A stretch of 64,000 nucleotides of DNA from Lacinutrix sp. Bg11-31 (GTDB lineage Bacteria > Bacteroidota > Bacteroidia > Flavobacteriales > Flavobacteriaceae), in assembly GCF_002831665.1 (NCBI RefSeq), contig NZ_CP025118.1, forward strand, positions 2,728,001 through 2,792,000. Direction: 5' to 3'. Position numbers and translations under genes: made by a program. The notes beneath the pieces are model-generated. The model did no database searches. It saw nothing but the letters and a program-made list of their open reading frames with translations, and had not been told where the DNA came from. This document shows positions 1 to 64,000 of this stretch, one piece after another. The first letter of the stretch is position 1, and each line of letters starts with the position of its first letter.

Positions 1-41
1 GTTTTCTTTTTATCGTATTTCAACTTTTAAATCCAACTACT

Positions 42-3000
42 ATGCAATTAAAATCAATTTTTGCCTTGATCTTCTGTATCTCCTTAGCACTGTCTTGTAA
101 CAAAAAAGAAACAGAAACCAATAATCTTTTCAAATTTAGAGATTATATAAGTTATACAACTTCTGGTGTAGTATCTACCACAAGTAGCATTCAAATTAGT
201 TTAGCTAAAGAAGTTGAAAATTGGGAGGTTGGCAATGAAATTGATGGCAATTTAGTTTCTATAAAACCTAACGTTTCTGGAAATTTAAAAGTAGCCAATA
301 AACATGCTTTAACTTTTACTCCAAATGAGTCCTTAGATCCAGATACAGAATATTCGGTTACTGTTAAATTAGGGGAAATTTATCCAGAGATGCCTACTGA
401 GTTTTCAGATTACGCCTTTCAGTTTAAAACCATTACACCTAATTTTAATGTGGTTACAAACGATTTACAATCTTACAATAAGGAATGGCAATATTTATTA
501 GGTGTAGTAAAATCCGCAGATAACATTACTACAGAACAAGTAAAACAATTAATTGAAGCCTCTCAAGGTGGAAAAAAATTAAATATAGAGTGGAACGAAG
601 AACGCTTACCGTCACGAGTTTTCGAATTTAAAATTGATAGTATTAATCGTAAAATTGAAGACAGTGATATTTTAATAAAATGGAATGGAAGAGCGATTGG
701 TGCTGATAATTCTGGCGAAAATATTTTTGCTATTCCTGGTAAAAACAACTTTACGATTACAAAAATAGATGTGGTTCAAAATCCTGAGCAATATCTGTTA
801 ATCAACTTTTCTGATCCTATTAAAAAGCAACAAAATTTCGATGGATTGGTAACGATTCAGAATACCAAAAATCCAAAATATATTGTCGATGGTAATGTGT
901 TAAAAGCGTATCCAGATTCTAAAATCACAGGAAACGTGCAAGTCGATGTTTTTCAAGGTATTCAAAATACCGAAGGTTATAAACTAAAAAAACCTTTTTC
1001 TGAAACTATCTCTTTTCAAGAAGTAAAACCAGAAGTACGTTTGGTAAATAGTGGAGTAATTTTACCAAATTCTCAAGAATTAAAATTCAATTTTGAAGCT
1101 GTAAACCTTAAAAAGGTAGATTTAAAAGTTATTAAAATATACGAAGACAATGTGCTTCAGTTCTTACAAGATAATGAGTTACAAGGCGGAAACGATAATA
1201 GTATTAAACAAGTAGGTCGACGCATAGCAAAACAAACTATTACTTTAGTAAACGATGGCGTTGAGAATACTGGCAAATGGAAAACCTACAGTGCAGATTT
1301 ATCTAAAATATTTAAAGCAGATCCTGGTGCTCTTTATAGAATAGAACTAAGTTTTAAAAAGGACTACTCTTTTTACGATTGCTCTGTAAATCAAAATATC
1401 ACAAATTCTGAAGACAACGACAATTACTATGAAGACGAATATTACGAGGACGATTATTACAATTATAATGAAAGCTCAACAGAAGATGAGCTAGAAGAAG
1501 AATATTGGGACAACCTAACTTACAGATATAGAGGCAGAAACTACAACTGGAGAGAACGCGACAATCCTTGTCATGCTGCTTATTATAACGAAAATCGTGA
1601 AGTATCACAAAACTTATTAGCATCAAACCTAGGTGTTATTGTAAAAAAAGGAGCGAACAACAATTACTATTTTGCCGTTACAAACATCCTTAACACTAAT
1701 ATTGAGGCTGCTGCAAAAGTAACGTTGTACAATTACCAACAACAAGAAATCTCTAGCACAACCACAGACAGTCAAGGTTTAGCAAAAATAGAAACTAATA
1801 GTCATGCTGCTTTTGTTATTGTTAGTAAAGGCAATAATAAAACATATATAAAACTACGAGATGGTCGCGCTTTATCGCTTAGTAAATTCGATGTTTCTGG
1901 AAACCATTTACAACGTGGTTTAAAAGGTTATATTTATGGAGAACGCGGTGTTTGGAGACCTGGAGACTCATTACACCTTACTTTTATTTTAGACGATAAT
2001 GGCAATAAATTACCAAAAGAACATCCTGTAAAAATGGAAGTTACAGATCCTAACGGAAAGCTAGCTTACAAGAAAATAACTAGCGAGAGTGTTAACGGTT
2101 TTTACACCTTTACAATACCTACTTCTACCAATAACAAAACAGGTAACTGGAACGCGAAAGTAAGTGTTGGTGGCGCCACTTTTTACAAAGGCTTAAAAGT
2201 TGAAACAGTAAAACCAAACCGATTAAAAATTAAAGTAGGTTTTAAAGATGAAATACTCTCTGGAAGCGAAGCATTAAATGGAACACTTAATGTTAATTGG
2301 CTACATGGAGCACCTGCTAAAAACGTTAAAACTGAAATAAAAGCAAAATTCAGCAACGCTTATTCGCCTTTTAAAAACTATAAAGAATACATATTTAACG
2401 ATCCTTCGCGTTCTTATTCTCAAGAAGAATTAAATGTTTTTGAAGGTAATGTTAACGAAGAAGGCTTTGCCGAAATCAACAATAAATTAAGTGTAGGACA
2501 GAATGCGCCTGGCATGTTAAACGTACAGTTTTTAGTACGTGCTTTCGAAAATGGAGGTGATTTCTCTATGGATGCATTTACAAAGCAATATGCACCTTAC
2601 AAATCGTTTGTTGGATTGCGTTCTCCAAAAGGTCGTGCTTATGGCTCTTTTTATACAGACGAAAACCAAACTTTCGATATTGTTGTAGTGGACGATCAAG
2701 GAAATCCAATAAAACGTAACGGACTTGAAGTAAAAGTGTATAAAGTTGAATGGCGTTGGTGGTGGAATTCATCTTACGATAACTTATCAAAATACACATC
2801 AAGCTCGTTTCACAAGCCTTTTCTGAACAGTAAAATTAATACTGATTCTAAAGGAAAAGCAAGCTTAACTATTAATGTTCCTGAAGAAGAAGGTGGACGT
2901 TATTTAATTCGTCTTTACGATCCTAAAAGTGGTCACGCAACTGGTCGTACAGCATACTTCTACAAAAACTGGTGGAAAAAACAACCAACAGGAGATAAAG

Positions 3001-5615
3001 AGGCTGCTAAAATGTTAGTATTTGCTGCAGATAAAGAAAACTATAATGTTGGTGAAACTGCAAAAATTACTTTTCCTTCTGGAACAGAAGGTCGCGCATT
3101 AATTTCAATAGAAAACGGCACAGAAGTTATTGAGCAGAAGTGGCTAAAAACGAAAGCTGGAGAAACGGTTGTAGATATTCCTATTACAAAAGAAATGGCT
3201 CCAAATGTGTTTGTAAATATTTCATTATTACAACCACATACTACAACTGCTAACGACTTACCACTACGTTTATATGGTGTTATTCCAATTTTAGTTGAAG
3301 ATCCGAGTACCAAATTGGAACCTGAAATTAGAATGCCTAGCGTATTACGTCCAGAAGAAGAATTTACAGTTATTGTTTCAGAAAAAAACAACAAAGCAAT
3401 GACCTATACTATTGCCATGGTAGAAGAAGGCTTGTTAGATTTAACACGTTTTAAAACACCAAATGCATGGTCTGCTTTTTACGCTCGTGAAGCTTTAGGT
3501 GTAAAAACTTGGGATGTTTTTGATGATGTTATTGGTGCATATTCTGGTAGTATAGATCAAGTATTTGCCATTGGTGGAGATGGAAGTGCTGCAGGTGGAA
3601 AAAACAAAAAAGCAAACCGTTTCAAGCCTGTTGTAAAAGTATTAGGTCCTTTTAAATTAGAGGCTGGCGGAAGAGAAACGCATACTATTAAAATGCCAAA
3701 TTATATTGGAGCAGTAAGAACAATGGTAGTTGCAGGAAACACGAAGAATGAAGCTTATGGAAGCACAGACAAATCTGTAGAAGTTAAAAAGCCATTAATG
3801 GTTTTAGCAACATTACCAAGGAAATTAAGTCCTGGTGAAAAAGTAACGCTTCCTGTTACCGTTTTCGCTATGGAACCTAATATTAAAAATGTTGATATTA
3901 AACTTAAATTAAGTAACGGCATTAAAATAATTGGTGAGCAATCTAAAAAATTAACTTTCGCTAAACCAGATGAGCAAATGGCTTATTTTGAGTTAGACGT
4001 AAGCCAAGCAAATGGCATAAATACTGTAGAGGTTATTGCTACTGGAAATGGTGAAAAATCGACTTACAAAGTAGAATTAGATGTAGAGAATGTGAATCCG
4101 ATAACCTCGAAATCACTCGATAAAACTTTAGAGAAATCTGCTTCAGCAAATCTTGATTTTAAAACCTTTGGTGTTGTTGGTTCAAATAGTGCAACGGTTG
4201 AATTTTCAACCATGCCACCAATGGATTTCTCACGTAGATTACAATATTTAGTACAATATCCTCATGGTTGTTTAGAGCAAACGACTTCTGGAGTGTTTCC
4301 GCAGTTATATTTAAATGAAATTTTTGATATTCCGTTGAAGAAAAAACAAGAAATTCAATCTAATATCGAAAATGGAATCAAACGTTTAGGGAATTTCCAA
4401 AGACCAAATGGAGGTATGAGTTATTGGATGGGAGAAAATACTGCCAATGATTGGGGAACCAGCTATTCTGGTCACTTTATGATAGAAGCCGAAAAACTAG
4501 GATTCGTTCTTCCGCTTACTTTTAAAAGCAATTGGATAAAACACCAAAGAGAAGCTGCTAGAAGCTGGAGACCAAGCTATAAAACGTACAATAGCGATTT
4601 AGCACAAGCCTACAGATTATACACTTTAGCGTTGGCAGGAAGCCCAGATTTAGGAGCAATGAACAGACTAAAAGAGTTTAGTGAGATTTCTAACGAAGCT
4701 AAATGGAGATTGGCTGCAGCATATGCATTAGCAGGACAAACAGAAGCAAGTAAAGCTATTTCTAAAACAGCCAATATAGAGTTTAAAGCACCTAGATACA
4801 ATTATTACACTTATGGATCTATAGACAGAAATCGTGCCATGGCATTAGAAACTATGGTGTTAACTAAAGATTATAGAATGCAGGAATTATCTAAAACTTT
4901 AGCTAAAGATCTATCAAGTAACCGTTGGATGAGCACACAAACAACAGCTTACAGTTTACTCGCTATGGCAAAAATGGTAAAAGAAAATGGTGGAAAATCT
5001 CTTGATTTAGAATACACAATCAATGGTAAAACTGAAACCATAACCACAAAAAGTGCTATTGCGCAAAGAGAATTAAAAGTTAACGATGGTAATAATAAAT
5101 TAAGCTTTAAAAATAAGCAAGGTAATATTGTTTACGTTCGTGTTTTAAATTCGGGAAAACTACCTCTTGGAAAAGAATTAGTAGAACAAAGAGGCTTAAG
5201 CACAAGTGTTGTTTACAAGGATTTAAAAGGAAATGCTATAGAAATCGATAATCTTAAACAAGGTCAAGATTTTGTGGCAACTGTAACGGTTTCAAACCTT
5301 AAAAATGAACGCGTGGCAGATGTTGCATTAACACAAATATTCCCATCGGGTTGGGAAATTGTAAACACACGCTTTACAGCCTTTGGAAATGCTGCTAAAA
5401 GAAGCGATGCTAGATTTACAGACATTCGCGATGACAGAGTTAATTTCTATTTCGATTTAAATAAAAAAGGACAGTATGGAACCAACACCTTTAATGTTAT
5501 GCTAAACGCATCGTATTTAGGAACCTACTATTTACCTGGAGTTCAAGCCGAAGCAATGTACGATAACGAGTTTCTAGTACGTACAAAAGGAAAATGGGTA
5601 ACTGTAGAAAAATAA
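42..5615 (+). CDS. Alpha-2-macroglobulin family lipoprotein with thioester motif
   Basis: This is a very large (1857 residues) bacterial alpha-2-macroglobulin, a periplasmic protease-trapping protein anchored as a lipoprotein. The N-terminus is a type II signal peptide ending in the lipobox LALSC, with Cys at about residue 19. Macroglobulin-like domains follow, and the family motif GERGVWRPGDSLH lies near residue 631. The thioester motif CLEQ is intact at residues 1410-1413 inside YPHGCLEQTTSG, followed by the alpha-helical thioester domain and a C-terminal receptor-binding-like domain. An acidic, Tyr-rich insert lies at about residues 457-490. In many bacteria this gene is paired with PBP1C; here pbpC starts about 3.8 kb downstream on the same strand, so the pair is kept but interrupted. 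Predicted role: trapping foreign proteases that breach the outer membrane. The family call is firm; the biological role is inferred. Confidence 0.95.
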   Translation: MQLKSIFALIFCISLALSCNKKETETNNLFKFRDYISYTTSGVVSTTSSIQISLAKEVENWEVGNEIDGNLVSIKPNVSGNLKVANKHALTFTPNESLDPDTEYSVTVKLGEIYPEMPTEFSDYAFQFKTITPNFNVVTNDLQSYNKEWQYLLGVVKSADNITTEQVKQLIEASQGGKKLNIEWNEERLPSRVFEFKIDSINRKIEDSDILIKWNGRAIGADNSGENIFAIPGKNNFTITKIDVVQNPEQYLLINFSDPIKKQQNFDGLVTIQNTKNPKYIVDGNVLKAYPDSKITGNVQVDVFQGIQNTEGYKLKKPFSETISFQEVKPEVRLVNSGVILPNSQELKFNFEAVNLKKVDLKVIKIYEDNVLQFLQDNELQGGNDNSIKQVGRRIAKQTITLVNDGVENTGKWKTYSADLSKIFKADPGALYRIELSFKKDYSFYDCSVNQNITNSEDNDNYYEDEYYEDDYYNYNESSTEDELEEEYWDNLTYRYRGRNYNWRERDNPCHAAYYNENREVSQNLLASNLGVIVKKGANNNYYFAVTNILNTNIEAAAKVTLYNYQQQEISSTTTDSQGLAKIETNSHAAFVIVSKGNNKTYIKLRDGRALSLSKFDVSGNHLQRGLKGYIYGERGVWRPGDSLHLTFILDDNGNKLPKEHPVKMEVTDPNGKLAYKKITSESVNGFYTFTIPTSTNNKTGNWNAKVSVGGATFYKGLKVETVKPNRLKIKVGFKDEILSGSEALNGTLNVNWLHGAPAKNVKTEIKAKFSNAYSPFKNYKEYIFNDPSRSYSQEELNVFEGNVNEEGFAEINNKLSVGQNAPGMLNVQFLVRAFENGGDFSMDAFTKQYAPYKSFVGLRSPKGRAYGSFYTDENQTFDIVVVDDQGNPIKRNGLEVKVYKVEWRWWWNSSYDNLSKYTSSSFHKPFLNSKINTDSKGKASLTINVPEEEGGRYLIRLYDPKSGHATGRTAYFYKNWWKKQPTGDKEAAKMLVFAADKENYNVGETAKITFPSGTEGRALISIENGTEVIEQKWLKTKAGETVVDIPITKEMAPNVFVNISLLQPHTTTANDLPLRLYGVIPILVEDPSTKLEPEIRMPSVLRPEEEFTVIVSEKNNKAMTYTIAMVEEGLLDLTRFKTPNAWSAFYAREALGVKTWDVFDDVIGAYSGSIDQVFAIGGDGSAAGGKNKKANRFKPVVKVLGPFKLEAGGRETHTIKMPNYIGAVRTMVVAGNTKNEAYGSTDKSVEVKKPLMVLATLPRKLSPGEKVTLPVTVFAMEPNIKNVDIKLKLSNGIKIIGEQSKKLTFAKPDEQMAYFELDVSQANGINTVEVIATGNGEKSTYKVELDVENVNPITSKSLDKTLEKSASANLDFKTFGVVGSNSATVEFSTMPPMDFSRRLQYLVQYPHGCLEQTTSGVFPQLYLNEIFDIPLKKKQEIQSNIENGIKRLGNFQRPNGGMSYWMGENTANDWGTSYSGHFMIEAEKLGFVLPLTFKSNWIKHQREAARSWRPSYKTYNSDLAQAYRLYTLALAGSPDLGAMNRLKEFSEISNEAKWRLAAAYALAGQTEASKAISKTANIEFKAPRYNYYTYGSIDRNRAMALETMVLTKDYRMQELSKTLAKDLSSNRWMSTQTTAYSLLAMAKMVKENGGKSLDLEYTINGKTETITTKSAIAQRELKVNDGNNKLSFKNKQGNIVYVRVLNSGKLPLGKELVEQRGLSTSVVYKDLKGNAIEIDNLKQGQDFVATVTVSNLKNERVADVALTQIFPSGWEIVNTRFTAFGNAAKRSDARFTDIRDDRVNFYFDLNKKGQYGTNTFNVMLNASYLGTYYLPGVQAEAMYDNEFLVRTKGKWVTVEK

Positions 5616-5619
5616 TTTA

Positions 5620-5639
5620 ATTCCTGCGAAAGCAGGAAT
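5620..5639. repeat. Palindromic intergenic repeat, copy 1 (ATTCCTGC-GAAA-GCAGGAAT)
   Basis: A perfect 8-bp inverted repeat with a GAAA loop lies 5 bases after the stop of the macroglobulin gene. The same palindrome recurs at 26822, 26869, 61497, 61549 and 63872. It may act as a transcription terminator or mRNA-stabilising hairpin here. No T-run follows on the plus strand. Confidence 0.85.
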
Positions 5640-5767
5640 CTAATATAAAAAAACCAATATGATTTGAATATGAATAACAATAAAGGACGCTTTATTTACA
5701 ACACTTTCAAGTGATAACAAACCAACTAAAATGTTTAAATGTCATATTAATTTTAAAACAAAACATT

Positions 5768-6631
5768 ATGAAAACGACAAAACATTTTATCACAGCAATT
5801 TTATTATTACTAGTAACTTTTAGTTACGCACAAGATTATGCGTATGTAAACGCAGATAGCGGTTTAACCGTTAGAGAAAGACCAGATATTGCAGCCTCAA
5901 AATTAGGAAAGCTTATGTACAATGAAGCTGTTGAGGTAGTAGAGGAAACCAATGTAAAATTGGTTGTAATAGACCAAGGTAATAAAATTTCTGGAGAATG
6001 GGTGAAAATAAAAATGAATGGCTACCAAGACTTAAAAGGCTATGTCTTTAATGGTTTTTTATCTAAGAACAAACTAGCAAAAATTGTTAATATAAAACTC
6101 GCAGAAGCAGATATTCACATTAAAAATCTTGCCATTTACAATGATGATGATCTTTTAGATTTAACAACTAATAACAGTCTAAATATTGGAATACATGTAA
6201 AAAATACACCTGGAAAAAAAACCATTGAAGTTAAAAATAACAACTATAAGAGTGTGAAAATTTTACAGCGCTACCAAAACACTTTGAACATTACAGGTGA
6301 AGATCTACGTTGTGATTTATCTGAATGGAAACAATATCAATCTGAATGGAAGCCAATTAAAAAAATTAACAAAACAAGATTCCAAACATTAACTTACACT
6401 GAAGCTGATGCAAAACAATTTGTTCCAATTTCTATTGAGGATTTAAAAGCAATTGTAACAGAAAAATGTGGAGAAGATTGGTCTAAACGAATTGATAAAA
6501 TTTCTAATATTAATCAGTTTCCTATTAACGTTGACACAAATCAGGTCTTTTTAAAATTTATTTTAACCGATTTTGACGATAATGTTACAGAAAAAACAAT
6601 AACCTTTACAGTACCAAAACACGAGAAATAA
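5768..6631 (+). CDS. Secreted SH3-like domain protein
   Basis: A 287-residue exported protein. The open frame extends upstream to a GTG at 5711, but the ATG at 5768 gives a clean signal peptide (MKTTKHFITAILLLLVTFSYAQ, cut after AQ), so this start is preferred. Residues 23-100 look like a bacterial SH3 domain (the opening DYAYVNADSGLTVRERP resembles the typical 'LNVRSGPS' start), which in this family binds peptidoglycan or other envelope ligands. The C-terminal 180 residues match no domain I can name. It sits between the alpha-2-macroglobulin and an ABM-domain gene on the same strand, so a periplasmic envelope role is plausible. Confidence 0.75.
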   Translation: MKTTKHFITAILLLLVTFSYAQDYAYVNADSGLTVRERPDIAASKLGKLMYNEAVEVVEETNVKLVVIDQGNKISGEWVKIKMNGYQDLKGYVFNGFLSKNKLAKIVNIKLAEADIHIKNLAIYNDDDLLDLTTNNSLNIGIHVKNTPGKKTIEVKNNNYKSVKILQRYQNTLNITGEDLRCDLSEWKQYQSEWKPIKKINKTRFQTLTYTEADAKQFVPISIEDLKAIVTEKCGEDWSKRIDKISNINQFPINVDTNQVFLKFILTDFDDNVTEKTITFTVPKHEK

Positions 6632-6658
6632 TCTCAATTATTTCATAGAAAATAAATT

Positions 6659-6967
6659 ATGAAAAACTTTAAACCATACTACGCAGTGATTTTTACTTCT
6701 ACCAGAACCGAAGGCGACAACGGCTACAACGACATGGCAGATTTAATGGAAACTTTAGCTAAAAAGCAAAACGGCTTTATTAGCATAGATTCCGCTAAAA
6801 ACGAAATAGGAATCACTGTTAGTTACTGGGAAAACTTAGAAGCAATTAAGAATTGGAAACAACAAACCGATCATCTTTTAGCACAACAAAAAGGAATTAA
6901 AGACTGGTACACATGGTATAATGTGCGTATTTGCAAAGTAGAACGCGAGTATGAGTTTAATAAATAA
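6659..6967 (+). CDS. Antibiotic biosynthesis monooxygenase (ABM) domain protein
   Basis: A 102-residue protein with the dimeric ferredoxin-like ABM fold, recognised from the N-terminal strand YYAVIFTSTRT, the helix MADLMETLAKKQNGFISID and the typical segment VSYWENLEAIKNWKQQTDH. Family members range from quinol monooxygenases to haem-degrading enzymes, and many have no known substrate. There is no signal peptide, so it is cytoplasmic. It starts 27 bases after the SH3-like gene and may be co-transcribed with it. The substrate cannot be told from sequence. Confidence 0.85.
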   Translation: MKNFKPYYAVIFTSTRTEGDNGYNDMADLMETLAKKQNGFISIDSAKNEIGITVSYWENLEAIKNWKQQTDHLLAQQKGIKDWYTWYNVRICKVEREYEFNK

Positions 6968-6989
6968 CGAAAACTCCATATCAAGCTTA

Positions 6990-9290
6990 TTAACGTTTTA
7001 AAGCAAAGTGTCCTACGCGACGTTGACCTTCAATAATTATTACATACCAATAATCTGATGTTGGTAAAGGATTACCATTAAACGTACCATCCCAAGAGAA
7101 TGGTGCGTTTTTTGTGCTTTTTAAAAGCTTTCCAAAACGGTTAAAAATTTGAACTTGAGAAGAACCATAATGCTCAATTCCTTTTAAATCAAAAGTGTTA
7201 TTTATTGTATCACCATTTGGAGTGAAAAATTGTGGTATATAAAAGTGTAAATAAGTGCTTATTGCCACTTCAATACAATTATTTGCTTTTACATAAATAG
7301 AGTATTGTCCACCTTCTACATTATAAAAAACAGTGTTTGATTGATAAGTAATTCCGTCTAAAGAATAGAGAAAATTTCCTGTATTAACTGTGGTTATTAC
7401 AATAGAAGTTCCTATGGATGAAATAGTTTCAATTATTGGAACATCTATTTGTTCAACATTAAAAGTTATAACTGTAGTTGCACAACCATCAGTCACTTCA
7501 ACACTATAAATTCCTTGCATACTAACGGTATTAAAGGAGGTTATTTCACCAGTATTCCAGAGGTAAGTTGGGTTTGTAATTGTGGTATTAGCTTGTAGTG
7601 TAATCGTTTCACCTTCACAAAACATTACAAATTCTTCTATATTATCAATTGGCTGATCTCCAATAATTTCCCACATACAAGTTGTACTGTTGAAAGTGGT
7701 TGTTTCCCAACATTCTAATCCTGTTGGTTCTACAGGTTGTGTTCCCGTTGTAACTTCCCACATACAAGTTGTATTATTAAAAGTAGTGGTTTCCCAACAT
7801 TCTACGGAGGGCTGTGTTGGTTGCGTACCTGTAACTTCCCACATACAAGTTGTGTTGTTAAAGGTTGAGGTTTCCCAACATTCTGTTGTTGGTTGGGTTG
7901 GTTGCGTACCTGAGACTTCCCATATACAAGTTGTATTGTTAAAGGTTGAGGTTTCCCAGCACTCCAATCCTATTGGTTGTGCTGGTTGTGTTCCCGATAA
8001 TTCCCACATGCATGTCGCATTGTTGAAAGCTGCAGTTTGCCAACATTCTGTTGTTGGTTGTGCTGGTTGTGTTCCTGAGACTTCCCATGTACAAGTTGTA
8101 TTGTTAAAAGTCGACGTTTCCCAACATTCTAATCCTGTTGGCTGAGCAGGTTGTGTACCTGAAATCTGCCACATACATGTTGTATTGTTAAAACTAGTGG
8201 TTTCCCAACATTCTAATCCTATGGGAGGAGAAGGTTGAGCTCCTGTAATTTCCCACGAACATGTTGTATCGTTTACTGTTGCTGTTTCCCAGCATTCGGT
8301 TGCAGGTTCAGGTGGTAACTGATTTACAGTTAATTGAAAAACTTCCGATACCACATTACACTGAGAATTATTTAAATTAACAGCAGACTCTGCAACTTTC
8401 GCTCTGTAATACATCGTGTTATTAATTCCAGAAACTGTTATGGTTTGAGCTGTTTCTCCTACAATATCTGTCCAAGTTATTCCATCTACACTTTCTTGCC
8501 ATTGATAAAAATGATTCGCAAAAACCGAATTATCTGGTGTTACAGTTAAAGTCGTAGAATATGGTGTTTGACTGCTACAAATGGTTTCATTGTTATTATT
8601 TGAATCATCACTAGTGGTAATATTATCTCCACAACTTTTAAAAAAAATATCATCAATAGCCAAGTCATTACCACAACCTCCAACTCCATTGTTTTTCATT
8701 TTTAAAATAACAGAAGCTTGTCCTGGTAGTGTTTGAAAAACTAAACCATATTGCAACCAATTAGCAGAAGTTGTACTACCAATATTTCCTGTACTACCAG
8801 AAGCCAATAAATTAGTATCTGTATTATCCCAAATTTCAAAACTTACATTTATAGGAATAACACCTGCACCACAGAATCCATTAGAAGAATTTAAATTTAT
8901 TAACCAAGAAGAAAACTCGTAAGAAGTATTAGCACAAAGTCCACTTACTGTTGTTCTGTAAAATTCTCCTGAAGTAAAATCAGAGTTTATTACTAGCATT
9001 TTACCATTAGTATCGCCAGCCGTATGATCCTGAATACTGAACCAATCAAAATAATTAGTTGTATTACTTACAGCATAAAAACCATCATTAGGATCAACAC
9101 CATTAGCATAGGCGTAAGTAGTGGTTCCTGCTGGTAAAGCATTTTGACCCACTCCAGCACCAAACGTTTCTATAAAGATTGGGTCTCCAGAATTTCCATT
9201 ACAAAAGCCTAGTTGAGCAAATGTAATTTCCGAAGAAAAAAAAGCACAAAAAATTATGATTATATTAAGAGGAATAAGGTTGTTTTTCAC
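6990..9290 (-). CDS. T9SS type B sorting-domain surface protein with eight 27-residue repeats
   Basis: A 766-residue secreted protein. A signal peptide ends around ITFAQ (residues 1-26). Residues 27-220 form a jelly-roll-like N-terminal module, and an Ig-like region follows to about 330. Residues 332-547 are eight tandem 27-residue repeats of the form ECWETxTFNNTTCMWEVxGT followed by QP and a short linker, each with two Cys and two Trp. A further Ig-like module precedes the C-terminal gliding-motility-associated (CHU_C, type B) sorting domain at about 685-766, which begins IPQFFTPNGDTINNTFDL. The C-terminal domain directs export through T9SS and surface attachment. It is convergent with the ABM gene and divergent from pbpC. 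Probable adhesin or surface-layer protein; the ligand is unknown. Confidence 0.92.
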   Translation of the reverse strand: MKNNLIPLNIIIIFCAFFSSEITFAQLGFCNGNSGDPIFIETFGAGVGQNALPAGTTTYAYANGVDPNDGFYAVSNTTNYFDWFSIQDHTAGDTNGKMLVINSDFTSGEFYRTTVSGLCANTSYEFSSWLINLNSSNGFCGAGVIPINVSFEIWDNTDTNLLASGSTGNIGSTTSANWLQYGLVFQTLPGQASVILKMKNNGVGGCGNDLAIDDIFFKSCGDNITTSDDSNNNNETICSSQTPYSTTLTVTPDNSVFANHFYQWQESVDGITWTDIVGETAQTITVSGINNTMYYRAKVAESAVNLNNSQCNVVSEVFQLTVNQLPPEPATECWETATVNDTTCSWEITGAQPSPPIGLECWETTSFNNTTCMWQISGTQPAQPTGLECWETSTFNNTTCTWEVSGTQPAQPTTECWQTAAFNNATCMWELSGTQPAQPIGLECWETSTFNNTTCIWEVSGTQPTQPTTECWETSTFNNTTCMWEVTGTQPTQPSVECWETTTFNNTTCMWEVTTGTQPVEPTGLECWETTTFNSTTCMWEIIGDQPIDNIEEFVMFCEGETITLQANTTITNPTYLWNTGEITSFNTVSMQGIYSVEVTDGCATTVITFNVEQIDVPIIETISSIGTSIVITTVNTGNFLYSLDGITYQSNTVFYNVEGGQYSIYVKANNCIEVAISTYLHFYIPQFFTPNGDTINNTFDLKGIEHYGSSQVQIFNRFGKLLKSTKNAPFSWDGTFNGNPLPTSDYWYVIIIEGQRRVGHFALKR
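7650..8297 (-). repeat. Eight tandem 81-bp coding repeats
   Basis: 648 bp made of eight 81-bp units inside the surface protein gene, encoding residues 332-547. Units differ at scattered positions, e.g. CMWEV, CTWEV, CIWEV, CMWQI, and ECWQTAAFNNATC in the fourth unit. The fourth-base pattern is regular enough to keep an antisense frame open across much of the array. Confidence 0.95.
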
Positions 9291-9377
9291 GTTTATATAA
9301 ATATTAATAACTAATTATAAATGTATTTATTTAAATTCACAACTATTAAACTCACTAAAAACAGTACTGTATAGTTT

Positions 9378-11729
9378 ATGTATAGGTTAATTAACTTAAT
9401 TAATAGGAATAGAAAGAAATCAATAGCTCTTGTTGTGGTGTTAGTTGCTTACTTTTTCTGTTTACCTAAGCAATTATTTGATGATCCAACTGCAACAGTA
9501 ATTACGAGTTCCAATAATACTTTATTAGGTGCCAAAATTGCCAAAGATGGACAATGGCGATTTCCTAAAAACGATAGTGTCCCCCAAAAATTCAAAATCT
9601 GTATTATAAATTTTGAAGATGAATACTTTTTTAAACATCCAGGTTTCAATCCTATTTCAATTTTTAAAGCACTTAAACAGAATATTAATTCTGGAGAAGT
9701 AAAACGTGGCGGAAGCACATTAACCCAACAAGTTATTCGTTTATCACGAAAAGGGCAATCGAGAACCTATTTAGAGAAAATTAAAGAAATAATTTTAGCA
9801 ACACGTTTAGAATTACGAGATAGCAAAGACGATATTTTAGCTTTCTATTCAAGCTACGCTCCTTTTGGAGGTAACGTTGTTGGTATTGACGCTGCTTCTT
9901 GGCGTTATTTTAATAGAAATGCTCACGAATTATCTTGGGCAGAAAGCGCAACACTAGCTGTTTTACCAAATGCTCCAAGTTTAATTTACCCAGGAAAAAA
10001 CCAAGAACGTTTACTTAAAAAGCGTAATAGATTACTTGAAAAATTGCTTCAGAAAGAAATTCTAGATTCATTAACCTACAATCTATCCATTGCAGAAGGT
10101 TTGCCACAAAAACCTTATCCTTTGCCACAAATCGCTCCACATTTACTTCAAAAAATCGCAAAGTCTAATTATGGTGAGCGCACACAAACAACCATAGATT
10201 ACAAGCTCCAAAGGCAAGCAAACAATGTAGTTTACAACCATTACAACTTATTGAAACAAAATGAAATTCATAATATTTCAGTCTTAGTTTTAGATGTTAA
10301 AACACGGAAAGTACTTACCTATATTGGAAATACTCCAACAACTAGTGAAAACCAAAAAGACGTTGATATAATAGATAAACCACGTAGTACAGGAAGTATT
10401 TTAAAACCTTTTTTATATGCTGCAATGCTAGATGCGGGAGATTTATTACCAAATGCTTTAGTTGCAGATGTGCCTACACAATATGGTAATTATGTTCCTG
10501 AAAATTACCATAAAGAATTTGATGGTGCTGTACCTGCAAGTCGTGCTTTATCGCGTTCTTTAAATGTGCCTGCTGTTAGAATGTTAAAAGATTTTGGCTT
10601 GGATAGGTTTCATCATTATTTAAAAGATTTAAAACTGAAAGACATAAAATACAATGCTAACCATTACGGACTATCTTTAATTCTTGGTGGTGCAGAAAGT
10701 AATTTATGGGATTTATGTAAAAGTTACGCCAGTTTTTCTTCAACCTTAAATCACTTTAACGATTCTTCAAGCGAGTATTTTGCTAACGAATTTTGCGAAC
10801 CTACTTTCTTTGCTTCGGAAACTATTGACTTCGGAAAAAAATCGACTGAGAAAACACTATTCGATGCAGCTTCAATTTATTTAACTTACGAAAGTTTAAA
10901 AGAAGTAAATAGACCAGAAGGCAATGAGAATTGGGAGTTTTTTGACGATTCTAAACAAATAGCTTGGAAAACAGGAACAAGTTTTGGCTTTAGAGATGCT
11001 TGGGCTATTGGTACAACAAAAGATTATGTGGTTGGTGTTTGGGTTGGTAACGCAGATGGAGAAGGACGGCCAGGCTTAGTTGGTGTACAAGCTGCTGCTC
11101 CTATTCTTTTTGATGTCTTTGATTTGCTACCAAATAGCGATTGGTTTGCAAAGCCATTTGACGAAATGAAAGAAATAAGTATTTGCAAAGAAAGTGGTTA
11201 CAGATCTGGACAGTATTGCGAAAATAATATTCAAAAATTTGTTCAAAATAGTGGTCTAAAAACAAAACCTTGTCCTTATCATAAATTAGTGCATTTAGAT
11301 GCCTCTAAAAGACATCAGGTAAATTCTTCTTGCGAAGATTTAAGTGCTATTTCAAATACATCATGGTTTATTCTTCCTCCATTAATGGAATTTTATTACA
11401 AGTCTAAAAATCCGTTTTACAAACCATTACCTCCTTTTAGAAATGATTGTGTTGGAAACAAACAAACCAGCATGCAATTCATTTACCCTAAGAACAATAG
11501 CGTTATTTTTTTACCTAAAGACTTCGGTGGTAAAACCAATTCTTTAATTTTAAAAATTGCACACTCCAAACCTAAAAGCAAAATCTATTGGTATTTAAAT
11601 GAACTATTTATTGGAATTACAAGTGATATCCACGATTTAGCGATTATTCCTAAAGAAGGAAAACACAAGATTACTGCTGTAGATGAATTTGGAAATGAAA
11701 TAAAAAGAAACCTAACAATTAGCAACTAA
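9378..11729 (+). CDS. pbpC: Penicillin-binding protein 1C (bifunctional glycosyltransferase/transpeptidase)
   Basis: 783 residues. A short cytoplasmic N-terminus and one membrane anchor (about residues 15-32) precede a GT51 glycosyltransferase domain with the motifs FEDEYFFKHPGFN and RGGSTLTQQVIR. The transpeptidase domain has S340-x-x-K343 (GSILKPF), SRSLN as the SxN motif, and K531-T532-G533 (KTGTSFG). The C-terminal part (about 600-783) is the PBP1C-specific BiPBP_C-like beta domain. The enzyme polymerises and crosslinks peptidoglycan from lipid II. In E. coli and many other bacteria pbpC is adjacent to the alpha-2-macroglobulin gene, as here in relaxed form. The domain layout separates it from the PBP1A gene at 27.7-30.1 kb. 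Confidence 0.95.
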   Translation: MYRLINLINRNRKKSIALVVVLVAYFFCLPKQLFDDPTATVITSSNNTLLGAKIAKDGQWRFPKNDSVPQKFKICIINFEDEYFFKHPGFNPISIFKALKQNINSGEVKRGGSTLTQQVIRLSRKGQSRTYLEKIKEIILATRLELRDSKDDILAFYSSYAPFGGNVVGIDAASWRYFNRNAHELSWAESATLAVLPNAPSLIYPGKNQERLLKKRNRLLEKLLQKEILDSLTYNLSIAEGLPQKPYPLPQIAPHLLQKIAKSNYGERTQTTIDYKLQRQANNVVYNHYNLLKQNEIHNISVLVLDVKTRKVLTYIGNTPTTSENQKDVDIIDKPRSTGSILKPFLYAAMLDAGDLLPNALVADVPTQYGNYVPENYHKEFDGAVPASRALSRSLNVPAVRMLKDFGLDRFHHYLKDLKLKDIKYNANHYGLSLILGGAESNLWDLCKSYASFSSTLNHFNDSSSEYFANEFCEPTFFASETIDFGKKSTEKTLFDAASIYLTYESLKEVNRPEGNENWEFFDDSKQIAWKTGTSFGFRDAWAIGTTKDYVVGVWVGNADGEGRPGLVGVQAAAPILFDVFDLLPNSDWFAKPFDEMKEISICKESGYRSGQYCENNIQKFVQNSGLKTKPCPYHKLVHLDASKRHQVNSSCEDLSAISNTSWFILPPLMEFYYKSKNPFYKPLPPFRNDCVGNKQTSMQFIYPKNNSVIFLPKDFGGKTNSLILKIAHSKPKSKIYWYLNELFIGITSDIHDLAIIPKEGKHKITAVDEFGNEIKRNLTISN

Positions 11730-11735
11730 TTTATC

Positions 11736-11753
11736 AAAAAAAAAAAAAAAAAA
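11736..11753. repeat. Homopolymeric A tract (18 bases)
   Basis: A run of 18 A residues follows the pbpC stop codon by a few bases. It lies about 145 bases upstream of the adhesin start. Such tracts are slippage-prone. It may contribute to termination on the minus strand (as a T-run) but no hairpin of note precedes it. Confidence 0.9.
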
Positions 11754-11860
11754 GGATATCCCTTCGAATACCTATTCAACAACTAGTCACTTCGTCGAAA
11801 AAAAATGCATTATATCTATCCGTATCTATTAATGTGAATTTTTAGTATATATTTAACTTT

Positions 11861-11868
11861 TAATTTTG
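11861..11868 (+). promoter_or_regulatory. Predicted -7 promoter box for the adhesin/SprF/OmpA module
   Basis: TAATTTTG matches the Flavobacteria -7 consensus TAnnTTTG and lies 28 bases before the ATG at 11897. The -33 region is only T-rich (around 11838-11843). It would give a leader of about 25 bases. Confidence 0.55.
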
Positions 11869-11896
11869 TAAGCAACATACTAACACTAACCATAAA

Positions 11897-14800
11897 ATGA
11901 AAAAAACTACTTTATTGTTGATTTTACTTTGTTTAAGTTTATCAATTAACGCACAAACGTATTTAACAGAAAATTTTGACACAAGCATCCCAGCAACATG
12001 GACAATTGACGATGCTGGAGGAGCAACAGGAGATTCTTGGATTTCTGGACAACAAGGAGGAGCAAACAGTCTTGATGGTACTAATGTTGTCATTGCAGAT
12101 AGTGATGCTAATGGAAACGGCACAATATTACTTGAAACTTTAACCTCTCCTGTTTTTGACACCTCAGGAGCTACAGCAATTTTTTTAGACTTCGATCAAT
12201 TTTACAGAAATATTGGTGGAGATACTGCTACTGTAGAAGTTTGGGATGGTACTGCATGGATTGCGGTGTTAACTCAAACAGCAACAGCAGGTGCATTTAA
12301 TGCACCAGATCAACAACATATTAATATTACAGCATATTCTAATGCCGCAATGCAAGTTCGTTTTATATATAATGACAACGATACTTGGGCTTGGTATTGG
12401 TTAATTGACAATGTAATTGTTTACAATGCTACTTGTGCTAATCCAGAAAATTTAATATTAGACAGTGTATCAGATACTACTGCAGATATAAGTTGGACAG
12501 CAGGAGCTACAGAAACAGATTGGGAAGTTGTAGCACAACCTATAGGAACAGGAGCTCCAACTGGAAGTGGTACAGCGGTTAATACTACTCCAACATTTCA
12601 AGCTACAGTATTAACACCAATAACAGATTACGAGTTTTATGTAAGAGCAAATTGTGGAGGAGATTTTAGTATCTGGGTCGGCCCTTTAAACTTTACAACA
12701 GAATGTGCAGCATTTATTCCTGATTACCAACAAGACTTCGCAACAATTCCAGCTGACTGTTGGGATGAAGCAGATAGTGGAGATTCAACTACTGGTCCAG
12801 GAGATATTGGTGCTGGATCATGGAATCAAGATGGATTCTTAAATAACGGTTTTCAAGGTTCTTATAGTATTAATCTGTGGTTAGCAGCAAAAAGCGATTG
12901 GTTGTTAACCCCTTTGTTTGATTTAACTGGAGGCCCTTTTCAAGCCGAATTTGATCTTGGAGTAATGGCATTTGGAAGTACAACTAATGTAGGAACCTTA
13001 GGTTCTGATGATATCGTTCAGTTTTTAATTACTACAGATTCTGGCGCTACCTGGACTGTTTTAGAGACATGGGATTCTACTAGTGTTTTTCCGTTAACAG
13101 GTTTACACCCTGTTTATGATTTAACAGCATATGCAGGACAAAATGTACAATTTGGGATTTTAGGATCTGAAGGAACAGTTGATGATGCAGAAGATAATGA
13201 AGCTTTTATTGATAATTTCCAAGTTAGAGCAATACCTAATTGCCCAGATGTTGCTAATATCGTATTTGATTCTTCAACTGCAACAACCGCTAATTTAACT
13301 TGGGATATTGTTGCTGGTGAAACAGGATGGGAAGTTTCCGTTCAAGTTCCAGGAACTGGAATTCCAACTGCTGCTGGCGCAACAGCAACAAATAATGCTC
13401 CATACGTAGCAATGGGATTAACACCTGCGACAGATTATGAAGCTTATATAAGAACAGTATGTGGTGGTGATTTTGGCAGCTGGATAGGTCCAGTTAATTT
13501 TGCTACAGAATGTACAACATTTATTGCACCATATACAGAAGGTTTTGAAAACGCAGGAGCTATTCCTCTTTGTTGGACTATGGACGGTGGTGAAGATTGG
13601 GAATTTGCTGATAATGGTGGTTTTGATCATATTGGAAATGATGGAACACTAACAGGTTCTACTGCAACAAATGGTTATTTTGCTTGGGTAGATGCTTCTG
13701 GAACTAATGCTCCTGCAACACTAACGACTCCTTTAATAGATGTGTCTGGATTAACAACTCCAGCTATAACTTTTTATGAAATCTCGGATAATGAAGGTAA
13801 TGCCAACTCACAATTAGATGTAGAAGTTTGGGATGGAGCAGCATGGAATTTAATGGCAACATATAATACAAATACTGCAGGTTGGGAACAACGCACAATT
13901 AATATAAGTACACTTACTATTACAGGAGATGTACAAGCTAGATTTATTTTCTCTGAAGTATTAGCACCAGGAGATTTCTACGATGATATTGCAATAGACG
14001 ATGTTACTTTCGATGAGCTGCCTTCATGTGTAAATCCATCTAACTTAGTTTCAAATAGTACAACATCAACTACAGCTAATTTATCTTGGGTTTCTAATGG
14101 AACAGAAACAGCTTGGGAAGTAGTAGTTCAGGCTCCAGGATCAGGAATACCAACAGCAGCAGGATTGCCAGCAGCCAATCCTTATGTAGCAATGGGATTA
14201 ACACCAGCTACAACATACGAAGCTTATGTTAGAGCAGACTGTGGAGGAGTTGAGTATAGCGATTGGATAGGCCCAGTAACATTCGATACAGAATGTGTCA
14301 CTTTTGTCGCACCATATACAGAGGGTTTTGAAAATGCAGGAATTATTCCTTTATGTTGGACAATGGATGGCGGTGAAGATTGGGAGTTTGCTGATGATAC
14401 TGGTTTTGATCACATTGGAAATGATGGTGTAATTACAGGAACAACTGATACAAATAATTACTTTGCATGGGTGGATTCTTCAGGAACCGATAATCCTGCA
14501 ACTTTAACAACTCCTTTTATAGATGTTTCAGCACTATTAGCTCCAACACTTTCATTTTATGAAATTAGTGATAATGAAGGGAATTCCAATTCTACTTTAG
14601 ACGTAGAAGTTTGGGATGGAGCAGTATGGAACCCAATGGGAACTTACAATACAAATACTAATGGTTGGGAAGAAAAATTTATAGATCTTAGCGGACTTAC
14701 AATTACAGGACCTGTGCAAGCAAGGTTTGTTTTTTCTGAAATAATAGAGCCAGGAGATTTTTATGATGATATCGCAATAGACGATGTAACTTTTAACGAA

Positions 14801-17614
14801 GCTCCAACTTGTTTTAACCCAGAAGCAACATATACAATAATAGACGACTGTGCTAATGGAGATCAATTTTTAGTAGATATAGATGTAACCTATTTTGGTG
14901 GTGCAACATCTGTTTCAATACAAGATAACCAAGGTAGTACACCTATTTCTATAACATCAACAACTGGTGTAACTCAATTTGGGCCTTATCCTTTAAATAC
15001 AGATGTTATTTTCACGGTAAGTAGCGAGCAAGATACTTGTTTCAATACAAGCCCAACTATTAACCTTCCTACATGTCCACCTGCTAATGATAATTGTGAT
15101 AATGCAATTTCGGTAATAGCTAATACAGATGGAAACTGCACTAACTCGGTAACCGCTACTCTATTTGGAGCTACAACATCTCCACAAGCTAATCCATGTA
15201 CTGGAACAGCAAATGACGATGTTTGGTTCATATTTACAGCAGTAAATACTGATCACGCTGTTAGTTTTAGTAACATTATAGGTCCTACAACCTTCTTATC
15301 TCATGGCTTATACGAAGGGCCAGATTGCGATAATCTTACAAATATATATTGTAGTACAGCAGACGAAAGTATTGCAAATGGATTAACTATAGGAAACACA
15401 TACTACGTAAGAGTCTTTACTTTTAATGGAACTCCTTTTCAAGATGTTAACTTCGACTTATGTATATATTCTATTCCTCCTCCTATTACTGTAGATATTG
15501 CGCAATATACAGTTACAGAATTGGTTGAAGATATATTAGTTAATTCACCATGTTCAACAATTTCTAATGTAACATCATCTACAGGAACAGATTTTGGTTC
15601 AGACAATGGTATTGGTTATTTTGAAGCTAATGGCTCTGGATTCCCTTTTGAAAGCGGTATTATAATGACCACTGGTAATGCAGAAAATGCTCCTGGCCCA
15701 GAAACAGGAACATTGAGTGATGGAGGAGGTGGATTTCCCGCAACTTGGCCAGGAGACGCAGACTTAGAAGCGGTAATAAATGAAGGGCCGACAAATAACG
15801 CCTCAATTATTGAATTCGATTTCGTACCTTTTATTGAAGATATGTCTTTCGAGTTTATATTTGCAGCTGAAGAATATGGTACTTTCCAATGCGGATATTC
15901 TGATGCATTTGCATTTTTACTAACAGATACAGTAACTGGCATCACAACCAATATCGCTGTTATTCCTGGTACAACAACACCTGTATCCGTATTTACAATT
16001 AGGGACGATGCGTATAATGGCGGTTGTCCTTCTTCAAACCCAGCATTATTTGATGCTTATTATGGTGGTGGTGGATTACCCGCTTTAACAAACCCAACAA
16101 ACTTTATAGGTAGAACAGTACCATTAACTGCTTCCTCTACAGTTGTACCAAACAGAACATACCACATAAAACTAGTAGTTGCAGATGATGGTGATACAGC
16201 TTTCGATTCTGCAGTATTCTTAAAAGCTGGAAGTTTTGAAATTGGAGAAGTAGATTTGGGAGATGATATCTTATTAACTAGTGGAACTGCTAATTGTGAA
16301 GGAGACGAAGTTACTCTAGATATTGGTGTTCCTGTTGGAGACAATGCTACCATAACTTGGTATACTATGGAGAATGGAATACAAGAACCAATTCTTGACG
16401 CTACAGGAGCACCTGAAAATGGAACAACTTTAGATGTAACAGAAACTAATAATTATATTGTTGAAATTGTTCTTAATGCTAACGCTTCTTGTTTTGTAAT
16501 AGATGAAATTTTAGTAGAATTCTTCCCTAATCCCGTATTTCCAGATTCACTTCCAGATATTCTTGGATGTGATACAGACAATACTGGTCAAGCAATTTTT
16601 AATATAACTGAAAATGAAGCACTAATTCTTGGTACACAAACTGATGAAACTGTTACTTATTATGAAACGCAAACAGATGCAGAAGACGGAATTAATGCTA
16701 TAACAAACACAACAGCATACCAAAGCACACCTCCAACTACAATTTATTATAGAATTGAAAGTAATACGACAGGTTGTGCTAAAACATCTACATTTAACTT
16801 AGTATTAGCTCCAAAGCCTATTTTAGTTCAAGCTGATAATATTTTAGGTTGTGATGATGACGAAGATGGTGTTTCAAATTACGATTTAACATCTAATGAA
16901 ATTGTAATAGCTAATAACCAAACAGATTTAACTTTTACATATCATAACACTTTAGCTGATGCTGAAACAAGTATAGCTGCTATTACTAATCCTACCGATT
17001 TTGATGGTGGTGCACAAACCATATACGTAAGAGCTGAAAATGCTAATGGTTGTTTCGAAACAACAATATTCGATTTAACATTTGGTATATCACCAATGAC
17101 ATCATTCGACACCGCTATAGTTTACGAAGTATGTCCAAATGCAACAGTTCCAATTACTGTAACTGCAACTGCAGACAGCTATACAGAATCTGAAGTAACC
17201 ATTACATGGTATAACGAAGGCGTAATAGTTCCTGGACAAACAGATTTAAGTATAAATAATGTACTTACTGCTGGTACTTATACTATAGAAGTTATGTTTA
17301 ACGCAACAGGCTGTACATCTAGTGAACCAATAGAGGTTGAAGAGTTAGAAACCTGTGTTATCCCACAAGGTATTTCACCAAACAATGATGGTAAGAATGA
17401 TACATTTGATTTAAGTAGTTATGATGTTCAAAGCTTAACGATTTTCAATAGAAACGGAGTTAAGGTTTACGAGAAGACAAATTATTTAGATGAGTGGCAT
17501 GGACAATCATTAGATGGTGATGAGTTACCAGTAGGAACTTATTATTATGTAATGAATTACCAAGGCAATAAAACAAAAGCCGCTTGGGTATACATTAACA
17601 GAGAAAACAAATAA
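11897..17614 (+). CDS. Large T9SS type B surface protein: FN3, MAM-like and choice-of-anchor L domains
   Basis: A 1905-residue exported protein with a signal peptide (MKKTTLLLILLCLSLSINAQ). Alternating jelly-roll/MAM-like modules and fibronectin type III-like modules run to about residue 970; two of the MAM-like modules, starting near residues 538 and 799, are close duplicates. A pre-peptidase-like module (PANDNCDNAISV..., about 1060-1190) follows. A choice-of-anchor L domain spans about 1198-1447 (STGTDFGSDNGIGYF...GIIMTTGNAENAPGP). Two similar beta modules (LGCDTDNTGQAIFN and LGCDDDEDGVSNYDL) precede the CHU_C/gliding-associated type B sorting domain at about 1821-1905 (PQGISPNNDGKNDTFDL). 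This is the SprB-like architecture and gene order: surface adhesin, then PorP/SprF, then OmpA. Predicted to be exported by T9SS and to act in adhesion or gliding. Confidence 0.93.
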   Translation: MKKTTLLLILLCLSLSINAQTYLTENFDTSIPATWTIDDAGGATGDSWISGQQGGANSLDGTNVVIADSDANGNGTILLETLTSPVFDTSGATAIFLDFDQFYRNIGGDTATVEVWDGTAWIAVLTQTATAGAFNAPDQQHINITAYSNAAMQVRFIYNDNDTWAWYWLIDNVIVYNATCANPENLILDSVSDTTADISWTAGATETDWEVVAQPIGTGAPTGSGTAVNTTPTFQATVLTPITDYEFYVRANCGGDFSIWVGPLNFTTECAAFIPDYQQDFATIPADCWDEADSGDSTTGPGDIGAGSWNQDGFLNNGFQGSYSINLWLAAKSDWLLTPLFDLTGGPFQAEFDLGVMAFGSTTNVGTLGSDDIVQFLITTDSGATWTVLETWDSTSVFPLTGLHPVYDLTAYAGQNVQFGILGSEGTVDDAEDNEAFIDNFQVRAIPNCPDVANIVFDSSTATTANLTWDIVAGETGWEVSVQVPGTGIPTAAGATATNNAPYVAMGLTPATDYEAYIRTVCGGDFGSWIGPVNFATECTTFIAPYTEGFENAGAIPLCWTMDGGEDWEFADNGGFDHIGNDGTLTGSTATNGYFAWVDASGTNAPATLTTPLIDVSGLTTPAITFYEISDNEGNANSQLDVEVWDGAAWNLMATYNTNTAGWEQRTINISTLTITGDVQARFIFSEVLAPGDFYDDIAIDDVTFDELPSCVNPSNLVSNSTTSTTANLSWVSNGTETAWEVVVQAPGSGIPTAAGLPAANPYVAMGLTPATTYEAYVRADCGGVEYSDWIGPVTFDTECVTFVAPYTEGFENAGIIPLCWTMDGGEDWEFADDTGFDHIGNDGVITGTTDTNNYFAWVDSSGTDNPATLTTPFIDVSALLAPTLSFYEISDNEGNSNSTLDVEVWDGAVWNPMGTYNTNTNGWEEKFIDLSGLTITGPVQARFVFSEIIEPGDFYDDIAIDDVTFNEAPTCFNPEATYTIIDDCANGDQFLVDIDVTYFGGATSVSIQDNQGSTPISITSTTGVTQFGPYPLNTDVIFTVSSEQDTCFNTSPTINLPTCPPANDNCDNAISVIANTDGNCTNSVTATLFGATTSPQANPCTGTANDDVWFIFTAVNTDHAVSFSNIIGPTTFLSHGLYEGPDCDNLTNIYCSTADESIANGLTIGNTYYVRVFTFNGTPFQDVNFDLCIYSIPPPITVDIAQYTVTELVEDILVNSPCSTISNVTSSTGTDFGSDNGIGYFEANGSGFPFESGIIMTTGNAENAPGPETGTLSDGGGGFPATWPGDADLEAVINEGPTNNASIIEFDFVPFIEDMSFEFIFAAEEYGTFQCGYSDAFAFLLTDTVTGITTNIAVIPGTTTPVSVFTIRDDAYNGGCPSSNPALFDAYYGGGGLPALTNPTNFIGRTVPLTASSTVVPNRTYHIKLVVADDGDTAFDSAVFLKAGSFEIGEVDLGDDILLTSGTANCEGDEVTLDIGVPVGDNATITWYTMENGIQEPILDATGAPENGTTLDVTETNNYIVEIVLNANASCFVIDEILVEFFPNPVFPDSLPDILGCDTDNTGQAIFNITENEALILGTQTDETVTYYETQTDAEDGINAITNTTAYQSTPPTTIYYRIESNTTGCAKTSTFNLVLAPKPILVQADNILGCDDDEDGVSNYDLTSNEIVIANNQTDLTFTYHNTLADAETSIAAITNPTDFDGGAQTIYVRAENANGCFETTIFDLTFGISPMTSFDTAIVYEVCPNATVPITVTATADSYTESEVTITWYNEGVIVPGQTDLSINNVLTAGTYTIEVMFNATGCTSSEPIEVEELETCVIPQGISPNNDGKNDTFDLSSYDVQSLTIFNRNGVKVYEKTNYLDEWHGQSLDGDELPVGTYYYVMNYQGNKTKAAWVYINRENK

Positions 17615-17645
17615 TCCAACTAACTAGAAACCAACAATAATACAG

Positions 17646-18551
17646 ATGAAGAACATACTATATATCGTATTCCTAGTAGCTATAGGTGTACAAGCGCAGC
17701 AAGATCCACAGTACACGCAATACATGTACAATATGAATGTGATCAATCCTGCGTATGCAGGATCAAGCGAGAGTGTATCCATAGGTGCATTATACAGAAG
17801 TCAATGGGTAGGCCTAGAAGGTTCACCAAGTACAGCAACATTAGCCATTCACTCTCCAGTAGGTAACAGAGTAGGTTTAGGTTTATCACTAATTAGTGAT
17901 GAAGTTGGGCCAGTAAGTGAGACCAATGTTTATGTAGATTTCTCTTATACATTACCAGTAGGCAATGCGACTAAATTAGCTTTTGGTTTAAAAGCTGGTG
18001 GAACTTTCCACGATATTGGTTTAGCAAGTATTGAAACTATAGACGAAGACGATCCTTTTTTCTCACAAGATGTTAATGAAACTACAGCTAATATAGGAGC
18101 AGGATTATATTTATACCAACCTAATCTTTGGTATGTTTCTGCTTCGATGCCAAACATTCTAAATGGAACACATTTAGATTCAGATGGTAGAAAAATAGGT
18201 TCGGAAACAGAACATTTATTTGCAGCAGCAGGTTATGTGTTTGATTTGTCAGAAAACTTTAAATTAAAGCCACACGCTTTATTAAAGTTTGCTTTCGATG
18301 CACCAATAAGTTATGATGCAAACCTAAATCTTTTCATGTACGATGTTGTAGAAATAGGAGCAGGATACAGACTAGACGATTCATTTAGTGGTATGGTAAA
18401 CTTTATGGTTTCACCATCACTTAGAATAGGCTATGCTTACGATGCTATTCAATCGGAATTAAACGTAGTTACAGATGCTTCTCACGAGATCTTTATAAAC
18501 TTCGATATCGATTTACCAAGAAAAGTATCACGCTCACCACGTTATTTCTAA
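17646..18551 (+). CDS. PorP/SprF family type IX secretion outer-membrane protein
   Basis: 301 residues. The signal peptide (ending GVQAQ) is followed by the family hallmark QDPQYTQYMYNMNVINPAYA and a predicted 14-strand-type beta barrel, ending RSPRYF with a C-terminal Phe. SprF-type proteins are needed for export or surface attachment of the specific type B substrate encoded next to them. It begins 31 bases after the adhesin stop and 32 bases before the OmpA-family gene, so the three form one operon. Confidence 0.95.
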   Translation: MKNILYIVFLVAIGVQAQQDPQYTQYMYNMNVINPAYAGSSESVSIGALYRSQWVGLEGSPSTATLAIHSPVGNRVGLGLSLISDEVGPVSETNVYVDFSYTLPVGNATKLAFGLKAGGTFHDIGLASIETIDEDDPFFSQDVNETTANIGAGLYLYQPNLWYVSASMPNILNGTHLDSDGRKIGSETEHLFAAAGYVFDLSENFKLKPHALLKFAFDAPISYDANLNLFMYDVVEIGAGYRLDDSFSGMVNFMVSPSLRIGYAYDAIQSELNVVTDASHEIFINFDIDLPRKVSRSPRYF

Positions 18552-18583
18552 ACCACATAAGCTAACATAAAAGACACGACCAG

Positions 18584-20497
18584 ATGAAACATTTAAAACT
18601 AATTATAACACTAGTCATTCTAAGTAGCTTTAGCCTGACAGCGCAAACTAAGGCAACAAAGAAAGCCGATAAACATTTTGCGAAATATCAATTTGTAGAA
18701 GCCATAGAGGACTATACTAAGCTAACCGAAAAAGGAACAGCAGATGCATACGTTTACGGACGTTTAGCAGAAGCAAATTATAATGTTTTTAATACTCTAG
18801 AAGCAGAAAAGTGGTATGCAAAAGCCTTAGAAACTTCACAAGAGCCAGAAATGATTTATAAGTATTCTGAAATGCTAAAAGCAAACGGAAAATACGAAGT
18901 CTCAAACACACAAATGAAAAAGTTTGCATCTATGCGTCCAGGAGACGATAGAGCAGCAATGTTTTTATCCAACCCAGATTACTTACCAAAAATTTTAAAA
19001 GGTGGGAAGAAATTTAATGTTCAGAATATGGATATTAATTCGGCTGTATCAGATTTTGGAGGCACTGTTAAAGATGGAAAATTATACATCTCTTCGGCAA
19101 GAAACGATGCTAGAAAAAATTACGGATGGAACGAACAACCGTTTTTAGACATGTACTCTTTTACAAAAGCAGAAGATGGGTCGTACCAAGAAGAAACAAT
19201 GTTAGGAGATAAAATGAATACAAAATACCATGAAGGTTTAATGTCATTCTCTCCAAACGGGAATACCGTATATTTCTCAAGAGAGAGTTTTTACGAAAAC
19301 ATCTACGAGAAAGATTCAGTATCTAACACAAAGTACAGTGTATTACATATGTTCCAAGCAACTAAAAGTGGAGACAAGTTCTCTAACATAGAAGCATTAA
19401 CAATAAACAGTAGAAACTATTCTATAAAAAACCCAAGCGTAAGTGCAGATGGTAATACATTATACTTTGCAAGTGATATGCCAGGTGGTTTTGGAAGGTA
19501 CGACATCTACAAAGCCACTATCGATGGTAATGGTCAAATAGGTACTCCTATAAACATGGGACAAAAAGTAAACACAGAAGGTCATGAAATGTTTCCACAC
19601 ATAAGTGATAACAACACACTTTATTTCTCATCAACAGGTCATTTAGGACTTGGAGGTATGGATGTGTTTTATACAAAAGAAATCGATGGAAAAATGGCAC
19701 CGATTAGAAATGTTGGAATACCGATAAACTCTAATGGAGACGATTTTGCATTCTCAATGAACGAGGAAACAGGCGAAGGTTTTGTGTCTTCAAACCGTGA
19801 AGGCGGAAAAGGAGATGATGATATTTATGCGATTAAAAAAATACAACCACTTTGCGATGTACAAATTATAGCTACAATATTAGACAACAAAACAAAAGCA
19901 CCATTAGCAGGAGCAACAGCATCTTTAGTAGATAGTAAAGGTAACATCTTGTCTACTAAAACCGCAAATGCAGAAGGAATAGTAGAATACATTGTAGAAT
20001 GTGAAACAGAAACAGAACTACAAGTAACTATGAAGGATTACGAAAGTAACAAACTTTCTATAGCAGGTAGTAACGAAGAGGAAGTAGCAGTAGAAATTGC
20101 ATTAGATCCAATCGAGAAAATTATAGAAGTAGAGCGTGTAGTATTAAACCCAATCTATTTTGATTACGATAAATCTAACATTACAGCTAAAGCAGCCTTT
20201 GAATTAGACAATTTAGTACAAGTGATGAATAAGTATCCAAACATGGTTATTTATGCAACCTCACATACAGATATTAGAGCTTCAGACCGTTATAACGATG
20301 CTTTATCAGACAGAAGAGCAAAAACATCGGTACAGTATATTATCTCCAAAGGAATCGATGCAATAAGAATCTCAGGAGCTGGAAAAGGCGAAAGAGAATT
20401 AGCAGTAGATTGTGGTGATAATTGTACAGAAGACCAACACCAACAAAACCGTAGAACTCAGTTTAGAATTATGAGTGGTGGACCTGCTTCTAACTAA
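18584..20497 (+). CDS. OmpA family protein with TPR, PD40 beta-propeller and CarboxypepD_reg modules
   Basis: 637 residues. The signal peptide (MKHLKLIITLVILSSFSLTAQ) precedes TPR-like helices (about 25-130), a WD40/PD40-type propeller (about 150-420, e.g. NPSVSADGNTLYFASDMPGG), a carboxypeptidase-regulatory-like Ig fold (about 425-510), and a C-terminal OmpA peptidoglycan-binding domain (about 525-637, YFDYDKSNITAKA and SDRRAKTSVQYI). The third gene of the adhesin-SprF-OmpA module, it probably anchors the export or attachment complex to peptidoglycan. A strong terminator follows 66 bases downstream. Confidence 0.93.
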   Translation: MKHLKLIITLVILSSFSLTAQTKATKKADKHFAKYQFVEAIEDYTKLTEKGTADAYVYGRLAEANYNVFNTLEAEKWYAKALETSQEPEMIYKYSEMLKANGKYEVSNTQMKKFASMRPGDDRAAMFLSNPDYLPKILKGGKKFNVQNMDINSAVSDFGGTVKDGKLYISSARNDARKNYGWNEQPFLDMYSFTKAEDGSYQEETMLGDKMNTKYHEGLMSFSPNGNTVYFSRESFYENIYEKDSVSNTKYSVLHMFQATKSGDKFSNIEALTINSRNYSIKNPSVSADGNTLYFASDMPGGFGRYDIYKATIDGNGQIGTPINMGQKVNTEGHEMFPHISDNNTLYFSSTGHLGLGGMDVFYTKEIDGKMAPIRNVGIPINSNGDDFAFSMNEETGEGFVSSNREGGKGDDDIYAIKKIQPLCDVQIIATILDNKTKAPLAGATASLVDSKGNILSTKTANAEGIVEYIVECETETELQVTMKDYESNKLSIAGSNEEEVAVEIALDPIEKIIEVERVVLNPIYFDYDKSNITAKAAFELDNLVQVMNKYPNMVIYATSHTDIRASDRYNDALSDRRAKTSVQYIISKGIDAIRISGAGKGERELAVDCGDNCTEDQHQQNRRTQFRIMSGGPASN

Positions 20498-20562
20498 AGC
20501 ACAGTAACAAGTTTAACCAACTATAGAACCTCTGTAAATAGGTTAACAGATTTTATAAAATT

Positions 20563-20597
20563 AAAAAAACCAGAGAAGTTTTCTTCTCTGGTTTTTT
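20563..20597 (+). terminator. Intrinsic terminator of the adhesin-SprF-OmpA operon
   Basis: A perfect 12-bp stem AAACCAGAGAAG / CTTCTCTGGTTT with a TTTT loop is followed by more T residues. It lies 66 bases past the OmpA-family stop. A-run on the other side means it could also work for minus-strand transcripts. Confidence 0.9.
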
Positions 20598-20763
20598 ATT
20601 ACACCTAAAGCAAGGTGTTTTAATGTTAAGACTCAAATTCTGGTCTTTTGTTAATCTTGATTCTTTTTAACAACTTCCTTTTTTGCTCTTTTTATCTTTG
20701 ATAAATGCATTGCCTACTTATCTTTTACAATTTACAACCTCATAAGGATAATTATTGTTGTTA

Positions 20764-21074
20764 TACTGTTCTAGAATATTGCATAACTATGTTTTTTAGT
20801 TTCTCATGAGAGAGTTCACGTTCTAAACCTTTAACTTTTGAGATGATATTCCTTTAGATTTTAGTACTTGGCGTAAATTAAGCTTACTCCAATCTAATGT
20901 TCAATCTTTTCTTAACCATACCAAAACAGTGCTTCTTCCTTGAATTCTGTAAACCTTTTGGATTTGTTTGTAAGTGTAATTGCCTTTTTCTACTTCGGCT
21001 ACAAGGGCTAATTTAAAGCCTAAGTTGTAATCGCATTGTGTACGTTTAATTCGCCTGTTTAATTGGTTTTTCAT
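20764..21074 (-). pseudogene. IS3-family-like transposase OrfA remnant
   Basis: From the ATG at 21074 the minus strand encodes MKNQLNRRIKRTQCDYNLGF..., a helix-turn-helix (GNYTYKQIQKVYRIQGRSTV) followed by LVWLRKD: the N-terminal DNA-binding part of an IS3-type OrfA. A TGA at about 20899-20901 stands where family members read Gly, after which the same frame continues TLDWSKLNLRQVLKSKG. A frameshift then leads into GLERELSHEKLKN, resembling the coiled-coil end of OrfA. No OrfB/DDE domain is present. The element is therefore a truncated, dead copy. Longer frames start at 21095, but the 21074 ATG fits the family start. Confidence 0.8.
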
Positions 21075-21092
21075 AATAAGTCGATTTTGTGC

Positions 21093-21114
21093 CAACTTAT
21101 TTTAGGACGAGACA
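21093..21114. mobile_element. Probable terminal end of the decayed insertion sequence
   Basis: Read on the minus strand this begins TGTCTCGTCCTAAAATAAGT, a sequence of the kind that starts IS3-group elements, and sits about 20 bases before the OrfA remnant's ATG. No matching right end was found in the window, so the element is truncated. The IS assignment is from memory of such ends, not a search. Confidence 0.5.
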
Positions 21115-21123
21115 TATTTAAAA

Positions 21124-21156
21124 ATGAAAAAGCCCCGAATAAATCGAGGCCTTTTC
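21124..21156 (-). terminator. Terminator of the M43 metalloprotease gene
   Basis: On the minus strand, GGCCTCGA-TTTAT-TCGGGGCT forms an 8-bp stem (with G-T wobbles) followed by TTTTTCATTTTT. It lies about 35 bases after the protease stop codon. Confidence 0.8.
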
Positions 21157-21189
21157 TACAATAATTTTAGTTGGTTTAAAGGATAAAAC

Positions 21190-23853
21190 TTACTGCTTAA
21201 TGAATTTTCTTGTTTCTATTGTATTATTCACATTAAACTGAATCATATACATTCCAGTCTCAAGGTTTGTAACATTTACACCATGTGTAACTGTTCCTTT
21301 TGCTACTTGTTGTCCTAACATATTTACAACCGTAAATGGTAAGTTTTCTATGTTAGATTTTACATATAACATGTTTCCTTTTACAGGATTTGGAAATACA
21401 GAAATTTCGACACCTAAGTGCTCTACTGTACCTTCATTTAAAACTCTTGCTGTTCCACAAGTTCCTAAGTTAGACCAGCTCGATGCTCCTCTTTCGTATA
21501 AAGACCCATTATAAGTTACTCTATCTCCAACAGAATAAGATTGACTACTGTTATATGCTGAGACTCCAGCACACTTATCTGCAGAGCCATTAGTAAGGCT
21601 AATAGCATCTACTGCCATATCACCTTGCCATGTTGTACCAGTTGTACCATCCAATCTCAATTGCACATTACTTCCAGCGTAAGATGATAAATCTACACTT
21701 GCATCTTGCCAAGAGTTACCTTGATTTCCAGAATTAGTCCAAACAGCAGACCAAGATGAACCATTATTTGTACTTACTGCTAATTCTAAGCTACCCATTG
21801 CAGCTGCTCCATACATGTGATATTTAAAACTAAGTGTTGCTTGATTTTGTCCTGTTAAATTAAAGCAAGGTGATACTAAAATAGCACGCTTAGTAGAATA
21901 GTTAGGTGCAGAAGATTCCATATAAACATATTGAGATCCTGCTGCCGCACTTGATGGTCCTGTATTACTTGATGGTGTTGTTCCTGAGTTTCTTGTCCAA
22001 TCAAAATCGTCTCCTCCACCTTGAGTCCATGCTCCAAAACCAGATTCGAAACCTTCGCTATAAGGGAAAGATGATATTGCTCCAGAACAACCAGATGTAC
22101 TTGCAGGACTTACTACAATACTTCTAGATACTTGGTTTGCTGCATTACCTGCCGCATCGCTTACGTTATAGTTTCTTGTATAAGTACCTGCAGAATTTGT
22201 ATTTACAGTTCCCGAAGTAACAATGCTTGATGTAAGGTTACCATCTATATTATCTGTAGCAGTTGCTCCTAATTCACTGTAGGTATCTCCAACAGTAAGA
22301 TTAATAGTAGCACTTCCTGTTCGCGTAATTACTGGTTTAACAGTATCTGCAACTCCTGCAATAATATTAACGGTATAATCTTCTACTTCTCCATAAGAAA
22401 AAGTCTCGCAAGAGGTTGGCACTCCATTATATTTCATAGAAACTCTCATTCTAGTTTCTCCAGAAGATGCTCCTGTTGGCACTGTAAAGCTTCCTGATGC
22501 AGGTGTTGTTTGAGATGCTGCTTTAGAAAAAACTTGTTCTCCAGAATCTGTAAAATCTCCATCTTTATTATAATCTATCCAAACAGCATAACCTTCAGCA
22601 TATGTAGAACCTGTCCATGTTGGAGTAATTGTAATAGTGCTTGAAGTTCCTTTTGTTAAGTTAGTTGAAATACTTGTAAAATCTGAATACAATTGCGCTC
22701 CAGAAGCATTATCAATACTTCCTACTTTAACTCTAGAAATATACTCGTCACTTACACTATTTCCTTGCGATGCACAATATTGAGGACCTGTAGTACATGG
22801 TGTACAAGAACCTCCACAATCTACTCCTGTTTCTGTTCCGTTTTGAATACCATCTGTACAAGTTGGCTGTGCAACTGCTCCACATTTATCTGATAATGCT
22901 AAAGTACGTCTAGCTCCTCCAGCATCTAATACTGCACGCATTCTCGTTTTTTGTCCTTGAGTAAACAAGTTCATACACGAATCGTTTGTGTAATCCATAT
23001 AATTTTGTGGCATATCTGTAGACGAACAAGATGTTTGACCTATAGGACAACCACTATTAGATGTTTGGTGTGTTGGTGTATCGCTTACAAAATCGTTTCC
23101 ACAATTACTATCTCCCCAAATATGGCGTAGGTTAAAATAGTGTCCAATTTCGTGAGTAGTTGTTCTACCACCATCAAAAGGTGCAGTAACTGCTCCTGTT
23201 CTACCAAAGGCATTATAAATCATAATTATACCATCTGTAGCAGCTGCTCCTCCTGGAAATTGCGCGTAACCTAAAAGATTAATAGTTTGCCCTTGAGATA
23301 CAGTTGTCATTTTTGGCACAACCCACATATTAAGATATTCACTTGTGTTCCAAGGATCTATTCCTCCAGAAGACGCACGTTTAGCATCGTCATTCGCATT
23401 CCAATCTTGACGCGTAGTTTGCTTTCTTGTAATTCCTGTTGTTGCATTTCCGTTGGCATCTACTGTAGATAGGCAAAACTCTATTTGAGTATCTGCAGCT
23501 TGAGACCATGAATTATCTGCGTCTGGATTTGTACGTCTAAAATCTTCATTTAAAACATCTAATTGAGACTGTATTTGTGCCAAACTAATATTTTCTGTAG
23601 CATTTCTATATAATACATGAACAACAACAGGAATTGTTATAATACTTCCTGATATTTTATTTTGTGAGTTTCCTTGCTCTAAGACTCTCTGTTGTGTGAA
23701 AGCTTCAATTTCTGCCATCCTATTTTCTAAGGTTGGGTCCAAGTTTTTTCTGTACTCTAGGTTTTCCATAGCTGCGCATCTTTCGTAATTTTGCGCTTGC
23801 ATACTAAATGCAAATAGAAAACATAAAACTGATAAAGTAATTGCTTTTTTCAT
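21190..23853 (-). CDS. Secreted M43 family zinc metalloprotease with T9SS type A sorting domain
   Basis: 887 residues. A signal peptide (MKKAITLSVLCFLFAFSMQAQ) and pro-region precede an M43 (cytophagalysin/pappalysin) catalytic domain with the extended zinc motif HEIGHYFNLRH, zinc ligands H234, H238 and H244 and catalytic E235, and the Met-turn region SCMNLFTQGQ. A Cys-rich link, a GEVED domain (about 360-500), a DUF5011/HYR-like Ig domain (about 505-583), a MAM-like jelly roll (about 595-760), a small carbohydrate-binding V/XII-like module (about 765-805) and a C-terminal type A sorting domain (VFPNPVKGNMLYV... to TRKFIKQ) follow. Predicted to be secreted through T9SS and to degrade extracellular protein. 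The carbohydrate-binding module suggests attachment to polysaccharide. Confidence 0.95.
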   Translation of the reverse strand: MKKAITLSVLCFLFAFSMQAQNYERCAAMENLEYRKNLDPTLENRMAEIEAFTQQRVLEQGNSQNKISGSIITIPVVVHVLYRNATENISLAQIQSQLDVLNEDFRRTNPDADNSWSQAADTQIEFCLSTVDANGNATTGITRKQTTRQDWNANDDAKRASSGGIDPWNTSEYLNMWVVPKMTTVSQGQTINLLGYAQFPGGAAATDGIIMIYNAFGRTGAVTAPFDGGRTTTHEIGHYFNLRHIWGDSNCGNDFVSDTPTHQTSNSGCPIGQTSCSSTDMPQNYMDYTNDSCMNLFTQGQKTRMRAVLDAGGARRTLALSDKCGAVAQPTCTDGIQNGTETGVDCGGSCTPCTTGPQYCASQGNSVSDEYISRVKVGSIDNASGAQLYSDFTSISTNLTKGTSSTITITPTWTGSTYAEGYAVWIDYNKDGDFTDSGEQVFSKAASQTTPASGSFTVPTGASSGETRMRVSMKYNGVPTSCETFSYGEVEDYTVNIIAGVADTVKPVITRTGSATINLTVGDTYSELGATATDNIDGNLTSSIVTSGTVNTNSAGTYTRNYNVSDAAGNAANQVSRSIVVSPASTSGCSGAISSFPYSEGFESGFGAWTQGGGDDFDWTRNSGTTPSSNTGPSSAAAGSQYVYMESSAPNYSTKRAILVSPCFNLTGQNQATLSFKYHMYGAAAMGSLELAVSTNNGSSWSAVWTNSGNQGNSWQDASVDLSSYAGSNVQLRLDGTTGTTWQGDMAVDAISLTNGSADKCAGVSAYNSSQSYSVGDRVTYNGSLYERGASSWSNLGTCGTARVLNEGTVEHLGVEISVFPNPVKGNMLYVKSNIENLPFTVVNMLGQQVAKGTVTHGVNVTNLETGMYMIQFNVNNTIETRKFIKQ

Positions 23854-23985
23854 ATGAATTATTTAAAAAATTAATGGTATTATTATCAAATAGATAACAA
23901 AAATATTAAAATAATACCAAATTTATACTTGTAATTTTTCTTATTTCGATAAAATACTTAATAAAAAATAACGTTCGGCCTAGAG

Positions 23986-24001
23986 TACGGTTTTAACCGT
24001 A
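23986..24001. promoter_or_regulatory. Palindrome upstream of the dipeptide-type ABC ATPase gene
   Basis: TACGGTTTTAACCGTA is a perfect palindrome, followed by ATTTTTTC, 35 bases before the ATG at 24036. It could be an operator or a small terminator hairpin for leftward readthrough; the sequence alone does not decide. Confidence 0.35.
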
Positions 24002-24021
24002 ATTTTTTCAACTAGAATTCC

Positions 24022-24029
24022 TACATTTA
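24022..24029 (+). promoter_or_regulatory. Possible -7 box with very short leader
   Basis: TACATTTA differs from TAnnTTTG only at the last base and lies 7 bases before the ATG at 24036, which would give a near-leaderless transcript. Confidence 0.35.
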
Positions 24030-24035
24030 CAAAAT

Positions 24036-25721
24036 ATGAACCATTTATTAGCTATAGAGAATTTATCTATTTCTTTTTTTTCCAACAGAAAAGAAAACGA
24101 AATCATCCATAATATATCTTATCATTTAAACACAAATGAGATACTTGGTATAGTAGGAGAATCCGGCTCGGGTAAATCGGTTTCATCTTTAGCCATTTTA
24201 GGATTGCTTCCAAAGAAGATTTCAAAAATAACTTCTGGTAGTATTATTTTTGAAGACAATGATTTAACTAAAATAACATCGAAAGCTTTTCAGCAAATAA
24301 GAGGACAGAAAATAGCAATGATTTTTCAAGAACCTATGAGTTCTTTAAATCCTTCAACAACATGCGGCAATCAAGTAGAAGAAATATTGTTTCAACATAC
24401 TAAATTATCTAAAAAAGAAGTTAAGGCAGAAACGCTCTTACTTTTTGAAAAAGTAAAACTACCAGAACCGGAACGCGTGTATTCTTCTTATCCTCATGAA
24501 ATTTCTGGTGGACAAAAACAACGTGTCATGATTGCAATGGCGATTGCATGTAAACCGCAAATATTAATTGCAGATGAACCAACGACTGCTTTAGATGTTA
24601 CAGTGCAGAATGATATTGTAGATTTATTAAAGGAGTTACAAACAAAGACTAAAATGAGTATAATATTTATTACTCATGATTTGTCGTTGATTTCTCAAAT
24701 TGCAAACCGCGTGCTCGTTATGTACAAAGGCAATATTGTAGAGCAAAATACAGTTGAATCCATTTTTAAATCGCCACAACATAATTACACAAAAGCACTA
24801 ATAAGCGCGAGACCTTCGCTAACCAAAAGATTAAAACGACTACCAACCATTAGCGATGTAATGAATGATGCTGTTAATAATTCTGTTATTACTTCAGAAA
24901 TGAGAGCAATTCAGCACGAAAAAATATATAATCAAGCACCTTTATTAGAAGTTATTAATCTTGAAAAAGAATACATCTCTAAATCTGGTTTGTTTTCTAA
25001 AGCCGAAAACTTTAAAGCTGTTAACAATGTAAGTTTTAAACTATATGAAGGAGAGACTTTAGGTCTTGTAGGAGAATCTGGTTGTGGAAAATCGACATTA
25101 GGTAACGCTATATTGCTTTTAGACAGGCCAACAGCTGGCACTATTTTATTTAAAGGTAATGACATTACAAAACTAAACTCTACTCAAGTAAAAGCCCTTA
25201 GAAAAGACATTCAGATAATATTTCAAGATCCTTATTCTTCATTAAATCCAAGACTAACTGTTGGGCAAGCAATAATGGAGCCCATGAAAGTTCATAATCT
25301 ATTTTCTAATGCAACAGAAAGACAAGAAAAAGTAATAGAAATTCTAGAACGCGTTGGTTTAGAGGCTTCACATTTTAACAGATATCCTCATGAGTTTTCT
25401 GGAGGACAGCGTCAACGAATAGGTATAGCACGAACTGTTGCTTTGCAACCTAAATTAATTGTTTGCGATGAATCTGTTTCTGCGCTAGATATTTCTGTAC
25501 AAGCACAAGTATTGAATTTGTTAAATGAATTGAAAGAAAATTTTGGGTTTACCTATGTTTTTATATCACACGATCTTGCAGTAGTAAAATACATGAGTGA
25601 CCAATTATTGGTAATGAATAAAGGAAAAATAGAAGAGTTGGATGATGCTGATGTTATCTATAATGCTCCAAAAAAAGAGTATACTAAAAAATTGATAGAC
25701 GCTATACCAAAAGGTTTATAA
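24036..25721 (+). CDS. Fused dipeptide/oligopeptide-type ABC transporter ATP-binding protein (DppD-DppF-like)
   Basis: 561 residues with two complete ABC ATPase domains in one chain. The first has Walker A GESGSGKS (41-48) and signature SGGQKQR (from 157); the second has Walker A GESGCGKS (346-353) and signature SGGQRQR (from 455). Both have the Walker B/D-loop order (ADEPTTALD, CDESVSALD). The C-terminal oligopeptide-transporter (oligo_HPY-like) segment is present after the first domain. These ATPases power peptide or nickel-type importers of the Opp/Dpp family. No permease or binding-protein gene is nearby, so the partners are encoded elsewhere and the substrate is unknown. Confidence 0.93.
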   Translation: MNHLLAIENLSISFFSNRKENEIIHNISYHLNTNEILGIVGESGSGKSVSSLAILGLLPKKISKITSGSIIFEDNDLTKITSKAFQQIRGQKIAMIFQEPMSSLNPSTTCGNQVEEILFQHTKLSKKEVKAETLLLFEKVKLPEPERVYSSYPHEISGGQKQRVMIAMAIACKPQILIADEPTTALDVTVQNDIVDLLKELQTKTKMSIIFITHDLSLISQIANRVLVMYKGNIVEQNTVESIFKSPQHNYTKALISARPSLTKRLKRLPTISDVMNDAVNNSVITSEMRAIQHEKIYNQAPLLEVINLEKEYISKSGLFSKAENFKAVNNVSFKLYEGETLGLVGESGCGKSTLGNAILLLDRPTAGTILFKGNDITKLNSTQVKALRKDIQIIFQDPYSSLNPRLTVGQAIMEPMKVHNLFSNATERQEKVIEILERVGLEASHFNRYPHEFSGGQRQRIGIARTVALQPKLIVCDESVSALDISVQAQVLNLLNELKENFGFTYVFISHDLAVVKYMSDQLLVMNKGKIEELDDADVIYNAPKKEYTKKLIDAIPKGL

Positions 25722-26152
25722 CATAAATACCTTTTTTGTTAAGTACATCATACTTCTAAGAAATTTAAATGTGTTCTTTATTTTTTGGTACTGCTTTAAT
25801 AAAAATAAATCTGAATTCATAGGTAGGTTGTTTATGATAGATTTGGGTTTATACTATTTCTACTTTGAAATCATCATTTTGACTTTACAATAATTTCAAA
25901 GTAAATCTAGAATTACATAACAAAAGCATTTAAGCTAATGGTACATTTGAGGTTATAAAATTTGATAGATTTGGGATTGCTAATATAAGTGAGATTTTAC
26001 GATAATCGGCTTAAAAGCGTTATTATTCGACAAAATGCATTAAATTTTAACATTTAATACCTTTTTTCACTCTTTTAGCAGGTTTCAGCTTTAATATAAA
26101 TTAAGTAAACCTATAACTTCCCCTATTATTAATTCACCTAAAAAACACCTAT
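25722..26152. other. 431-bp AT-rich intergenic region between convergent genes, with internal repeats
   Basis: No credible gene is visible. It contains an 11-bp inverted repeat TACTTTGAAAT / ATTTCAAAGTA (25861-25903) and a 12-bp direct repeat GATAGATTTGGG at 25836-25847 and 25964-25975, 128 bases apart. It lies between the ABC ATPase (plus) and scoB (minus), so it must hold both genes' 3' ends. Confidence 0.6.
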
Positions 26153-26806
26153 CTATAAGCTCATTTCTGGAATATCACCTTCTATAATTAAAGTCCCTTC
26201 TGTGGCTTTTTTAATTTCTTCAACAGATACTCCTGGTGCGCGTTCTAAAAGTTTAAAACCTTTATCTGTAACCTCTAAAACAGCTAAATTAGTTACTACT
26301 TTCTTAACACAACCTACACCTGTTAATGGTAAAGAGCAGTTTTTAAGTATTTTAGACTCTCCTCTTTTATTAGTATGCATCATGGCAACAATAATATTTT
26401 CTGCACTTGCAACTAAATCCATAGCTCCACCCATTCCTTTAACCATTTTTCCTGGTATTTTCCAGTTGGCTATATCCCCATTCTCAGCTACTTCCATAGC
26501 TCCTAAAATGGTTAAATCTACGTGTTGTCCACGAATCATTGCAAAGCTCATTGCACTATCAAAAAAACTTGCACCTGGAAGCGTAGTAATCGTTTGTTTT
26601 CCTGCGTTAATAATATCTGCGTCTTCCTCACCTTCAAAAGGAAATGGCCCCATTCCAAGGACTCCGTTTTCACTTTGAAATTCAACTTCTATATCGTCAC
26701 GCACATAGTTTGCTACTAATGTAGGAATACCTATTCCTAAGTTTACGTAGTAACCATCTTGTACCTCTTTTGCAATGCGTTTTGCTATTCCTGTTTTGTC
26801 TAACAT
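26153..26806 (-). CDS. scoB: 3-oxoacid CoA-transferase subunit B
   Basis: 217 residues, the beta subunit of a class I CoA-transferase. The glycine-rich GIGIPTL and the catalytic-Glu motif SENGVLG (E46) are present, and the length is standard. Together with subunit A it moves CoA between succinyl-CoA and 3-oxoacids such as acetoacetate, in ketone-body and branched-chain use. It lies downstream of scoA on the same strand, but is separated from it by 87 bases occupied by a pair of palindromic repeats. The exact acceptor (succinyl-CoA, acetate or butyrate) is inferred from the family. Confidence 0.93.
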   Translation of the reverse strand: MLDKTGIAKRIAKEVQDGYYVNLGIGIPTLVANYVRDDIEVEFQSENGVLGMGPFPFEGEEDADIINAGKQTITTLPGASFFDSAMSFAMIRGQHVDLTILGAMEVAENGDIANWKIPGKMVKGMGGAMDLVASAENIIVAMMHTNKRGESKILKNCSLPLTGVGCVKKVVTNLAVLEVTDKGFKLLERAPGVSVEEIKKATEGTLIIEGDIPEMSL

Positions 26807-26817
26807 CTTTTTAGTTT

Positions 26818-26892
26818 TGTCATTCCTGCGAAAGCAGGAATCTATTTTAAATTTTTATTAATTTGCGGATTCCTACCTTAGCAGGAATGACA
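26818..26892. repeat. Inverted pair of palindromic repeats (copies 2 and 3) in the scoA-scoB junction
   Basis: A 75-bp element bounded by TGTCATTCCTGC and GCAGGAATGACA. It contains ATTCCTGCGAAAGCAGGAAT (26822-26841) and a degenerate second unit ATTCCTACCTTAGCAGGAAT (26869-26888) joined by an AT-rich spacer. It fills nearly all the space between the scoA stop and scoB start. A similar 80-bp pair is at 61493-61572. Confidence 0.9.
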
Positions 26893-26893
26893 A

Positions 26894-27595
26894 TTACTCT
26901 CTTGTTCTAACCGTTCGTTGCTCAATTCTCTTCTCATATTTTTCACCCTGAAAAATACGTTGTACAAAAATACCTGGAATATGAATTTGATTAGGATCTA
27001 ATTCGCCAACAGGCACTAATTCTTCAACCTCAGCAACTGTAATTTTTGCTGCTCCTGCCATGCATGGATTAAAATTTCTTGCTGTTCCTTTAAACACTAA
27101 GTTTCCAGCTGCATCACCTTTCCAAGCTTTAACAAAAGCAAAGTCGGCTTTAAAGGCATGTTCTAAAACATACATTTTACCATCGAATTCTCTTGTTTCT
27201 TTACCTTCGGCAACTTCAGTACCATAACCTGCAGGTGTAAAAATTGCTGGAAAACCAGCCTGTGCAGCACGACAACGTTCTGCCAAAGTTCCTTGTGGTA
27301 TTAACTCTACATCTAGTTCTCCAGAAAGCATTTGCCTCTCAAACTCATCATTCTCACCAACGTAAGAAGACACCATTTTTTTAATCTGCTTTTGGTGTAA
27401 TAATAAACCTAAGCCAAAATCGTCCACACCTGCATTATTAGAAATACATGTAAGTCCTTTTACTCCACTTTTAACTAAAGCTGTTATTGCATTTTCTGGT
27501 ATTCCCGAAAGGCCAAAACCACCTAACATAAAAGTCATGTTATCACTTATGCCTTTTGTAGCATCGTTAACCGAGTTTACTTTTTTGTTAATCAT
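26894..27595 (-). CDS. scoA: 3-oxoacid CoA-transferase subunit A
   Basis: 233 residues, the alpha subunit of the class I CoA-transferase. The conserved CoA-binding segment [15 protein letters not shown] is at about residues 22-36, and the family segments [16 protein letters not shown] and [13 protein letters not shown] are intact. It forms the heterodimer with scoB immediately downstream. The start overlaps a short untranslated stretch, and a terminator of the upstream PBP1A gene ends 37 bases before it, so scoAB has its own promoter in that narrow gap; no clear -7 box was found. Confidence 0.93.
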
Positions 27596-27631
27596 TGTTG
27601 TATTTTTTATTGTGGCTTAAATTTATGAAAT

Positions 27632-27659
27632 AAAAAAGCCATTCTTTAAAGAATGGCTT
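27632..27659 (-). terminator. Terminator downstream of PBP1A
   Basis: Minus-strand hairpin AAGCCATTCTTT / AAAGAATGGCTT followed by TTTTTTATTTC, about 70 bases past the PBP1A stop. Confidence 0.85.
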
Positions 27660-27728
27660 GTGAAATTTTATATAAATGTTACTTTATGTCTAATTTTTTG
27701 TTTTAATCTAAATGCTACTTAGTATATT

Positions 27729-30080
27729 TTATAACTCCAAACCATCAGGAGTCTCTTCCGTTGGTGTATCATTATCACCATCTGGATTATCTTCTTGATA
27801 TTTATCGCAATCAACCTCTATAGATAAGTCTTTAGGTTTCTCGAAGTCTTTTTTAGATACTTTTAAAGTTTCATCTTCGTAGCAACTTTTCATGTACATT
27901 CCCCATATAGGTAATGCCATTGCTGCTCCTTGACCATAAGTTATACTCTTAAAGTGTGCTGCTCTATCTTCTGCTCCAACCCAAACACCAGTAACAAGGT
28001 TTGGTACCATTCCCATAAACCATCCATCACTCTGGTTTTGTGTGGTTCCTGTTTTTCCTGCAATTGGATTGTTTAGTTCATATGGGTAACCTGTAATAAT
28101 TTCTTTATAAACGGTTTGATTTCCTCTCCATTTCCCTCGTAGTCTACTTCCTGAACCAGATTGTACAACACCTTCCATTAATTTAACGGTAACATAAGCA
28201 GATTCTGCACTTAATACATCTTTAGTTTCTGGAGTAAATTGATATAAAACAGTTCCGTTTTTGTCTTCTATGCGCTCAATCATTACTGGTTTAGTATACA
28301 CACCTTGATTTGCAAAAGCAGAATATGCACCAACCATTTCGTAAACACTAATATCTGGTGTTCCTAACGCAATAGAAGGCACTTCTGGTATTTCTGAAGT
28401 AATACCTAAACGTCTTGCTAAATCTGCTACTGGCTGTGGTCCAACCTTATCCATTAATCGCGCTGTAACAGTATTAACAGAATTTGCTAATGCATCTTTA
28501 AGTGTTTTTTCTCCACCATAACCACCTCCATCGTTTTCTGGCGACCAAGGTTCTGGGTTACCATATTTATTAGCTTCAATTGTTATTTGAGATAATGGCA
28601 ATTTATCGCAAGGAGACATGTGTAATTGGTCTATTGCAGTAGCGTAAACAAAGGGCTTAAAAGTAGAACCAACTTGTCGTTTACCTTGTTTTACCATATC
28701 GTATTGAAAGTGTCTATAATTCATACCACCAACCCAAGCTTTTACATGTCCAGTTTGTGGATCCATACTCATCATTCCTGTACGTAAGAAAGATTTATAA
28801 TAACGCATAGAATCTATAGGTTTCATAATAGTATCTACTTCACTAGCCTTACCATCAACCCATTTAAAAACTGTCATTTTTGTAGGCTTCTCAAATGATG
28901 CTTCTATTTCTTTATTATTCTTTCCTTCTTTTTTAAGTATTCTCCAACGTTCACCACGTCTCATAGCGTTTTTCATTAGATTATCAATTTCAGAATCATC
29001 TAAATCTAAAAAAGGTGCAGTTTTATTCCTTTTAGGTGTATTTTGATTAAAAAACTCTGCCTGTAACCTTGGCATATGCCTACCAACAGCTAACTCAGCA
29101 TATTTCTGCATGCGTGAATCTATGGTTACAAATACTTTTAAACCATCACTATTAATATTGAACTTTGTGCCATCTGGCTTTTTATTTGCTTTATCACTTG
29201 TCCAATTTTTCATCCAACTTCTTAAGTACTCTCTAAAATAGGTAGCTGTACCATCTCTGTGTGATTGTGGAGAATAACGTAAATCTAATTCTGTTTTTTG
29301 AAGTGAATCTTTCTCTGTTTCTGTTATATAGTTGTATTTATACATTTGTGATAACACAACATTTCTTCTGTTTTTTACTCCAACTGGATTTCTTCTTGGA
29401 TTGTATAATGAAGAATTTTTAAACATCCCAACCAACATCGCAGCTTCTTTAATACTTAACTCATTTGGTTCTCTATCAAAATAAATGTTTGAAGCCGAAC
29501 GAATACCATCTCCATTATTTCCAAAATCGTAAATATTGAAATATTGAGTGATAATTTCTTCTTTGGTATACTGACGTTCTAATTTTGTCGTTATTACCCA
29601 CTCTTGGGTTTTTTGAATAATTCTTTCGATAATGTTTTTTGATGCTACACCTACAAACAATTGTCTAGATAATTGTTGAGAAACAGTACTTGCTCCTCCT
29701 TTGGAGCCAAGATAAACAATAGCTCTTAATGTTCCTCTAGCATCGATACCAGAATGTTCGTGAAAACGTGCATCTTCAGTTGCTATCAAAGCATCAACTA
29801 AGCTTTTCGATAAATCTTCATATTTTACTGGTGTTCTATTATCATCGAAATAGAATTTACCTAATGTCTTACCATCACTAGAAACAATTTCTGTTGCTAA
29901 ATTAGTTTCAGGGTTTTCTAATTGTGTGTGATCTGGTAACTCACCAAAGACACTCCAAGATGCTAATAAAAATAATAATGCGACAGCAAGAATTCCGCCT
30001 AAAAAAATCATCCAAAACCAACGAACGTATTTTTCGAAGCCTTGATGATCCTGTGTTTGTTTTGTTTTTGTCTTTGCCAT
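27729..30080 (-). CDS. Penicillin-binding protein 1A-type bifunctional transglycosylase/transpeptidase
   Basis: 783 residues. A short cytoplasmic segment and membrane anchor (about 20-47) precede a GT51 glycosyltransferase domain (EDARFHEHSGID; GGASTVSQQLSRQL) and a transpeptidase domain with S472-T-F-K475 (QVGSTFKPF), SVN as the SxN motif and K676-T677-G678. The acidic C-terminal tail (EEDNPDGDN..., last 25 residues) is low complexity. It polymerises and crosslinks peptidoglycan. It is the last gene of a ricT-gldH-PBP1A run on the minus strand (81 bases after gldH), an order I know from other flavobacteria. The family is firm; the 1A designation follows domain layout. Confidence 0.94.
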   Translation of the reverse strand: MAKTKTKQTQDHQGFEKYVRWFWMIFLGGILAVALLFLLASWSVFGELPDHTQLENPETNLATEIVSSDGKTLGKFYFDDNRTPVKYEDLSKSLVDALIATEDARFHEHSGIDARGTLRAIVYLGSKGGASTVSQQLSRQLFVGVASKNIIERIIQKTQEWVITTKLERQYTKEEIITQYFNIYDFGNNGDGIRSASNIYFDREPNELSIKEAAMLVGMFKNSSLYNPRRNPVGVKNRRNVVLSQMYKYNYITETEKDSLQKTELDLRYSPQSHRDGTATYFREYLRSWMKNWTSDKANKKPDGTKFNINSDGLKVFVTIDSRMQKYAELAVGRHMPRLQAEFFNQNTPKRNKTAPFLDLDDSEIDNLMKNAMRRGERWRILKKEGKNNKEIEASFEKPTKMTVFKWVDGKASEVDTIMKPIDSMRYYKSFLRTGMMSMDPQTGHVKAWVGGMNYRHFQYDMVKQGKRQVGSTFKPFVYATAIDQLHMSPCDKLPLSQITIEANKYGNPEPWSPENDGGGYGGEKTLKDALANSVNTVTARLMDKVGPQPVADLARRLGITSEIPEVPSIALGTPDISVYEMVGAYSAFANQGVYTKPVMIERIEDKNGTVLYQFTPETKDVLSAESAYVTVKLMEGVVQSGSGSRLRGKWRGNQTVYKEIITGYPYELNNPIAGKTGTTQNQSDGWFMGMVPNLVTGVWVGAEDRAAHFKSITYGQGAAMALPIWGMYMKSCYEDETLKVSKKDFEKPKDLSIEVDCDKYQEDNPDGDNDTPTEETPDGLEL

Positions 30081-30161
30081 TTAAATAAGTGCCTAAAGTA
30101 TTTAAAGTTATAATGTGCTTGATTACGTTTAGTCTAAAATAAAACGTTAGAAGCCTTTGTT

Positions 30162-30647
30162 TTATTCTGTTTTTTCTATTCTAAAGCCAATATCTGTAAC
30201 GCCTTCCAAATTAGCAATACCATTAACCTCTCCATTTTCACGCATAGCGTGCTTTATGTTTACTGTGTACTCTCCACTTTCGCTAAATACAACACCTTCT
30301 TTATACCACAATTTATTCTCTTTAACACTAGATAGTCCTGTACCTAAAAACTCACCATTTGGCTTTGCCATTTTGTATTCTAATGTGTCTACAATTCTTT
30401 TTCCGTGAGGGAAATTCATTTCAACAATTAAAAAAAGATTATTGAATTTATAGGCATTAGTATTACGCAAATTAACAAACAGATTGTAGGCTTTGGTTGA
30501 GTCTGGTGGACTAACTTTAAAGCTTATAGTTTTATCTTTATTCCATACTTCTGGAACAGTTTCATAATTATCGAAAACACTTTTAGAGTCACAAGACACT
30601 AGAATTAAACTTAATAATAAAAAACAATAAAACAATTTACTTTGCAT
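30162..30647 (-). CDS. gldH: Gliding motility lipoprotein GldH
   Basis: A 161-residue lipoprotein with lipobox LILVSC (mature Cys at about residue 18 from this start). The frame is open further upstream to 30755, but that stretch overlaps the ricT C-terminal coding region in another frame; the ATG at 30647 (MQSKLFYCFLLLSLILVSC) gives a proper signal, with ATGs at 30650 and 30656 as alternatives. GldH is required for gliding motility and stable T9SS machinery in flavobacteria. The start overlaps the ricT stop by a few bases, so translation is probably coupled. The call rests on the lipoprotein form, the length, the conserved 'FPxGxxxxDTLEYxMAxPxG' region and this ricT-gldH-PBP1A order. Confidence 0.88.
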   Translation of the reverse strand: MQSKLFYCFLLLSLILVSCDSKSVFDNYETVPEVWNKDKTISFKVSPPDSTKAYNLFVNLRNTNAYKFNNLFLIVEMNFPHGKRIVDTLEYKMAKPNGEFLGTGLSSVKENKLWYKEGVVFSESGEYTVNIKHAMRENGEVNGIANLEGVTDIGFRIEKTE

Positions 30648-31944
30648 CATTTGCATTGTTTTGAGGCTTGTTTTGAGACTTATCTTGAGGTCTTGGCCTT
30701 GGTTTTTGTCTCGGTTTAGGTTTAGGTTTAGGTTTAGGCTTATTTTGTTGCCCACTCTGTTGAGTGTTTTCAGGCTTTTTATTTGTATTGTTATTTGAAG
30801 CGGGTTTCTTATTACGATTACGATTCTTATTGTTGTTACGTTTTTTATTGCCTTTTGGACTATCGAAACGTGTTAAACTATCTTGACCAACAACGTTTTC
30901 GAATTCAACTTTCACCTCTTCTACTAGCTCTAAAGCATATTCTTCAAGGCTAGCAATTTTTTCTTTACTCTTGTTTAATTCAATAATTTCCCTAGCTTGG
31001 TCTGTAGTAATTTTGTGCCAGTTCATCCACTCACCTTCATATGCATACCACATATGTCCTTGAAAAATATCTGTTTTCTGGCAAACTGCAGTTCCTTTTT
31101 GCGTGTATAGTTTGGTGTCTGTTTTTGGGAATGCTTTTAAAGCATCTTGATAAGAATCTAACTCGTAATTTAAACAGCATTTTAACTTACCGCATTGTCC
31201 TGCTAACTTTTGTGGATTTAAAGATAGTTGTTGGTAACGTGCAGCACTTGTACTTACAGATCTAAAATCTGTTAACCAAGTAGAACAACATAACTCGCGA
31301 CCACAAGAACCTATACCACCAAGTCTTGATGCTTCTTGTCTAAAGCCAACTTGTTTCATTTCTATTCGCGTTCTAAATTCGCGAGCAAATACTTTAATTA
31401 AATCTCTAAAATCTACGCGCTCTTCGGCTGTGTAATAAAACGTTGCTTTACTTGCATCACCTTGAAATTCAATATCAGAAATCTTCATATGAAGCTTTAA
31501 GTCGATAGCGTATTGCCTTGCACGAACCTTCATTGGTTCTTCTTTATCGCGTGCTTCGCTCCAAATATCTATATCTTTTTGAGATGCTTTTCTGTATATT
31601 TTTAAAACGTCTTCTGGTTTTTCGTTAATTTTTTTGCGTTTCATTTGTACGCGAACTAACTCACCTGTTAAGGTTGCCATACCAATATCGTGACCAGATT
31701 GTGCTTGTGTAGCAACAATATCTCCTATTGCTAACGTTAAATTTTCTGTGTTTTTATAGTAGTGTTTTCTTCCGTTTTTAAAACGAACCTCAACAAAATC
31801 GAAAGGTTTTTCTCCGTTTGGTAAAGACATATTTGCTAACCAATCGAAAACGGTTAACTTATTACAACTGTCTGTACCACAAGTACCATTATTTTTGCAG
31901 CCTTTTGGTGAGCCGTCTTTAGTTGTGCAACTAGCGCAAGCCAT
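30637..31944 (-). CDS. PSP1-domain regulatory complex subunit RicT (YaaT) family protein
   Basis: 435 residues. The N-terminus carries a Cys cluster (MACASCTTKDGSPKGCKN NG TCGTDSCNKL, with five Cys in the first 27 residues); the central PSP1 domain has the signatures GIGSCGRELCCSTWL and QCGKLKCCLNYE with further conserved Cys. The C-terminal 90 residues are a Lys/Asn/Pro/Gln-rich disordered tail (KPKPKPKPKP...). RicT in Firmicutes acts with RicA/RicF in RNA processing and binds iron-sulfur clusters; the function in flavobacteria is less well known. Its stop codon lies inside the start region of gldH. The long basic tail is notable but common in this lineage. Confidence 0.88.
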   Translation of the reverse strand: MACASCTTKDGSPKGCKNNGTCGTDSCNKLTVFDWLANMSLPNGEKPFDFVEVRFKNGRKHYYKNTENLTLAIGDIVATQAQSGHDIGMATLTGELVRVQMKRKKINEKPEDVLKIYRKASQKDIDIWSEARDKEEPMKVRARQYAIDLKLHMKISDIEFQGDASKATFYYTAEERVDFRDLIKVFAREFRTRIEMKQVGFRQEASRLGGIGSCGRELCCSTWLTDFRSVSTSAARYQQLSLNPQKLAGQCGKLKCCLNYELDSYQDALKAFPKTDTKLYTQKGTAVCQKTDIFQGHMWYAYEGEWMNWHKITTDQAREIIELNKSKEKIASLEEYALELVEEVKVEFENVVGQDSLTRFDSPKGNKKRNNNKNRNRNKKPASNNNTNKKPENTQQSGQQNKPKPKPKPKPRQKPRPRPQDKSQNKPQNNANDAK

Positions 31945-32274
31945 ATGTGTAGATATATTGATTCTGAATGCTTTATCCGGTTTAAATAACTAGATTAAGC
32001 ATCAGAAGACGATTAATATTATTTTATTTTTTGCTTAAGTATTGTGCTTTTTAGCTTAAAATAAAATCTAACGGTAAAGATAAGATTATTATTATGACTT
32101 TGAAATATAAAAAAAGCTAAGAAATAAACCCTTCCAAATTCAGCTAAAAAAATATAAATCCATTTTCCCTTGAAAAAGGGAAGATGGATTTACTCGGAAG
32201 TGATTTAACTTATAAATAGCTTTTATAAAAAAAGCAATTGTGAAATAGACTCAATACAGACGCTAAAAATTGAA
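31945..32274. other. 330-bp intergenic region with one long hairpin
   Basis: AT-rich spacer between ricT and trhO, both on the minus strand. It must hold the 3' end of trhO's upstream neighbour region and the ricT promoter. The only structure seen is the 14-bp hairpin at 32156-32191. No gene or tRNA is visible. Confidence 0.6.
32156..32191. repeat. 14-bp stem inverted repeat
   Basis: AAATCCATTTTCCC and GGGAAGATGGATTT pair over 14 bp with one G-T wobble around an 8-base loop (TTGAAAAA). A T-rich run follows on the minus strand, so it may act as a terminator for trhO-distal readthrough or be a dispersed repeat. Confidence 0.7.
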
Positions 32275-33342
32275 TTAATCTTTCTTAAATGTCTCAAAAA
32301 TATTTCGTAAATCCTTTTTATACGGCAAATGATCTGCTCTACCTTTTTTAAAGATGTCGTTACTATTCCCTTGTCCTTTTCTTAATTCTTTTTGAGCTTC
32401 AAATGGTAAAGCATGGATTTCTTGACATGTGGTTGAACAGCAGTTATTCATTTCTTCTTTACAAGCATCGCATTGAAGAAAAAGTAAATGACAAGCATCG
32501 TTAGCACAGTTTGTATGTATATCGAAAGCATCTCCACATTGATGACATTTTGCAATTACATCCTCACTAATTTTTTCGGCACGTCTATCGTCGAAAACAA
32601 AATTTTTACCAATAAATTTATTGTCTATCCCTTCAGCATTTACTTGCCTTGTGTATTCTATAATTCCACCTTCTAATTGGTATACGTTTTTAAAACCTTT
32701 GTGTTTGTAATATGCACTAGCTTTTTCGCAACGAATTCCACCTGTGCAATACATTAAAAGATTTTTTTCTTCTTTATGTTCGCGTAAATCGGCTTCAATA
32801 ATATCTAAACTTTCTCGAAACGTATCTACATCTGGCGTAACTGCTCCATCAAAATGACCAATTTCACTTTCATAATGATTTCGCATATCTACACAAACCG
32901 TATTAGGGTTTGCAAGCATAGCATTAAAATCTTTAGCAGAAAGATGTACTCCTTTGTTTGTAACATCGAAGGTCTCATCATTTAAACCATCGGCAACAAT
33001 TTTGTCTCTTACTTTTACTTTTAGCTTTAAAAAAGACATGTTATCTTGTTCAACTGCTATATTTAAACGGATTCCATTTAAAAAGTCTATGCTATCTAAG
33101 TGATTTTTAAACGCTTCAAAACTATCTGCAGGTAGAGATAATTGTGCATTTACTCCTTCCTGAGCTACGTAAATACGTCCTAAAACGTCTAAACTGTCCC
33201 ATTTAATAAATAAATTGTCGCGTAATTGTTGTGTGTTGCCAATTTGAGCGTAAACGTAAAACGATAATGTTAAACGGTCTTTTCCAGCTTTTTCTATAAG
33301 CTCTGCTCTTTCTTTGGCGCTTAATTTGTTGTACAGTTGCAT
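32275..33342 (-). CDS. trhO: tRNA uridine(34) hydroxylase TrhO (rhodanese-related, YceA family)
   Basis: 355 residues. An N-terminal UPF0176 acylphosphatase-like domain (about 1-115) precedes a rhodanese domain with the family loop CTGGIRC (C199 is the likely active Cys; LLMYCTGGIRCEKAS) and a C-terminal zinc-ribbon-like Cys-rich part (CHQCGDAFDIHTNC...CDACKEEMNNCCSTTC). The family hydroxylates U34 of certain tRNAs in an oxygen-dependent reaction, the first step to 5-methoxyuridine/cmo5U-type modifications. Length and motifs are standard. It is a single gene, not clearly in an operon. Confidence 0.93.
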   Translation of the reverse strand: MQLYNKLSAKERAELIEKAGKDRLTLSFYVYAQIGNTQQLRDNLFIKWDSLDVLGRIYVAQEGVNAQLSLPADSFEAFKNHLDSIDFLNGIRLNIAVEQDNMSFLKLKVKVRDKIVADGLNDETFDVTNKGVHLSAKDFNAMLANPNTVCVDMRNHYESEIGHFDGAVTPDVDTFRESLDIIEADLREHKEEKNLLMYCTGGIRCEKASAYYKHKGFKNVYQLEGGIIEYTRQVNAEGIDNKFIGKNFVFDDRRAEKISEDVIAKCHQCGDAFDIHTNCANDACHLLFLQCDACKEEMNNCCSTTCQEIHALPFEAQKELRKGQGNSNDIFKKGRADHLPYKKDLRNIFETFKKD

Positions 33343-33499
33343 GCTATACTAAGTTTTTAAGGTTAAAGAATTCCTATTTAACTTCCAAAAAGGAAGTGTT
33401 TTAGGGTTATAACTACAAAGGTATTATTTTAAATTAAAGTGGCAAGGACCAAAATAATACTTCTAGTAAATAATTGTTACAATTGGGTTGTTTAATAAG

Positions 33500-33520
33500 A
33501 TCCCAATCTAAAATTGGGAT
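33500..33520. repeat. Short hairpin ATCCCAAT-CTAAA-ATTGGGAT
   Basis: A perfect 8-bp inverted repeat in the gap between trhO and the 33559 terminator. There is no T-run after it on either strand. Part of a 570-bp stretch (33343-33913) that otherwise holds only the features listed here. Confidence 0.6.
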
Positions 33521-33556
33521 GATTTATCTTTTACGCGATGCTTTAAAATATAAATC

Positions 33557-33590
33557 AAAAAAAGTCCTTTGCGCTCTGCAAAGGACTTTT
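33557..33590 (-). terminator. Strong intrinsic terminator
   Basis: AAAAGTCCTTTGC and GCAAAGGACTTTT pair perfectly over 13 bp around a 5-base loop. On the minus strand the stem is followed by TTTTTTTGATTT, a clear U-tract. It lies about 50 bases downstream of the small open frame at 33639-33731 and about 215 bases upstream of trhO, which argues for an independent minus-strand transcript here. Confidence 0.85.
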
Positions 33591-33638
33591 AATAGACTAA
33601 CTCGTTATTAATTTTTTATTTCTAAAAAAATAAACGAG

Positions 33639-33731
33639 CTAACCTCCATCGGCTTTACAGCTACTGTTTACTAAAACAGAGACTGAAACACCTAATGCAT
33701 TTGATGTTAATACTTTTTTTAAATATTTCAT
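33639..33731 (-). CDS. Candidate 30-residue hydrophobic peptide with Cys-containing tail
   Basis: An ATG-initiated 30-codon frame encoding MKYLKKVLTSNALGVSVSVL then VNSSCKADGG. The layout is a Lys-rich start, a moderately hydrophobic stretch and a Cys in a lipobox-like VNSSC, ending in Gly-Gly. It could be a tiny lipoprotein, a signalling or bacteriocin-like peptide, or chance. Support: its own strong terminator 50 bases downstream and no other gene in the 570-bp trhO-recA gap. There is no recognised homologue; the Bacteroidota 'smalltalk'-type short proteins have a similar size and layout but a different sequence. Confidence 0.45.
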   Translation of the reverse strand: MKYLKKVLTSNALGVSVSVLVNSSCKADGG

Positions 33732-33913
33732 GTTGTTACACTTTTAAAATTAAACATGAACTCTTAAAAAATGCGGTTAATTTTTCTTTTTCATAGCTAA
33801 AACTTTCCCACCTTTATTAGTAGATGCAGAAATGTTTAAAAGGTTGCGTGAGAAATCAAAAAAAAGATTAAAAAAGTAGTATTTTAGCACGACTAACAGT
33901 AAAAAAAGATACT

Positions 33914-34927
33914 ATGAGCAGTGAAAAAGAAGCGAAACTAAAGGCATTAAAGCTGACTTTAGATAAATTAGACAAAGCATACGGAAAAGGAACAGTAATG
34001 AAAATGAGTGACGCTGCAATTGTAGATATTGAGGCTATACCTTCTGGTTCGTTAGGTTTGGATATTGCTTTAGGAGTTGGTGGTTACCCAAGAGGACGAG
34101 TTATTGAAATATATGGACCAGAATCTTCTGGTAAAACAACTTTAACATTACATGCTATTGCCGAAGCCCAAAAAGCAGGAGGTATTGCAGCATTTATTGA
34201 TGCAGAACATGCTTTCGATCGTTTTTATGCAGAAAAACTTGGTGTAGATATAGATAATTTAATTATTTCCCAACCAGATAACGGTGAACAAGCTTTAGAA
34301 ATTACAGATAATTTAATTAGATCTGGTGCTATTGATATTGTAGTAATAGATTCTGTAGCTGCATTGACACCAAAAAGTGAAATTGAAGGTGAAATGGGTG
34401 ACAGTAAAATGGGACTTCATGCACGTTTAATGTCGCAAGCACTAAGAAAGTTAACCGGTTCTATTAGTAAAACAAATTGTACGGTGATTTTTATTAACCA
34501 ATTACGTGAAAAAATTGGGGTAATGTTTGGAAATCCAGAAACTACAACTGGTGGTAATGCATTAAAATTTTATGCTTCTGTACGTTTAGATATTAGACGC
34601 TCTACTCAAATAAAAAACACAGATGGCGCTGTTCTTGGTAACAAAACAAGAGTTAAAGTGGTTAAAAACAAAGTCGCTCCTCCTTTTAAATTGGCCGAAT
34701 TCGATATTATGTATGGAGAAGGTATTAGTAAAGTAGGTGAAATTTTAGATGTAGCTGTAGAAAAAGAAATTGTTAAAAAAGCTGGTTCTTGGTTTAGTTA
34801 TGGAGATACTAAATTAGGGCAAGGTCGAGATGCTGTAAAAGCAATAATAAAAGACAATCCAGAACTTTTTGAGGAACTTGAACAAAAAATAAAACAAGCG
34901 ATTAAAGAGGATATGGAATCTAAATAA
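33914..34927 (+). CDS. recA: Recombinase RecA
   Basis: 337 residues, full length. Walker A is GPESSGKTT (68-76), with the RecA signature [14 protein letters not shown] and DNA-binding loops L1/L2 (including TGGNALKF) intact. It performs ATP-dependent homologous strand exchange and activates the SOS repressor where one is present. The start [13 protein letters not shown] fits the family. It ends in a strong terminator. The C-terminal tail is short and acidic as usual. Confidence 0.98.
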
Positions 34928-34955
34928 TGACCTCTCTAATTTTGCTATAAATTAT

Positions 34956-34981
34956 AAATCCCGATTTTTTTCGGGATTTTT
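34956..34981 (+). terminator. recA terminator
   Basis: AAATCCCGA-TTTTTT-TCGGGATTTTTTATTTTT: 9-bp stem and U-tract, 29 bases past the recA stop. Confidence 0.9.
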
Positions 34982-35055
34982 TATTTTTAGACGCAACCTT
35001 TTAATCATTTTTGCATCTATAAGGAAATACACGTATTAGAACACAAAATTTAAAA

Positions 35056-35472
35056 ATGAAAAAAACATTAATATTCTTATTATTAATTTCTGTACTTTCT
35101 TGCTCTGTCAGTGATGATACTCCTCGTTCTTATACTGAATTTCTACCTATTGAAAGTGTTAGTATGCCTGATGAGTTTATAAAAAATCAAACTTATACTA
35201 TTTATTTAACATATAACAAACCTACCTCTTGTCATCTTTTTAAAGATATTTATTATGTTGTTAATGCAAATCAAAGTACAGTTGCAATTGTGAGCGACGT
35301 ATATCCTGCTAGTAGTGATTGCCAAGAAACAATAACAGAAGAAGAAACATCATTTAATTTTAGACCAACAGAATTGGGCTCATATGTTTTTAAGTTTTGG
35401 CAAGGTATAAATACTGAAAGTGCTACAAATGAAGACGTTTACTTAACAATTGAAGTACCTGTAACAGAATAA
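35056..35472 (+). CDS. Hypothetical lipoprotein
   Basis: 138 residues with a type II signal peptide, MKKTLIFLLLISVLSC, and lipidated Cys at residue 16. The mature part has two Cys (SCHLF, SDCQE) and a pattern of beta strands suggesting one Ig-like domain. I recognise no family. It starts 75 bases after the recA terminator and ends 26 bases before the sigma-factor gene, so it is probably the first gene of that operon. It may be part of an envelope-sensing module with the next two genes; this is inference from position only. Confidence 0.75.
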   Translation: MKKTLIFLLLISVLSCSVSDDTPRSYTEFLPIESVSMPDEFIKNQTYTIYLTYNKPTSCHLFKDIYYVVNANQSTVAIVSDVYPASSDCQETITEEETSFNFRPTELGSYVFKFWQGINTESATNEDVYLTIEVPVTE

Positions 35473-35498
35473 ATTATTAACTAACACTTGAATTAAAT

Positions 35499-36044
35499 TT
35501 GAGCTTAGACCAACTCATACATAATTGTAAGATTAATGATACCAAAGCACAAAGTGAACTATATAAGCTCTTTTCAAGCAAATTGTTTTCTGTATGCTTG
35601 AAGTATTCACGAAACTATGCCGAAGCAGAAGATAATTTGCAAGATGCATTTATAACTATTTTTAAAAAAATAGGACAGTATAAAAATAAAGGTTCTTTTG
35701 AAGGCTGGTTAAAACGAGTTACTATAAATACCGCATTGCAGTGTTATAGAACACAAGGTGTTTTTGATATTGTAAACGAAGATTTAATTAAAGATGAAGC
35801 TATTATAGTAGAGGATGAAGATGATATTTCGATAGATTACCTATTACAAATAATTCAAGAATTACCAGATCGTTACCGTTTGGTTTTTAACCTTTATGTA
35901 ATGGATGGTTATTCACATAGAGATATAGCCGAAATGCTTAAAATAACAACAGGTACATCAAAGTCTAATCTCGCAAGAGCTAGACATACTTTAAAAGATA
36001 AAATAACTGAATATAAAATGGAATTAAATTCCCAATCATTATAA
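35499..36044 (+). CDS. ECF-type RNA polymerase sigma factor (sigma-70 family)
   Basis: 181 residues. Region 2 (YKLFSSKLFSVCLKYSRNYAEAEDNLQDAFITIFKKI) and region 4 (LPDRYRLVFNLYVMDGYSHRDIAEML) are clear, with no region 1 or 3, as in extracytoplasmic-function sigma factors. The start is a TTG; there is no in-frame ATG before region 2, and the resulting MSLDQLIHNCKINDTKAQ fits the family. The stop codon overlaps the ATG of the next gene (TAATG), so the sigma factor and the membrane protein downstream are translationally coupled. The target genes are unknown. Confidence 0.95.
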   Translation: MSLDQLIHNCKINDTKAQSELYKLFSSKLFSVCLKYSRNYAEAEDNLQDAFITIFKKIGQYKNKGSFEGWLKRVTINTALQCYRTQGVFDIVNEDLIKDEAIIVEDEDDISIDYLLQIIQELPDRYRLVFNLYVMDGYSHRDIAEMLKITTGTSKSNLARARHTLKDKITEYKMELNSQSL

Positions 36045-37696
36045 TGATGAGTGATAAAAAACATATAGATAGGCTTTTTCAAGAAAAGTTTAAGGATTTT
36101 GAAGCTAAACCAAGTGCTAATGTTTGGACTGGAATTCAAGATAAAATGGAACACCCAAAAGAAAAGAGTAAAACAGTTTTACCTTTTTGGTTGCGTTTTA
36201 CAGGTATTGCTGCTGCATTAGTTTTGCTATTTACCGTAGGAAACTTAGTTTTTAATAACGAGAACACCGAAAATAGTAATACTATTGTTACAGATGCTAA
36301 TAACAGCTCCATAAGCGAAAACCCTACTAATTCTTCTAACACTGTTACAACTAAAAACAAAAAGATTTCAGACAATAAAAAAAATAATATTAACAACGAA
36401 AACCAATCAATAAATAACACAGTAATTGTTACAAGTGAAAATGATTCAAAAAGTAATAAGAACTCAAAAGAAACAAAAACTAACGTTAATAATTTAAGTT
36501 CAAAATCTCCTTATACACAAGGCTATTCAAAAGAAAATAATAAAAATTCTAATACTTATTTAACTAACCAGAATAACAACTCTAATAGTAATAATGTTAT
36601 TATTAATTTAGGAAAAGAAAATGCTTTAAATACTGCGAACAATTTAAAAAAGCATGAGCAGGCTAGTTCTATAAATACTAGAAATAACAATGCGCTTAAC
36701 AGTAGTACAATAACCAATAATACAATTTCTAATAGCAATAATTCTGAAAACAAAATTGCTACTACTACTGTTGCTGATACTAAAAAAAATACGAAAGCAT
36801 TAGATGTTTTAGATAACAGTATTGCAGCACCTAATAAAACTGTTGCAACAACAAATATTGAAAAAGAAAAGGAAGAAGAAGAAAAACTGATAGAACCAGA
36901 CAGCGCAAACTCGTCTAACACTATCGAAGAGGCTCTTGCCAAGAATGAAGATCTTGATGAGGAAGAAGAAGAAAAAGTAAACAGGTGGTCGGTAAACACA
37001 AATGTTGCACCTGTTTACTATAATACTCTTGGCAAAGGTTCTCACATTCACGATCAATTTATTGACAACCCTAAAAATGGAGAGATTAATACTAGTTATG
37101 GTATTAATGTAAGTTATGCTTTAAACAACAAATTAAAAATACGTTCTGGAATTAATAAATTAAACTTAAGTTATGATACAGCAAACGTAATTGTATACGA
37201 AAATGTAGCTAGTACATCTAGTAGTTCCTCTTTGCGTAATATAAATTTTACACCAACTTCTCAAGCATTAAACACCTCTGTTATAAGCTCTAATAGCATC
37301 TCTATTCAACAAGTTAGTTTTATAAACGACATAACAACCTCATCTTTAAGTCAGCGATTAAGTTATCTAGAAGTGCCTTTAGAACTTGAATATGCAGTTG
37401 TAAGAAACCGTTTTGGATTAAATTTAATTAGCGGATTTAGTACATTCATTTTAAATGATAACGAGGTTGTAACCGAAGTAGATAATAGAAAAACAAAAAT
37501 TGGTGAGGCTAATAATATTAATAATGTAAGCTTTAGTGCAAATGTTGGAATAGGTATAGATTACAAGTTTAGTGATGCTATTAAATTAAATTTAGAACCT
37601 ACTTTCAAGTATCAAATTAATGCTTACAATGAAACCTCAGGTAATTTTAAACCATATATTATTGGAGTTTATACAGGTATTAGTTATAAGTTTTAG
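36044..37696 (+). CDS. Anti-sigma-like membrane-anchored outer-membrane beta-barrel protein
   Basis: 550 residues in an unusual layout. A cytoplasmic N-terminus of about 50 residues (LFQEKFKDFEAKPSANVWTG region) resembles the short anti-sigma-like segments found beside Bacteroidota ECF factors. One membrane span lies at about 50-68 (WLRFTGIAAALVLLFTVGNL). A long Asn/Ser/Thr/Lys-rich linker (about 70-290) ends in an acidic stretch (EKEKEEEEKL, LDEEEEEK). The C-terminal about 230 residues form a predicted beta barrel of the PorT/OMP_b-brl type ending in YKF. The gene overlaps the sigma factor by one base. Reading: a single protein that could reach from cytoplasm to outer membrane and control the sigma factor. 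Barrel insertion is inferred, not shown. Confidence 0.8.
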   Translation: MMSDKKHIDRLFQEKFKDFEAKPSANVWTGIQDKMEHPKEKSKTVLPFWLRFTGIAAALVLLFTVGNLVFNNENTENSNTIVTDANNSSISENPTNSSNTVTTKNKKISDNKKNNINNENQSINNTVIVTSENDSKSNKNSKETKTNVNNLSSKSPYTQGYSKENNKNSNTYLTNQNNNSNSNNVIINLGKENALNTANNLKKHEQASSINTRNNNALNSSTITNNTISNSNNSENKIATTTVADTKKNTKALDVLDNSIAAPNKTVATTNIEKEKEEEEKLIEPDSANSSNTIEEALAKNEDLDEEEEEKVNRWSVNTNVAPVYYNTLGKGSHIHDQFIDNPKNGEINTSYGINVSYALNNKLKIRSGINKLNLSYDTANVIVYENVASTSSSSSLRNINFTPTSQALNTSVISSNSISIQQVSFINDITTSSLSQRLSYLEVPLELEYAVVRNRFGLNLISGFSTFILNDNEVVTEVDNRKTKIGEANNINNVSFSANVGIGIDYKFSDAIKLNLEPTFKYQINAYNETSGNFKPYIIGVYTGISYKF

Positions 37697-37759
37697 GTTA
37701 TTTTAGTTGGTTAGAGATACTAGTGCCTCATTAGACTGAGAGTCCAATAATTATTTAAA

Positions 37760-37789
37760 AGCAGTTCTGTTCCAAGAGCAGCTTTTTTT
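37760..37789 (+). terminator. Terminator of the lipoprotein-sigma-barrel operon
   Basis: AGCAGTTCT / AAGAGCAGCT imperfect stem followed by TTTTTTTGATTT, 64 bases past the barrel protein stop. Confidence 0.75.
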
Positions 37790-37833
37790 GATTTAAAAAT
37801 GAATCTGTAAATATTAGAGAATCTCATTTTTTT

Positions 37834-37912
37834 TCAAATAAAAAAGGTGAACGAGAGTTCACCTTTTTTGCCCCAAATCTACCATGAACTTAACCTACTT
37901 ATGTTATGGTAA
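37834..37912 (-). ncRNA. Candidate small structured RNA, copy 1
   Basis: Read on the minus strand: a -7 box TATATTTG (37916-37923) is followed after four bases by a stem-loop with outer pairing TACCAT/ATGGTA (37880-37885 and 37906-37911) and inner AAC/GTT pairing, then the linker GATTTGGGGC, then a perfect 13-bp terminator hairpin (37840-37869) with loop TCTC and a U-tract. Predicted length about 75 nt. Positions 37863-37912 are identical to 38085-38134 in copy 2. The layout resembles small flavobacterial RNA families such as Flavo-1 in style, but the identity was not checked. It lies between the convergent barrel-protein and purF genes. Confidence 0.65.
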
Positions 37913-37915
37913 GCT

Positions 37916-37923
37916 CAAATATA
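37916..37923 (-). promoter_or_regulatory. -7 promoter box of small RNA copy 1
   Basis: TATATTTG on the minus strand, an exact TAnnTTTG match, with the predicted transcript start only a few bases downstream at the first stem. The -33 region is AT-rich without a clear TTTG. Confidence 0.55.
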
Positions 37924-38061
37924 ACGAAGTGTTTTTAATAAAAATATTTTTTTAGATAAATGGTAAATATATCTGCTGAATTACACTTGGTCGATACTCT
38001 CGAATAAATTGATATTCAACTATATAAAGCGCTACTTCTATAAAATAAACAATAAATCATG

Positions 38062-38134
38062 AAAAAAGCCGAACGAGAGTTCGACTTTTTTGCCCCAAAT
38101 CTACCATGAACTTAACCTACTTATGTTATGGTAA
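38062..38134 (-). ncRNA. Candidate small structured RNA, copy 2
   Basis: The same architecture as copy 1: near-consensus -7 box TACATTTA (38137-38144), stem TACCAT/ATGGTA (38102-38107 and 38128-38133), linker GATTTGGGGC, terminator hairpin (38062-38091) and U-tract. Compared with copy 1 the terminator stem has one compensatory change (T-A at 37848/37861 becomes C-G at 38070/38083) and one pair lost to C-A (38069/38084), while the 50 bases from the U-tract through the first stem are unchanged. The purF stop codon is 80 bases away on the upstream side of this copy. Confidence 0.65.
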
Positions 38135-38136
38135 TA

Positions 38137-38144
38137 TAAATGTA
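38137..38144 (-). promoter_or_regulatory. -7 promoter box of small RNA copy 2
   Basis: TACATTTA on the minus strand; matches TAnnTTTG except for the last base, at the same spacing from the stem as in copy 1. Confidence 0.45.
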
Positions 38145-38214
38145 TATTAAAGATAGTTAGCTAGGAAATCTTTCAGATTAAAAGCAACTATTTTAGTTAA
38201 AGTGAAATAAGCGC

Positions 38215-40113
38215 TTAATAAGCACGCTCTTTATTGCCTTCGAAAAAGTTAATAAACGCTCTATTAACTACTCGATTTCCTCCTACTGTTGGATAATCTC
38301 CTGTAAAATACCAGTCTCCTAAATTTTTAGGACATGCTTTATGAAGATTCTCTACAGACTGGAAAATAATTTCTACTTCTGCACTCACAGACTCGTCACT
38401 TAAAAGCTGAGATATTTTTGCTGAAATTTCTTCTGGTGTAAATTGATCGTAAATTTCATTTACAAAGTTCTTTACATCTTTATCTGCTAAGTTTTCTTGT
38501 GCTTTACATTTATGGTAAACAGTTTCTACTAAATCGTATTTATTATTATCCTTTAATAGTTCTAAAGCAGCGTTAAAAGCAACCAGTGTTTCTAAATTTG
38601 CCATATCAATACCATAGCAATCTGGAAAGCGTATTTGTGGTGCAGAAGAAACAACTACTATTTTTTTAGGATGCAATCTATCCATCATTTTAATAATACT
38701 CTTCTTTAACGTTGTACCACGAACAATACTATCGTCTATAATAACAAGATTGTCTGTTGGTTTAATTACACCATATGTAACATCGTAAACATGAGCAACT
38801 AAATCATCTCGACTACTATCTTCTGTAATAAATGTTCTTAGTTTTACATCTTTGATGGCTATTTTTTCGATACGAGGTCTTTCTTTTAAAATATCAATAA
38901 CCTGTTGTTTTGTTAACTTTCCATCACCATTTAATATGGCTTGCGTTTTACGCTCGTTTAGATGCTCTTCAACAGTTTCAATCATTCCAAAGAAAGAAGT
39001 TTCAGCTGTATTAGGAATATAAGAAAACACAGAGTTTGCTGTATCGTTTCCAATGGCTTTTAAAACTTCTGGCATTAATAACCTTCCAAGCATTTTTCGT
39101 TCTTGGTAAATTTCTGCATCACTACCACGTGAGAAATAAACACGCTCAAAAGAGCAAGCTTTACGCTCTAAAGGCTCTAGAATTTTCGTAATAGCAACTT
39201 CGCCAGATTTCTTAGTAATAATGGCGTGACCTGGGTCTAATTCCTTAACATCATCAAACTCAACATTAAATACTGTTTGAATAACTGGACGTTCTGAAGC
39301 GACAACAACAACCTCATCATCCTTATAATAATAAGCTGGGCGAATACCAGAAGGATCTCGTAAAACAAAAGAATCTCCATGACCTAACATTCCTGCCATT
39401 GCATAACCACCATCCCAGTTTTTTGCGGCTCTTTTAAGTATTTTAGCAACATTTAATCGCTCTGCAATTAATGGTGAGCATTCACTTTTTTTATAACCTT
39501 CTTTTTTTAATTTTTTATAAATTTTACTAACAGCATCATCAAGAAAATGTCCTATTTTCTCCATAATGGTAATAGTATCGGTATATTCCTTTGGGTGTTG
39601 CCCAAGCTCGACTAAACTACTAAACAGCTCTTTTACATTGGTCATGTTAAAGTTACCTGCAAGTATTAAGTTTCTATGTTGCCAGTTATTTTGACGTAAA
39701 AATGGATGCACACTCTCTACACTATTTTTACCAAACGTTCCATAACGTACATGACCTAAAAGCACTTCGCCAATATATGGAATATGTTGTTTTTGAAGCG
39801 CTACGCTATCGTTGTATTCTGGGTGCGCTTCTAATTCATTATTAATACGCTCGTTAATTTGCGCAAAAATATCTTGAATTGGCTGTTGCTCAATAGAGCG
39901 CACGCGACTTATATAACGTTCTCCTGGTTTAGTATCTAATTTAATACTTGCAAATCCTGCACCATCTTGTCCACGATTGTGCTGTTTTTCCATCAGTAAA
40001 TACATTTTATTCACTCCGTAAAAAGCACTTCCGTATTTTTCTTTGTAGAATTCTAATGGTTTTAAAAGCCTAATGTGCGCAATTCCGCATTCGTGTTTTA
40101 AAGCATCACTCAT
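38215..40113 (-). CDS. purF: Amidophosphoribosyltransferase (PurF-type)
   Basis: 632 residues. An N-terminal class II glutamine amidotransferase domain starts MSDALKHECGIAHIR, so Cys9 is the likely catalytic nucleophile after processing; QHNRGQDGAGFAS and VRYGTFG are intact. The C-terminal phosphoribosyltransferase domain has the PRPP motif VIIDDSIVRGTTLKKS. It transfers amide nitrogen to PRPP in the first step of purine synthesis. It is somewhat longer than the E. coli enzyme, with extra residues near the C-terminus, as in other Bacteroidota. It heads a minus-strand cluster, reading from high to low, of purN, broken cyclase, RNase H, kinase and purF. Confidence 0.93.
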   Translation of the reverse strand: MSDALKHECGIAHIRLLKPLEFYKEKYGSAFYGVNKMYLLMEKQHNRGQDGAGFASIKLDTKPGERYISRVRSIEQQPIQDIFAQINERINNELEAHPEYNDSVALQKQHIPYIGEVLLGHVRYGTFGKNSVESVHPFLRQNNWQHRNLILAGNFNMTNVKELFSSLVELGQHPKEYTDTITIMEKIGHFLDDAVSKIYKKLKKEGYKKSECSPLIAERLNVAKILKRAAKNWDGGYAMAGMLGHGDSFVLRDPSGIRPAYYYKDDEVVVVASERPVIQTVFNVEFDDVKELDPGHAIITKKSGEVAITKILEPLERKACSFERVYFSRGSDAEIYQERKMLGRLLMPEVLKAIGNDTANSVFSYIPNTAETSFFGMIETVEEHLNERKTQAILNGDGKLTKQQVIDILKERPRIEKIAIKDVKLRTFITEDSSRDDLVAHVYDVTYGVIKPTDNLVIIDDSIVRGTTLKKSIIKMMDRLHPKKIVVVSSAPQIRFPDCYGIDMANLETLVAFNAALELLKDNNKYDLVETVYHKCKAQENLADKDVKNFVNEIYDQFTPEEISAKISQLLSDESVSAEVEIIFQSVENLHKACPKNLGDWYFTGDYPTVGGNRVVNRAFINFFEGNKERAY

Positions 40114-40192
40114 TGTTGTTGTGTTGTTGAGAGTTGTGTGTTAATTACAAAAATATTGTAAATAATAATGTTTACTAAATTTATATGAAATA

Positions 40193-40221
40193 AAAAACGC
40201 ACTCAGTTTTGAGCGCGTTTT
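40193..40221 (-). terminator. Terminator downstream of the PfkB kinase
   Basis: Minus-strand AAACGCGCTCA-AAAC-TGAGTGCGTTT (one mismatch) followed by TTTATTTC, a few bases past the kinase stop. Confidence 0.75.
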
Positions 40222-40225
40222 AATT

Positions 40226-41155
40226 TTATTTTAATTCTATTTCGAATTGCGTTAAATCCTTGAATTGCTGTAAGCGCTCGAAGATTTCTTCATCCGTTAA
40301 AGTTAGCATACGTTCTGTGCCAAACTTCTCTACGCAAAAGGATGCAAGAGCAGAACCGTATATTACTGCGTTTTTCATATTCTCAAAAGATATGTTTCCT
40401 GTTTTAGCAAGATATCCAGAAAAACCACCTGCAAAAGTGTCTCCAGCTCCTGTTGGATCAAAGACTTCTGCTAAAGGTAAAGCTGGCGCGTAAAACATAT
40501 CGCCTTTATTAAATAGTAAAGCACCATGCTCTCCTTTTTTAATAACTACATATTTTGGTCCCATTTCGTGAATTTTCTTTGCAGCACTCACTAAAGAGTA
40601 TTCTCCAGATAATTGACGAGCTTCTTCATCGTTTATGGTAATAACATCAACGTTTTTTAATACTACTTTTAAATCATCCATAGCAATATCCATCCAGAAA
40701 TTCATGGTATCTAAAATAGCCAATTTAGGTTTTTTAGACATTTGATCCAGAACACTTTGTTGTGTTAATGGATGTAAATTTCCAAGCATTACAATATCCG
40801 CATCCCTATACGTTTCTGGTACTACAGGTGTAAAATGCTCTAGCACGTTTAGCTCTGTAGCTAAGGTATCTCGAGAATTCATATCGTTATGGTATTTTCC
40901 ACTCCAAAAGAAAGTTTTACCATCTTTTACAATTTCTATACCTTCAATATCTATTTTCCTATCGGTTAAAAGGTCTAAATATTCTTGCGGAAAATCGCCT
41001 CCAACTACAGATACTGCAGCAGAGTCTACATTATCAAAATTTGATGCAGATAAACCAATATAGGTTGCTGCTCCACCAAGAATTTTATCGGTTTTACCAA
41101 ATGGTGTCTCAATAGCATCAAAAGCTACCGTACCAACTATTACTAATTTGCTCAT
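40226..41155 (-). CDS. PfkB family carbohydrate/nucleoside kinase
   Basis: 309 residues, ribokinase-like fold. The second PfkB signature DPTGAGDTFAGGF places the catalytic Asp at residue 239; the N-terminal substrate-binding Gly-Gly motif ILGGAATYIGLSAS is present. Members phosphorylate sugars or nucleosides with ATP; the substrate here is unknown. The position between purF and rnhA among purine genes makes a nucleoside or ribose-type substrate plausible, but that is inference. It is followed by its own terminator, so purF is probably transcribed separately. Confidence 0.9.
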   Translation of the reverse strand: MSKLVIVGTVAFDAIETPFGKTDKILGGAATYIGLSASNFDNVDSAAVSVVGGDFPQEYLDLLTDRKIDIEGIEIVKDGKTFFWSGKYHNDMNSRDTLATELNVLEHFTPVVPETYRDADIVMLGNLHPLTQQSVLDQMSKKPKLAILDTMNFWMDIAMDDLKVVLKNVDVITINDEEARQLSGEYSLVSAAKKIHEMGPKYVVIKKGEHGALLFNKGDMFYAPALPLAEVFDPTGAGDTFAGGFSGYLAKTGNISFENMKNAVIYGSALASFCVEKFGTERMLTLTDEEIFERLQQFKDLTQFEIELK

Positions 41156-41309
41156 AAAGCGTTCTTAAAATTAAAGTGCAAATATAGGTTTTTTAGTCGC
41201 TGTTTTTACTATTTACTTTCGGAATAAAGTTGAATAAAAATTATTTTTAATCTATTGTAATAGTGTATACAAAGTAGATTTTAAAAATTTTAAAAAAAAA
41301 TACGACTAT

Positions 41310-41948
41310 TTACTTCCTACCAAAATCTGCAGGTATTTCTCCCCAAGCTTTAGTTTCCCATTTTACAATAGTAGTCTTGTAGTTATTTTCTTTTAACCAA
41401 ATCACTGCTCTGTCTACTAAATCATAAACAGGTTTATTTTTAGCAGTACGTTGTAATTTAGAATTGCATGTTTTTTTACGAACCCAACTCATAGCTGTTC
41501 TAGAATCTGTGTATAAAATGCGATCGCTATCGTGCTTTTTAAGAAAGCTTAAACCATGAACCAATGCTAAAAACTCACCAATATTATTAGTGCCTTGTGC
41601 AAATGGACCTTGAATAAAAAGTTGTTTTTTCGATTTCGTATCAACTCCACGGTATTCCATAATACCAGGATTCCCACTAGAAGCAGCATCTACAGCAATA
41701 GAATTATAATTGGGTTTACCTATTTTCTTAAGCTGCTCTGCAGACAATTCTGTTTTAAAGTTTTTATTTTTTCCTATAAAATCGAAATAGTTTCCGTTTA
41801 AAGCCTCATTGGCAGCATCTTCAGTAGCGAAAGATTTATACTGCGCACCTTCGTAGTTTTTTATTTGTGTTTTACAGTCTTTCCAAGATTTAAAAACGCC
41901 TGTTTTATGTCCTTTCCAGACGGTATAATATTTTTTATTTTTACTCAT
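41310..41948 (-). CDS. Ribonuclease H with N-terminal viroplasmin-type RNA-binding domain
   Basis: 212 residues from the ATG at 41948; the longer frame to 41987 adds an implausible N-terminus overlapping the broken cyclase gene. Residues 1-55 are a caulimovirus viroplasmin (VWKGHKTGVFKSWKDCKTQI) domain that binds RNA/DNA hybrids. The RNase H domain keeps the acidic residues in AVDAASSGNPGIMEYRGVD, NNIGEFLALVHGL and YTDSRTAMSW. It degrades the RNA strand of hybrids, e.g. Okazaki primers. Starts 16 bases after the cyclase remnant's stop. The domain pairing is typical of Bacteroidota RNase H. Confidence 0.93.
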   Translation of the reverse strand: MSKNKKYYTVWKGHKTGVFKSWKDCKTQIKNYEGAQYKSFATEDAANEALNGNYFDFIGKNKNFKTELSAEQLKKIGKPNYNSIAVDAASSGNPGIMEYRGVDTKSKKQLFIQGPFAQGTNNIGEFLALVHGLSFLKKHDSDRILYTDSRTAMSWVRKKTCNSKLQRTAKNKPVYDLVDRAVIWLKENNYKTTIVKWETKAWGEIPADFGRK

Positions 41949-41964
41949 TTTAGTATTATCTAAA

Positions 41965-42622
41965 CTATTCAAAAATAGCAACTGCACGAACAGGTGAACC
42001 TGTTCCTCCTTTTATTTTAAGAGGAAAAGCTATAAAGCGAAACCTCCCACGACCAATTAACTGATTTAAATTAATCATATTCTCATAATGTGTAAAATTA
42101 AGCGCTCCACAAATATAATGTACTTATTTATTAGATATCCCTGGAACACCTGGAGACATCGTTTCTACTCCAAAAGCTGATATTCCCTTATTTCCTAACC
42201 ATCTCGCTGCATCTGTTGTAATACCTGGGCCTTTATTCCAAAGGCATTTTTATAATGGTTAGTATATAATAAGACTGTATCTTTTTCTTTAATGGTTATG
42301 TTTTGTTTTTTACAAGCGTTAACAATATCATCCACACCTATTAACTCTTGAAAACCTTTATTAGAAAAATCAAGACAGATCCCTTCTGTATAAAACATGC
42401 TCAAAGGCATCGTATCTATCGACTGGCCTTTATATTGTTTAGCCATATTCCTGTATGCTCCCCTAATTCAAGTTTATGCACAGCAGGTGTTCTAGTTTTA
42501 GAATCCAATTCGTCATTCCATTCTTCATGCGTGTTGTGAACAGACATTTTTACTTCCGGCAAATCCTTATAAACAGGCATGCCTTCATAAATATCCTGAC
42601 TTAGATCTATAATTTCTGTCAT
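41965..42622 (-). pseudogene. Broken cyclase family (kynurenine formamidase-like) gene
   Basis: Three frames on the minus strand rebuild one cyclase family protein (PF04199-type). Frame A, from the ATG at 42622, reads MTEIIDLSQDIYEGMPVYKD to LELGEHTG. Frame B continues MAKQYKGQSIDTMPLSMFYT to YKNAFGIKA. Frame C continues WNKGPGITTDAARWLGNKG to PGVPGISNK, hits TAA near 42122, and resumes with ICGALNFTHYENMINLNQLI to the end at 41965. Three lesions: a deletion of about 25 bases with frameshift near 42445 that removes the metal-binding HxGTHxDxxxH motif, a frameshift near 42235, and the in-frame stop. The start overlaps the purN stop (ATGA). The gene cannot make active enzyme; the intact family hydrolyses N-formylkynurenine or related compounds. 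Confidence 0.85.
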
Positions 42623-43182
42623 GATAATAGTTTTTCAACCACTTTAGGAAAATATTCCATCTCCAATTCATGAATCTTACTCGCCACATCTTCTGCATCA
42701 TCCGTAGCTAAAACCTTACATTTTGCTTGAAAAATGACTGCTCCATCATCATAATGCTCATTTACGTAGTGAATTGTTATGCCAGTTTCAATTTCTTTTT
42801 TAGCAATTACAGCTTCATGAACATTCATTCCATACATACCTTTTCCTCCAAATTTGGGCAGCAAAGCAGGATGCACATTTATGACTTTATTAGGAAAATG
42901 CTTCAGGATGTTCTCTGGGAATTTCCAAAGAAAACCAGCAAGAACTATGAGGTCTGGATTTGCAGATTTCAGTATATTAAGCACATCCTCTGTTTCAATA
43001 AATGCTATTTTATTGAATGACAATGCGCTAATTTTCAGTTTGTTACATCGGTCCAAAACTTTGGCACGAGGATTGTTAGTTAATACCTGAATAACAGACG
43101 CATTGTCGCTATTTTGAAAAAACCTTATTAAATTTTCAGCATTACTTCCGCTTCCGGACGCAAAAATTACTACACGTTTCAT
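42619..43182 (-). CDS. purN: Phosphoribosylglycinamide formyltransferase (GART)
   Basis: 187 residues. The N-terminal GSGSNAENLIRFF, the catalytic region NVHPALLPKFGGKGMYG (Asn and His) and GITIHYVNEHYDDG (Asp) are intact. It formylates GAR with 10-formyl-THF in step three of purine synthesis. Standard length. Its stop overlaps the start of the broken cyclase gene by ATGA. Divergent from acpP with 183 bases between starts. Confidence 0.96.
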   Translation of the reverse strand: MKRVVIFASGSGSNAENLIRFFQNSDNASVIQVLTNNPRAKVLDRCNKLKISALSFNKIAFIETEDVLNILKSANPDLIVLAGFLWKFPENILKHFPNKVINVHPALLPKFGGKGMYGMNVHEAVIAKKEIETGITIHYVNEHYDDGAVIFQAKCKVLATDDAEDVASKIHELEMEYFPKVVEKLLS

Positions 43183-43325
43183 TTTCTAGAATTCAATGTT
43201 AAATCTTCAAACAAAAAAAAGAATAATTATTAACAATTAAGGGCTAAAACAGAAATTCCTCGAAATAAATTATTAACTTTCGAAGTCTTTTTTAATAGAA
43301 AGATGAGTTTTAAAATAAAGTTTTT

Positions 43326-43333
43326 TATTTTTG
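43326..43333 (+). promoter_or_regulatory. -7 promoter box for acpP-fabF-rnc
   Basis: TATTTTTG matches TAnnTTTG exactly, 33 bases before the acpP ATG. It gives a leader of about 28 bases rich in A. The upstream -33 region is T-rich. Confidence 0.6.
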
Positions 43334-43365
43334 CCTCTTAATTAAAACTAAAAAAAATTAAAATT

Positions 43366-43599
43366 ATGTCAGACATTGCATCAAGAGTAAAAGCGATAAT
43401 CGTAGACAAATTAGGTGTTGATGAAAACGAAGTTGTAACTGAAGCTAGCTTCACGAACGACCTAGGAGCAGATTCATTAGACACAGTTGAATTAATTATG
43501 GAATTCGAAAAAGAATTCGATATCCAGATTCCAGACGATCAAGCAGAAAACATTGCAACAGTTGGTCAAGCTGTATCATACATTGAAGCTGCAAAATAA
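43366..43599 (+). CDS. acpP: Acyl carrier protein
   Basis: 77 residues, a single four-helix carrier domain. The phosphopantetheine-attachment motif [10 protein letters not shown] places the modified Ser at residue 37. It carries growing acyl chains for fatty-acid synthesis. First gene of acpP-fabF-rnc on the plus strand. Confidence 0.98.
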
Positions 43600-43611
43600 G
43601 CACTAATATTT

Positions 43612-44862
43612 ATGGAACTAAAGCGAGTTGTAGTTACAGGTCTTGGAGCACTTACACCTATTGGGAATACCAAAGATGAATATTGGAACGCCCTCTTAAA
43701 AGGTGAAAGTGGTGCCGCACCTATTACGTATTTTGATACTGAAAAGTTTAAAACAAAATTCGCTTGTGAGTTAAAAAACTTTGTCGCCACCGATTTTCTA
43801 GATAGAAAAGAGGCGCGAAAAATGGACAGGTTCACGCAGTACGCAATGGTCGCATCTGATGAGGCTATTGCGGACTCGAACCTAAATTTAGACACCATCA
43901 ACAAATTAAGAGTTGGTGTTATTTGGGGAGCAGGAATTGGAGGCTTGGAAACCTTCCAGAACGAAGTGCTAAACTTTGCCGCTGGAGATGGAACACCAAG
44001 GTTTAATCCTTTCTTTATCCCAAAAATGATTGCAGATATTGCACCAGGAAACATATCTATTAAAAATGGATTTATGGGACCTAATTATACAACTGTATCT
44101 GCTTGCGCATCATCTGCTAACGCAATGATAGATGCTTTAAATTATATTCGTTTAGGACAATGCGATGTTATTGTTACAGGAGGAAGTGAAGCCGCTGTAA
44201 CTATTGCTGGAATGGGTGGCTTTAACGCTATGCACGCATTATCAACAAGAAATGAAAGCCCAAAAACAGCCTCAAGGCCTTTTGATGGAACTAGAGATGG
44301 TTTTGTTTTAGGTGAAGGTGCAGGAGCAATTATTCTTGAAGAATACGAACATGCAAAAGCAAGAGGAGCAAAAATTTATGCTGAAGTATTAGGTGGAGGA
44401 ATGTCTAGCGACGCGTACCATATGACAGCTCCACATCCTGAAGGAATAGGTGTTATTGCAGTTATGAAAAACTGTTTAGAAAACGCTGGTTTAAAACCCG
44501 AAGATGTAGATCACATTAACACACACGGAACATCGACACCGCTTGGTGATGTTGCCGAACTTAAAGCAATTTCAATGGTTTTTGGCGATCATGCTAAAAA
44601 CATCAATATTAATTCTACAAAATCAATGACTGGTCACTTATTGGGTGCTGCTGGTGCTATTGAATCTATTGCTTGTATTTTAGCAATGGAACATGGTATT
44701 GTGCCTCCAACAATTAATCATAATACTATTGACGAAAGAATTGATCCTAATCTAAACTTAACGCTTAACCATCCACAAAAGCGCGAAATTAAAGTCGCGA
44801 TGAGTAATACTTTTGGTTTTGGCGGACATAATGCTTGTGTATTATTTAAAAAGTTAGATTAA
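43612..44862 (+). CDS. fabF: 3-oxoacyl-ACP synthase II (FabF)
   Basis: 416 residues, thiolase fold. The active Cys is C165 in VSACASSANAM, the two catalytic His are in NTHGTSTPLGD (about 305) and MTGHLLGAAGAIE (about 341). It condenses malonyl-ACP with acyl-ACP and is the main elongating enzyme, including of unsaturated chains. It begins 12 bases after acpP. Length and motifs are standard. Confidence 0.97.
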   Translation: MELKRVVVTGLGALTPIGNTKDEYWNALLKGESGAAPITYFDTEKFKTKFACELKNFVATDFLDRKEARKMDRFTQYAMVASDEAIADSNLNLDTINKLRVGVIWGAGIGGLETFQNEVLNFAAGDGTPRFNPFFIPKMIADIAPGNISIKNGFMGPNYTTVSACASSANAMIDALNYIRLGQCDVIVTGGSEAAVTIAGMGGFNAMHALSTRNESPKTASRPFDGTRDGFVLGEGAGAIILEEYEHAKARGAKIYAEVLGGGMSSDAYHMTAPHPEGIGVIAVMKNCLENAGLKPEDVDHINTHGTSTPLGDVAELKAISMVFGDHAKNININSTKSMTGHLLGAAGAIESIACILAMEHGIVPPTINHNTIDERIDPNLNLTLNHPQKREIKVAMSNTFGFGGHNACVLFKKLD

Positions 44863-44869
44863 AACTTTA

Positions 44870-45613
44870 ATGAAAAGAATTCGAAACATATTCTCAAAAT
44901 CTAAAAAAGAAAAAGGAGAATTCTTTACAACCATTTCAGAAATTATAGGCTACAAGCCAAAAACGATTAAACACTTTAAAACAGCGTTTACACATCGTTC
45001 TATGAATATTAAAAACGATAATGGTCATATTATAAATTATGAGCGTTTAGAGTTTTTAGGAGATGCTATGCTAAGTTCTATAATTGCTCATCATCTATAT
45101 ATAGAAGTCCCTAGTGGAGACGAAGGTTATTTAACTAAAATGCGCTCTAAAATAGTAAGTAGAGAGCATTTAAACGAACTAGGACGCGATTTAAAACTTA
45201 TAAACCTTGTAGAAAGCAAAATTCCGAAAGGGCAATTTGGCGATAATATTCATGGTAATTTATTCGAATCTTTAGTAGGAGCCATTTACTTAGATGGCAA
45301 CTATAAAGCTTGCGAGAAATTTATTTACAAACGTGTTATTACACCTTTTGTGGATATAGAGCAACTTGAAGGAAAAGTTATTAGCTATAAATCTTTATTA
45401 ATTGAATGGTGTCAAAAAGAAAAAAAGACTTTCGATTATAATGTTTACGAAGATACTGGTAACGATAATATTCGTCATTTTTCTGTAAAACTATCTATAA
45501 ACGATAAAATAGTCTCTAAAGGCAGAGCAACTTCAAAAAAGAAAGCAGAAGAAAAAGCATCAAAACGCGCTTTTTTTGTATTTCAAAACCAAATATCGAA
45601 GGCTTTTTTATAA
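44870..45613 (+). CDS. rnc: Ribonuclease III
   Basis: 247 residues: an N-terminal RNase III catalytic domain with the signature ERLEFLGDAMLSS (about 57-69) and Glu/Asp metal ligands, and a C-terminal double-stranded RNA-binding domain (SYKSLLIEWCQKEKKTFDYN to KKKAEEKASKRAF). It processes rRNA precursors and cleaves structured RNA. Starts 7 bases after fabF; the acpP-fabF-rnc order is conserved in Bacteroidota and beyond. Confidence 0.97.
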   Translation: MKRIRNIFSKSKKEKGEFFTTISEIIGYKPKTIKHFKTAFTHRSMNIKNDNGHIINYERLEFLGDAMLSSIIAHHLYIEVPSGDEGYLTKMRSKIVSREHLNELGRDLKLINLVESKIPKGQFGDNIHGNLFESLVGAIYLDGNYKACEKFIYKRVITPFVDIEQLEGKVISYKSLLIEWCQKEKKTFDYNVYEDTGNDNIRHFSVKLSINDKIVSKGRATSKKKAEEKASKRAFFVFQNQISKAFL

Positions 45614-45763
45614 GCTTTGACTCCTTTTTCTAATTCAAAATAAATTAAAAGCAAACTACAACGTTTTCGTGTTACCTTCTTGTTAAGATTAAGTAAAACA
45701 AGGCACTTCAAACCATTTTAAATACTATATTTACAATTCTGTCAAAGAAAAGTTGGTATTAAC

Positions 45764-46252
45764 ATGGCAATTAAAAAACTCGTTTTAGATGATTTTTTAG
45801 AAGAAGAAAACTTCTCGCTTATTGGTATTCATTGTACTATTGAAGATTATCGCTTAGCTTACTTACTTAATAAAGCTTTAGAATTAAAGCTCGTAAGGCA
45901 AGACAACGATCTAGATAACAACAACAATAAAACGGCTTTTTCTATTTTCGAATGGGAAGACGACACACAATTTAAAACTTGGAATTTAGTATCTAATACC
46001 TGTAAAGTAGTTACAAGCCAAACAGATAATAATTTAGATTCTCTATTTAGTTTTAATCCAGCAGTAACAAAAACGCATCATTTGGTGCCAGAATTTAGCA
46101 AGGCTAATTACCTGTTAAAAATTGATAATGAGTTACATTCTAAAAAAGAAAAACTCATTTTAGAAAAAATACTAAAAATAGATCAAGTTATTACCGCTTA
46201 CAGTATAGCTCCTGAAAGTTTAAAATCTAAAGATCAACTAATATTCAACTAA
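45764..46252 (+). CDS. IPExxxVDY family protein
   Basis: 162 residues of the Bacteroidota family named after its IPExxxVDY motif; here the motif reads LVPEFSKANYLLKI, a divergent form with VPE and ANY. The N-terminal segment FSLIGIHCTIEDYRLAYLLN is well conserved. The function is unknown in general. It lies between rnc and pyk and its stop overlaps the pyk start (TAATG), so it is translationally coupled to pyruvate kinase. Confidence 0.9.
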   Translation: MAIKKLVLDDFLEEENFSLIGIHCTIEDYRLAYLLNKALELKLVRQDNDLDNNNNKTAFSIFEWEDDTQFKTWNLVSNTCKVVTSQTDNNLDSLFSFNPAVTKTHHLVPEFSKANYLLKIDNELHSKKEKLILEKILKIDQVITAYSIAPESLKSKDQLIFN

Positions 46253-47676
46253 TGTTAAGAAAAAAAACCAAAATAGTAGCAACCTTAGGTCCTGCAACAA
46301 GTACAAAAAAAGTTTTAAAAGGCATGTTAGACGAAGGTGCTAATGTTTTTAGAATTAATTTTTCGCATGCAGATTACGACGATGTAAAAGAACGCGTACA
46401 AATGATACGTGAACTTAATGATGAATTTGGTTACAACGCTTCTATTTTAGCAGATTTACAAGGCCCTAAATTACGTGTTGGAGTAATGAAAGGTGAAGTA
46501 TATGTGCAACCAGGAGACGAGATTATTTTCGCAACTGGAGAGCGTTTTGAAGGCACAAAAGAACGTGTTTACATGACCTACGATAAGTTTCCTCAAGACG
46601 CTAAAGCAGGAGAACGTATTCTTTTAGACGATGGTAAACTAATTTTCGAAGTTATCTCTTCAGATAAAGTATCAGAAGTAAAAGCTAGAGTTATACAAGG
46701 TGGACCATTACGTTCTAAAAAAGGTGTAAACCTTCCTAATACAAATATTTCTCAGCCAGCTTTAACAGAAAAAGATATTAAAGACGCAAAATTCGCATGC
46801 GAATTAAAAGTCGATTGGCTAGCATTATCTTTCGTGCGTCATGCCGAAGATTTAATGATATTACAAGAGCTTATAAAAGAGCATAGTGATCATAAAATTC
46901 CAATTATTGCTAAAATTGAAAAACCAGAAGGTGTTGCAAACATCGATAAAATTGTTGCCTATTGCGATGGATTAATGGTAGCTCGTGGCGATTTAGGAGT
47001 AGAAATTCCAGCAGAAGAAGTACCATTAGTACAAAAGCAATTAGTATTACGCGCTAAACGTGCTAGAATACCAGTAATTATTGCTACACAAATGATGGAA
47101 ACAATGATCGATAGCTTAACGCCAACACGTGCAGAAGTTAACGATGTCGCAAACTCAATAATGGATGGAGCAGATGCAGTAATGTTATCTGGTGAAACTA
47201 GCGTTGGTAAATATCCTGTGCAAGTAATCAAGCAAATGGCAGACATTATTCGTAGTGTTGAGGACAGTGATTTAATTAAAGTCCCACACGAGCCACCAAC
47301 AATTAGAACAAAGCGTTACATAACAAAATCCATATGTTATCATGCGGCACAAATGGCAAACGAGATCGATGCAAAAGGAATCTCTACACTAACAAATAGT
47401 GGTTATACAGCATTTCAAATTTCGGCTTGGAGACCAAAATCTAATATATTAGTATTCACATCTAACAAACGTATTTTAACACAACTTAATCTGCTTTGGG
47501 GAGTTAAAGCTTTCTTTTACGATAAGTTTGTAAGCACAGACGAAACTATAGAAGACGTAAATAAAATGGCTCAAGAAATGGGTTATTTAGAAAAAGGAGA
47601 CATGCTAGTAAGTTTAGCAGCCATGCCAATTCAAGAAAAAGGAATGGTGAATACTTTACGTATTACAGAAATATAA
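46252..47676 (+). CDS. pyk: Pyruvate kinase
   Basis: 474 residues with the (beta/alpha)8 catalytic core (LRKKTKIVATLGPATST start, IIAKIEKPEGVANID with the catalytic Lys, GDLGVEIP loop) and the C-terminal domain. It converts phosphoenolpyruvate and ADP to pyruvate and ATP, the last step of glycolysis. Coupled to the IPExxxVDY gene by an overlapping TAATG. Confidence 0.98.
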   Translation: MLRKKTKIVATLGPATSTKKVLKGMLDEGANVFRINFSHADYDDVKERVQMIRELNDEFGYNASILADLQGPKLRVGVMKGEVYVQPGDEIIFATGERFEGTKERVYMTYDKFPQDAKAGERILLDDGKLIFEVISSDKVSEVKARVIQGGPLRSKKGVNLPNTNISQPALTEKDIKDAKFACELKVDWLALSFVRHAEDLMILQELIKEHSDHKIPIIAKIEKPEGVANIDKIVAYCDGLMVARGDLGVEIPAEEVPLVQKQLVLRAKRARIPVIIATQMMETMIDSLTPTRAEVNDVANSIMDGADAVMLSGETSVGKYPVQVIKQMADIIRSVEDSDLIKVPHEPPTIRTKRYITKSICYHAAQMANEIDAKGISTLTNSGYTAFQISAWRPKSNILVFTSNKRILTQLNLLWGVKAFFYDKFVSTDETIEDVNKMAQEMGYLEKGDMLVSLAAMPIQEKGMVNTLRITEI

Positions 47677-47682
47677 AATCAT

Positions 47683-47768
47683 TTGGGCGTTACCTAAAGG
47701 TCGCGCTTTCCACTATATCTTTTGCAAAAAAAGCAAAAGGATGCCGCTACAATCACTAACGCGGACTA
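47683..47768. repeat. Probable dispersed Bacteroidota-type intergenic repeat
   Basis: An 86-bp sequence with GC-rich islands and ends in inverted orientation (GGGCGTTA ... TAACGC), including an internal hairpin ATCTTTTGC / GCAAAAGGAT. It stands out by base composition from the AT-rich surroundings and resembles a repeat family I have seen in many flavobacterial intergenic regions. Confidence 0.55.
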
Positions 47769-47787
47769 AGGATAGTAAACATAAATT

Positions 47788-47822
47788 AGAACCAGTTACA
47801 GAAATGTAGCTGGTTTTTTGTT
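47788..47822 (+). terminator. Terminator downstream of pyk
   Basis: AACCAGTTAC-AGAAAT-GTAGCTGGTT imperfect stem with TTTTTTG, about 112 bases past the pyk stop and after the 86-bp repeat. Confidence 0.75.
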
Positions 47823-47849
47823 TGTATTAATAATAAAAAAAACATGAAT

Positions 47850-49076
47850 TTAATTCAATTGTGTTTTAGGAAAAATATAATCCAAAGGCTTAAATTGCAT
47901 TCCATAAAAACCATAATTATCTTTAATAATAGACTTAAAATGTGGTATCGAATAACTCCAAATATGCTTAATAGGAGTTTCAGATTTTATAGAATCTAAC
48001 TGTTCTTTTGTTAAATTATTTAAAATAGAATTATACCTCTTTAATGCCTTTTTCTGTCTCACAGAATTATACGTTGATCTAATTGCAATTTGTAATTCTA
48101 AAAAATGATAATAATCAGATTCTAAATCATAGAAAGAAAATATGTTATTATTATTTTCAATATCTTTATTAAGCAATAAAGGAAGTTCAACTTTATTGAT
48201 TTCTTTTCCGTTAAAATAAAATCTATTCCTTACTAAAGATATTATGTTTGGATAGTGATTTATTTTACCGTAAAACTGATAATCTTGATAATCTTTTACT
48301 ATCGGAATAGTATCATCAAAACTTGTTATAGTGTTAAAATAATTCCAATTTTCTAGATGAGATATTCTAGTACCAAAAAGAGACTCTTTAAAACTAAAAG
48401 CTAACGAATCTCTAGTTTGTAATTTTGAATCATTTACAAACAAAACATTATATTCATTAACACTCGCCATAGTTAAAAATATTTTCTCTAGCGCTTTCAT
48501 CTTAGAACTCTTGTCGATATATAAAAAGTGCTTTTGTCTATTATTATATCCTTCAGACTCTTCTTTTCTATCTATTACAAATTCTTTAAGACTATTAATA
48601 TCAACGTATTTATCATTTAACTGTAATGAGAGATTTCTATTATCATACCTTTTCCCGTATCTAATAGAAGTTGATGGTCTTATTTTGGGATAATTTATAA
48701 GTTTTTCATCATTGATTTTAGGAAGATTTATTTCAATTTTCGAAAAATTAAGACCCATTTGATTACTCATTGTTCCATTATCTCTATAATATTTTAGTCT
48801 ATTATTAACCTTCAATGTATCATCAATAATACTTGTGTTTATTGTATCATTTTCAATAATAAGTATTTGCCTATTTGGGTGTAAAGCATATTTAAGTGTT
48901 GGATTGAAATCGTATCTTTCTATTTCTAGAGAATCTTGAGTATATATTAATCTAATAGGTGTATCTATAAACGAAGTAATTGTTGATTCATCAAGAATCC
49001 AAATCCCAGTATAGTTTTCATTTCTATTACATGAAAAAATTAAAGCGAAAACGAAAAGAATAAGTGTTTTTTTCAT
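47850..49076 (-). CDS. Hypothetical lipoprotein
   Basis: 408 residues from the ATG at 49076, which gives a clean type II signal MKKTLILFVFALIFSC (Cys at residue 16). The frame extends to 49124 but that adds a polar N-terminus before the signal. The N-terminal half begins with a lipocalin-like opening (YTGIWILDEST). The rest is AT-rich, rich in Asn, Lys and Tyr, with no motif I recognise. It sits alone between pyk and the metal-transport block. Confidence 0.75.
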   Translation of the reverse strand: MKKTLILFVFALIFSCNRNENYTGIWILDESTITSFIDTPIRLIYTQDSLEIERYDFNPTLKYALHPNRQILIIENDTINTSIIDDTLKVNNRLKYYRDNGTMSNQMGLNFSKIEINLPKINDEKLINYPKIRPSTSIRYGKRYDNRNLSLQLNDKYVDINSLKEFVIDRKEESEGYNNRQKHFLYIDKSSKMKALEKIFLTMASVNEYNVLFVNDSKLQTRDSLAFSFKESLFGTRISHLENWNYFNTITSFDDTIPIVKDYQDYQFYGKINHYPNIISLVRNRFYFNGKEINKVELPLLLNKDIENNNNIFSFYDLESDYYHFLELQIAIRSTYNSVRQKKALKRYNSILNNLTKEQLDSIKSETPIKHIWSYSIPHFKSIIKDNYGFYGMQFKPLDYIFPKTQLN

Positions 49077-49173
49077 CTTTATTGGTTTTGATGTAATGCG
49101 TAATAAATATAACGAAAACTTCAATTATGGCAAAAAAAAGAGAAAGATTCTTCGCTATGCTCTGAATGACAAA

Positions 49174-50334
49174 TTATCCTCTAAATAAAAAGAAATCATC
49201 TTTCATGTCTTCAATCTGTGTATCTTCATTGGTAATAATATAATCTATTGCTTTAGAGGTAAACGTATCACCTTTTTCGGTAAGTGAAACAATATTTTTA
49301 TCTACCACAATCATATTATTTTTCAGCGCTAATTCTAAAACTGTTTTAGCACGCACTTTTTGCCAATTAATATGTTCGCGTAAATGATTAACATGCCTTT
49401 CTTCTAACTCACTATGGTTTTTTAAATGCAGTAAAAAAGTTAATAAAGAGACCTCTGTACGTTGTTGCTTTTCACGGTACATAACTGCAATTATACCTTT
49501 GCTTGGTGCAAACAAATACACAAGTAAAAATAGCAAACCTAACATAGTTGTAATAGAGCCAGCAATTGAAGCATCTAACCAATGTGCAAACCAATAACCA
49601 GAAATAGCACTCATAACACCAAAAGTGATAGCGAGCCCTAACATCTTCTTTAAATCCGTAGTTAGCAAATAGGCAGTCGCGGCAGGAGTAATCATTAGAG
49701 CGACTACTAAAATGGCTCCAACGGCGTCAAAAGCACCAACTGTTGTAACCGAAGCGACACTCATTAGTCCATAATGAATAATCGCAGGCGAAAAACCTAA
49801 AGAAGCTGCTAGGCCAGCATCAAATGTACTTATTTTTAATTCCTTGAAAAAAGCAATTAAAAGTATAACTGTAATTAGTAAAATAACACCAATAATCCAC
49901 AAAGCTTTTGGACCAACATCTATTCCGGAAATTAATAATCTATCAAAAGGAGCAAATGCTAATTCTCCCAAAAGTACAGCATCTACATCTAAATGCACAT
50001 CGTTAGCATTTTTTGCAATTAAAATAACTCCAATACTAAACAAAGCAGGAAACACTAAACCAATAGCAGTGTCTTCTTTTACAAGTCCTGTTTTTTGAAT
50101 ATACTCAACCAAAACAACAGTAATAATACCTGTAAAGGCAGCAAACAAAATTAATAATGGTGAATTAAGATCTTGAGTAATAAAAAAACCAATTACAATT
50201 CCCGGAAGAATAGAATGACTTATAGCATCACTTATCATCGCCATTTTACGTAGCACTAAAAATGTACCTGGAATTGCGCAAGCAATGGCAACTAAACTCG
50301 CAATAAGCTGTATTTCAATTTGAGCGCTATTCAT
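49174..50334 (-). CDS. Metal ABC transporter permease with C-terminal winged-helix domain
   Basis: 386 residues. The N-terminal about 280 residues are an ABC-3/MntB-ZnuB-type permease with about eight or nine membrane spans. The C-terminal about 95 residues resemble a winged helix (EERHVNHLREHINWQKVRAK to LTEKGDTFTSKAI), as in DtxR-type regulators. The start at 50334 overlaps the upstream permease stop by 8 bases; the longer frame to 50382 is less likely. With the next three genes it forms a Mn/Zn importer. A permease carrying a DNA-binding-like tail is seen in some bacteria but its role is unclear. Confidence 0.88.
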   Translation of the reverse strand: MNSAQIEIQLIASLVAIACAIPGTFLVLRKMAMISDAISHSILPGIVIGFFITQDLNSPLLILFAAFTGIITVVLVEYIQKTGLVKEDTAIGLVFPALFSIGVILIAKNANDVHLDVDAVLLGELAFAPFDRLLISGIDVGPKALWIIGVILLITVILLIAFFKELKISTFDAGLAASLGFSPAIIHYGLMSVASVTTVGAFDAVGAILVVALMITPAATAYLLTTDLKKMLGLAITFGVMSAISGYWFAHWLDASIAGSITTMLGLLFLLVYLFAPSKGIIAVMYREKQQRTEVSLLTFLLHLKNHSELEERHVNHLREHINWQKVRAKTVLELALKNNMIVVDKNIVSLTEKGDTFTSKAIDYIITNEDTQIEDMKDDFFLFRG

Positions 50335-51454
50335 CTTCTGTAGATTGCTTAGTATATAAATTTGCTGCAGTTTCAAAACCAACTTTAGTTAAACTCCACA
50401 TATTTCCTTGCAGCTCTACATAATCTTTTTCTACTAATTTTTGAAGCGTAGAACGTGTATAACCTTGAAAATTATTTAATAATTTAATAGCATGAGGATG
50501 CGAAATATTCTCGTGTGTTTCTGCAATATGATGCATAAATGCTAACGTTTTATGCTGTTCTAAATCACGCCGGTTTTTTATAAATCTTATTTGCTTAAAC
50601 AACAAACCACGACTAGGTGAAAACACAAACGAAAAAAGCACAAAAACTGAAGCCACCAAAACAATTACTGGTCCTGTTGAAAGGTTTGTTTGGCTTGCGC
50701 TAATAGCTGTACCAAAAACACCAGAAAATGCACCAAAAATAGCGGCTAAAAAAACCATGGTCGACAAGCTATTTGTCCATTGTCTTGCAGCAGCAGCAGG
50801 TGCTAAAAGCATGGCACTCATTAAAACAACACCAACGGTTTGTAAGCCTAAAACAATAGCCAGTACAATAAAACTGGTAATTAATACATCTATAAACCTT
50901 GTATTGAATCCTAGTGTTTTAGTATAATCGGCATCAAAAAGTAGGAGTTTAAATTCTTTCCAAAATAGCAATAAAACGAATAAACATAAGCCAGCTACAA
51001 TTGCCATTAACCAAACATCACTTTCTACTAAAGTAGCTGCCTGACCAAAGAGATATTTATCTAATCCTGCTTGATTTGCATTAGGCTGTTTTTGAATAAA
51101 CGTTAATAATAACATACCAAAACCAAAAAACAGAGATAAAATTAAACCTAAGGCTGTATCACTTTTTAGATGTGTTTTCTTTACAATACTACGAATCCAA
51201 AACGTACCAATTAGACCACTAACTAAAGCACCTAAAAGTAAAGTGTTGGAGTCTTTTGCTCCTGTAATTAAAAAAGCAATAGCAATTCCAGGCAAAGCAG
51301 CATGCGAAATAGCATCACCAAGTAAGCTTTGTTTTCTAAGCACAGCAAAACTACCTAACATACCAGTTACTGCTCCTAATATAGCTGTACCAAGCGTTAT
51401 TGTTCTTAATGTGTAGTCGCTAAAGACTAATGAAAAATATTCTTGGATATCCAT
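50327..51454 (-). CDS. Metal ABC transporter permease with C-terminal winged-helix domain
   Basis: 375 residues, the second ABC-3 type permease, with multiple membrane spans over the first about 285 residues and a winged-helix-like tail (about 290-375, EQHKTLAFMHHIAETHENIS to LTKVGFETAANL). The ATG overlaps the stop of the ATPase gene by one base, so translation is coupled. The two permeases probably pair in the membrane. The tail is similar in kind but not in sequence to that of the neighbour. Confidence 0.88.
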   Translation of the reverse strand: MDIQEYFSLVFSDYTLRTITLGTAILGAVTGMLGSFAVLRKQSLLGDAISHAALPGIAIAFLITGAKDSNTLLLGALVSGLIGTFWIRSIVKKTHLKSDTALGLILSLFFGFGMLLLTFIQKQPNANQAGLDKYLFGQAATLVESDVWLMAIVAGLCLFVLLLFWKEFKLLLFDADYTKTLGFNTRFIDVLITSFIVLAIVLGLQTVGVVLMSAMLLAPAAAARQWTNSLSTMVFLAAIFGAFSGVFGTAISASQTNLSTGPVIVLVASVFVLFSFVFSPSRGLLFKQIRFIKNRRDLEQHKTLAFMHHIAETHENISHPHAIKLLNNFQGYTRSTLQKLVEKDYVELQGNMWSLTKVGFETAANLYTKQSTEDE

Positions 51455-52191
51455 TATTCTTGAACACTTACTTTAAAATTAATACCATAGGTTTTTGTTA
51501 AATTATCGTCGTTAAATATATCTTTAACTGGTCCTGTGGCAATTTTCTTTACATTTAAAAACGTTACCCAGTCAAAATATTCTGGAACAGTTTGTAAATC
51601 GTGATGTACAACAATTACTGTTTTACCAGCTTTTCTCAATTCTTTTAAAATATTGATAATTGCAATTTCGGTTGTAGCATCTACACCTTGAAAAGGTTCA
51701 TCCATAAAGTAAATAGATGCGTTTTGCACTAAAGCACGTGCTAAGAAAATACGTTGTTGCTGTCCGCCAGACAACTGACTTATTTGCCTACTTTTAAAAG
51801 CCAACATACCAACTTTCTCTAAAGCCTCTAAAGATGCTTTTTTCTCTTTTTGTCTTGGTCTTTTAATCCAACCTAAACTACCATAAGTTCCCATCATTAC
51901 CACATCTAAAGCAGTTGTTGGGAAATCCCAATCTACACTTCCTTTTTGCGGTACGTAAGCAACTAACTGTCTTTGTTTCTCGTAAGGTTTTCCATAAATA
52001 GAAACACTTCCTGCAATAGGTTTTAAAATACCGAGAATCGATTTTATAAGTGTTGATTTTCCAGCACCATTTGGTCCAACAATAGCCATTAGAACACCTT
52101 CTGGAATTTCTAAATCAATATCCCAAAGCACTGGCTTGTAGTTGTAAGCCACTGTTAAATCGTCTACTTTTACTGCTATTTTTTTGCTCAT
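51454..52191 (-). CDS. Metal ABC transporter ATP-binding protein
   Basis: 245 residues with Walker [10 protein letters not shown], signature LSGGQQQR, Walker [13 protein letters not shown] and the H-loop His (VHHDLQ). It is of the MntB/ZnuC type and energises the two permeases downstream. The ATG overlaps the stop of the binding-protein gene by one base. Confidence 0.95.
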
Positions 52192-53105
52192 TATTTCAAT
52201 GCATTTACAATAGTATTTACATTATACTCAAACATTCCTAAATAAGTTCCTTCTACAGTTCCTGCATTTCCTAATGCATCAGAAAACAAAGTGCCACCAA
52301 TAACAACATCGTGTCCTTTAGATTTTACAGCTGCTTGCAATGCTTCAATAGTACGTTTAGGCACAGAACTTTCTACAAAAATGGCTTTTACTTTATTTTC
52401 TATTATAAAGGTAGCCAATTTTTGAACATCTTGAACTCCAGCTTCCGTTGCTGTACTTAATCCTTGTAATCCAACAACATTAAAACCATAGTTTTTTCCG
52501 AAGTAATTAAAGGCATCGTGTGCTGTAACTAATATTCTTTTTTTCTTTGGAAGTGTTTCTATTGTAGCTAAAACCTTTTGCTCTAAAACTTCTAATTTCT
52601 GAAGGAATAGTTTTTCATTTTCTAAAAAACTAGTTGCATTTTTAGGATCCTTTTCAGATAAAACTACCGTTACATTTTTAGCAAATTGCTTAAAAAAAGC
52701 AATATTAAACCACACATGTGGATCGTAATTTGAAGCAAAATACTCCGACCCTATTAATTGAGACTTATCTAGAGCTGCACCAAGTTCTACAGTGTTTTTA
52801 GTTTTACTTCCCATTTTCTCGAAAACCTCAACTAGTTTTCCTTCTAAATGTAAACCGTTATAGAAAATGATGTCTGCGTTTACTAGCTTAGAAACATCTC
52901 CTTCACTAGCTTTAAATAAATGTGGATCTACTCCACTTCCCATTAAACCTTGAGTGTTCACTAAATCGCCACCAATGTTATTAACCAAATCAGTTATCAT
53001 GGTTGTAGTTGTTACAATATTTAATTTTCCATTCTCTTGTTTTATATCATTTTTACAGTTAAACAAGAGTACTGTAATTGCAATTATAAGTATGTTTTTT
53101 TTCAT
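52191..53105 (-). CDS. Metal-binding lipoprotein of a Mn/Zn ABC importer (TroA/MntA-like)
   Basis: 304 residues from the ATG at 53105 (type II signal [17 protein letters not shown]); the open frame extends 14 codons upstream without benefit. Motifs [38 protein letters not shown] and [10 protein letters not shown] match the cluster-9 metal-binding family and supply the expected His and Asp ligands. The DPHLFK and LFSDALG forms are closer to the manganese (TroA/MntA) subtype than to ZnuA, so Mn is more likely; this is inference. It is followed directly by ATPase and two permeases. Confidence 0.9.
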
Positions 53106-53178
53106 GTTTACTATTTTTATTAATGGCTTCTCGATACAATTTTTCATATTTCAAAATCACTCGAAGTGACCGTTTTTA

Positions 53179-53985
53179 TTATGATTTAGGAATTCTAAAA
53201 CTAATTCCAGCACTTATTAATATATCTTGACCTTTTGTTATGCTTGACCCAACAGTAGCATCTAATTGCACATTGTTAGACAGCAAATAAGACAATCCAG
53301 CATCCCAAAAATGATTAGCTTTATTGTTTTCTAGAAAATCGCCGTAAAACTCAACATAAGCAACAAGCTTTTCGGTTAAACTATAACCATAAGCAATTGT
53401 ATATAAGTAAGCAGCTTCTGGGCTATCGTTTTCCCAAGCAGCACCTAAATTATAAGATAGACTAGATCTCTCATTTAAAGTATGTGCAAAAGAAAATCTA
53501 AAGTCTACACCAGTATTTTCTGGTCTAATATCTTTATTAACAGAAAAAGGCAAGTACAAATGTACTAAAAAACCAATTTCTGGCATTGTTCTTTTTTCTT
53601 CTGCTATACCTACTTTAAAACCTAAAAGCATTGGAGAAAAACTATTTATAGAAGCCACTTCGTTACCATTAAATTTTGTTTTACTATCTGTATAATCGTA
53701 ACCCAATCTAAGTTCTAAATTATCTAGTAAACCATAACGAACAAGCATAGTATTGTATGTAAAATCTTCGTTTTTTATATTGTTCTCCTCAAAACTCTCG
53801 TAAAACGCACCACTTTCTACTTGCAAGAAACCTTTAGGCATAGCTGTTGGAGATTCTGTAGCATCTGGTCTGTCTGTAATTAACGCTTCAAGAGTATTGT
53901 TTTCTTGAGCAAAGACCATAGTAGAACCTGTAAGTATTAAAACTAATATTGAGTTTCTTAGTTGTTTAATTAACTTCATTAACAT
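53179..53985 (-). CDS. Outer-membrane transporter of the MetA-pathway type
   Basis: 268 residues with signal peptide (ending VFAQ) and a predicted outer-membrane barrel of the phenol-degradation MetA type (PF13557), recognised from the N-terminal ITDRPDATESPTAMPKGF and repeated amphipathic strands. Start at 53985, or at the in-frame ATG at 53979, both overlapping the regulator's stop. The family is found beside many metal and aromatic-compound genes; here it lies between a DtxR regulator and the metal importer, so it may be the outer-membrane part of metal uptake. Confidence 0.82.
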   Translation of the reverse strand: MLMKLIKQLRNSILVLILTGSTMVFAQENNTLEALITDRPDATESPTAMPKGFLQVESGAFYESFEENNIKNEDFTYNTMLVRYGLLDNLELRLGYDYTDSKTKFNGNEVASINSFSPMLLGFKVGIAEEKRTMPEIGFLVHLYLPFSVNKDIRPENTGVDFRFSFAHTLNERSSLSYNLGAAWENDSPEAAYLYTIAYGYSLTEKLVAYVEFYGDFLENNKANHFWDAGLSYLLSNNVQLDATVGSSITKGQDILISAGISFRIPKS

Positions 53986-54625
53986 AGATAATTTTAGTAA
54001 AATCTTCGTTTAGAAGAATAGTGTTGTTACTAATTAATATTTGAGTCATTTTATTATTACTTAATTGCTTTGAAACAACAATAGTATTACCATATTTAAG
54101 GCCGTTTTGCGCACAAAAGTCGAAGAATTCTTTATCGTCACTCATTAAGCGAGAAATAGTATACGTTTTACCCTCTTGGGTATCTGCTAAACTCACAGAA
54201 GTATCGATAGTTGTAATTTCTCCATCTTCATTTGGAATTGGATCACCATGCGGATCGAACTTAGGACTCCCTAGGTATTCGCTAATTTTATTAGCTAAAA
54301 AATTAGAGGTTTCATGCTCTAAAAGCTCTGCTTCACGATGAATATCATGCAAAGACATATCGAAGGTTTTATGCAAAAAAGCTTCCCATAACCTGTGTTT
54401 TCTAACAACATTTAGAGCCATCTTCTCTCCTTTCTCTGTTAGTTTTAAGGCTTTGTATTTTTCGTAGTGCAATAAGTCTTTAATGGCTAATTTTTTAGCC
54501 ATATCTGTTGCTGCAGCATTACTAATACCTAATTTTTTAGCGATATTACCTGGCTTCGTATCGTTACTTGCATTATTATTATTTTTGTAAATGGCTTTTA
54601 CAAAATTCTCTATAGCTACAGACAT
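53966..54625 (-). CDS. DtxR family metal-dependent transcriptional regulator
   Basis: 219 residues. The N-terminal winged helix (about 5-60, with DTKPGNIAKKLGISNAAATD) and dimerisation/metal-binding domain (LHDIHREAELLEHETSNFLANKI) precede a C-terminal FeoA/SH3-like domain (about 150-219). It is the first gene of a five-further-gene transporter operon (outer-membrane protein, binding protein, ATPase, two permeases) reading leftward. The family represses metal-uptake genes when Mn or Fe is plentiful. An inverted repeat overlaps its start region and may be its own operator. Confidence 0.94.
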   Translation of the reverse strand: MSVAIENFVKAIYKNNNNASNDTKPGNIAKKLGISNAAATDMAKKLAIKDLLHYEKYKALKLTEKGEKMALNVVRKHRLWEAFLHKTFDMSLHDIHREAELLEHETSNFLANKISEYLGSPKFDPHGDPIPNEDGEITTIDTSVSLADTQEGKTYTISRLMSDDKEFFDFCAQNGLKYGNTIVVSKQLSNNKMTQILISNNTILLNEDFTKIIYVNEVN

Positions 54626-54646
54626 TTCTAATTACTTTAATTAATT

Positions 54647-54662
54647 TTTAAGCTTACTTAAA
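54647..54662. promoter_or_regulatory. Candidate DtxR-type operator
   Basis: Inverted repeat TTTAAG-CTTA-CTTAAA, 22 bases upstream of the dtxR-family ATG. On the minus strand it lies right after the predicted transcript start, where a bound repressor would block initiation. Confidence 0.5.
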
Positions 54663-54669
54663 TATTAAA

Positions 54670-54677
54670 CAAATGTA
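54670..54677 (-). promoter_or_regulatory. -7 promoter box of the metal-uptake operon
   Basis: TACATTTG on the minus strand, an exact TAnnTTTG match, about 45 bases before the regulator ATG and immediately upstream of the inverted repeat. Confidence 0.6.
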
Positions 54678-54747
54678 ACTAAAAAATTCAAAATTAATGA
54701 CTTTGGTATGATTTAAGTTATATTTAGTATCTAAGACACACTTGCTA

Positions 54748-55170
54748 ATGAAAAACATACTATTTATACTCGTAATATTATTTACAACTGCTGGATTGGC
54801 TCAAGATTCCACAAAAGTTAAAGTTGACACACCTAAGATTGTTTCGAAATTAATGTATGGAAAAACCATTAGCATTGAAGATTTAGAATTCAAATTTGTG
54901 GCTATAGAAAGTGATTCGCGTTGTCCAAAAGGCGTACAATGTATTTGGGCTGGAGAAGCTGTAGTACTTTTAGATGTCTTTAAAAACGGAGAAAAAATAG
55001 AACAAAAACGCGTTGTTTTTTCTCCTAAAATTTCTTTAATTAATAAGATTGGTAATGTCTTTTCTTCTGAAGCATTTAATGTCTCAAGTTTAAATATTGC
55101 TCCTTATCCTAAGTATGATAATAAAATTAATGCTGAAGATTATTATATTCAGCTTCAAATTAGACATTAG
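54748..55170 (+). CDS. Secreted Cys-pair protein of unknown function
   Basis: 140 residues from the ATG at 54748; a TTG at 54742 extends it by two residues. It has a signal peptide (ending AGLAQ). The conserved segment DSRCPKGVQCIWAGEAVV, with two Cys, belongs to a Bacteroidota family of small envelope proteins whose function I do not know. It is divergent from the DtxR-regulator operon and just upstream of the feo genes on the other strand, so a metal-related envelope role is a fair guess, but unproven. Confidence 0.75.
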   Translation: MKNILFILVILFTTAGLAQDSTKVKVDTPKIVSKLMYGKTISIEDLEFKFVAIESDSRCPKGVQCIWAGEAVVLLDVFKNGEKIEQKRVVFSPKISLINKIGNVFSSEAFNVSSLNIAPYPKYDNKINAEDYYIQLQIRH

Positions 55171-55305
55171 TTTTAAAAACCATCTAACTCTATTTGAGTA
55201 AGTGCGTTAAGGATGGAACGGTATGTTTGAGCTCTTTTTTATTTTTCTCAAAAAAAGCGAGTAGTGATAGCCTGTTAAAACGCCCAAAAAAAATAAGCTT
55301 TAGAT

Positions 55306-55437
55306 TTAGTGGCAACCACAGTCGTCTGTTCCGCAGGCTTTCTTGGATTTCTTTTTCCAGAAATATTTCTTTACAAGAAATCCTACAGCAAAGCTTAGGA
55401 TTATAAAAACGATAATATTTTGAAGTATAATATTCAT
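55306..55437 (-). CDS. FeoB-associated Cys-rich membrane protein
   Basis: A 43-residue frame, too short for usual gene finding: a single membrane helix (MNIILQNIIVFIILSFAVGF) followed by a Lys-rich region and the tail CGTDDCGCH, with three Cys and a terminal His. It begins one base after the feoB stop (TAA at 55439-55441). The size, helix and Cys tail match the FeoB-associated small membrane proteins found after feoB in Bacteroidota. Probable part of the iron(II) uptake operon. Confidence 0.85.
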   Translation of the reverse strand: MNIILQNIIVFIILSFAVGFLVKKYFWKKKSKKACGTDDCGCH

Positions 55438-55438
55438 T

Positions 55439-57541
55439 TTATTTCAAAAATTGATAGGCAATTAAAGCTACAATATACGCAATTGCAGTCATTATTGTAA
55501 ATTGATATACTGGCCATTTCCAGCTATTGGTTTCTTTTTTAACAATCGCTAAAGTACTCATGCATTGCATAGCAAAAGCGTAAAATAACAGTAGTGAAAT
55601 TCCGGAAGCAAAATTAAACAATGGTCCTCCAAGAATTGGATTTACTTCGCCTGCCATGCGGTTTTTAATGGTTTCTTCGTCATCACTACCAACACTATAA
55701 ATAGTTGCTAGAGTTCCTACAAAAACCTCACGAGCTGCGAAAGAACTTACAATGGCAATACCAATTTTCCAATCGTAACCTAAAGGTCTAATGGCTGGCT
55801 CGATAGCATGCCCAGCAATCCCTATAAAAGAATGCTCTAGTTTGTGTGAGTCTATTTTATGTGCTAATTCGTCTTCGCTTAAATTATCTTGTGCGTACTG
55901 TTCTGTTATAATATTCTCGGCATTATTAAATTGTTCGCCTGGACCATAAGACGCCAATACCCAAAGAACAATTGAAATTGCTAAAATTATTTTTCCTGCA
56001 CCAAAGATGAAAGATTTTGTTTTTTCTAAAACCGTTAATGCTACGTTTTTTAAAAGTGGCACTTTATAGTTTGGCATTTCGACCACGAAAAACGACTTAC
56101 TCTTTATTTTTAGAATTTTATTTAAAATCCAAGCCGATCCAACTGCTGCTCCAAAACCAATAAGATACAATAACATTAGAGTTAATGCTTGATAGCTTAA
56201 ACCTAGTATTCTTCCTTCTGGAATAACCAACGAGATAATAATTAAATACACAGGTAAACGTGCCGAACAGGTTGTAAAGGGTGTAACTAAAATAGTAATT
56301 AAACGTTCTTTCCAACTTTCTATATTTCGAGTTGCCATAATTGCTGGAATTGCACAAGCTGTTCCAGAGATTAAAGGCACAATACTTTTACCGCTTAGGC
56401 CAAAACGACGCATGACTCTGTCCATTAAAAACACGACACGACTCATATAGCCACTTTCTTCCAGTATGGCAATAAAAAGGAATAAGAATGCTATTTGCGG
56501 AATAAAAATAACGATTCCACCAAGTCCAGAAATAATACCTTCGGCAATTAAATCTGTCACTTTTCCGCCTCCGGGAAATGTAGATTTCACCCAATTACTT
56601 AGTGAAGCAAAAGACGAATCTATCCATTCCATTGGGATACTTGACCAATCGTAAATGGCTTGAAAAATGGTTAAAAGAATAAAAAAGAAAATAACATATC
56701 CCCAAACTTTATGAGTTAGGATACGGTCTAATTTAGCACGAACATCTGTAGCTTGAGACGCATCTATGGTTTGTCCTTTTTTAAGAACATTATTAATAAA
56801 CTGGTAACGTTTTATGGTTTCCTTTTGCTGAAGCCTTTTTAAATCGCCTTTAGACTTTGTTTTAAAACTAGCAATAGCATCAATATCTTTTCTATCTGTT
56901 TTTCCAAAATTTACATCTTGAGTAATAACTAACCATAATTTATATAATAGTTGATTAGGAAAAGCTTTACGTAATCTATTAAAGTATTCAACATCAATTT
57001 CTGATGCACTTAAACAAGGCTTAAGAGATAACTCTTTATAATTAGCGATTTGTTGTTTTAGATTCTCTATACCTTCGTTTTTACGTGTACTAATAACAGC
57101 TATTTTGGTTTCTAATTGCTGCTCTAGATACTCAACATCTAGCGTAATACCTTTTCTACGCATTCTATCTGCCATGTTTACAACAAGTAAACAAGGAATT
57201 TCAAGATCTTTAATTTGTGTAAAAAGTAATAGGTTACGTTTTAGGTTTTCGACATCACTAACTACAACAGCTACGTCTGGAAAATCTTTATCGTTTCTAT
57301 TTAAAAGTAATTCTATAACTACGTTTTCGTCTAAAGACGATGCATTTAAACTATACGTACCTGGTAAATCTATAATATGAGCTTTTACTCCACGAGGTAG
57401 TTTACAAATACCTTCTTTTTTCTCTACAGTAATACCTGGATAGTTACCAACTTGTTGGTTTAAACCTGTAAGTGCGTTAAAAACAGATGTTTTTCCAGTA
57501 TTAGGATTCCCTATTAAGGCTACATTTATTTGCTTACTCAT
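55439..57541 (-). CDS. feoB: Ferrous iron transport protein B
   Basis: 700 residues. The N-terminal G domain has G1 GNPNTGKTS (11-19), DLPGTYS as G3 and NMAD as G4; the C-terminal part is the multi-span permease with the SGTACAIPAIMATRNIES core and the second Gate motif region. It imports Fe(II) across the inner membrane. Overlaps feoA upstream by 8 bases and is followed by the small Cys-rich protein. Confidence 0.96.
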   Translation of the reverse strand: MSKQINVALIGNPNTGKTSVFNALTGLNQQVGNYPGITVEKKEGICKLPRGVKAHIIDLPGTYSLNASSLDENVVIELLLNRNDKDFPDVAVVVSDVENLKRNLLLFTQIKDLEIPCLLVVNMADRMRRKGITLDVEYLEQQLETKIAVISTRKNEGIENLKQQIANYKELSLKPCLSASEIDVEYFNRLRKAFPNQLLYKLWLVITQDVNFGKTDRKDIDAIASFKTKSKGDLKRLQQKETIKRYQFINNVLKKGQTIDASQATDVRAKLDRILTHKVWGYVIFFFILLTIFQAIYDWSSIPMEWIDSSFASLSNWVKSTFPGGGKVTDLIAEGIISGLGGIVIFIPQIAFLFLFIAILEESGYMSRVVFLMDRVMRRFGLSGKSIVPLISGTACAIPAIMATRNIESWKERLITILVTPFTTCSARLPVYLIIISLVIPEGRILGLSYQALTLMLLYLIGFGAAVGSAWILNKILKIKSKSFFVVEMPNYKVPLLKNVALTVLEKTKSFIFGAGKIILAISIVLWVLASYGPGEQFNNAENIITEQYAQDNLSEDELAHKIDSHKLEHSFIGIAGHAIEPAIRPLGYDWKIGIAIVSSFAAREVFVGTLATIYSVGSDDEETIKNRMAGEVNPILGGPLFNFASGISLLLFYAFAMQCMSTLAIVKKETNSWKWPVYQFTIMTAIAYIVALIAYQFLK

Positions 57542-57767
57542 CTATTCTATCTATTAAAATGTGAATAGCCGTTTCTTTTCTAATTGCTAAATGGCTTCCA
57601 TTAATATTTAGATATAATGGGTCCGAAAAAGGTGCAACTTGTACTAACTCTACAAGGTTACCAGGAAGGCATCCCATTTCAAGAAGTTTTAAAGGGATTA
57701 GTTCTGACGAAACATCAGTAATTATTCCTTTTTCTCCGCGTTTTAAATGTGCTATTGTATGTTGCAA
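57534..57767 (-). CDS. feoA: Ferrous iron transport protein A
   Basis: 77 residues, SH3-like FeoA fold (KRGEKGIITDVSSELIPLKL to IRKETAIHILID). It is a cytoplasmic partner of FeoB. Its stop overlaps the feoB start by 8 bases. A -7 box lies 27 bases before the start. Confidence 0.93.
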   Translation of the reverse strand: MQHTIAHLKRGEKGIITDVSSELIPLKLLEMGCLPGNLVELVQVAPFSDPLYLNINGSHLAIRKETAIHILIDRIDE

Positions 57768-57793
57768 GCTTATTTAGATTGATTTTAAAGAAG

Positions 57794-57801
57794 CAAAAGT
57801 A
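57794..57801 (-). promoter_or_regulatory. -7 promoter box of feoAB
   Basis: TACTTTTG on the minus strand, an exact TAnnTTTG match, giving a leader of about 22 bases. No Fur- or DtxR-like box was identified with confidence. Confidence 0.5.
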
Positions 57802-57839
57802 AGAGAAAAAACTTAAGCTAAAAATTTAAAACCTAAAAA

Positions 57840-58514
57840 CTATTGCTTTTCCATACGTTTTAACTTTTCTATATCATTTAAGAGCTGAGAAATAGCTTCT
57901 GGGTCTGTACCATCATAAAAACCACGAATTTGACGTTTTTTATCGATAAGCATGAAGTTTTCGGTATGGATCATATCGTATTTATCTCCATTACCTACAG
58001 ATTTTACAGCTAAATAGCTTTTTCTTGCAAGCTCGTAAATTTTCTTTTTATCACCTGTTACAAGGTTCCACTTAGCATCGTTTACTCCTTTTTGTATTGC
58101 ATACTTTTTAAGCTGTGCAACACTATCAATAACTGGAGTTACAGAATGCGATAACAACATAATAGCATCATCATTTAATATTTCTTTTTGAATTACACCC
58201 ATGTGATCTGTCATTATCGGACAAATAGTCTGGCAAGTAGTAAAAAAGAAATCGGCTACATAGATTTTATCTTTGTAATCGTTTTGGGTGATGGTTTTTC
58301 CGTTTTGGTTAGTTAGGCTAAAATCGGCTATTTTATGATACTTTTTTACATGTTGAATCGTACTATCAACCAAGGTGGATTCAACATTATTAGGCTGGTA
58401 GATTGGTAAGGGTTTTTCAACATTTAAAATGTTATATATAATGAAAACTATTATAGTTGAAAGGATAAAAAATCCAATCGCAAATTTTTTATAATCTTTA
58501 AAAAAAGAAAGCAT
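57840..58514 (-). CDS. SCO family copper/thiol protein
   Basis: 224 residues: one N-terminal membrane span (about 10-30) and a thioredoxin-like SCO1/SenC domain with the copper motif TTCQTICP (C94 and C98) and the distal His in YDMIHTENF. SCO proteins deliver copper to cytochrome c oxidase or act as thiol-disulfide enzymes. No oxidase gene is nearby, so the client is not shown by context. Divergent from the RseP-type protease. Confidence 0.9.
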   Translation of the reverse strand: MLSFFKDYKKFAIGFFILSTIIVFIIYNILNVEKPLPIYQPNNVESTLVDSTIQHVKKYHKIADFSLTNQNGKTITQNDYKDKIYVADFFFTTCQTICPIMTDHMGVIQKEILNDDAIMLLSHSVTPVIDSVAQLKKYAIQKGVNDAKWNLVTGDKKKIYELARKSYLAVKSVGNGDKYDMIHTENFMLIDKKRQIRGFYDGTDPEAISQLLNDIEKLKRMEKQ

Positions 58515-58645
58515 AAAAGAAGAATTAAGTCAATATCCTACAAAAATACAACCCAAACGATTCTTAAACCACTTTTTTGGCTCATAAATTGATGTTAAAT
58601 AGCAAAGCAATTAAGCAATAGCTTTTTAAACTAAGCCTAAATACT

Positions 58646-58653
58646 TACTTTTG
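58646..58653 (+). promoter_or_regulatory. -7 promoter box of the RseP-type protease gene
   Basis: TACTTTTG, an exact TAnnTTTG match, 30 bases before the ATG at 58683. Confidence 0.55.
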
Positions 58654-58682
58654 GGCGTTATAAAAATGAATAGATAAATTAC

Positions 58683-60023
58683 ATGGGAATTATTATACAA
58701 ATCTCTCAGTTTCTACTGGGTCTTTCACTATTAATCATACTTCACGAGCTTGGACATTTTATACCAGCAAAATTATTTGGAACTAGAGTAGAAAAATTCT
58801 ACTTGTTTTTTGATGTTAAGTTTTCCCTTTTTAAGAAAAAAATTGGTGAAACTGTATACGGAATTGGTTGGTTACCGCTTGGTGGTTATGTAAAAATTTC
58901 TGGAATGATAGACGAAAGCATGGACACCGAAGCCATGAAAGAAGAACCAAAACCTTGGGAATTTAGATCTAAACCAGCTTGGCAACGTTTAATTATTATG
59001 CTTGGTGGTGTAATTGTAAACTTTGTATTGGCTTATGTTATTTATTTTTTCTTGTCTTTTATTTATGGAGATAAAAACATAGATGCTACAAGTATTCAAG
59101 ATGGTTATTTAGTTGAGAATCCATTGTTAACAGATTTAGGTTTTAAAACTGGTGATAATATTACTAAGGTTGGAGATCATGATGTTAAATATGTATCAGA
59201 CATTAAAGGAAATTTTATTGGCGCAAAAACAATAACTTTTACAAGAAATGGTGTAGAGCAAACCATTACAATGCCTGTAGATTTTTTAGGTCAGTTTTCT
59301 GATAGTAAACGTAGAGATTTATTTGAAATGCGTCGTCCTTTTGTTATTGGAGCTATTCAAGATTCTTCTTTAAATAAAGGAGCAAATCTTAAAGATGGTG
59401 ATTTAATTAAGGCTGTTAATGGTAAGGCATTAAAATATTTTGATGAATTAACCCCAATACTAAACGAATCAAAAGGAAAAGAGGTTAGTGTTACATTACT
59501 AAGAGACCAGGAACTAATTACTGAAACACTAAAAGTTGACAACAATGCAAAGTTTGGTATTAGCTCTGGATTAACGCACCAAATGATGCAAGATCTAGGC
59601 TATTTTACAATGACAACTAAAGAATACTCTTTTGGAGAAAGTTTTGGTGGTGGTTATAATAAATTTACTGGGCAAGTAGGTAAATACTTTGGACAGCTTA
59701 AAGAAATAGGAAATCCTGAAACTGGAGCTTATAAAGGTGTTGGAGGTTTTTACGCAATATTAAATGTTTTTCCAGACACCTGGAGTTGGCCTGTTTTTTG
59801 GAGTATTACAGCTTTCCTTTCTATAATGTTAGGTGTGCTTAACCTATTACCAATTCCTGCTTTAGATGGTGGACATGTAATGTTTTTACTATATGAAATG
59901 GTTTCTGGACGTAAGCCAAGCGATAAATTTATGGAGTATGCACAAACTGTAGGCTTCTTTATTTTAATAGGTTTAGTGCTCTTTGCCAACGGAAACGACA
60001 TTTTTAAAGCAATTTTTAAATAA
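58683..60023 (+). CDS. rseP: RseP-type site-2 intramembrane zinc metalloprotease
   Basis: 446 residues. The zinc motif is HELGH with H21, E22 and H25 in the first membrane span, and the third ligand is in LPIPALDGGHV near residue 393. One or two PDZ domains lie between about 120 and 310. The family cleaves membrane-bound anti-sigma factors and leftover signal peptides. A possible client in this window is the anti-sigma-like protein at 36044-37696; this link is speculative. The motif spacing and length are standard. Confidence 0.95.
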   Translation: MGIIIQISQFLLGLSLLIILHELGHFIPAKLFGTRVEKFYLFFDVKFSLFKKKIGETVYGIGWLPLGGYVKISGMIDESMDTEAMKEEPKPWEFRSKPAWQRLIIMLGGVIVNFVLAYVIYFFLSFIYGDKNIDATSIQDGYLVENPLLTDLGFKTGDNITKVGDHDVKYVSDIKGNFIGAKTITFTRNGVEQTITMPVDFLGQFSDSKRRDLFEMRRPFVIGAIQDSSLNKGANLKDGDLIKAVNGKALKYFDELTPILNESKGKEVSVTLLRDQELITETLKVDNNAKFGISSGLTHQMMQDLGYFTMTTKEYSFGESFGGGYNKFTGQVGKYFGQLKEIGNPETGAYKGVGGFYAILNVFPDTWSWPVFWSITAFLSIMLGVLNLLPIPALDGGHVMFLLYEMVSGRKPSDKFMEYAQTVGFFILIGLVLFANGNDIFKAIFK

Positions 60024-60038
60024 AAAATTAAAAATTGT

Positions 60039-60069
60039 TTTGCAGTATCTAAAAAACAGATTATATTTG
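60039..60069 (+). promoter_or_regulatory. Promoter of tRNA-Asn (TTTG-N19-TATATTTG)
   Basis: TTTG at 60039-60042 and TATATTTG at 60062-60069, separated by 19 bases: both boxes match the flavobacterial consensus. The transcript would start about 18-20 bases before the tRNA. This is the best full promoter in the window. Confidence 0.75.
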
Positions 60070-60091
60070 CGCTCGCAACAGCGAAAAACAC

Positions 60092-60165
60092 TCCTCTTTA
60101 GCTCAGTTGGTTAGAGCATCTGACTGTTAATCAGAGGGTCCTTAGTTCGAGCCTAAGAAGAGGAG
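60092..60165 (+). tRNA. tRNA-Asn (GTT anticodon)
   Basis: 74 bases with a 7-bp acceptor stem (TCCTCTT/AAGAGGA), D arm, anticodon arm TCTGA-CTGTTAA-TCAGA with GTT at 60126-60128, and T arm CTTAG-TTCGAGC-CTAAG. The discriminator is G and CCA is not fully encoded (GCA follows). Terminator follows at 60177. Confidence 0.98.
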
Positions 60166-60176
60166 CAAGTTTACAG

Positions 60177-60203
60177 AAGCCACTAGAAATAGTGGCTTTT
60201 TTT
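60177..60203 (+). terminator. tRNA-Asn terminator
   Basis: AAGCCACTA-GAAA-TAGTGGCTT perfect 9-bp stem followed by TTTTTTA, 11 bases after the tRNA. Confidence 0.92.
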
Positions 60204-60338
60204 ATGGAGTAAACTCTTCTATAACAAACCACTACAAACAATTAAGCTCTTATAGCTTCACTCAACCAAAAGCAGCGTTCACTCATTGATACTTGTTTTA
60301 GGTATATTAAAATTGAATCTTTGTTGAAAATTAATGCA

Positions 60339-60938
60339 ATGAAGAATACTACATTATTAATAGTCTTATTGATCTCCTCTTTATCCTTTGGTCAAACATC
60401 ACCAGAAAAGAAAGCTTTTAAAAACCCAAAATATTCTGAGAATTCAGAAATAGTAATCTCTTACAGAGATAGTATTAAGCAGAAACAAAAATCTAAACCA
60501 GTTGCATATTATATAAACGATGATTTTACTGATGACCAATATTTATTAAATAGTATTAGTCCTAAGAAAATAGAAAGTTTTAATATTGAAAAAGGAAATT
60601 TTACTATAAACAACAAACAGTACTATGGAAAGGTTTTAATAAAAATGAATTCTAACTACAAACACAGCCAAATATCACTTAAAGCACTTTCTAAAAAGTT
60701 TCTTAATTTAGATGATAGCCCAGTACTATATCAAATAAATGATAATATTATTAATACAAATTATAATACGTACTTAATAGACGAAGACTATATTTTAAAA
60801 ATACTAGTAAGCAAGGTTAAAACGTCAAATAATATTGAGATCAATCATATAAAATTGATAACTAAAACGAAAGAAAATATAGCAGAAGCTAACACAATAA
60901 AAATAAGAGGGAACGAAATAATTTCACCTAGAGATTAA
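60339..60938 (+). CDS. Hypothetical exported protein with TonB-plug-like segment
   Basis: 199 residues from the ATG at 60339 (signal peptide MKNTTLLIVLLISSLSFGQ); the longer frame begins at TTG 60321 and adds six residues before the signal. The central part (YYINDDFTDDQYLLNSISPK, KIESFNIEKGN) has the spacing of the small plug-type domain seen in TonB-dependent receptor and DUF4974-like plug peptides, but I do not recognise the family with certainty. There is no barrel. Function unknown; not in an operon. Confidence 0.65.
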   Translation: MKNTTLLIVLLISSLSFGQTSPEKKAFKNPKYSENSEIVISYRDSIKQKQKSKPVAYYINDDFTDDQYLLNSISPKKIESFNIEKGNFTINNKQYYGKVLIKMNSNYKHSQISLKALSKKFLNLDDSPVLYQINDNIINTNYNTYLIDEDYILKILVSKVKTSNNIEINHIKLITKTKENIAEANTIKIRGNEIISPRD

Positions 60939-60992
60939 CTACTCCATACTTTCGGAAGCAAACGACGTACTATTTATACTAATTAGTTAATT

Positions 60993-61488
60993 ATGAAATA
61001 TTCTCTTTCACTATTATTAATGCTTTTTATTTTTTCTTGCAATGCACAAGAGAAAGAAATTGATATTACTGGTAATTGGTATCTTGAAGCTACAAACTCC
61101 GGAAAAGCATTATGCCATACTTAATTTTTATTAACCAGGAGTCATTTATAAATACAGTGATCCTGCAGGAATGAGCTATAGCTATGGTTACACCCAAAAG
61201 AATAATACATTTCATTTAGTCGACCTAGATAACACTAAACTCAAAATTGGTCAAATTTTAAGTATTGATAAAAACACTTTCTATTTTATAAGTGACGAAG
61301 GAAAAACTATTACTTATAAGAGAATTTTAGACAACACAGTAAAGCTCGAAAAACTTGCTACAGAATACAATCCTAATTTTACAAATGAAGAAAAAAACGC
61401 ATTTAAAAACAGTTATTTAGAAGCGTACTTTTATCGAAAAACTGAATGGGAGAAAACACATGAAAGTATAAATTATTTTGAAAATTGA
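60993..61488 (+). pseudogene. Broken small lipoprotein gene (lipocalin-like)
   Basis: From the ATG at 60993 the gene reads MKYSLSLLLMLFIFSC (lipobox IFSC) and EKEIDITGNWYLEATNSGKA and stops at TAA 61122-61124. The rest is in another frame: NFY, a TAA at 61132-61134 where a Gln codon (CAA) is expected, then PGVIYKYSDPAG and MSYSYGYTQKNNTFHLVDLD, ending at 61488. There are therefore two lesions, a frameshift near 61121-61126 and a nonsense mutation. The rebuilt protein is about 160 residues with a lipocalin-like opening (GNWYLE). A second start at 61171 gives a 105-residue frame, but without a signal it is unlikely to be functional. Confidence 0.75.
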
Positions 61489-61492
61489 ATTC

Positions 61493-61572
61493 TGTCATTC
61501 CTGCGAAGGCAGAAATCCACAGATAGCGAAATAAATATTATAAAATAGATTCCTGCCTTCGCAGGAATGACA
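61493..61572. repeat. Inverted pair of palindromic repeats (copies 4 and 5)
   Basis: An 80-bp element bounded by TGTCATTCCTGC and GCAGGAATGACA, with units at 61497-61516 (ATTCCTGCGAAGGCAGAAAT) and 61549-61568 (ATTCCTGCCTTCGCAGGAAT). It sits between the convergent broken lipoprotein gene and dprA. It shares ends and size with the element at 26818-26892. Confidence 0.9.
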
Positions 61573-61575
61573 ACA

Positions 61576-62679
61576 CTAAATAACCTCAAACAATTTCCCT
61601 GGCAAAGGTCTTACAACACCTTTTAATTCCATATTTAATAACAAGCCAGCAATTTTAAAGGTTGGCATATTACAGTTTAAGGCTATAATATCTAGCATTA
61701 CCTTATCCTTGTCTTTTAAGTAATTATAAATTACTTTTTCGTTATCGTCAAGCTCTATAAATAATTGCTTTTGTATTACCGTTTTTTTATCGTCTTCTAA
61801 TTGCCAATTAAGTATGTAAGGCACATCTAAGGGTGTAGACAACAAATGTGCTTTTTGGTGTTTAATTAAATTATTACAACCAACACTTTGAGAATCTGTA
61901 GTACGACCAGGAACAGCAAATACATCGCGATTATAAGAATTTGCAATATCAGCAGTTACTAAACTACCTCCTTTAACAGCAGATTCTATAACTATAGTTG
62001 CTTCACTAATACCTGCAATAATGCGATTACGTTTTAAAAAGTTATTACGATCAAATTTAGCAGTGCTCCAAAAATCGGTATAGAAACCGCCATTACCCTC
62101 AACCTCAGCCATATATTTTTTATGTGTTTTAGGATATATTTGGTTTAAACCATGCGCCAAACAACCAATAGTTTGCAAATTATGTTTTATAGCTGCTTTT
62201 TGTGCAGTAATATCTGTACCATAAGCAAAACCAGAAACTATAACCGGATCGTAAATAGCGAGTTCTTCAACTAGCTTTTCGCAAAACGCAATACCAGAAG
62301 TGGTAATTTTACGCGCACCCACAATACTAATAATGTGCTTTTTATTCAAGTTTATATTTCCAGCTTCAAAAAGCAAAATAGGACTGTCGATACAATGTTT
62401 TAGTCTTTCAGGATAGGAATCAGAATTAAAATAATGTGTTTTTAGGCCTTCATCTTTAATAAATTTAAGTTCGGCTTCTGCTGCTTCAAGGTGATTTCGG
62501 CTAAATAAATCGGAAATAGTAACACTTCCAATTCCATCAATTTTTAAGAGGTTTTGCCTCTTCTCTTTAAGCACAGCTTCGGCAGAACCACAGTGGGAAA
62601 TGAGTTTTTTTGCTGTTACATCACCAATTTTAATGACATTTTGTAGCGCTAAAGTGTAAAGCAAGTCGTTTTCCGTCAT
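61576..62679 (-). CDS. dprA: DNA-processing protein DprA
   Basis: 367 residues. An N-terminal helix-hairpin-helix region precedes the Rossmann-like DprA domain (SIVGARKITTSGIAFCEKLV, VSGFAYGTDITAQKAA, ESAVKGGSLVTADIANSYNR) and a C-terminal winged-helix DprA_WH segment. It loads RecA on incoming single-stranded DNA during natural transformation. Single gene, ending next to the palindromic repeat pair. Motifs and length are standard. Confidence 0.94.
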   Translation of the reverse strand: MTENDLLYTLALQNVIKIGDVTAKKLISHCGSAEAVLKEKRQNLLKIDGIGSVTISDLFSRNHLEAAEAELKFIKDEGLKTHYFNSDSYPERLKHCIDSPILLFEAGNINLNKKHIISIVGARKITTSGIAFCEKLVEELAIYDPVIVSGFAYGTDITAQKAAIKHNLQTIGCLAHGLNQIYPKTHKKYMAEVEGNGGFYTDFWSTAKFDRNNFLKRNRIIAGISEATIVIESAVKGGSLVTADIANSYNRDVFAVPGRTTDSQSVGCNNLIKHQKAHLLSTPLDVPYILNWQLEDDKKTVIQKQLFIELDDNEKVIYNYLKDKDKVMLDIIALNCNMPTFKIAGLLLNMELKGVVRPLPGKLFEVI

Positions 62680-62783
62680 TTTATCTAATTGATTTTGAGA
62701 CTACAATAAAAGAATTTTAATGGTGTTAATAACTAATAGGGCCTACATTTTATTCCCTAATAAAAAATCTTAACTTTGTTTCT

Positions 62784-63722
62784 ATGCAATTAGAGACTTA
62801 CATAAGCGATTTATTATACCGTTACGAATGTGTTACTGTACCTGAGTTTGGTGCTTTTTTATCACAACGCGTATCTGCAACTGTTCACGAAACTACAAAT
62901 GCTTTTTATCCGCCAAAAAAACGATTATCGTTTAACGAGCAAATACAAACTAACGATGGCTTATTAGCACGTTATATTGCTGATGTAGAAAAAATACCTT
63001 TTGAAGCTGCTACCGAAAAAATTGCAAAACGTGTAAAATCTCTTAAGTCTAATTTAACTGAAGGTGAAACACTTTCTCTTGAAAATATTGGTGATTTAAA
63101 GCTTAATAGCGAAGGAAAAATAGAGTTTAACCCAAGCTATCACTTAAACTATTTAACTAATGCTTTTGGATTGTCTCAATTAGTTTCTCCTGCTGTAACA
63201 CGCGAAGTTTACAAAGAAGAAGTTGACGCGATTGAAAAAGTAATTCCGTTAACAATTACTCCAGAAAAACGTAAAACTAGACCTTATCTTAAATATGCTG
63301 CTATTGCTTTAATTGCACTAACTATAAGTGGTTTGGTTTCTGGTAATAATTATATAAATGAGATTGAATCTCAAAACCAAATTGCACAAGAAGAAGCTAA
63401 CACACAATTAGAAACTAAAATTCAAGAAGCTACTTTTATTATTAGTAATCCATTGCCTGCTGCAACATTAAATGTAAGTAAGCAATCTGGAAACTATCAT
63501 ATAGTTGCTGGCGCTTTTAGAATGGAAGAAAACTGTGATAAAAAAGTAACACAATTAAAAGAGCAAGGTTTTAAAGCTCGAAAAATTGGTGCTAATAAAT
63601 ACGGTTTACATCAAGTTGCTTACTCTAGTTTTACTGATAGAAACGAAGCGCTTCGCGAGTTAAATTCTATTCGTAAAAGCAACAATGAAGCTGCTTGGTT
63701 ATTGGTTAAAAACTTAGACTAA
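62784..63722 (+). CDS. HU-CCDC81 and SPOR domain-containing protein
   Basis: 312 residues. Two N-terminal HU-like (CCDC81-type prokaryotic) domains (about 1-140), one membrane span (about 170-190, YLKYAAIALIALTISGLVS), a short coiled region and a C-terminal SPOR domain (about 235-312, NYHIVAGAFRMEENCDKKVT to EAAWLLVKNLD) that binds denuded septal peptidoglycan. This architecture is typical of Bacteroidota and links cytoplasmic HU-like domains to the cell wall; the function is little known. The start at 62784 fits. Confidence 0.92.
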   Translation: MQLETYISDLLYRYECVTVPEFGAFLSQRVSATVHETTNAFYPPKKRLSFNEQIQTNDGLLARYIADVEKIPFEAATEKIAKRVKSLKSNLTEGETLSLENIGDLKLNSEGKIEFNPSYHLNYLTNAFGLSQLVSPAVTREVYKEEVDAIEKVIPLTITPEKRKTRPYLKYAAIALIALTISGLVSGNNYINEIESQNQIAQEEANTQLETKIQEATFIISNPLPAATLNVSKQSGNYHIVAGAFRMEENCDKKVTQLKEQGFKARKIGANKYGLHQVAYSSFTDRNEALRELNSIRKSNNEAAWLLVKNLD

Positions 63723-63771
63723 TTTTCTCTTAATATTTTCTAAAACTTAAGGCTGAGCTTCTAAATCGGCT

Positions 63772-63779
63772 TACCTTTG
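63772..63779 (+). promoter_or_regulatory. -7 promoter box of the acyl-CoA thioesterase gene
   Basis: TACCTTTG, exact TAnnTTTG match, about 117 bases before the ATG at 63896. It would give a leader of about 110 bases. Confidence 0.5.
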
Positions 63780-63790
63780 CATTTCTAAAT

Positions 63791-63849
63791 TTTACACTAA
63801 GTATTATTGAGATTGAAATATATTTCAGCTAAAAATAATGAAGTGTAAA
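63791..63849 (+). promoter_or_regulatory. Structured leader of the acyl-CoA thioesterase gene
   Basis: An inverted repeat TTTACACT (63791-63798) / AGTGTAAA (63842-63849), extended by TATTATT/AATAAT pairing and an inner palindrome GAAATATATTTC, folds into one long hairpin between the -7 box and the start codon. No known riboswitch is recognised. Confidence 0.45.
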
Positions 63850-63871
63850 TTAAGAGAAACTCATTAAACAG

Positions 63872-63890
63872 ATTCCTGCTTTCGCAGGAA
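63872..63890. repeat. Palindromic repeat, copy 6, in the thioesterase leader
   Basis: ATTCCTGCTTTCGCAGGAA, the 8-bp stem family palindrome, ends 6 bases before the ATG at 63896 and so could occlude ribosome access. Confidence 0.85.
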
Positions 63891-63895
63891 ATATT

Positions 63896-64000
63896 ATGGA
63901 AGCAAGAACAGCAAAAGAATCAAGAACAATAATGACAGATATGGTTTTACCTGGTGAAACCAACCCAATTAACAACCTTTTTGGTGGTGAATTATTGGCT
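63896..64000 (+). CDS. Acyl-CoA thioesterase (partial, runs off the window end)
   Basis: 35 codons visible: MEARTAKESRTIMTDMVLPG then ETNPINNLFGGELLA, the start of a hotdog-fold acyl-CoA thioesterase of the YciA/BfiT type (the 'NHxGNxxGGxLL' helix start is recognisable as NPINNLFGGELLA). The rest lies beyond the window. It hydrolyses acyl-CoA to free acid and CoA. Translation start lies 6 bases after a palindromic repeat. Confidence 0.8.
   Translation, partial: MEARTAKESRTIMTDMVLPGETNPINNLFGGELLA

What the first reader, a model, noticed from the sequence alone, without database searches (positions are those of the whole stretch)
37834..38144. Two tandem copies of a small structured RNA beside purF
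Two elements of about 75 bases, 222 bases apart, share 50 identical bases (37863-37912 and 38085-38134) in an otherwise AT-rich gap. On the minus strand each has, in order, a -7 promoter box (TATATTTG, TACATTTA), a stem-loop, the linker GATTTGGGGC, and a terminator hairpin with U-tract. The terminator stems show one compensatory pair change (T-A to C-G). That combination, complete promoter-to-terminator units duplicated in place, is what tandem small RNA genes look like. They lie between convergent genes and could act in trans or be a duplicated regulatory sRNA.
Basis: partly seen in the sequence, partly recalled or inferred. Interest (0 to 1): 0.72.

Follow-up and report, generated by a model that had tools for sequence, protein, structure and literature searches.

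The report
Tandem small RNAs and their target
Two back-to-back small-RNA genes found next to a purine gene belong to an undescribed RNA family of flavobacteria, and they appear to be switched on by one regulator protein together with a tiny-protein gene whose message they can bind.

Summary
In detail: two 73-nt copies (95% identical, 222 bp apart) on the minus strand, each with a -7 box, 5' hairpin, GATTTGGGGC linker and intrinsic terminator. They belong to an RNA family without an Rfam match at gathering score, found in 240 of 299 Flavobacteriaceae genomes (E<=1e-5), 1 to 6 copies per fetched locus, usually about 110 nt after purF. The terminator stem covaries; the 42-nt core changes little.

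Most promoters carry two direct repeats 20 bp apart that resemble LytTR (AlgR/AgrA-type) sites. One LytTR response regulator, encoded divergently from rpsF-rpsR-rplI, has such repeats before its own gene and co-occurs with the RNA (219 of 240 against 5 of 59 genomes; control regulator 103 of 240 against 11 of 59). The same repeats precede a 34-44-codon peptide gene between scoB and an oligopeptide ABC gene. Its leader and start region hold one to three sites complementary to most of the RNA's 5' domain. In this window that gene is at 25716-25820, 12 kb away.

Best reading: the regulator makes both the sRNAs and their target mRNA, and the sRNAs block the peptide's translation. Transcription, binding and direction of regulation are inferred, not shown.

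The parts
38062..38132 (-). sRNA copy 2 (next to purF): predicted start near 38132, 5' hairpin 38103-38132, linker AGATTTGGGGC 38092-38102, terminator 38062-38091
   Evidence: model R1 match 98.3 bits
37840..37911 (-). sRNA copy 1: predicted start near 37910, 5' hairpin 37881-37910, linker 37870-37880, terminator 37840-37869
   Evidence: model R1 match 101.7 bits
38137..38144 (-). -7 box TACATTTA of copy 2
   Evidence: TAnnTT at about this place in 208 of 217 non-redundant family promoters
37916..37923 (-). -7 box TATATTTG of copy 1
38168..38207 (-). pair of LytTR-like direct repeats upstream of copy 2
   Evidence: box score 19.3, best in the window (this promoter was in the training set); 99.9% of random positions score under 5.8
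37947..37986 (-). pair of LytTR-like direct repeats upstream of copy 1
   Evidence: box score 12.2-12.4 (in the training set)
26001..26040 (-). same direct repeats upstream of the target peptide gene
   Evidence: box score 16.0, second site in the window, not in the training set; found before 38 of 38 located peptide genes
25980..25987 (-). -7 box TATATTAG of the target mRNA, 10 bp nearer the repeats than in the sRNA promoters
25915..25954 (-). sRNA-complementary site 1 in the target leader (-39.1 kcal/mol)
25817..25856 (-). sRNA-complementary site 2, pairs over the start codon (-35.3 kcal/mol)
25716..25820 (-). target small ORF, 34 codons, MNSDLFLLKQYQKIKNTFKFLRSMMYLTKKVFML
   Evidence: profile A3 match E 4.4e-9; ORF; no Pfam or NCBIfam match
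38215..40113 (-). purF-like amidophosphoribosyltransferase gene, conserved upstream neighbour of the sRNAs
   Evidence: TIGR01134 125.6 bits, E 3.3e-36, below its curated cut-off of 350; neighbour in 166 of 183 loci
26153..26806 (-). scoB, 3-oxoacid CoA-transferase subunit B, upstream neighbour of the target
   Evidence: TIGR02428 above cut-off
24036..25721 (+). oligopeptide/dipeptide-type ABC transporter ATPase, convergent neighbour of the target

Best explanation
The two elements are tandem genes for one small trans-acting RNA of about 72 nt. A LytTR response regulator (encoded beside rpsF, outside this window) binds two direct repeats at about -70 and -50 and activates each copy. The same regulator binds its own promoter and that of a 34-44-codon peptide gene between scoB and an oligopeptide ABC gene. 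The sRNA's 5' domain pairs with one to three tandem sites in that peptide's leader and start region and most likely blocks its translation. Seen in sequence: RNA family, promoters, shared repeats, complementarity, co-occurrence. Inferred: transcription, binding, activation, repression.
For: Family: 240 of 299 Flavobacteriaceae genomes at E<=1e-5; outside the family only 9 weak matches (E>=5.6e-4) in the phylum sample of 296 genomes. Terminator covariation (on 38 tails picked for the exact 13-4-13 fold). Repeats in 208 promoters; a matrix from one half detects 90 of 104 held-out promoters above the 99.9% point of shuffles. Regulator: L193 orthologue (E<1e-60) in 219 of 240 sRNA+ and 5 of 59 other genomes; control LytTR 103 of 240 and 11 of 59. 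Of 15 small sRNA+ genomes with LytTR genes (1-3 each), 14 have one whose best own-genome match is L193 (the 15th was not extracted). Repeats before the regulator's own gene in 30 of 30 loci. Target: repeats before 38 of 38 located peptide genes; best duplex -37.8 to -49.2 kcal/mol in 10 leaders, shuffled leaders at best -25.9; all three start-codon bases paired in a duplex of -35.3 or better in 9 of 10; peptide (E<1e-8) in 83 genomes, all sRNA+.
Against: No expression data. Co-occurrence is not corrected for phylogeny. 21 of 240 sRNA+ genomes lack a strong regulator match, e.g. G296 (99% complete; has sRNA, peptide and repeats), and 5 of those 21 have none at all. The loss test is weak: the three regulator-less genomes scored (G189, G215, G237) lack recognisable repeats, but so do three with a regulator homologue (G104, G323, G216). 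24 of 208 sRNA promoters score under 5.8 for the repeats, and 31 of 208 have a -33 TTTG (10.8 expected), so the regulator may not be needed everywhere. The peptide is a strong match in only 83 of 240 sRNA+ genomes; of 22 sRNA+ scoB loci viewed in genomes mostly chosen for lacking it, 9 show a peptide-like ORF and 13, five of genus g151 among them, do not. Half-site similarity to LytTR sites is by eye; AraC-type regulators also bind 21-bp direct repeats (recalled).
Confidence: 0.7

Rival explanations
1. The peptide mRNA is mainly a sponge: its complementary sites titrate the sRNA away from other mRNAs, and the sRNA's real targets lie elsewhere.
For: 9 of 10 leaders have two or three separate sites below -25 kcal/mol (five have three; L309 has one), some wholly in the untranslated leader; the sRNA is present in genomes where the peptide was not found; GCCCCAAAT occurs 289 times against 74 for the reversed word in 12 genomes (the count includes the sRNA genes, and the control word contains CG and TAA, so it is imperfect).
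Against: A duplex of -35.3 kcal/mol or better pairs all three start-codon bases in 9 of 10 leaders (not L315), and the peptide C-terminus is conserved.
Confidence: 0.25
2. A type I toxin-antitoxin-like pair: a mostly cationic amphipathic peptide held in check by the multicopy sRNA.
For: 34-44 aa; a 20-residue C-terminal stretch more amphipathic than 96-99.8% of shuffles in 6 of 7 peptides; net charge 0 to +6; pairing over the start codon.
Against: No clear membrane span (mean hydrophobicity of that stretch -0.10 to 0.24); the pair appears to share one activator; sRNA found without a strong peptide match in 157 of 240 genomes.
Confidence: 0.12
3. The sRNAs are real, but another regulator binds the direct repeats (a different LytTR or an AraC-type protein).
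For: 12 LytTR genes in the own genome; one genome (L086/L141) has the sRNAs directly downstream of a different LytTR operon; three genomes with an L193 homologue lack recognisable repeats.
Against: That other LytTR shows only weak co-occurrence (odds ratio 3.3 against 113); small genomes keep L193-type genes; repeats sit before the L193 gene itself.
Confidence: 0.14
4. The elements are only 3'-UTR or terminator parts of purF transcripts, or a spreading repeat, with no trans function.
For: Position about 112 nt after purF in 166 of 183 loci.
Against: Own promoter and terminator per copy; some loci away from purF; only two copies in the own genome; conserved complementary sites elsewhere.
Confidence: 0.04

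Closest known systems
FopS / GibS sRNAs of Bacteroides (Rfam RF04319; PMC11697453, passages read)
   Same: Same phylum; paralogous sRNAs of about 65-70 nt ending in an intrinsic terminator; pair with translation start regions.
   Different: FopS consensus is a single-stranded 5' stretch plus terminator and targets SusC mRNAs; here a 5' hairpin, other sequence, tandem in place. RF04319 gives 18 bits at copy 1 (gathering 56).
Multicopy sRNAs under a response regulator, such as Vibrio Qrr and pneumococcal Cia-dependent sRNAs (named in PMC11697453; details recalled)
   Same: Several similar sRNAs under one regulator.
   Different: LytTR-like sites and a Bacteroidota -7 promoter here; the target mRNA appears to be driven by the same regulator; no sequence relation known to me.
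LytTR regulons (AlgR, AgrA, HdrR; PMC4064291, PMC6193735, PMC4227749, passages read)
   Same: 9-bp direct repeats, mostly 12 and sometimes 11 or 13 bp apart, just upstream of the promoter; AlgR core CCGTTCGTC; positive autoregulation in LRS operons.
   Different: Here the promoters would drive sRNAs and a peptide mRNA that pairs with them; the regulator gene lies beside ribosomal protein genes.
Flavo-1 RNA (RF01705)
   Same: Flavobacterial RNA motif, one copy in this window.
   Different: No match at the element.
Rfp1-89 of Flavobacterium psychrophilum (PMC9723704, passages read)
   Same: Independent flavobacterial RNAs; sigma-A -7 consensus TAnnTTTG; one could be this family.
   Different: Sequences are in supplements I could not read; Rfp18 is described with a third stem-loop, unlike this RNA.

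Membership tests
Small regulatory RNA gene (general kind) | Own promoter and intrinsic terminator per copy | tested here: met
   -7 box in 208 of 217 promoters; 156 of 156 distinct tails fold at -11.1 kcal/mol or better, and every one printed is a single hairpin before a T run
Small regulatory RNA gene (general kind) | No conserved reading frame | tested here: met
   The one core ATG gives frames of 5 to 19 codons or no stop within the tail in 301 distinct elements, and the frame shifts by one base in 33 of 299
Small regulatory RNA gene (general kind) | Transcribed as a discrete RNA | not testable with these tools
   No RNA-seq available
Small regulatory RNA gene (general kind) | Acts by base pairing on a trans target | tested here: inconclusive
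   Strong conserved complementarity and shared promoter repeats; no experiment
FopS (RF04319) | Reaches the Rfam gathering score of 56 bits | tested here: not met
   18 bits, E 3.5
Flavo-1 (RF01705) | Reaches the Rfam gathering score of 42 bits | tested here: not met
   No match at the element
LytTR-controlled promoter | Two 9-bp direct repeats separated by 11-13 bp upstream of the promoter | tested here: met
   Repeat period 20 bp, i.e. 9+11; spacing rule from PMC6193735 passages
LytTR-controlled promoter | Binding by a LytTR protein | not testable with these tools
   Only co-occurrence and sites before the regulator gene; the loss test is inconclusive
Type I toxin-antitoxin | Small toxic membrane peptide plus antisense RNA that prevents its translation | tested here: inconclusive
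   Small amphipathic peptide and start-codon pairing; toxicity not testable

The most novel reading that the evidence does not exclude
A Flavobacteriaceae-wide three-part circuit: one autoregulated LytTR regulator drives both a tandem multicopy sRNA and its multi-site target, a conserved micro-peptide mRNA. Number of sRNA genes against number of target sites would set a threshold or pulse for the peptide, in a group without an Hfq paradigm (recalled).
Probability: 0.5. Interest if true: 0.85.

Novelty: new variant of a known kind. Interest (0 to 1): 0.76.

Why it matters
Few trans-acting sRNAs of Flavobacteriaceae have a known regulator or target (my impression; Rfp18 is one exception in PMC9723704). 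This family is in most sampled genomes of a family that matters in marine carbon turnover and fish disease, has no match at gathering score in Rfam 15, and comes with a candidate activator, a candidate target and exact candidate binding sites. It makes sRNA control without Shine-Dalgarno sequences directly testable, and it points to an unstudied conserved micro-protein.

Tried and rejected
Rfam with lax thresholds gave only matches far below gathering score. A coding role of the core was tested and rejected: no shared frame. The first regulator candidate, the LytTR operon beside the sRNAs in L086/L141 (L189 type), was rejected as the general partner: 103 of 240 sRNA+ and 11 of 59 other genomes. 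GCCCCAAAT sites of the own genome: 6 of the 11 outside the sRNAs were fetched; one (L316) is intergenic with a terminator but has no repeats upstream on its strand; five lie within or antisense to coding frames and were not pursued. RNAalifold on alignment A1 missed the terminator, whose length varies. I first took the -33 box as absent; TTTG is in 31 of 208 promoters against 10.8 expected.

Selection and dropped rows: the loci were picked by the exact core, so the core's invariance is partly by choice; wider model hits vary more (34 distinct cores). The 25 genomes were picked: most sRNA+ ones for having a single match, the 7 sRNA- ones for having none, so '7 of 7 without LytTR' is not independent evidence. 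9 of 217 promoters without TAnnTT dropped; 2 of 40 peptide loci not located and 14 of 38 without a match to my -7 pattern; G314's LytTR frame not extracted, and G235's best match is near a tie; G116 and G238 promoters not found by my script, G149 and G228 not scored, G242 at a contig end. Of the 183 loci, 169 are distinct around the first copy; the 38 also repeat some genomes. Shuffles: 20 per leader. No phylogeny-corrected test was made.

Full report
Observation. Each folds into a 5' hairpin, an open linker AGAUUUGGGGC and a 13-bp terminator hairpin; z-scores -5.4 and -5.0. The four differences between the copies fall in two terminator pairs and keep both pairs on the minus strand (U-A to C-G, G-C to U-G); on the plus strand one would be broken. 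This favours minus-strand transcription.

Family. No Rfam family reaches its gathering score at the element. A relatives search matches 55 of 99 genomes at E<=0.1, 47 of them at E<=1e-14, including the own genome and all 12 of the same genus. The exact 32-nt hairpin occurs in 99 stretches of named contigs, among them Lacinutrix, Olleya, Winogradskyella, Bizionia, Aquimarina and Salegentibacter. A covariance model from 23 sequences matches 248 of 299 Flavobacteriaceae genomes at E<=0.01, of which 240 at E<=1e-5. In a phylum sample of 296 genomes, 26 family members match at E<1e-12 and 9 genomes outside the family only weakly, E>=5.6e-4. Copies per fetched locus run from 1 to 6, median spacing 215 nt, and in 166 of 183 loci they follow purF on the same strand, median 112 nt after it. 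Of the 183 loci 169 are distinct; several of the 17 without purF lie near the end of the fetched stretch, others are truly elsewhere.

Structure. In the terminator stem 28 cells are changed on both sides against 7.2 in shuffles, none of 500 reaching it; the count of such pairs (7 against 4.6) is less striking, 36 of 500. In the 5' helix 10 of 11 pairs never vary in that alignment, so it says nothing for or against that helix; many loci were picked by their exact core, and wider hits vary more, mostly in the 5' part. Pairing with the target, below, may explain the conservation. The core has no shared reading frame.

Promoters. In 208 of 217 non-redundant promoters a TAnnTT box stands where the Bacteroidota -7 box is expected (consensus TAnnTTTG at -12 to -5 from PMC9723704, passages). 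Upstream are two half-sites, roughly GCnTTTnAyC, 20 bp apart at about -70 and -50. Held-out test: 90 of 104 promoters score above the 99.9% point of shuffled sequence. A -33 TTTG is not the rule, though it occurs in 31 of 208, 10.8 expected. Spacing and place of the repeats fit LytTR sites: 9-bp repeats 11-13 bp apart just upstream of the promoter (PMC6193735, passages) and the AlgR core CCGTTCGTC (PMC4064291, passages); boxes such as GCCGTTCATC are common in genus g151 loci.

Regulator. The own genome has 12 LytTR genes. A set of small genomes, picked, narrowed them: 15 of 18 sRNA+ genomes have one to three LytTR genes, three have none; the 7 sRNA- genomes, picked for having no match, have none. 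In 14 of the 15 one gene is best matched by own gene L193 (G000:C1:550182-550874, outside the window); one is near a tie and the 15th was not extracted. The broader test does not depend on that choice: across the same 299 genomes an L193 orthologue (E<1e-60) is present in 219 of 240 sRNA+ and 5 of 59 sRNA-negative or weak genomes (odds ratio 113). The control LytTR, L189, gives 103 of 240 and 11 of 59 (odds ratio 3.3). Neither is corrected for phylogeny. L193 has receiver and LytTR domains. In 12 of 12 loci viewed it lies divergent from three small genes, which in L242 are those for ribosomal proteins S6, S18 and L9; I recognised no kinase gene beside it, by eye only. Its own upstream region holds the repeats: best score 11.9-20.1 in 30 of 30 loci, 99% point of shuffles 11.1, and in most of them two pairs 20-21 bp apart, so three or more half-sites (these 30 are close relatives). 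The matrix was trained on sRNA promoters only. The loss test is inconclusive: of the sRNA+ genomes without a match to the regulator, the three that could be scored (G189, G215, G237) score -11.0 to -1.6, below the 99% point of random positions, and G215 has a TTTG 18 nt upstream of its -7 box; but G104, G323 and G216, which have a regulator homologue, also lack recognisable repeats, while G055 and G142 have them. G296 has repeats before its peptide gene, sRNA and peptide but no strong orthologue match.

Target. Weak, distant matches turned out to be antisense: sites complementary to the sRNA core between scoB and a convergent oligopeptide-type ABC ATPase gene in 11 genera. They sit in the leader and start region of a small ORF of 34-44 codons, own copy included, ending in LTKKxFML or nearly so. 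Its profile matches 83 of the 299 genomes at E<1e-8, all 83 sRNA+, none of the 59 others, which have only weak matches, and 311 database proteins; in the 120 listed, names given are hypothetical or uncharacterized and no Pfam domain is shown. The own copy is in this very window, minus strand 25716-25820. Window-wide, its promoter has the second-best repeat site (16.0; sRNA copies 19.3 and 12.4), and its two sites are the strongest pairings after the sRNAs' own antisense strand, -39.1 and -35.3 kcal/mol, in a scan at 20-nt steps. In 10 leaders the best site reaches -37.8 to -49.2 kcal/mol against at best -25.9 for shuffled leaders and -27.4 for shuffled sRNA. In 9 of 10 a duplex of -35.3 or better pairs all three bases of the start codon; L315 is the exception. 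All 38 peptide genes that I could locate have the repeats upstream, scores 10.4-23.2, 37 of them above 11.1, the 99% point of shuffled windows; the -7 box is 9-10 bp nearer than in the sRNA promoters in 23 of the 24 where it was recognised. In genomes mostly chosen for lacking a strong peptide match, 9 of 22 sRNA+ scoB loci show a peptide-like ORF and 13 do not, five g151 genomes among them; three sRNA- loci show neither peptide nor a site below -24 kcal/mol.

Mechanism and limits. Most likely the regulator activates sRNA and target together, and the sRNA covers the peptide's start codon. That it represses rather than activates, and that the mRNA is a target rather than a sponge, is inference. 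The peptide's C-terminal part can form an amphipathic helix in 6 of 7 examples, compatible with membrane association.

Literature. Searches showed me no title or abstract start describing this RNA, regulator or peptide; they cover open-licence papers only. Two flavobacterial RNA-seq studies (PMC9723704, PMC5395568; passages read) list sRNAs in supplements that I could not open, so the transcript may already be recorded there under a number.

Noticed in passing
window 47695-47771 (-): Flavo-1 RNA, 54.4 bits, above gathering score.
   Followed up: no
window 11785 (+), before the large gene 11897-17614: Promoter-like match to the sRNA promoter matrix, 12.3, with two half-sites visible by eye; possible further regulon member. 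Its box-only score did not reach 9.
   Followed up: partly
L316 1249 (G000:C1:473547): Intergenic GCCCCAAATCTA followed by a terminator-like hairpin and T run, no peptide ORF seen: possibly another RNA that pairs with the sRNA.
   Followed up: partly
L313 about 1311 and L314 about 1312: In two genera a sense-like copy of AAGTTATGGTAGATTTGGGGC lies upstream of a gene starting MKKLDEIMEL: the seed domain may occur in another RNA.
   Followed up: no
L202, L206, L209, L215 (LytTR genes of small genomes): In several small genomes the regulator's receiver domain seems, by eye, to lack the usual acidic pair or phospho-acceptor aspartate, which would suggest phosphorylation-independent function.
   Followed up: no
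L086 5871-7940 (-): A kinase, Hpt-like and LytTR gene row directly upstream of an sRNA pair in one genome, with a superoxide-dismutase-like gene on the other side (names by eye except LytTR).
   Followed up: partly
L367 (G370), after scoB: In a g151 genome the repeats are present downstream of scoB (score 17.6) but precede a different ORF, starting MERKLPKIMASAIIIL.
   Followed up: no
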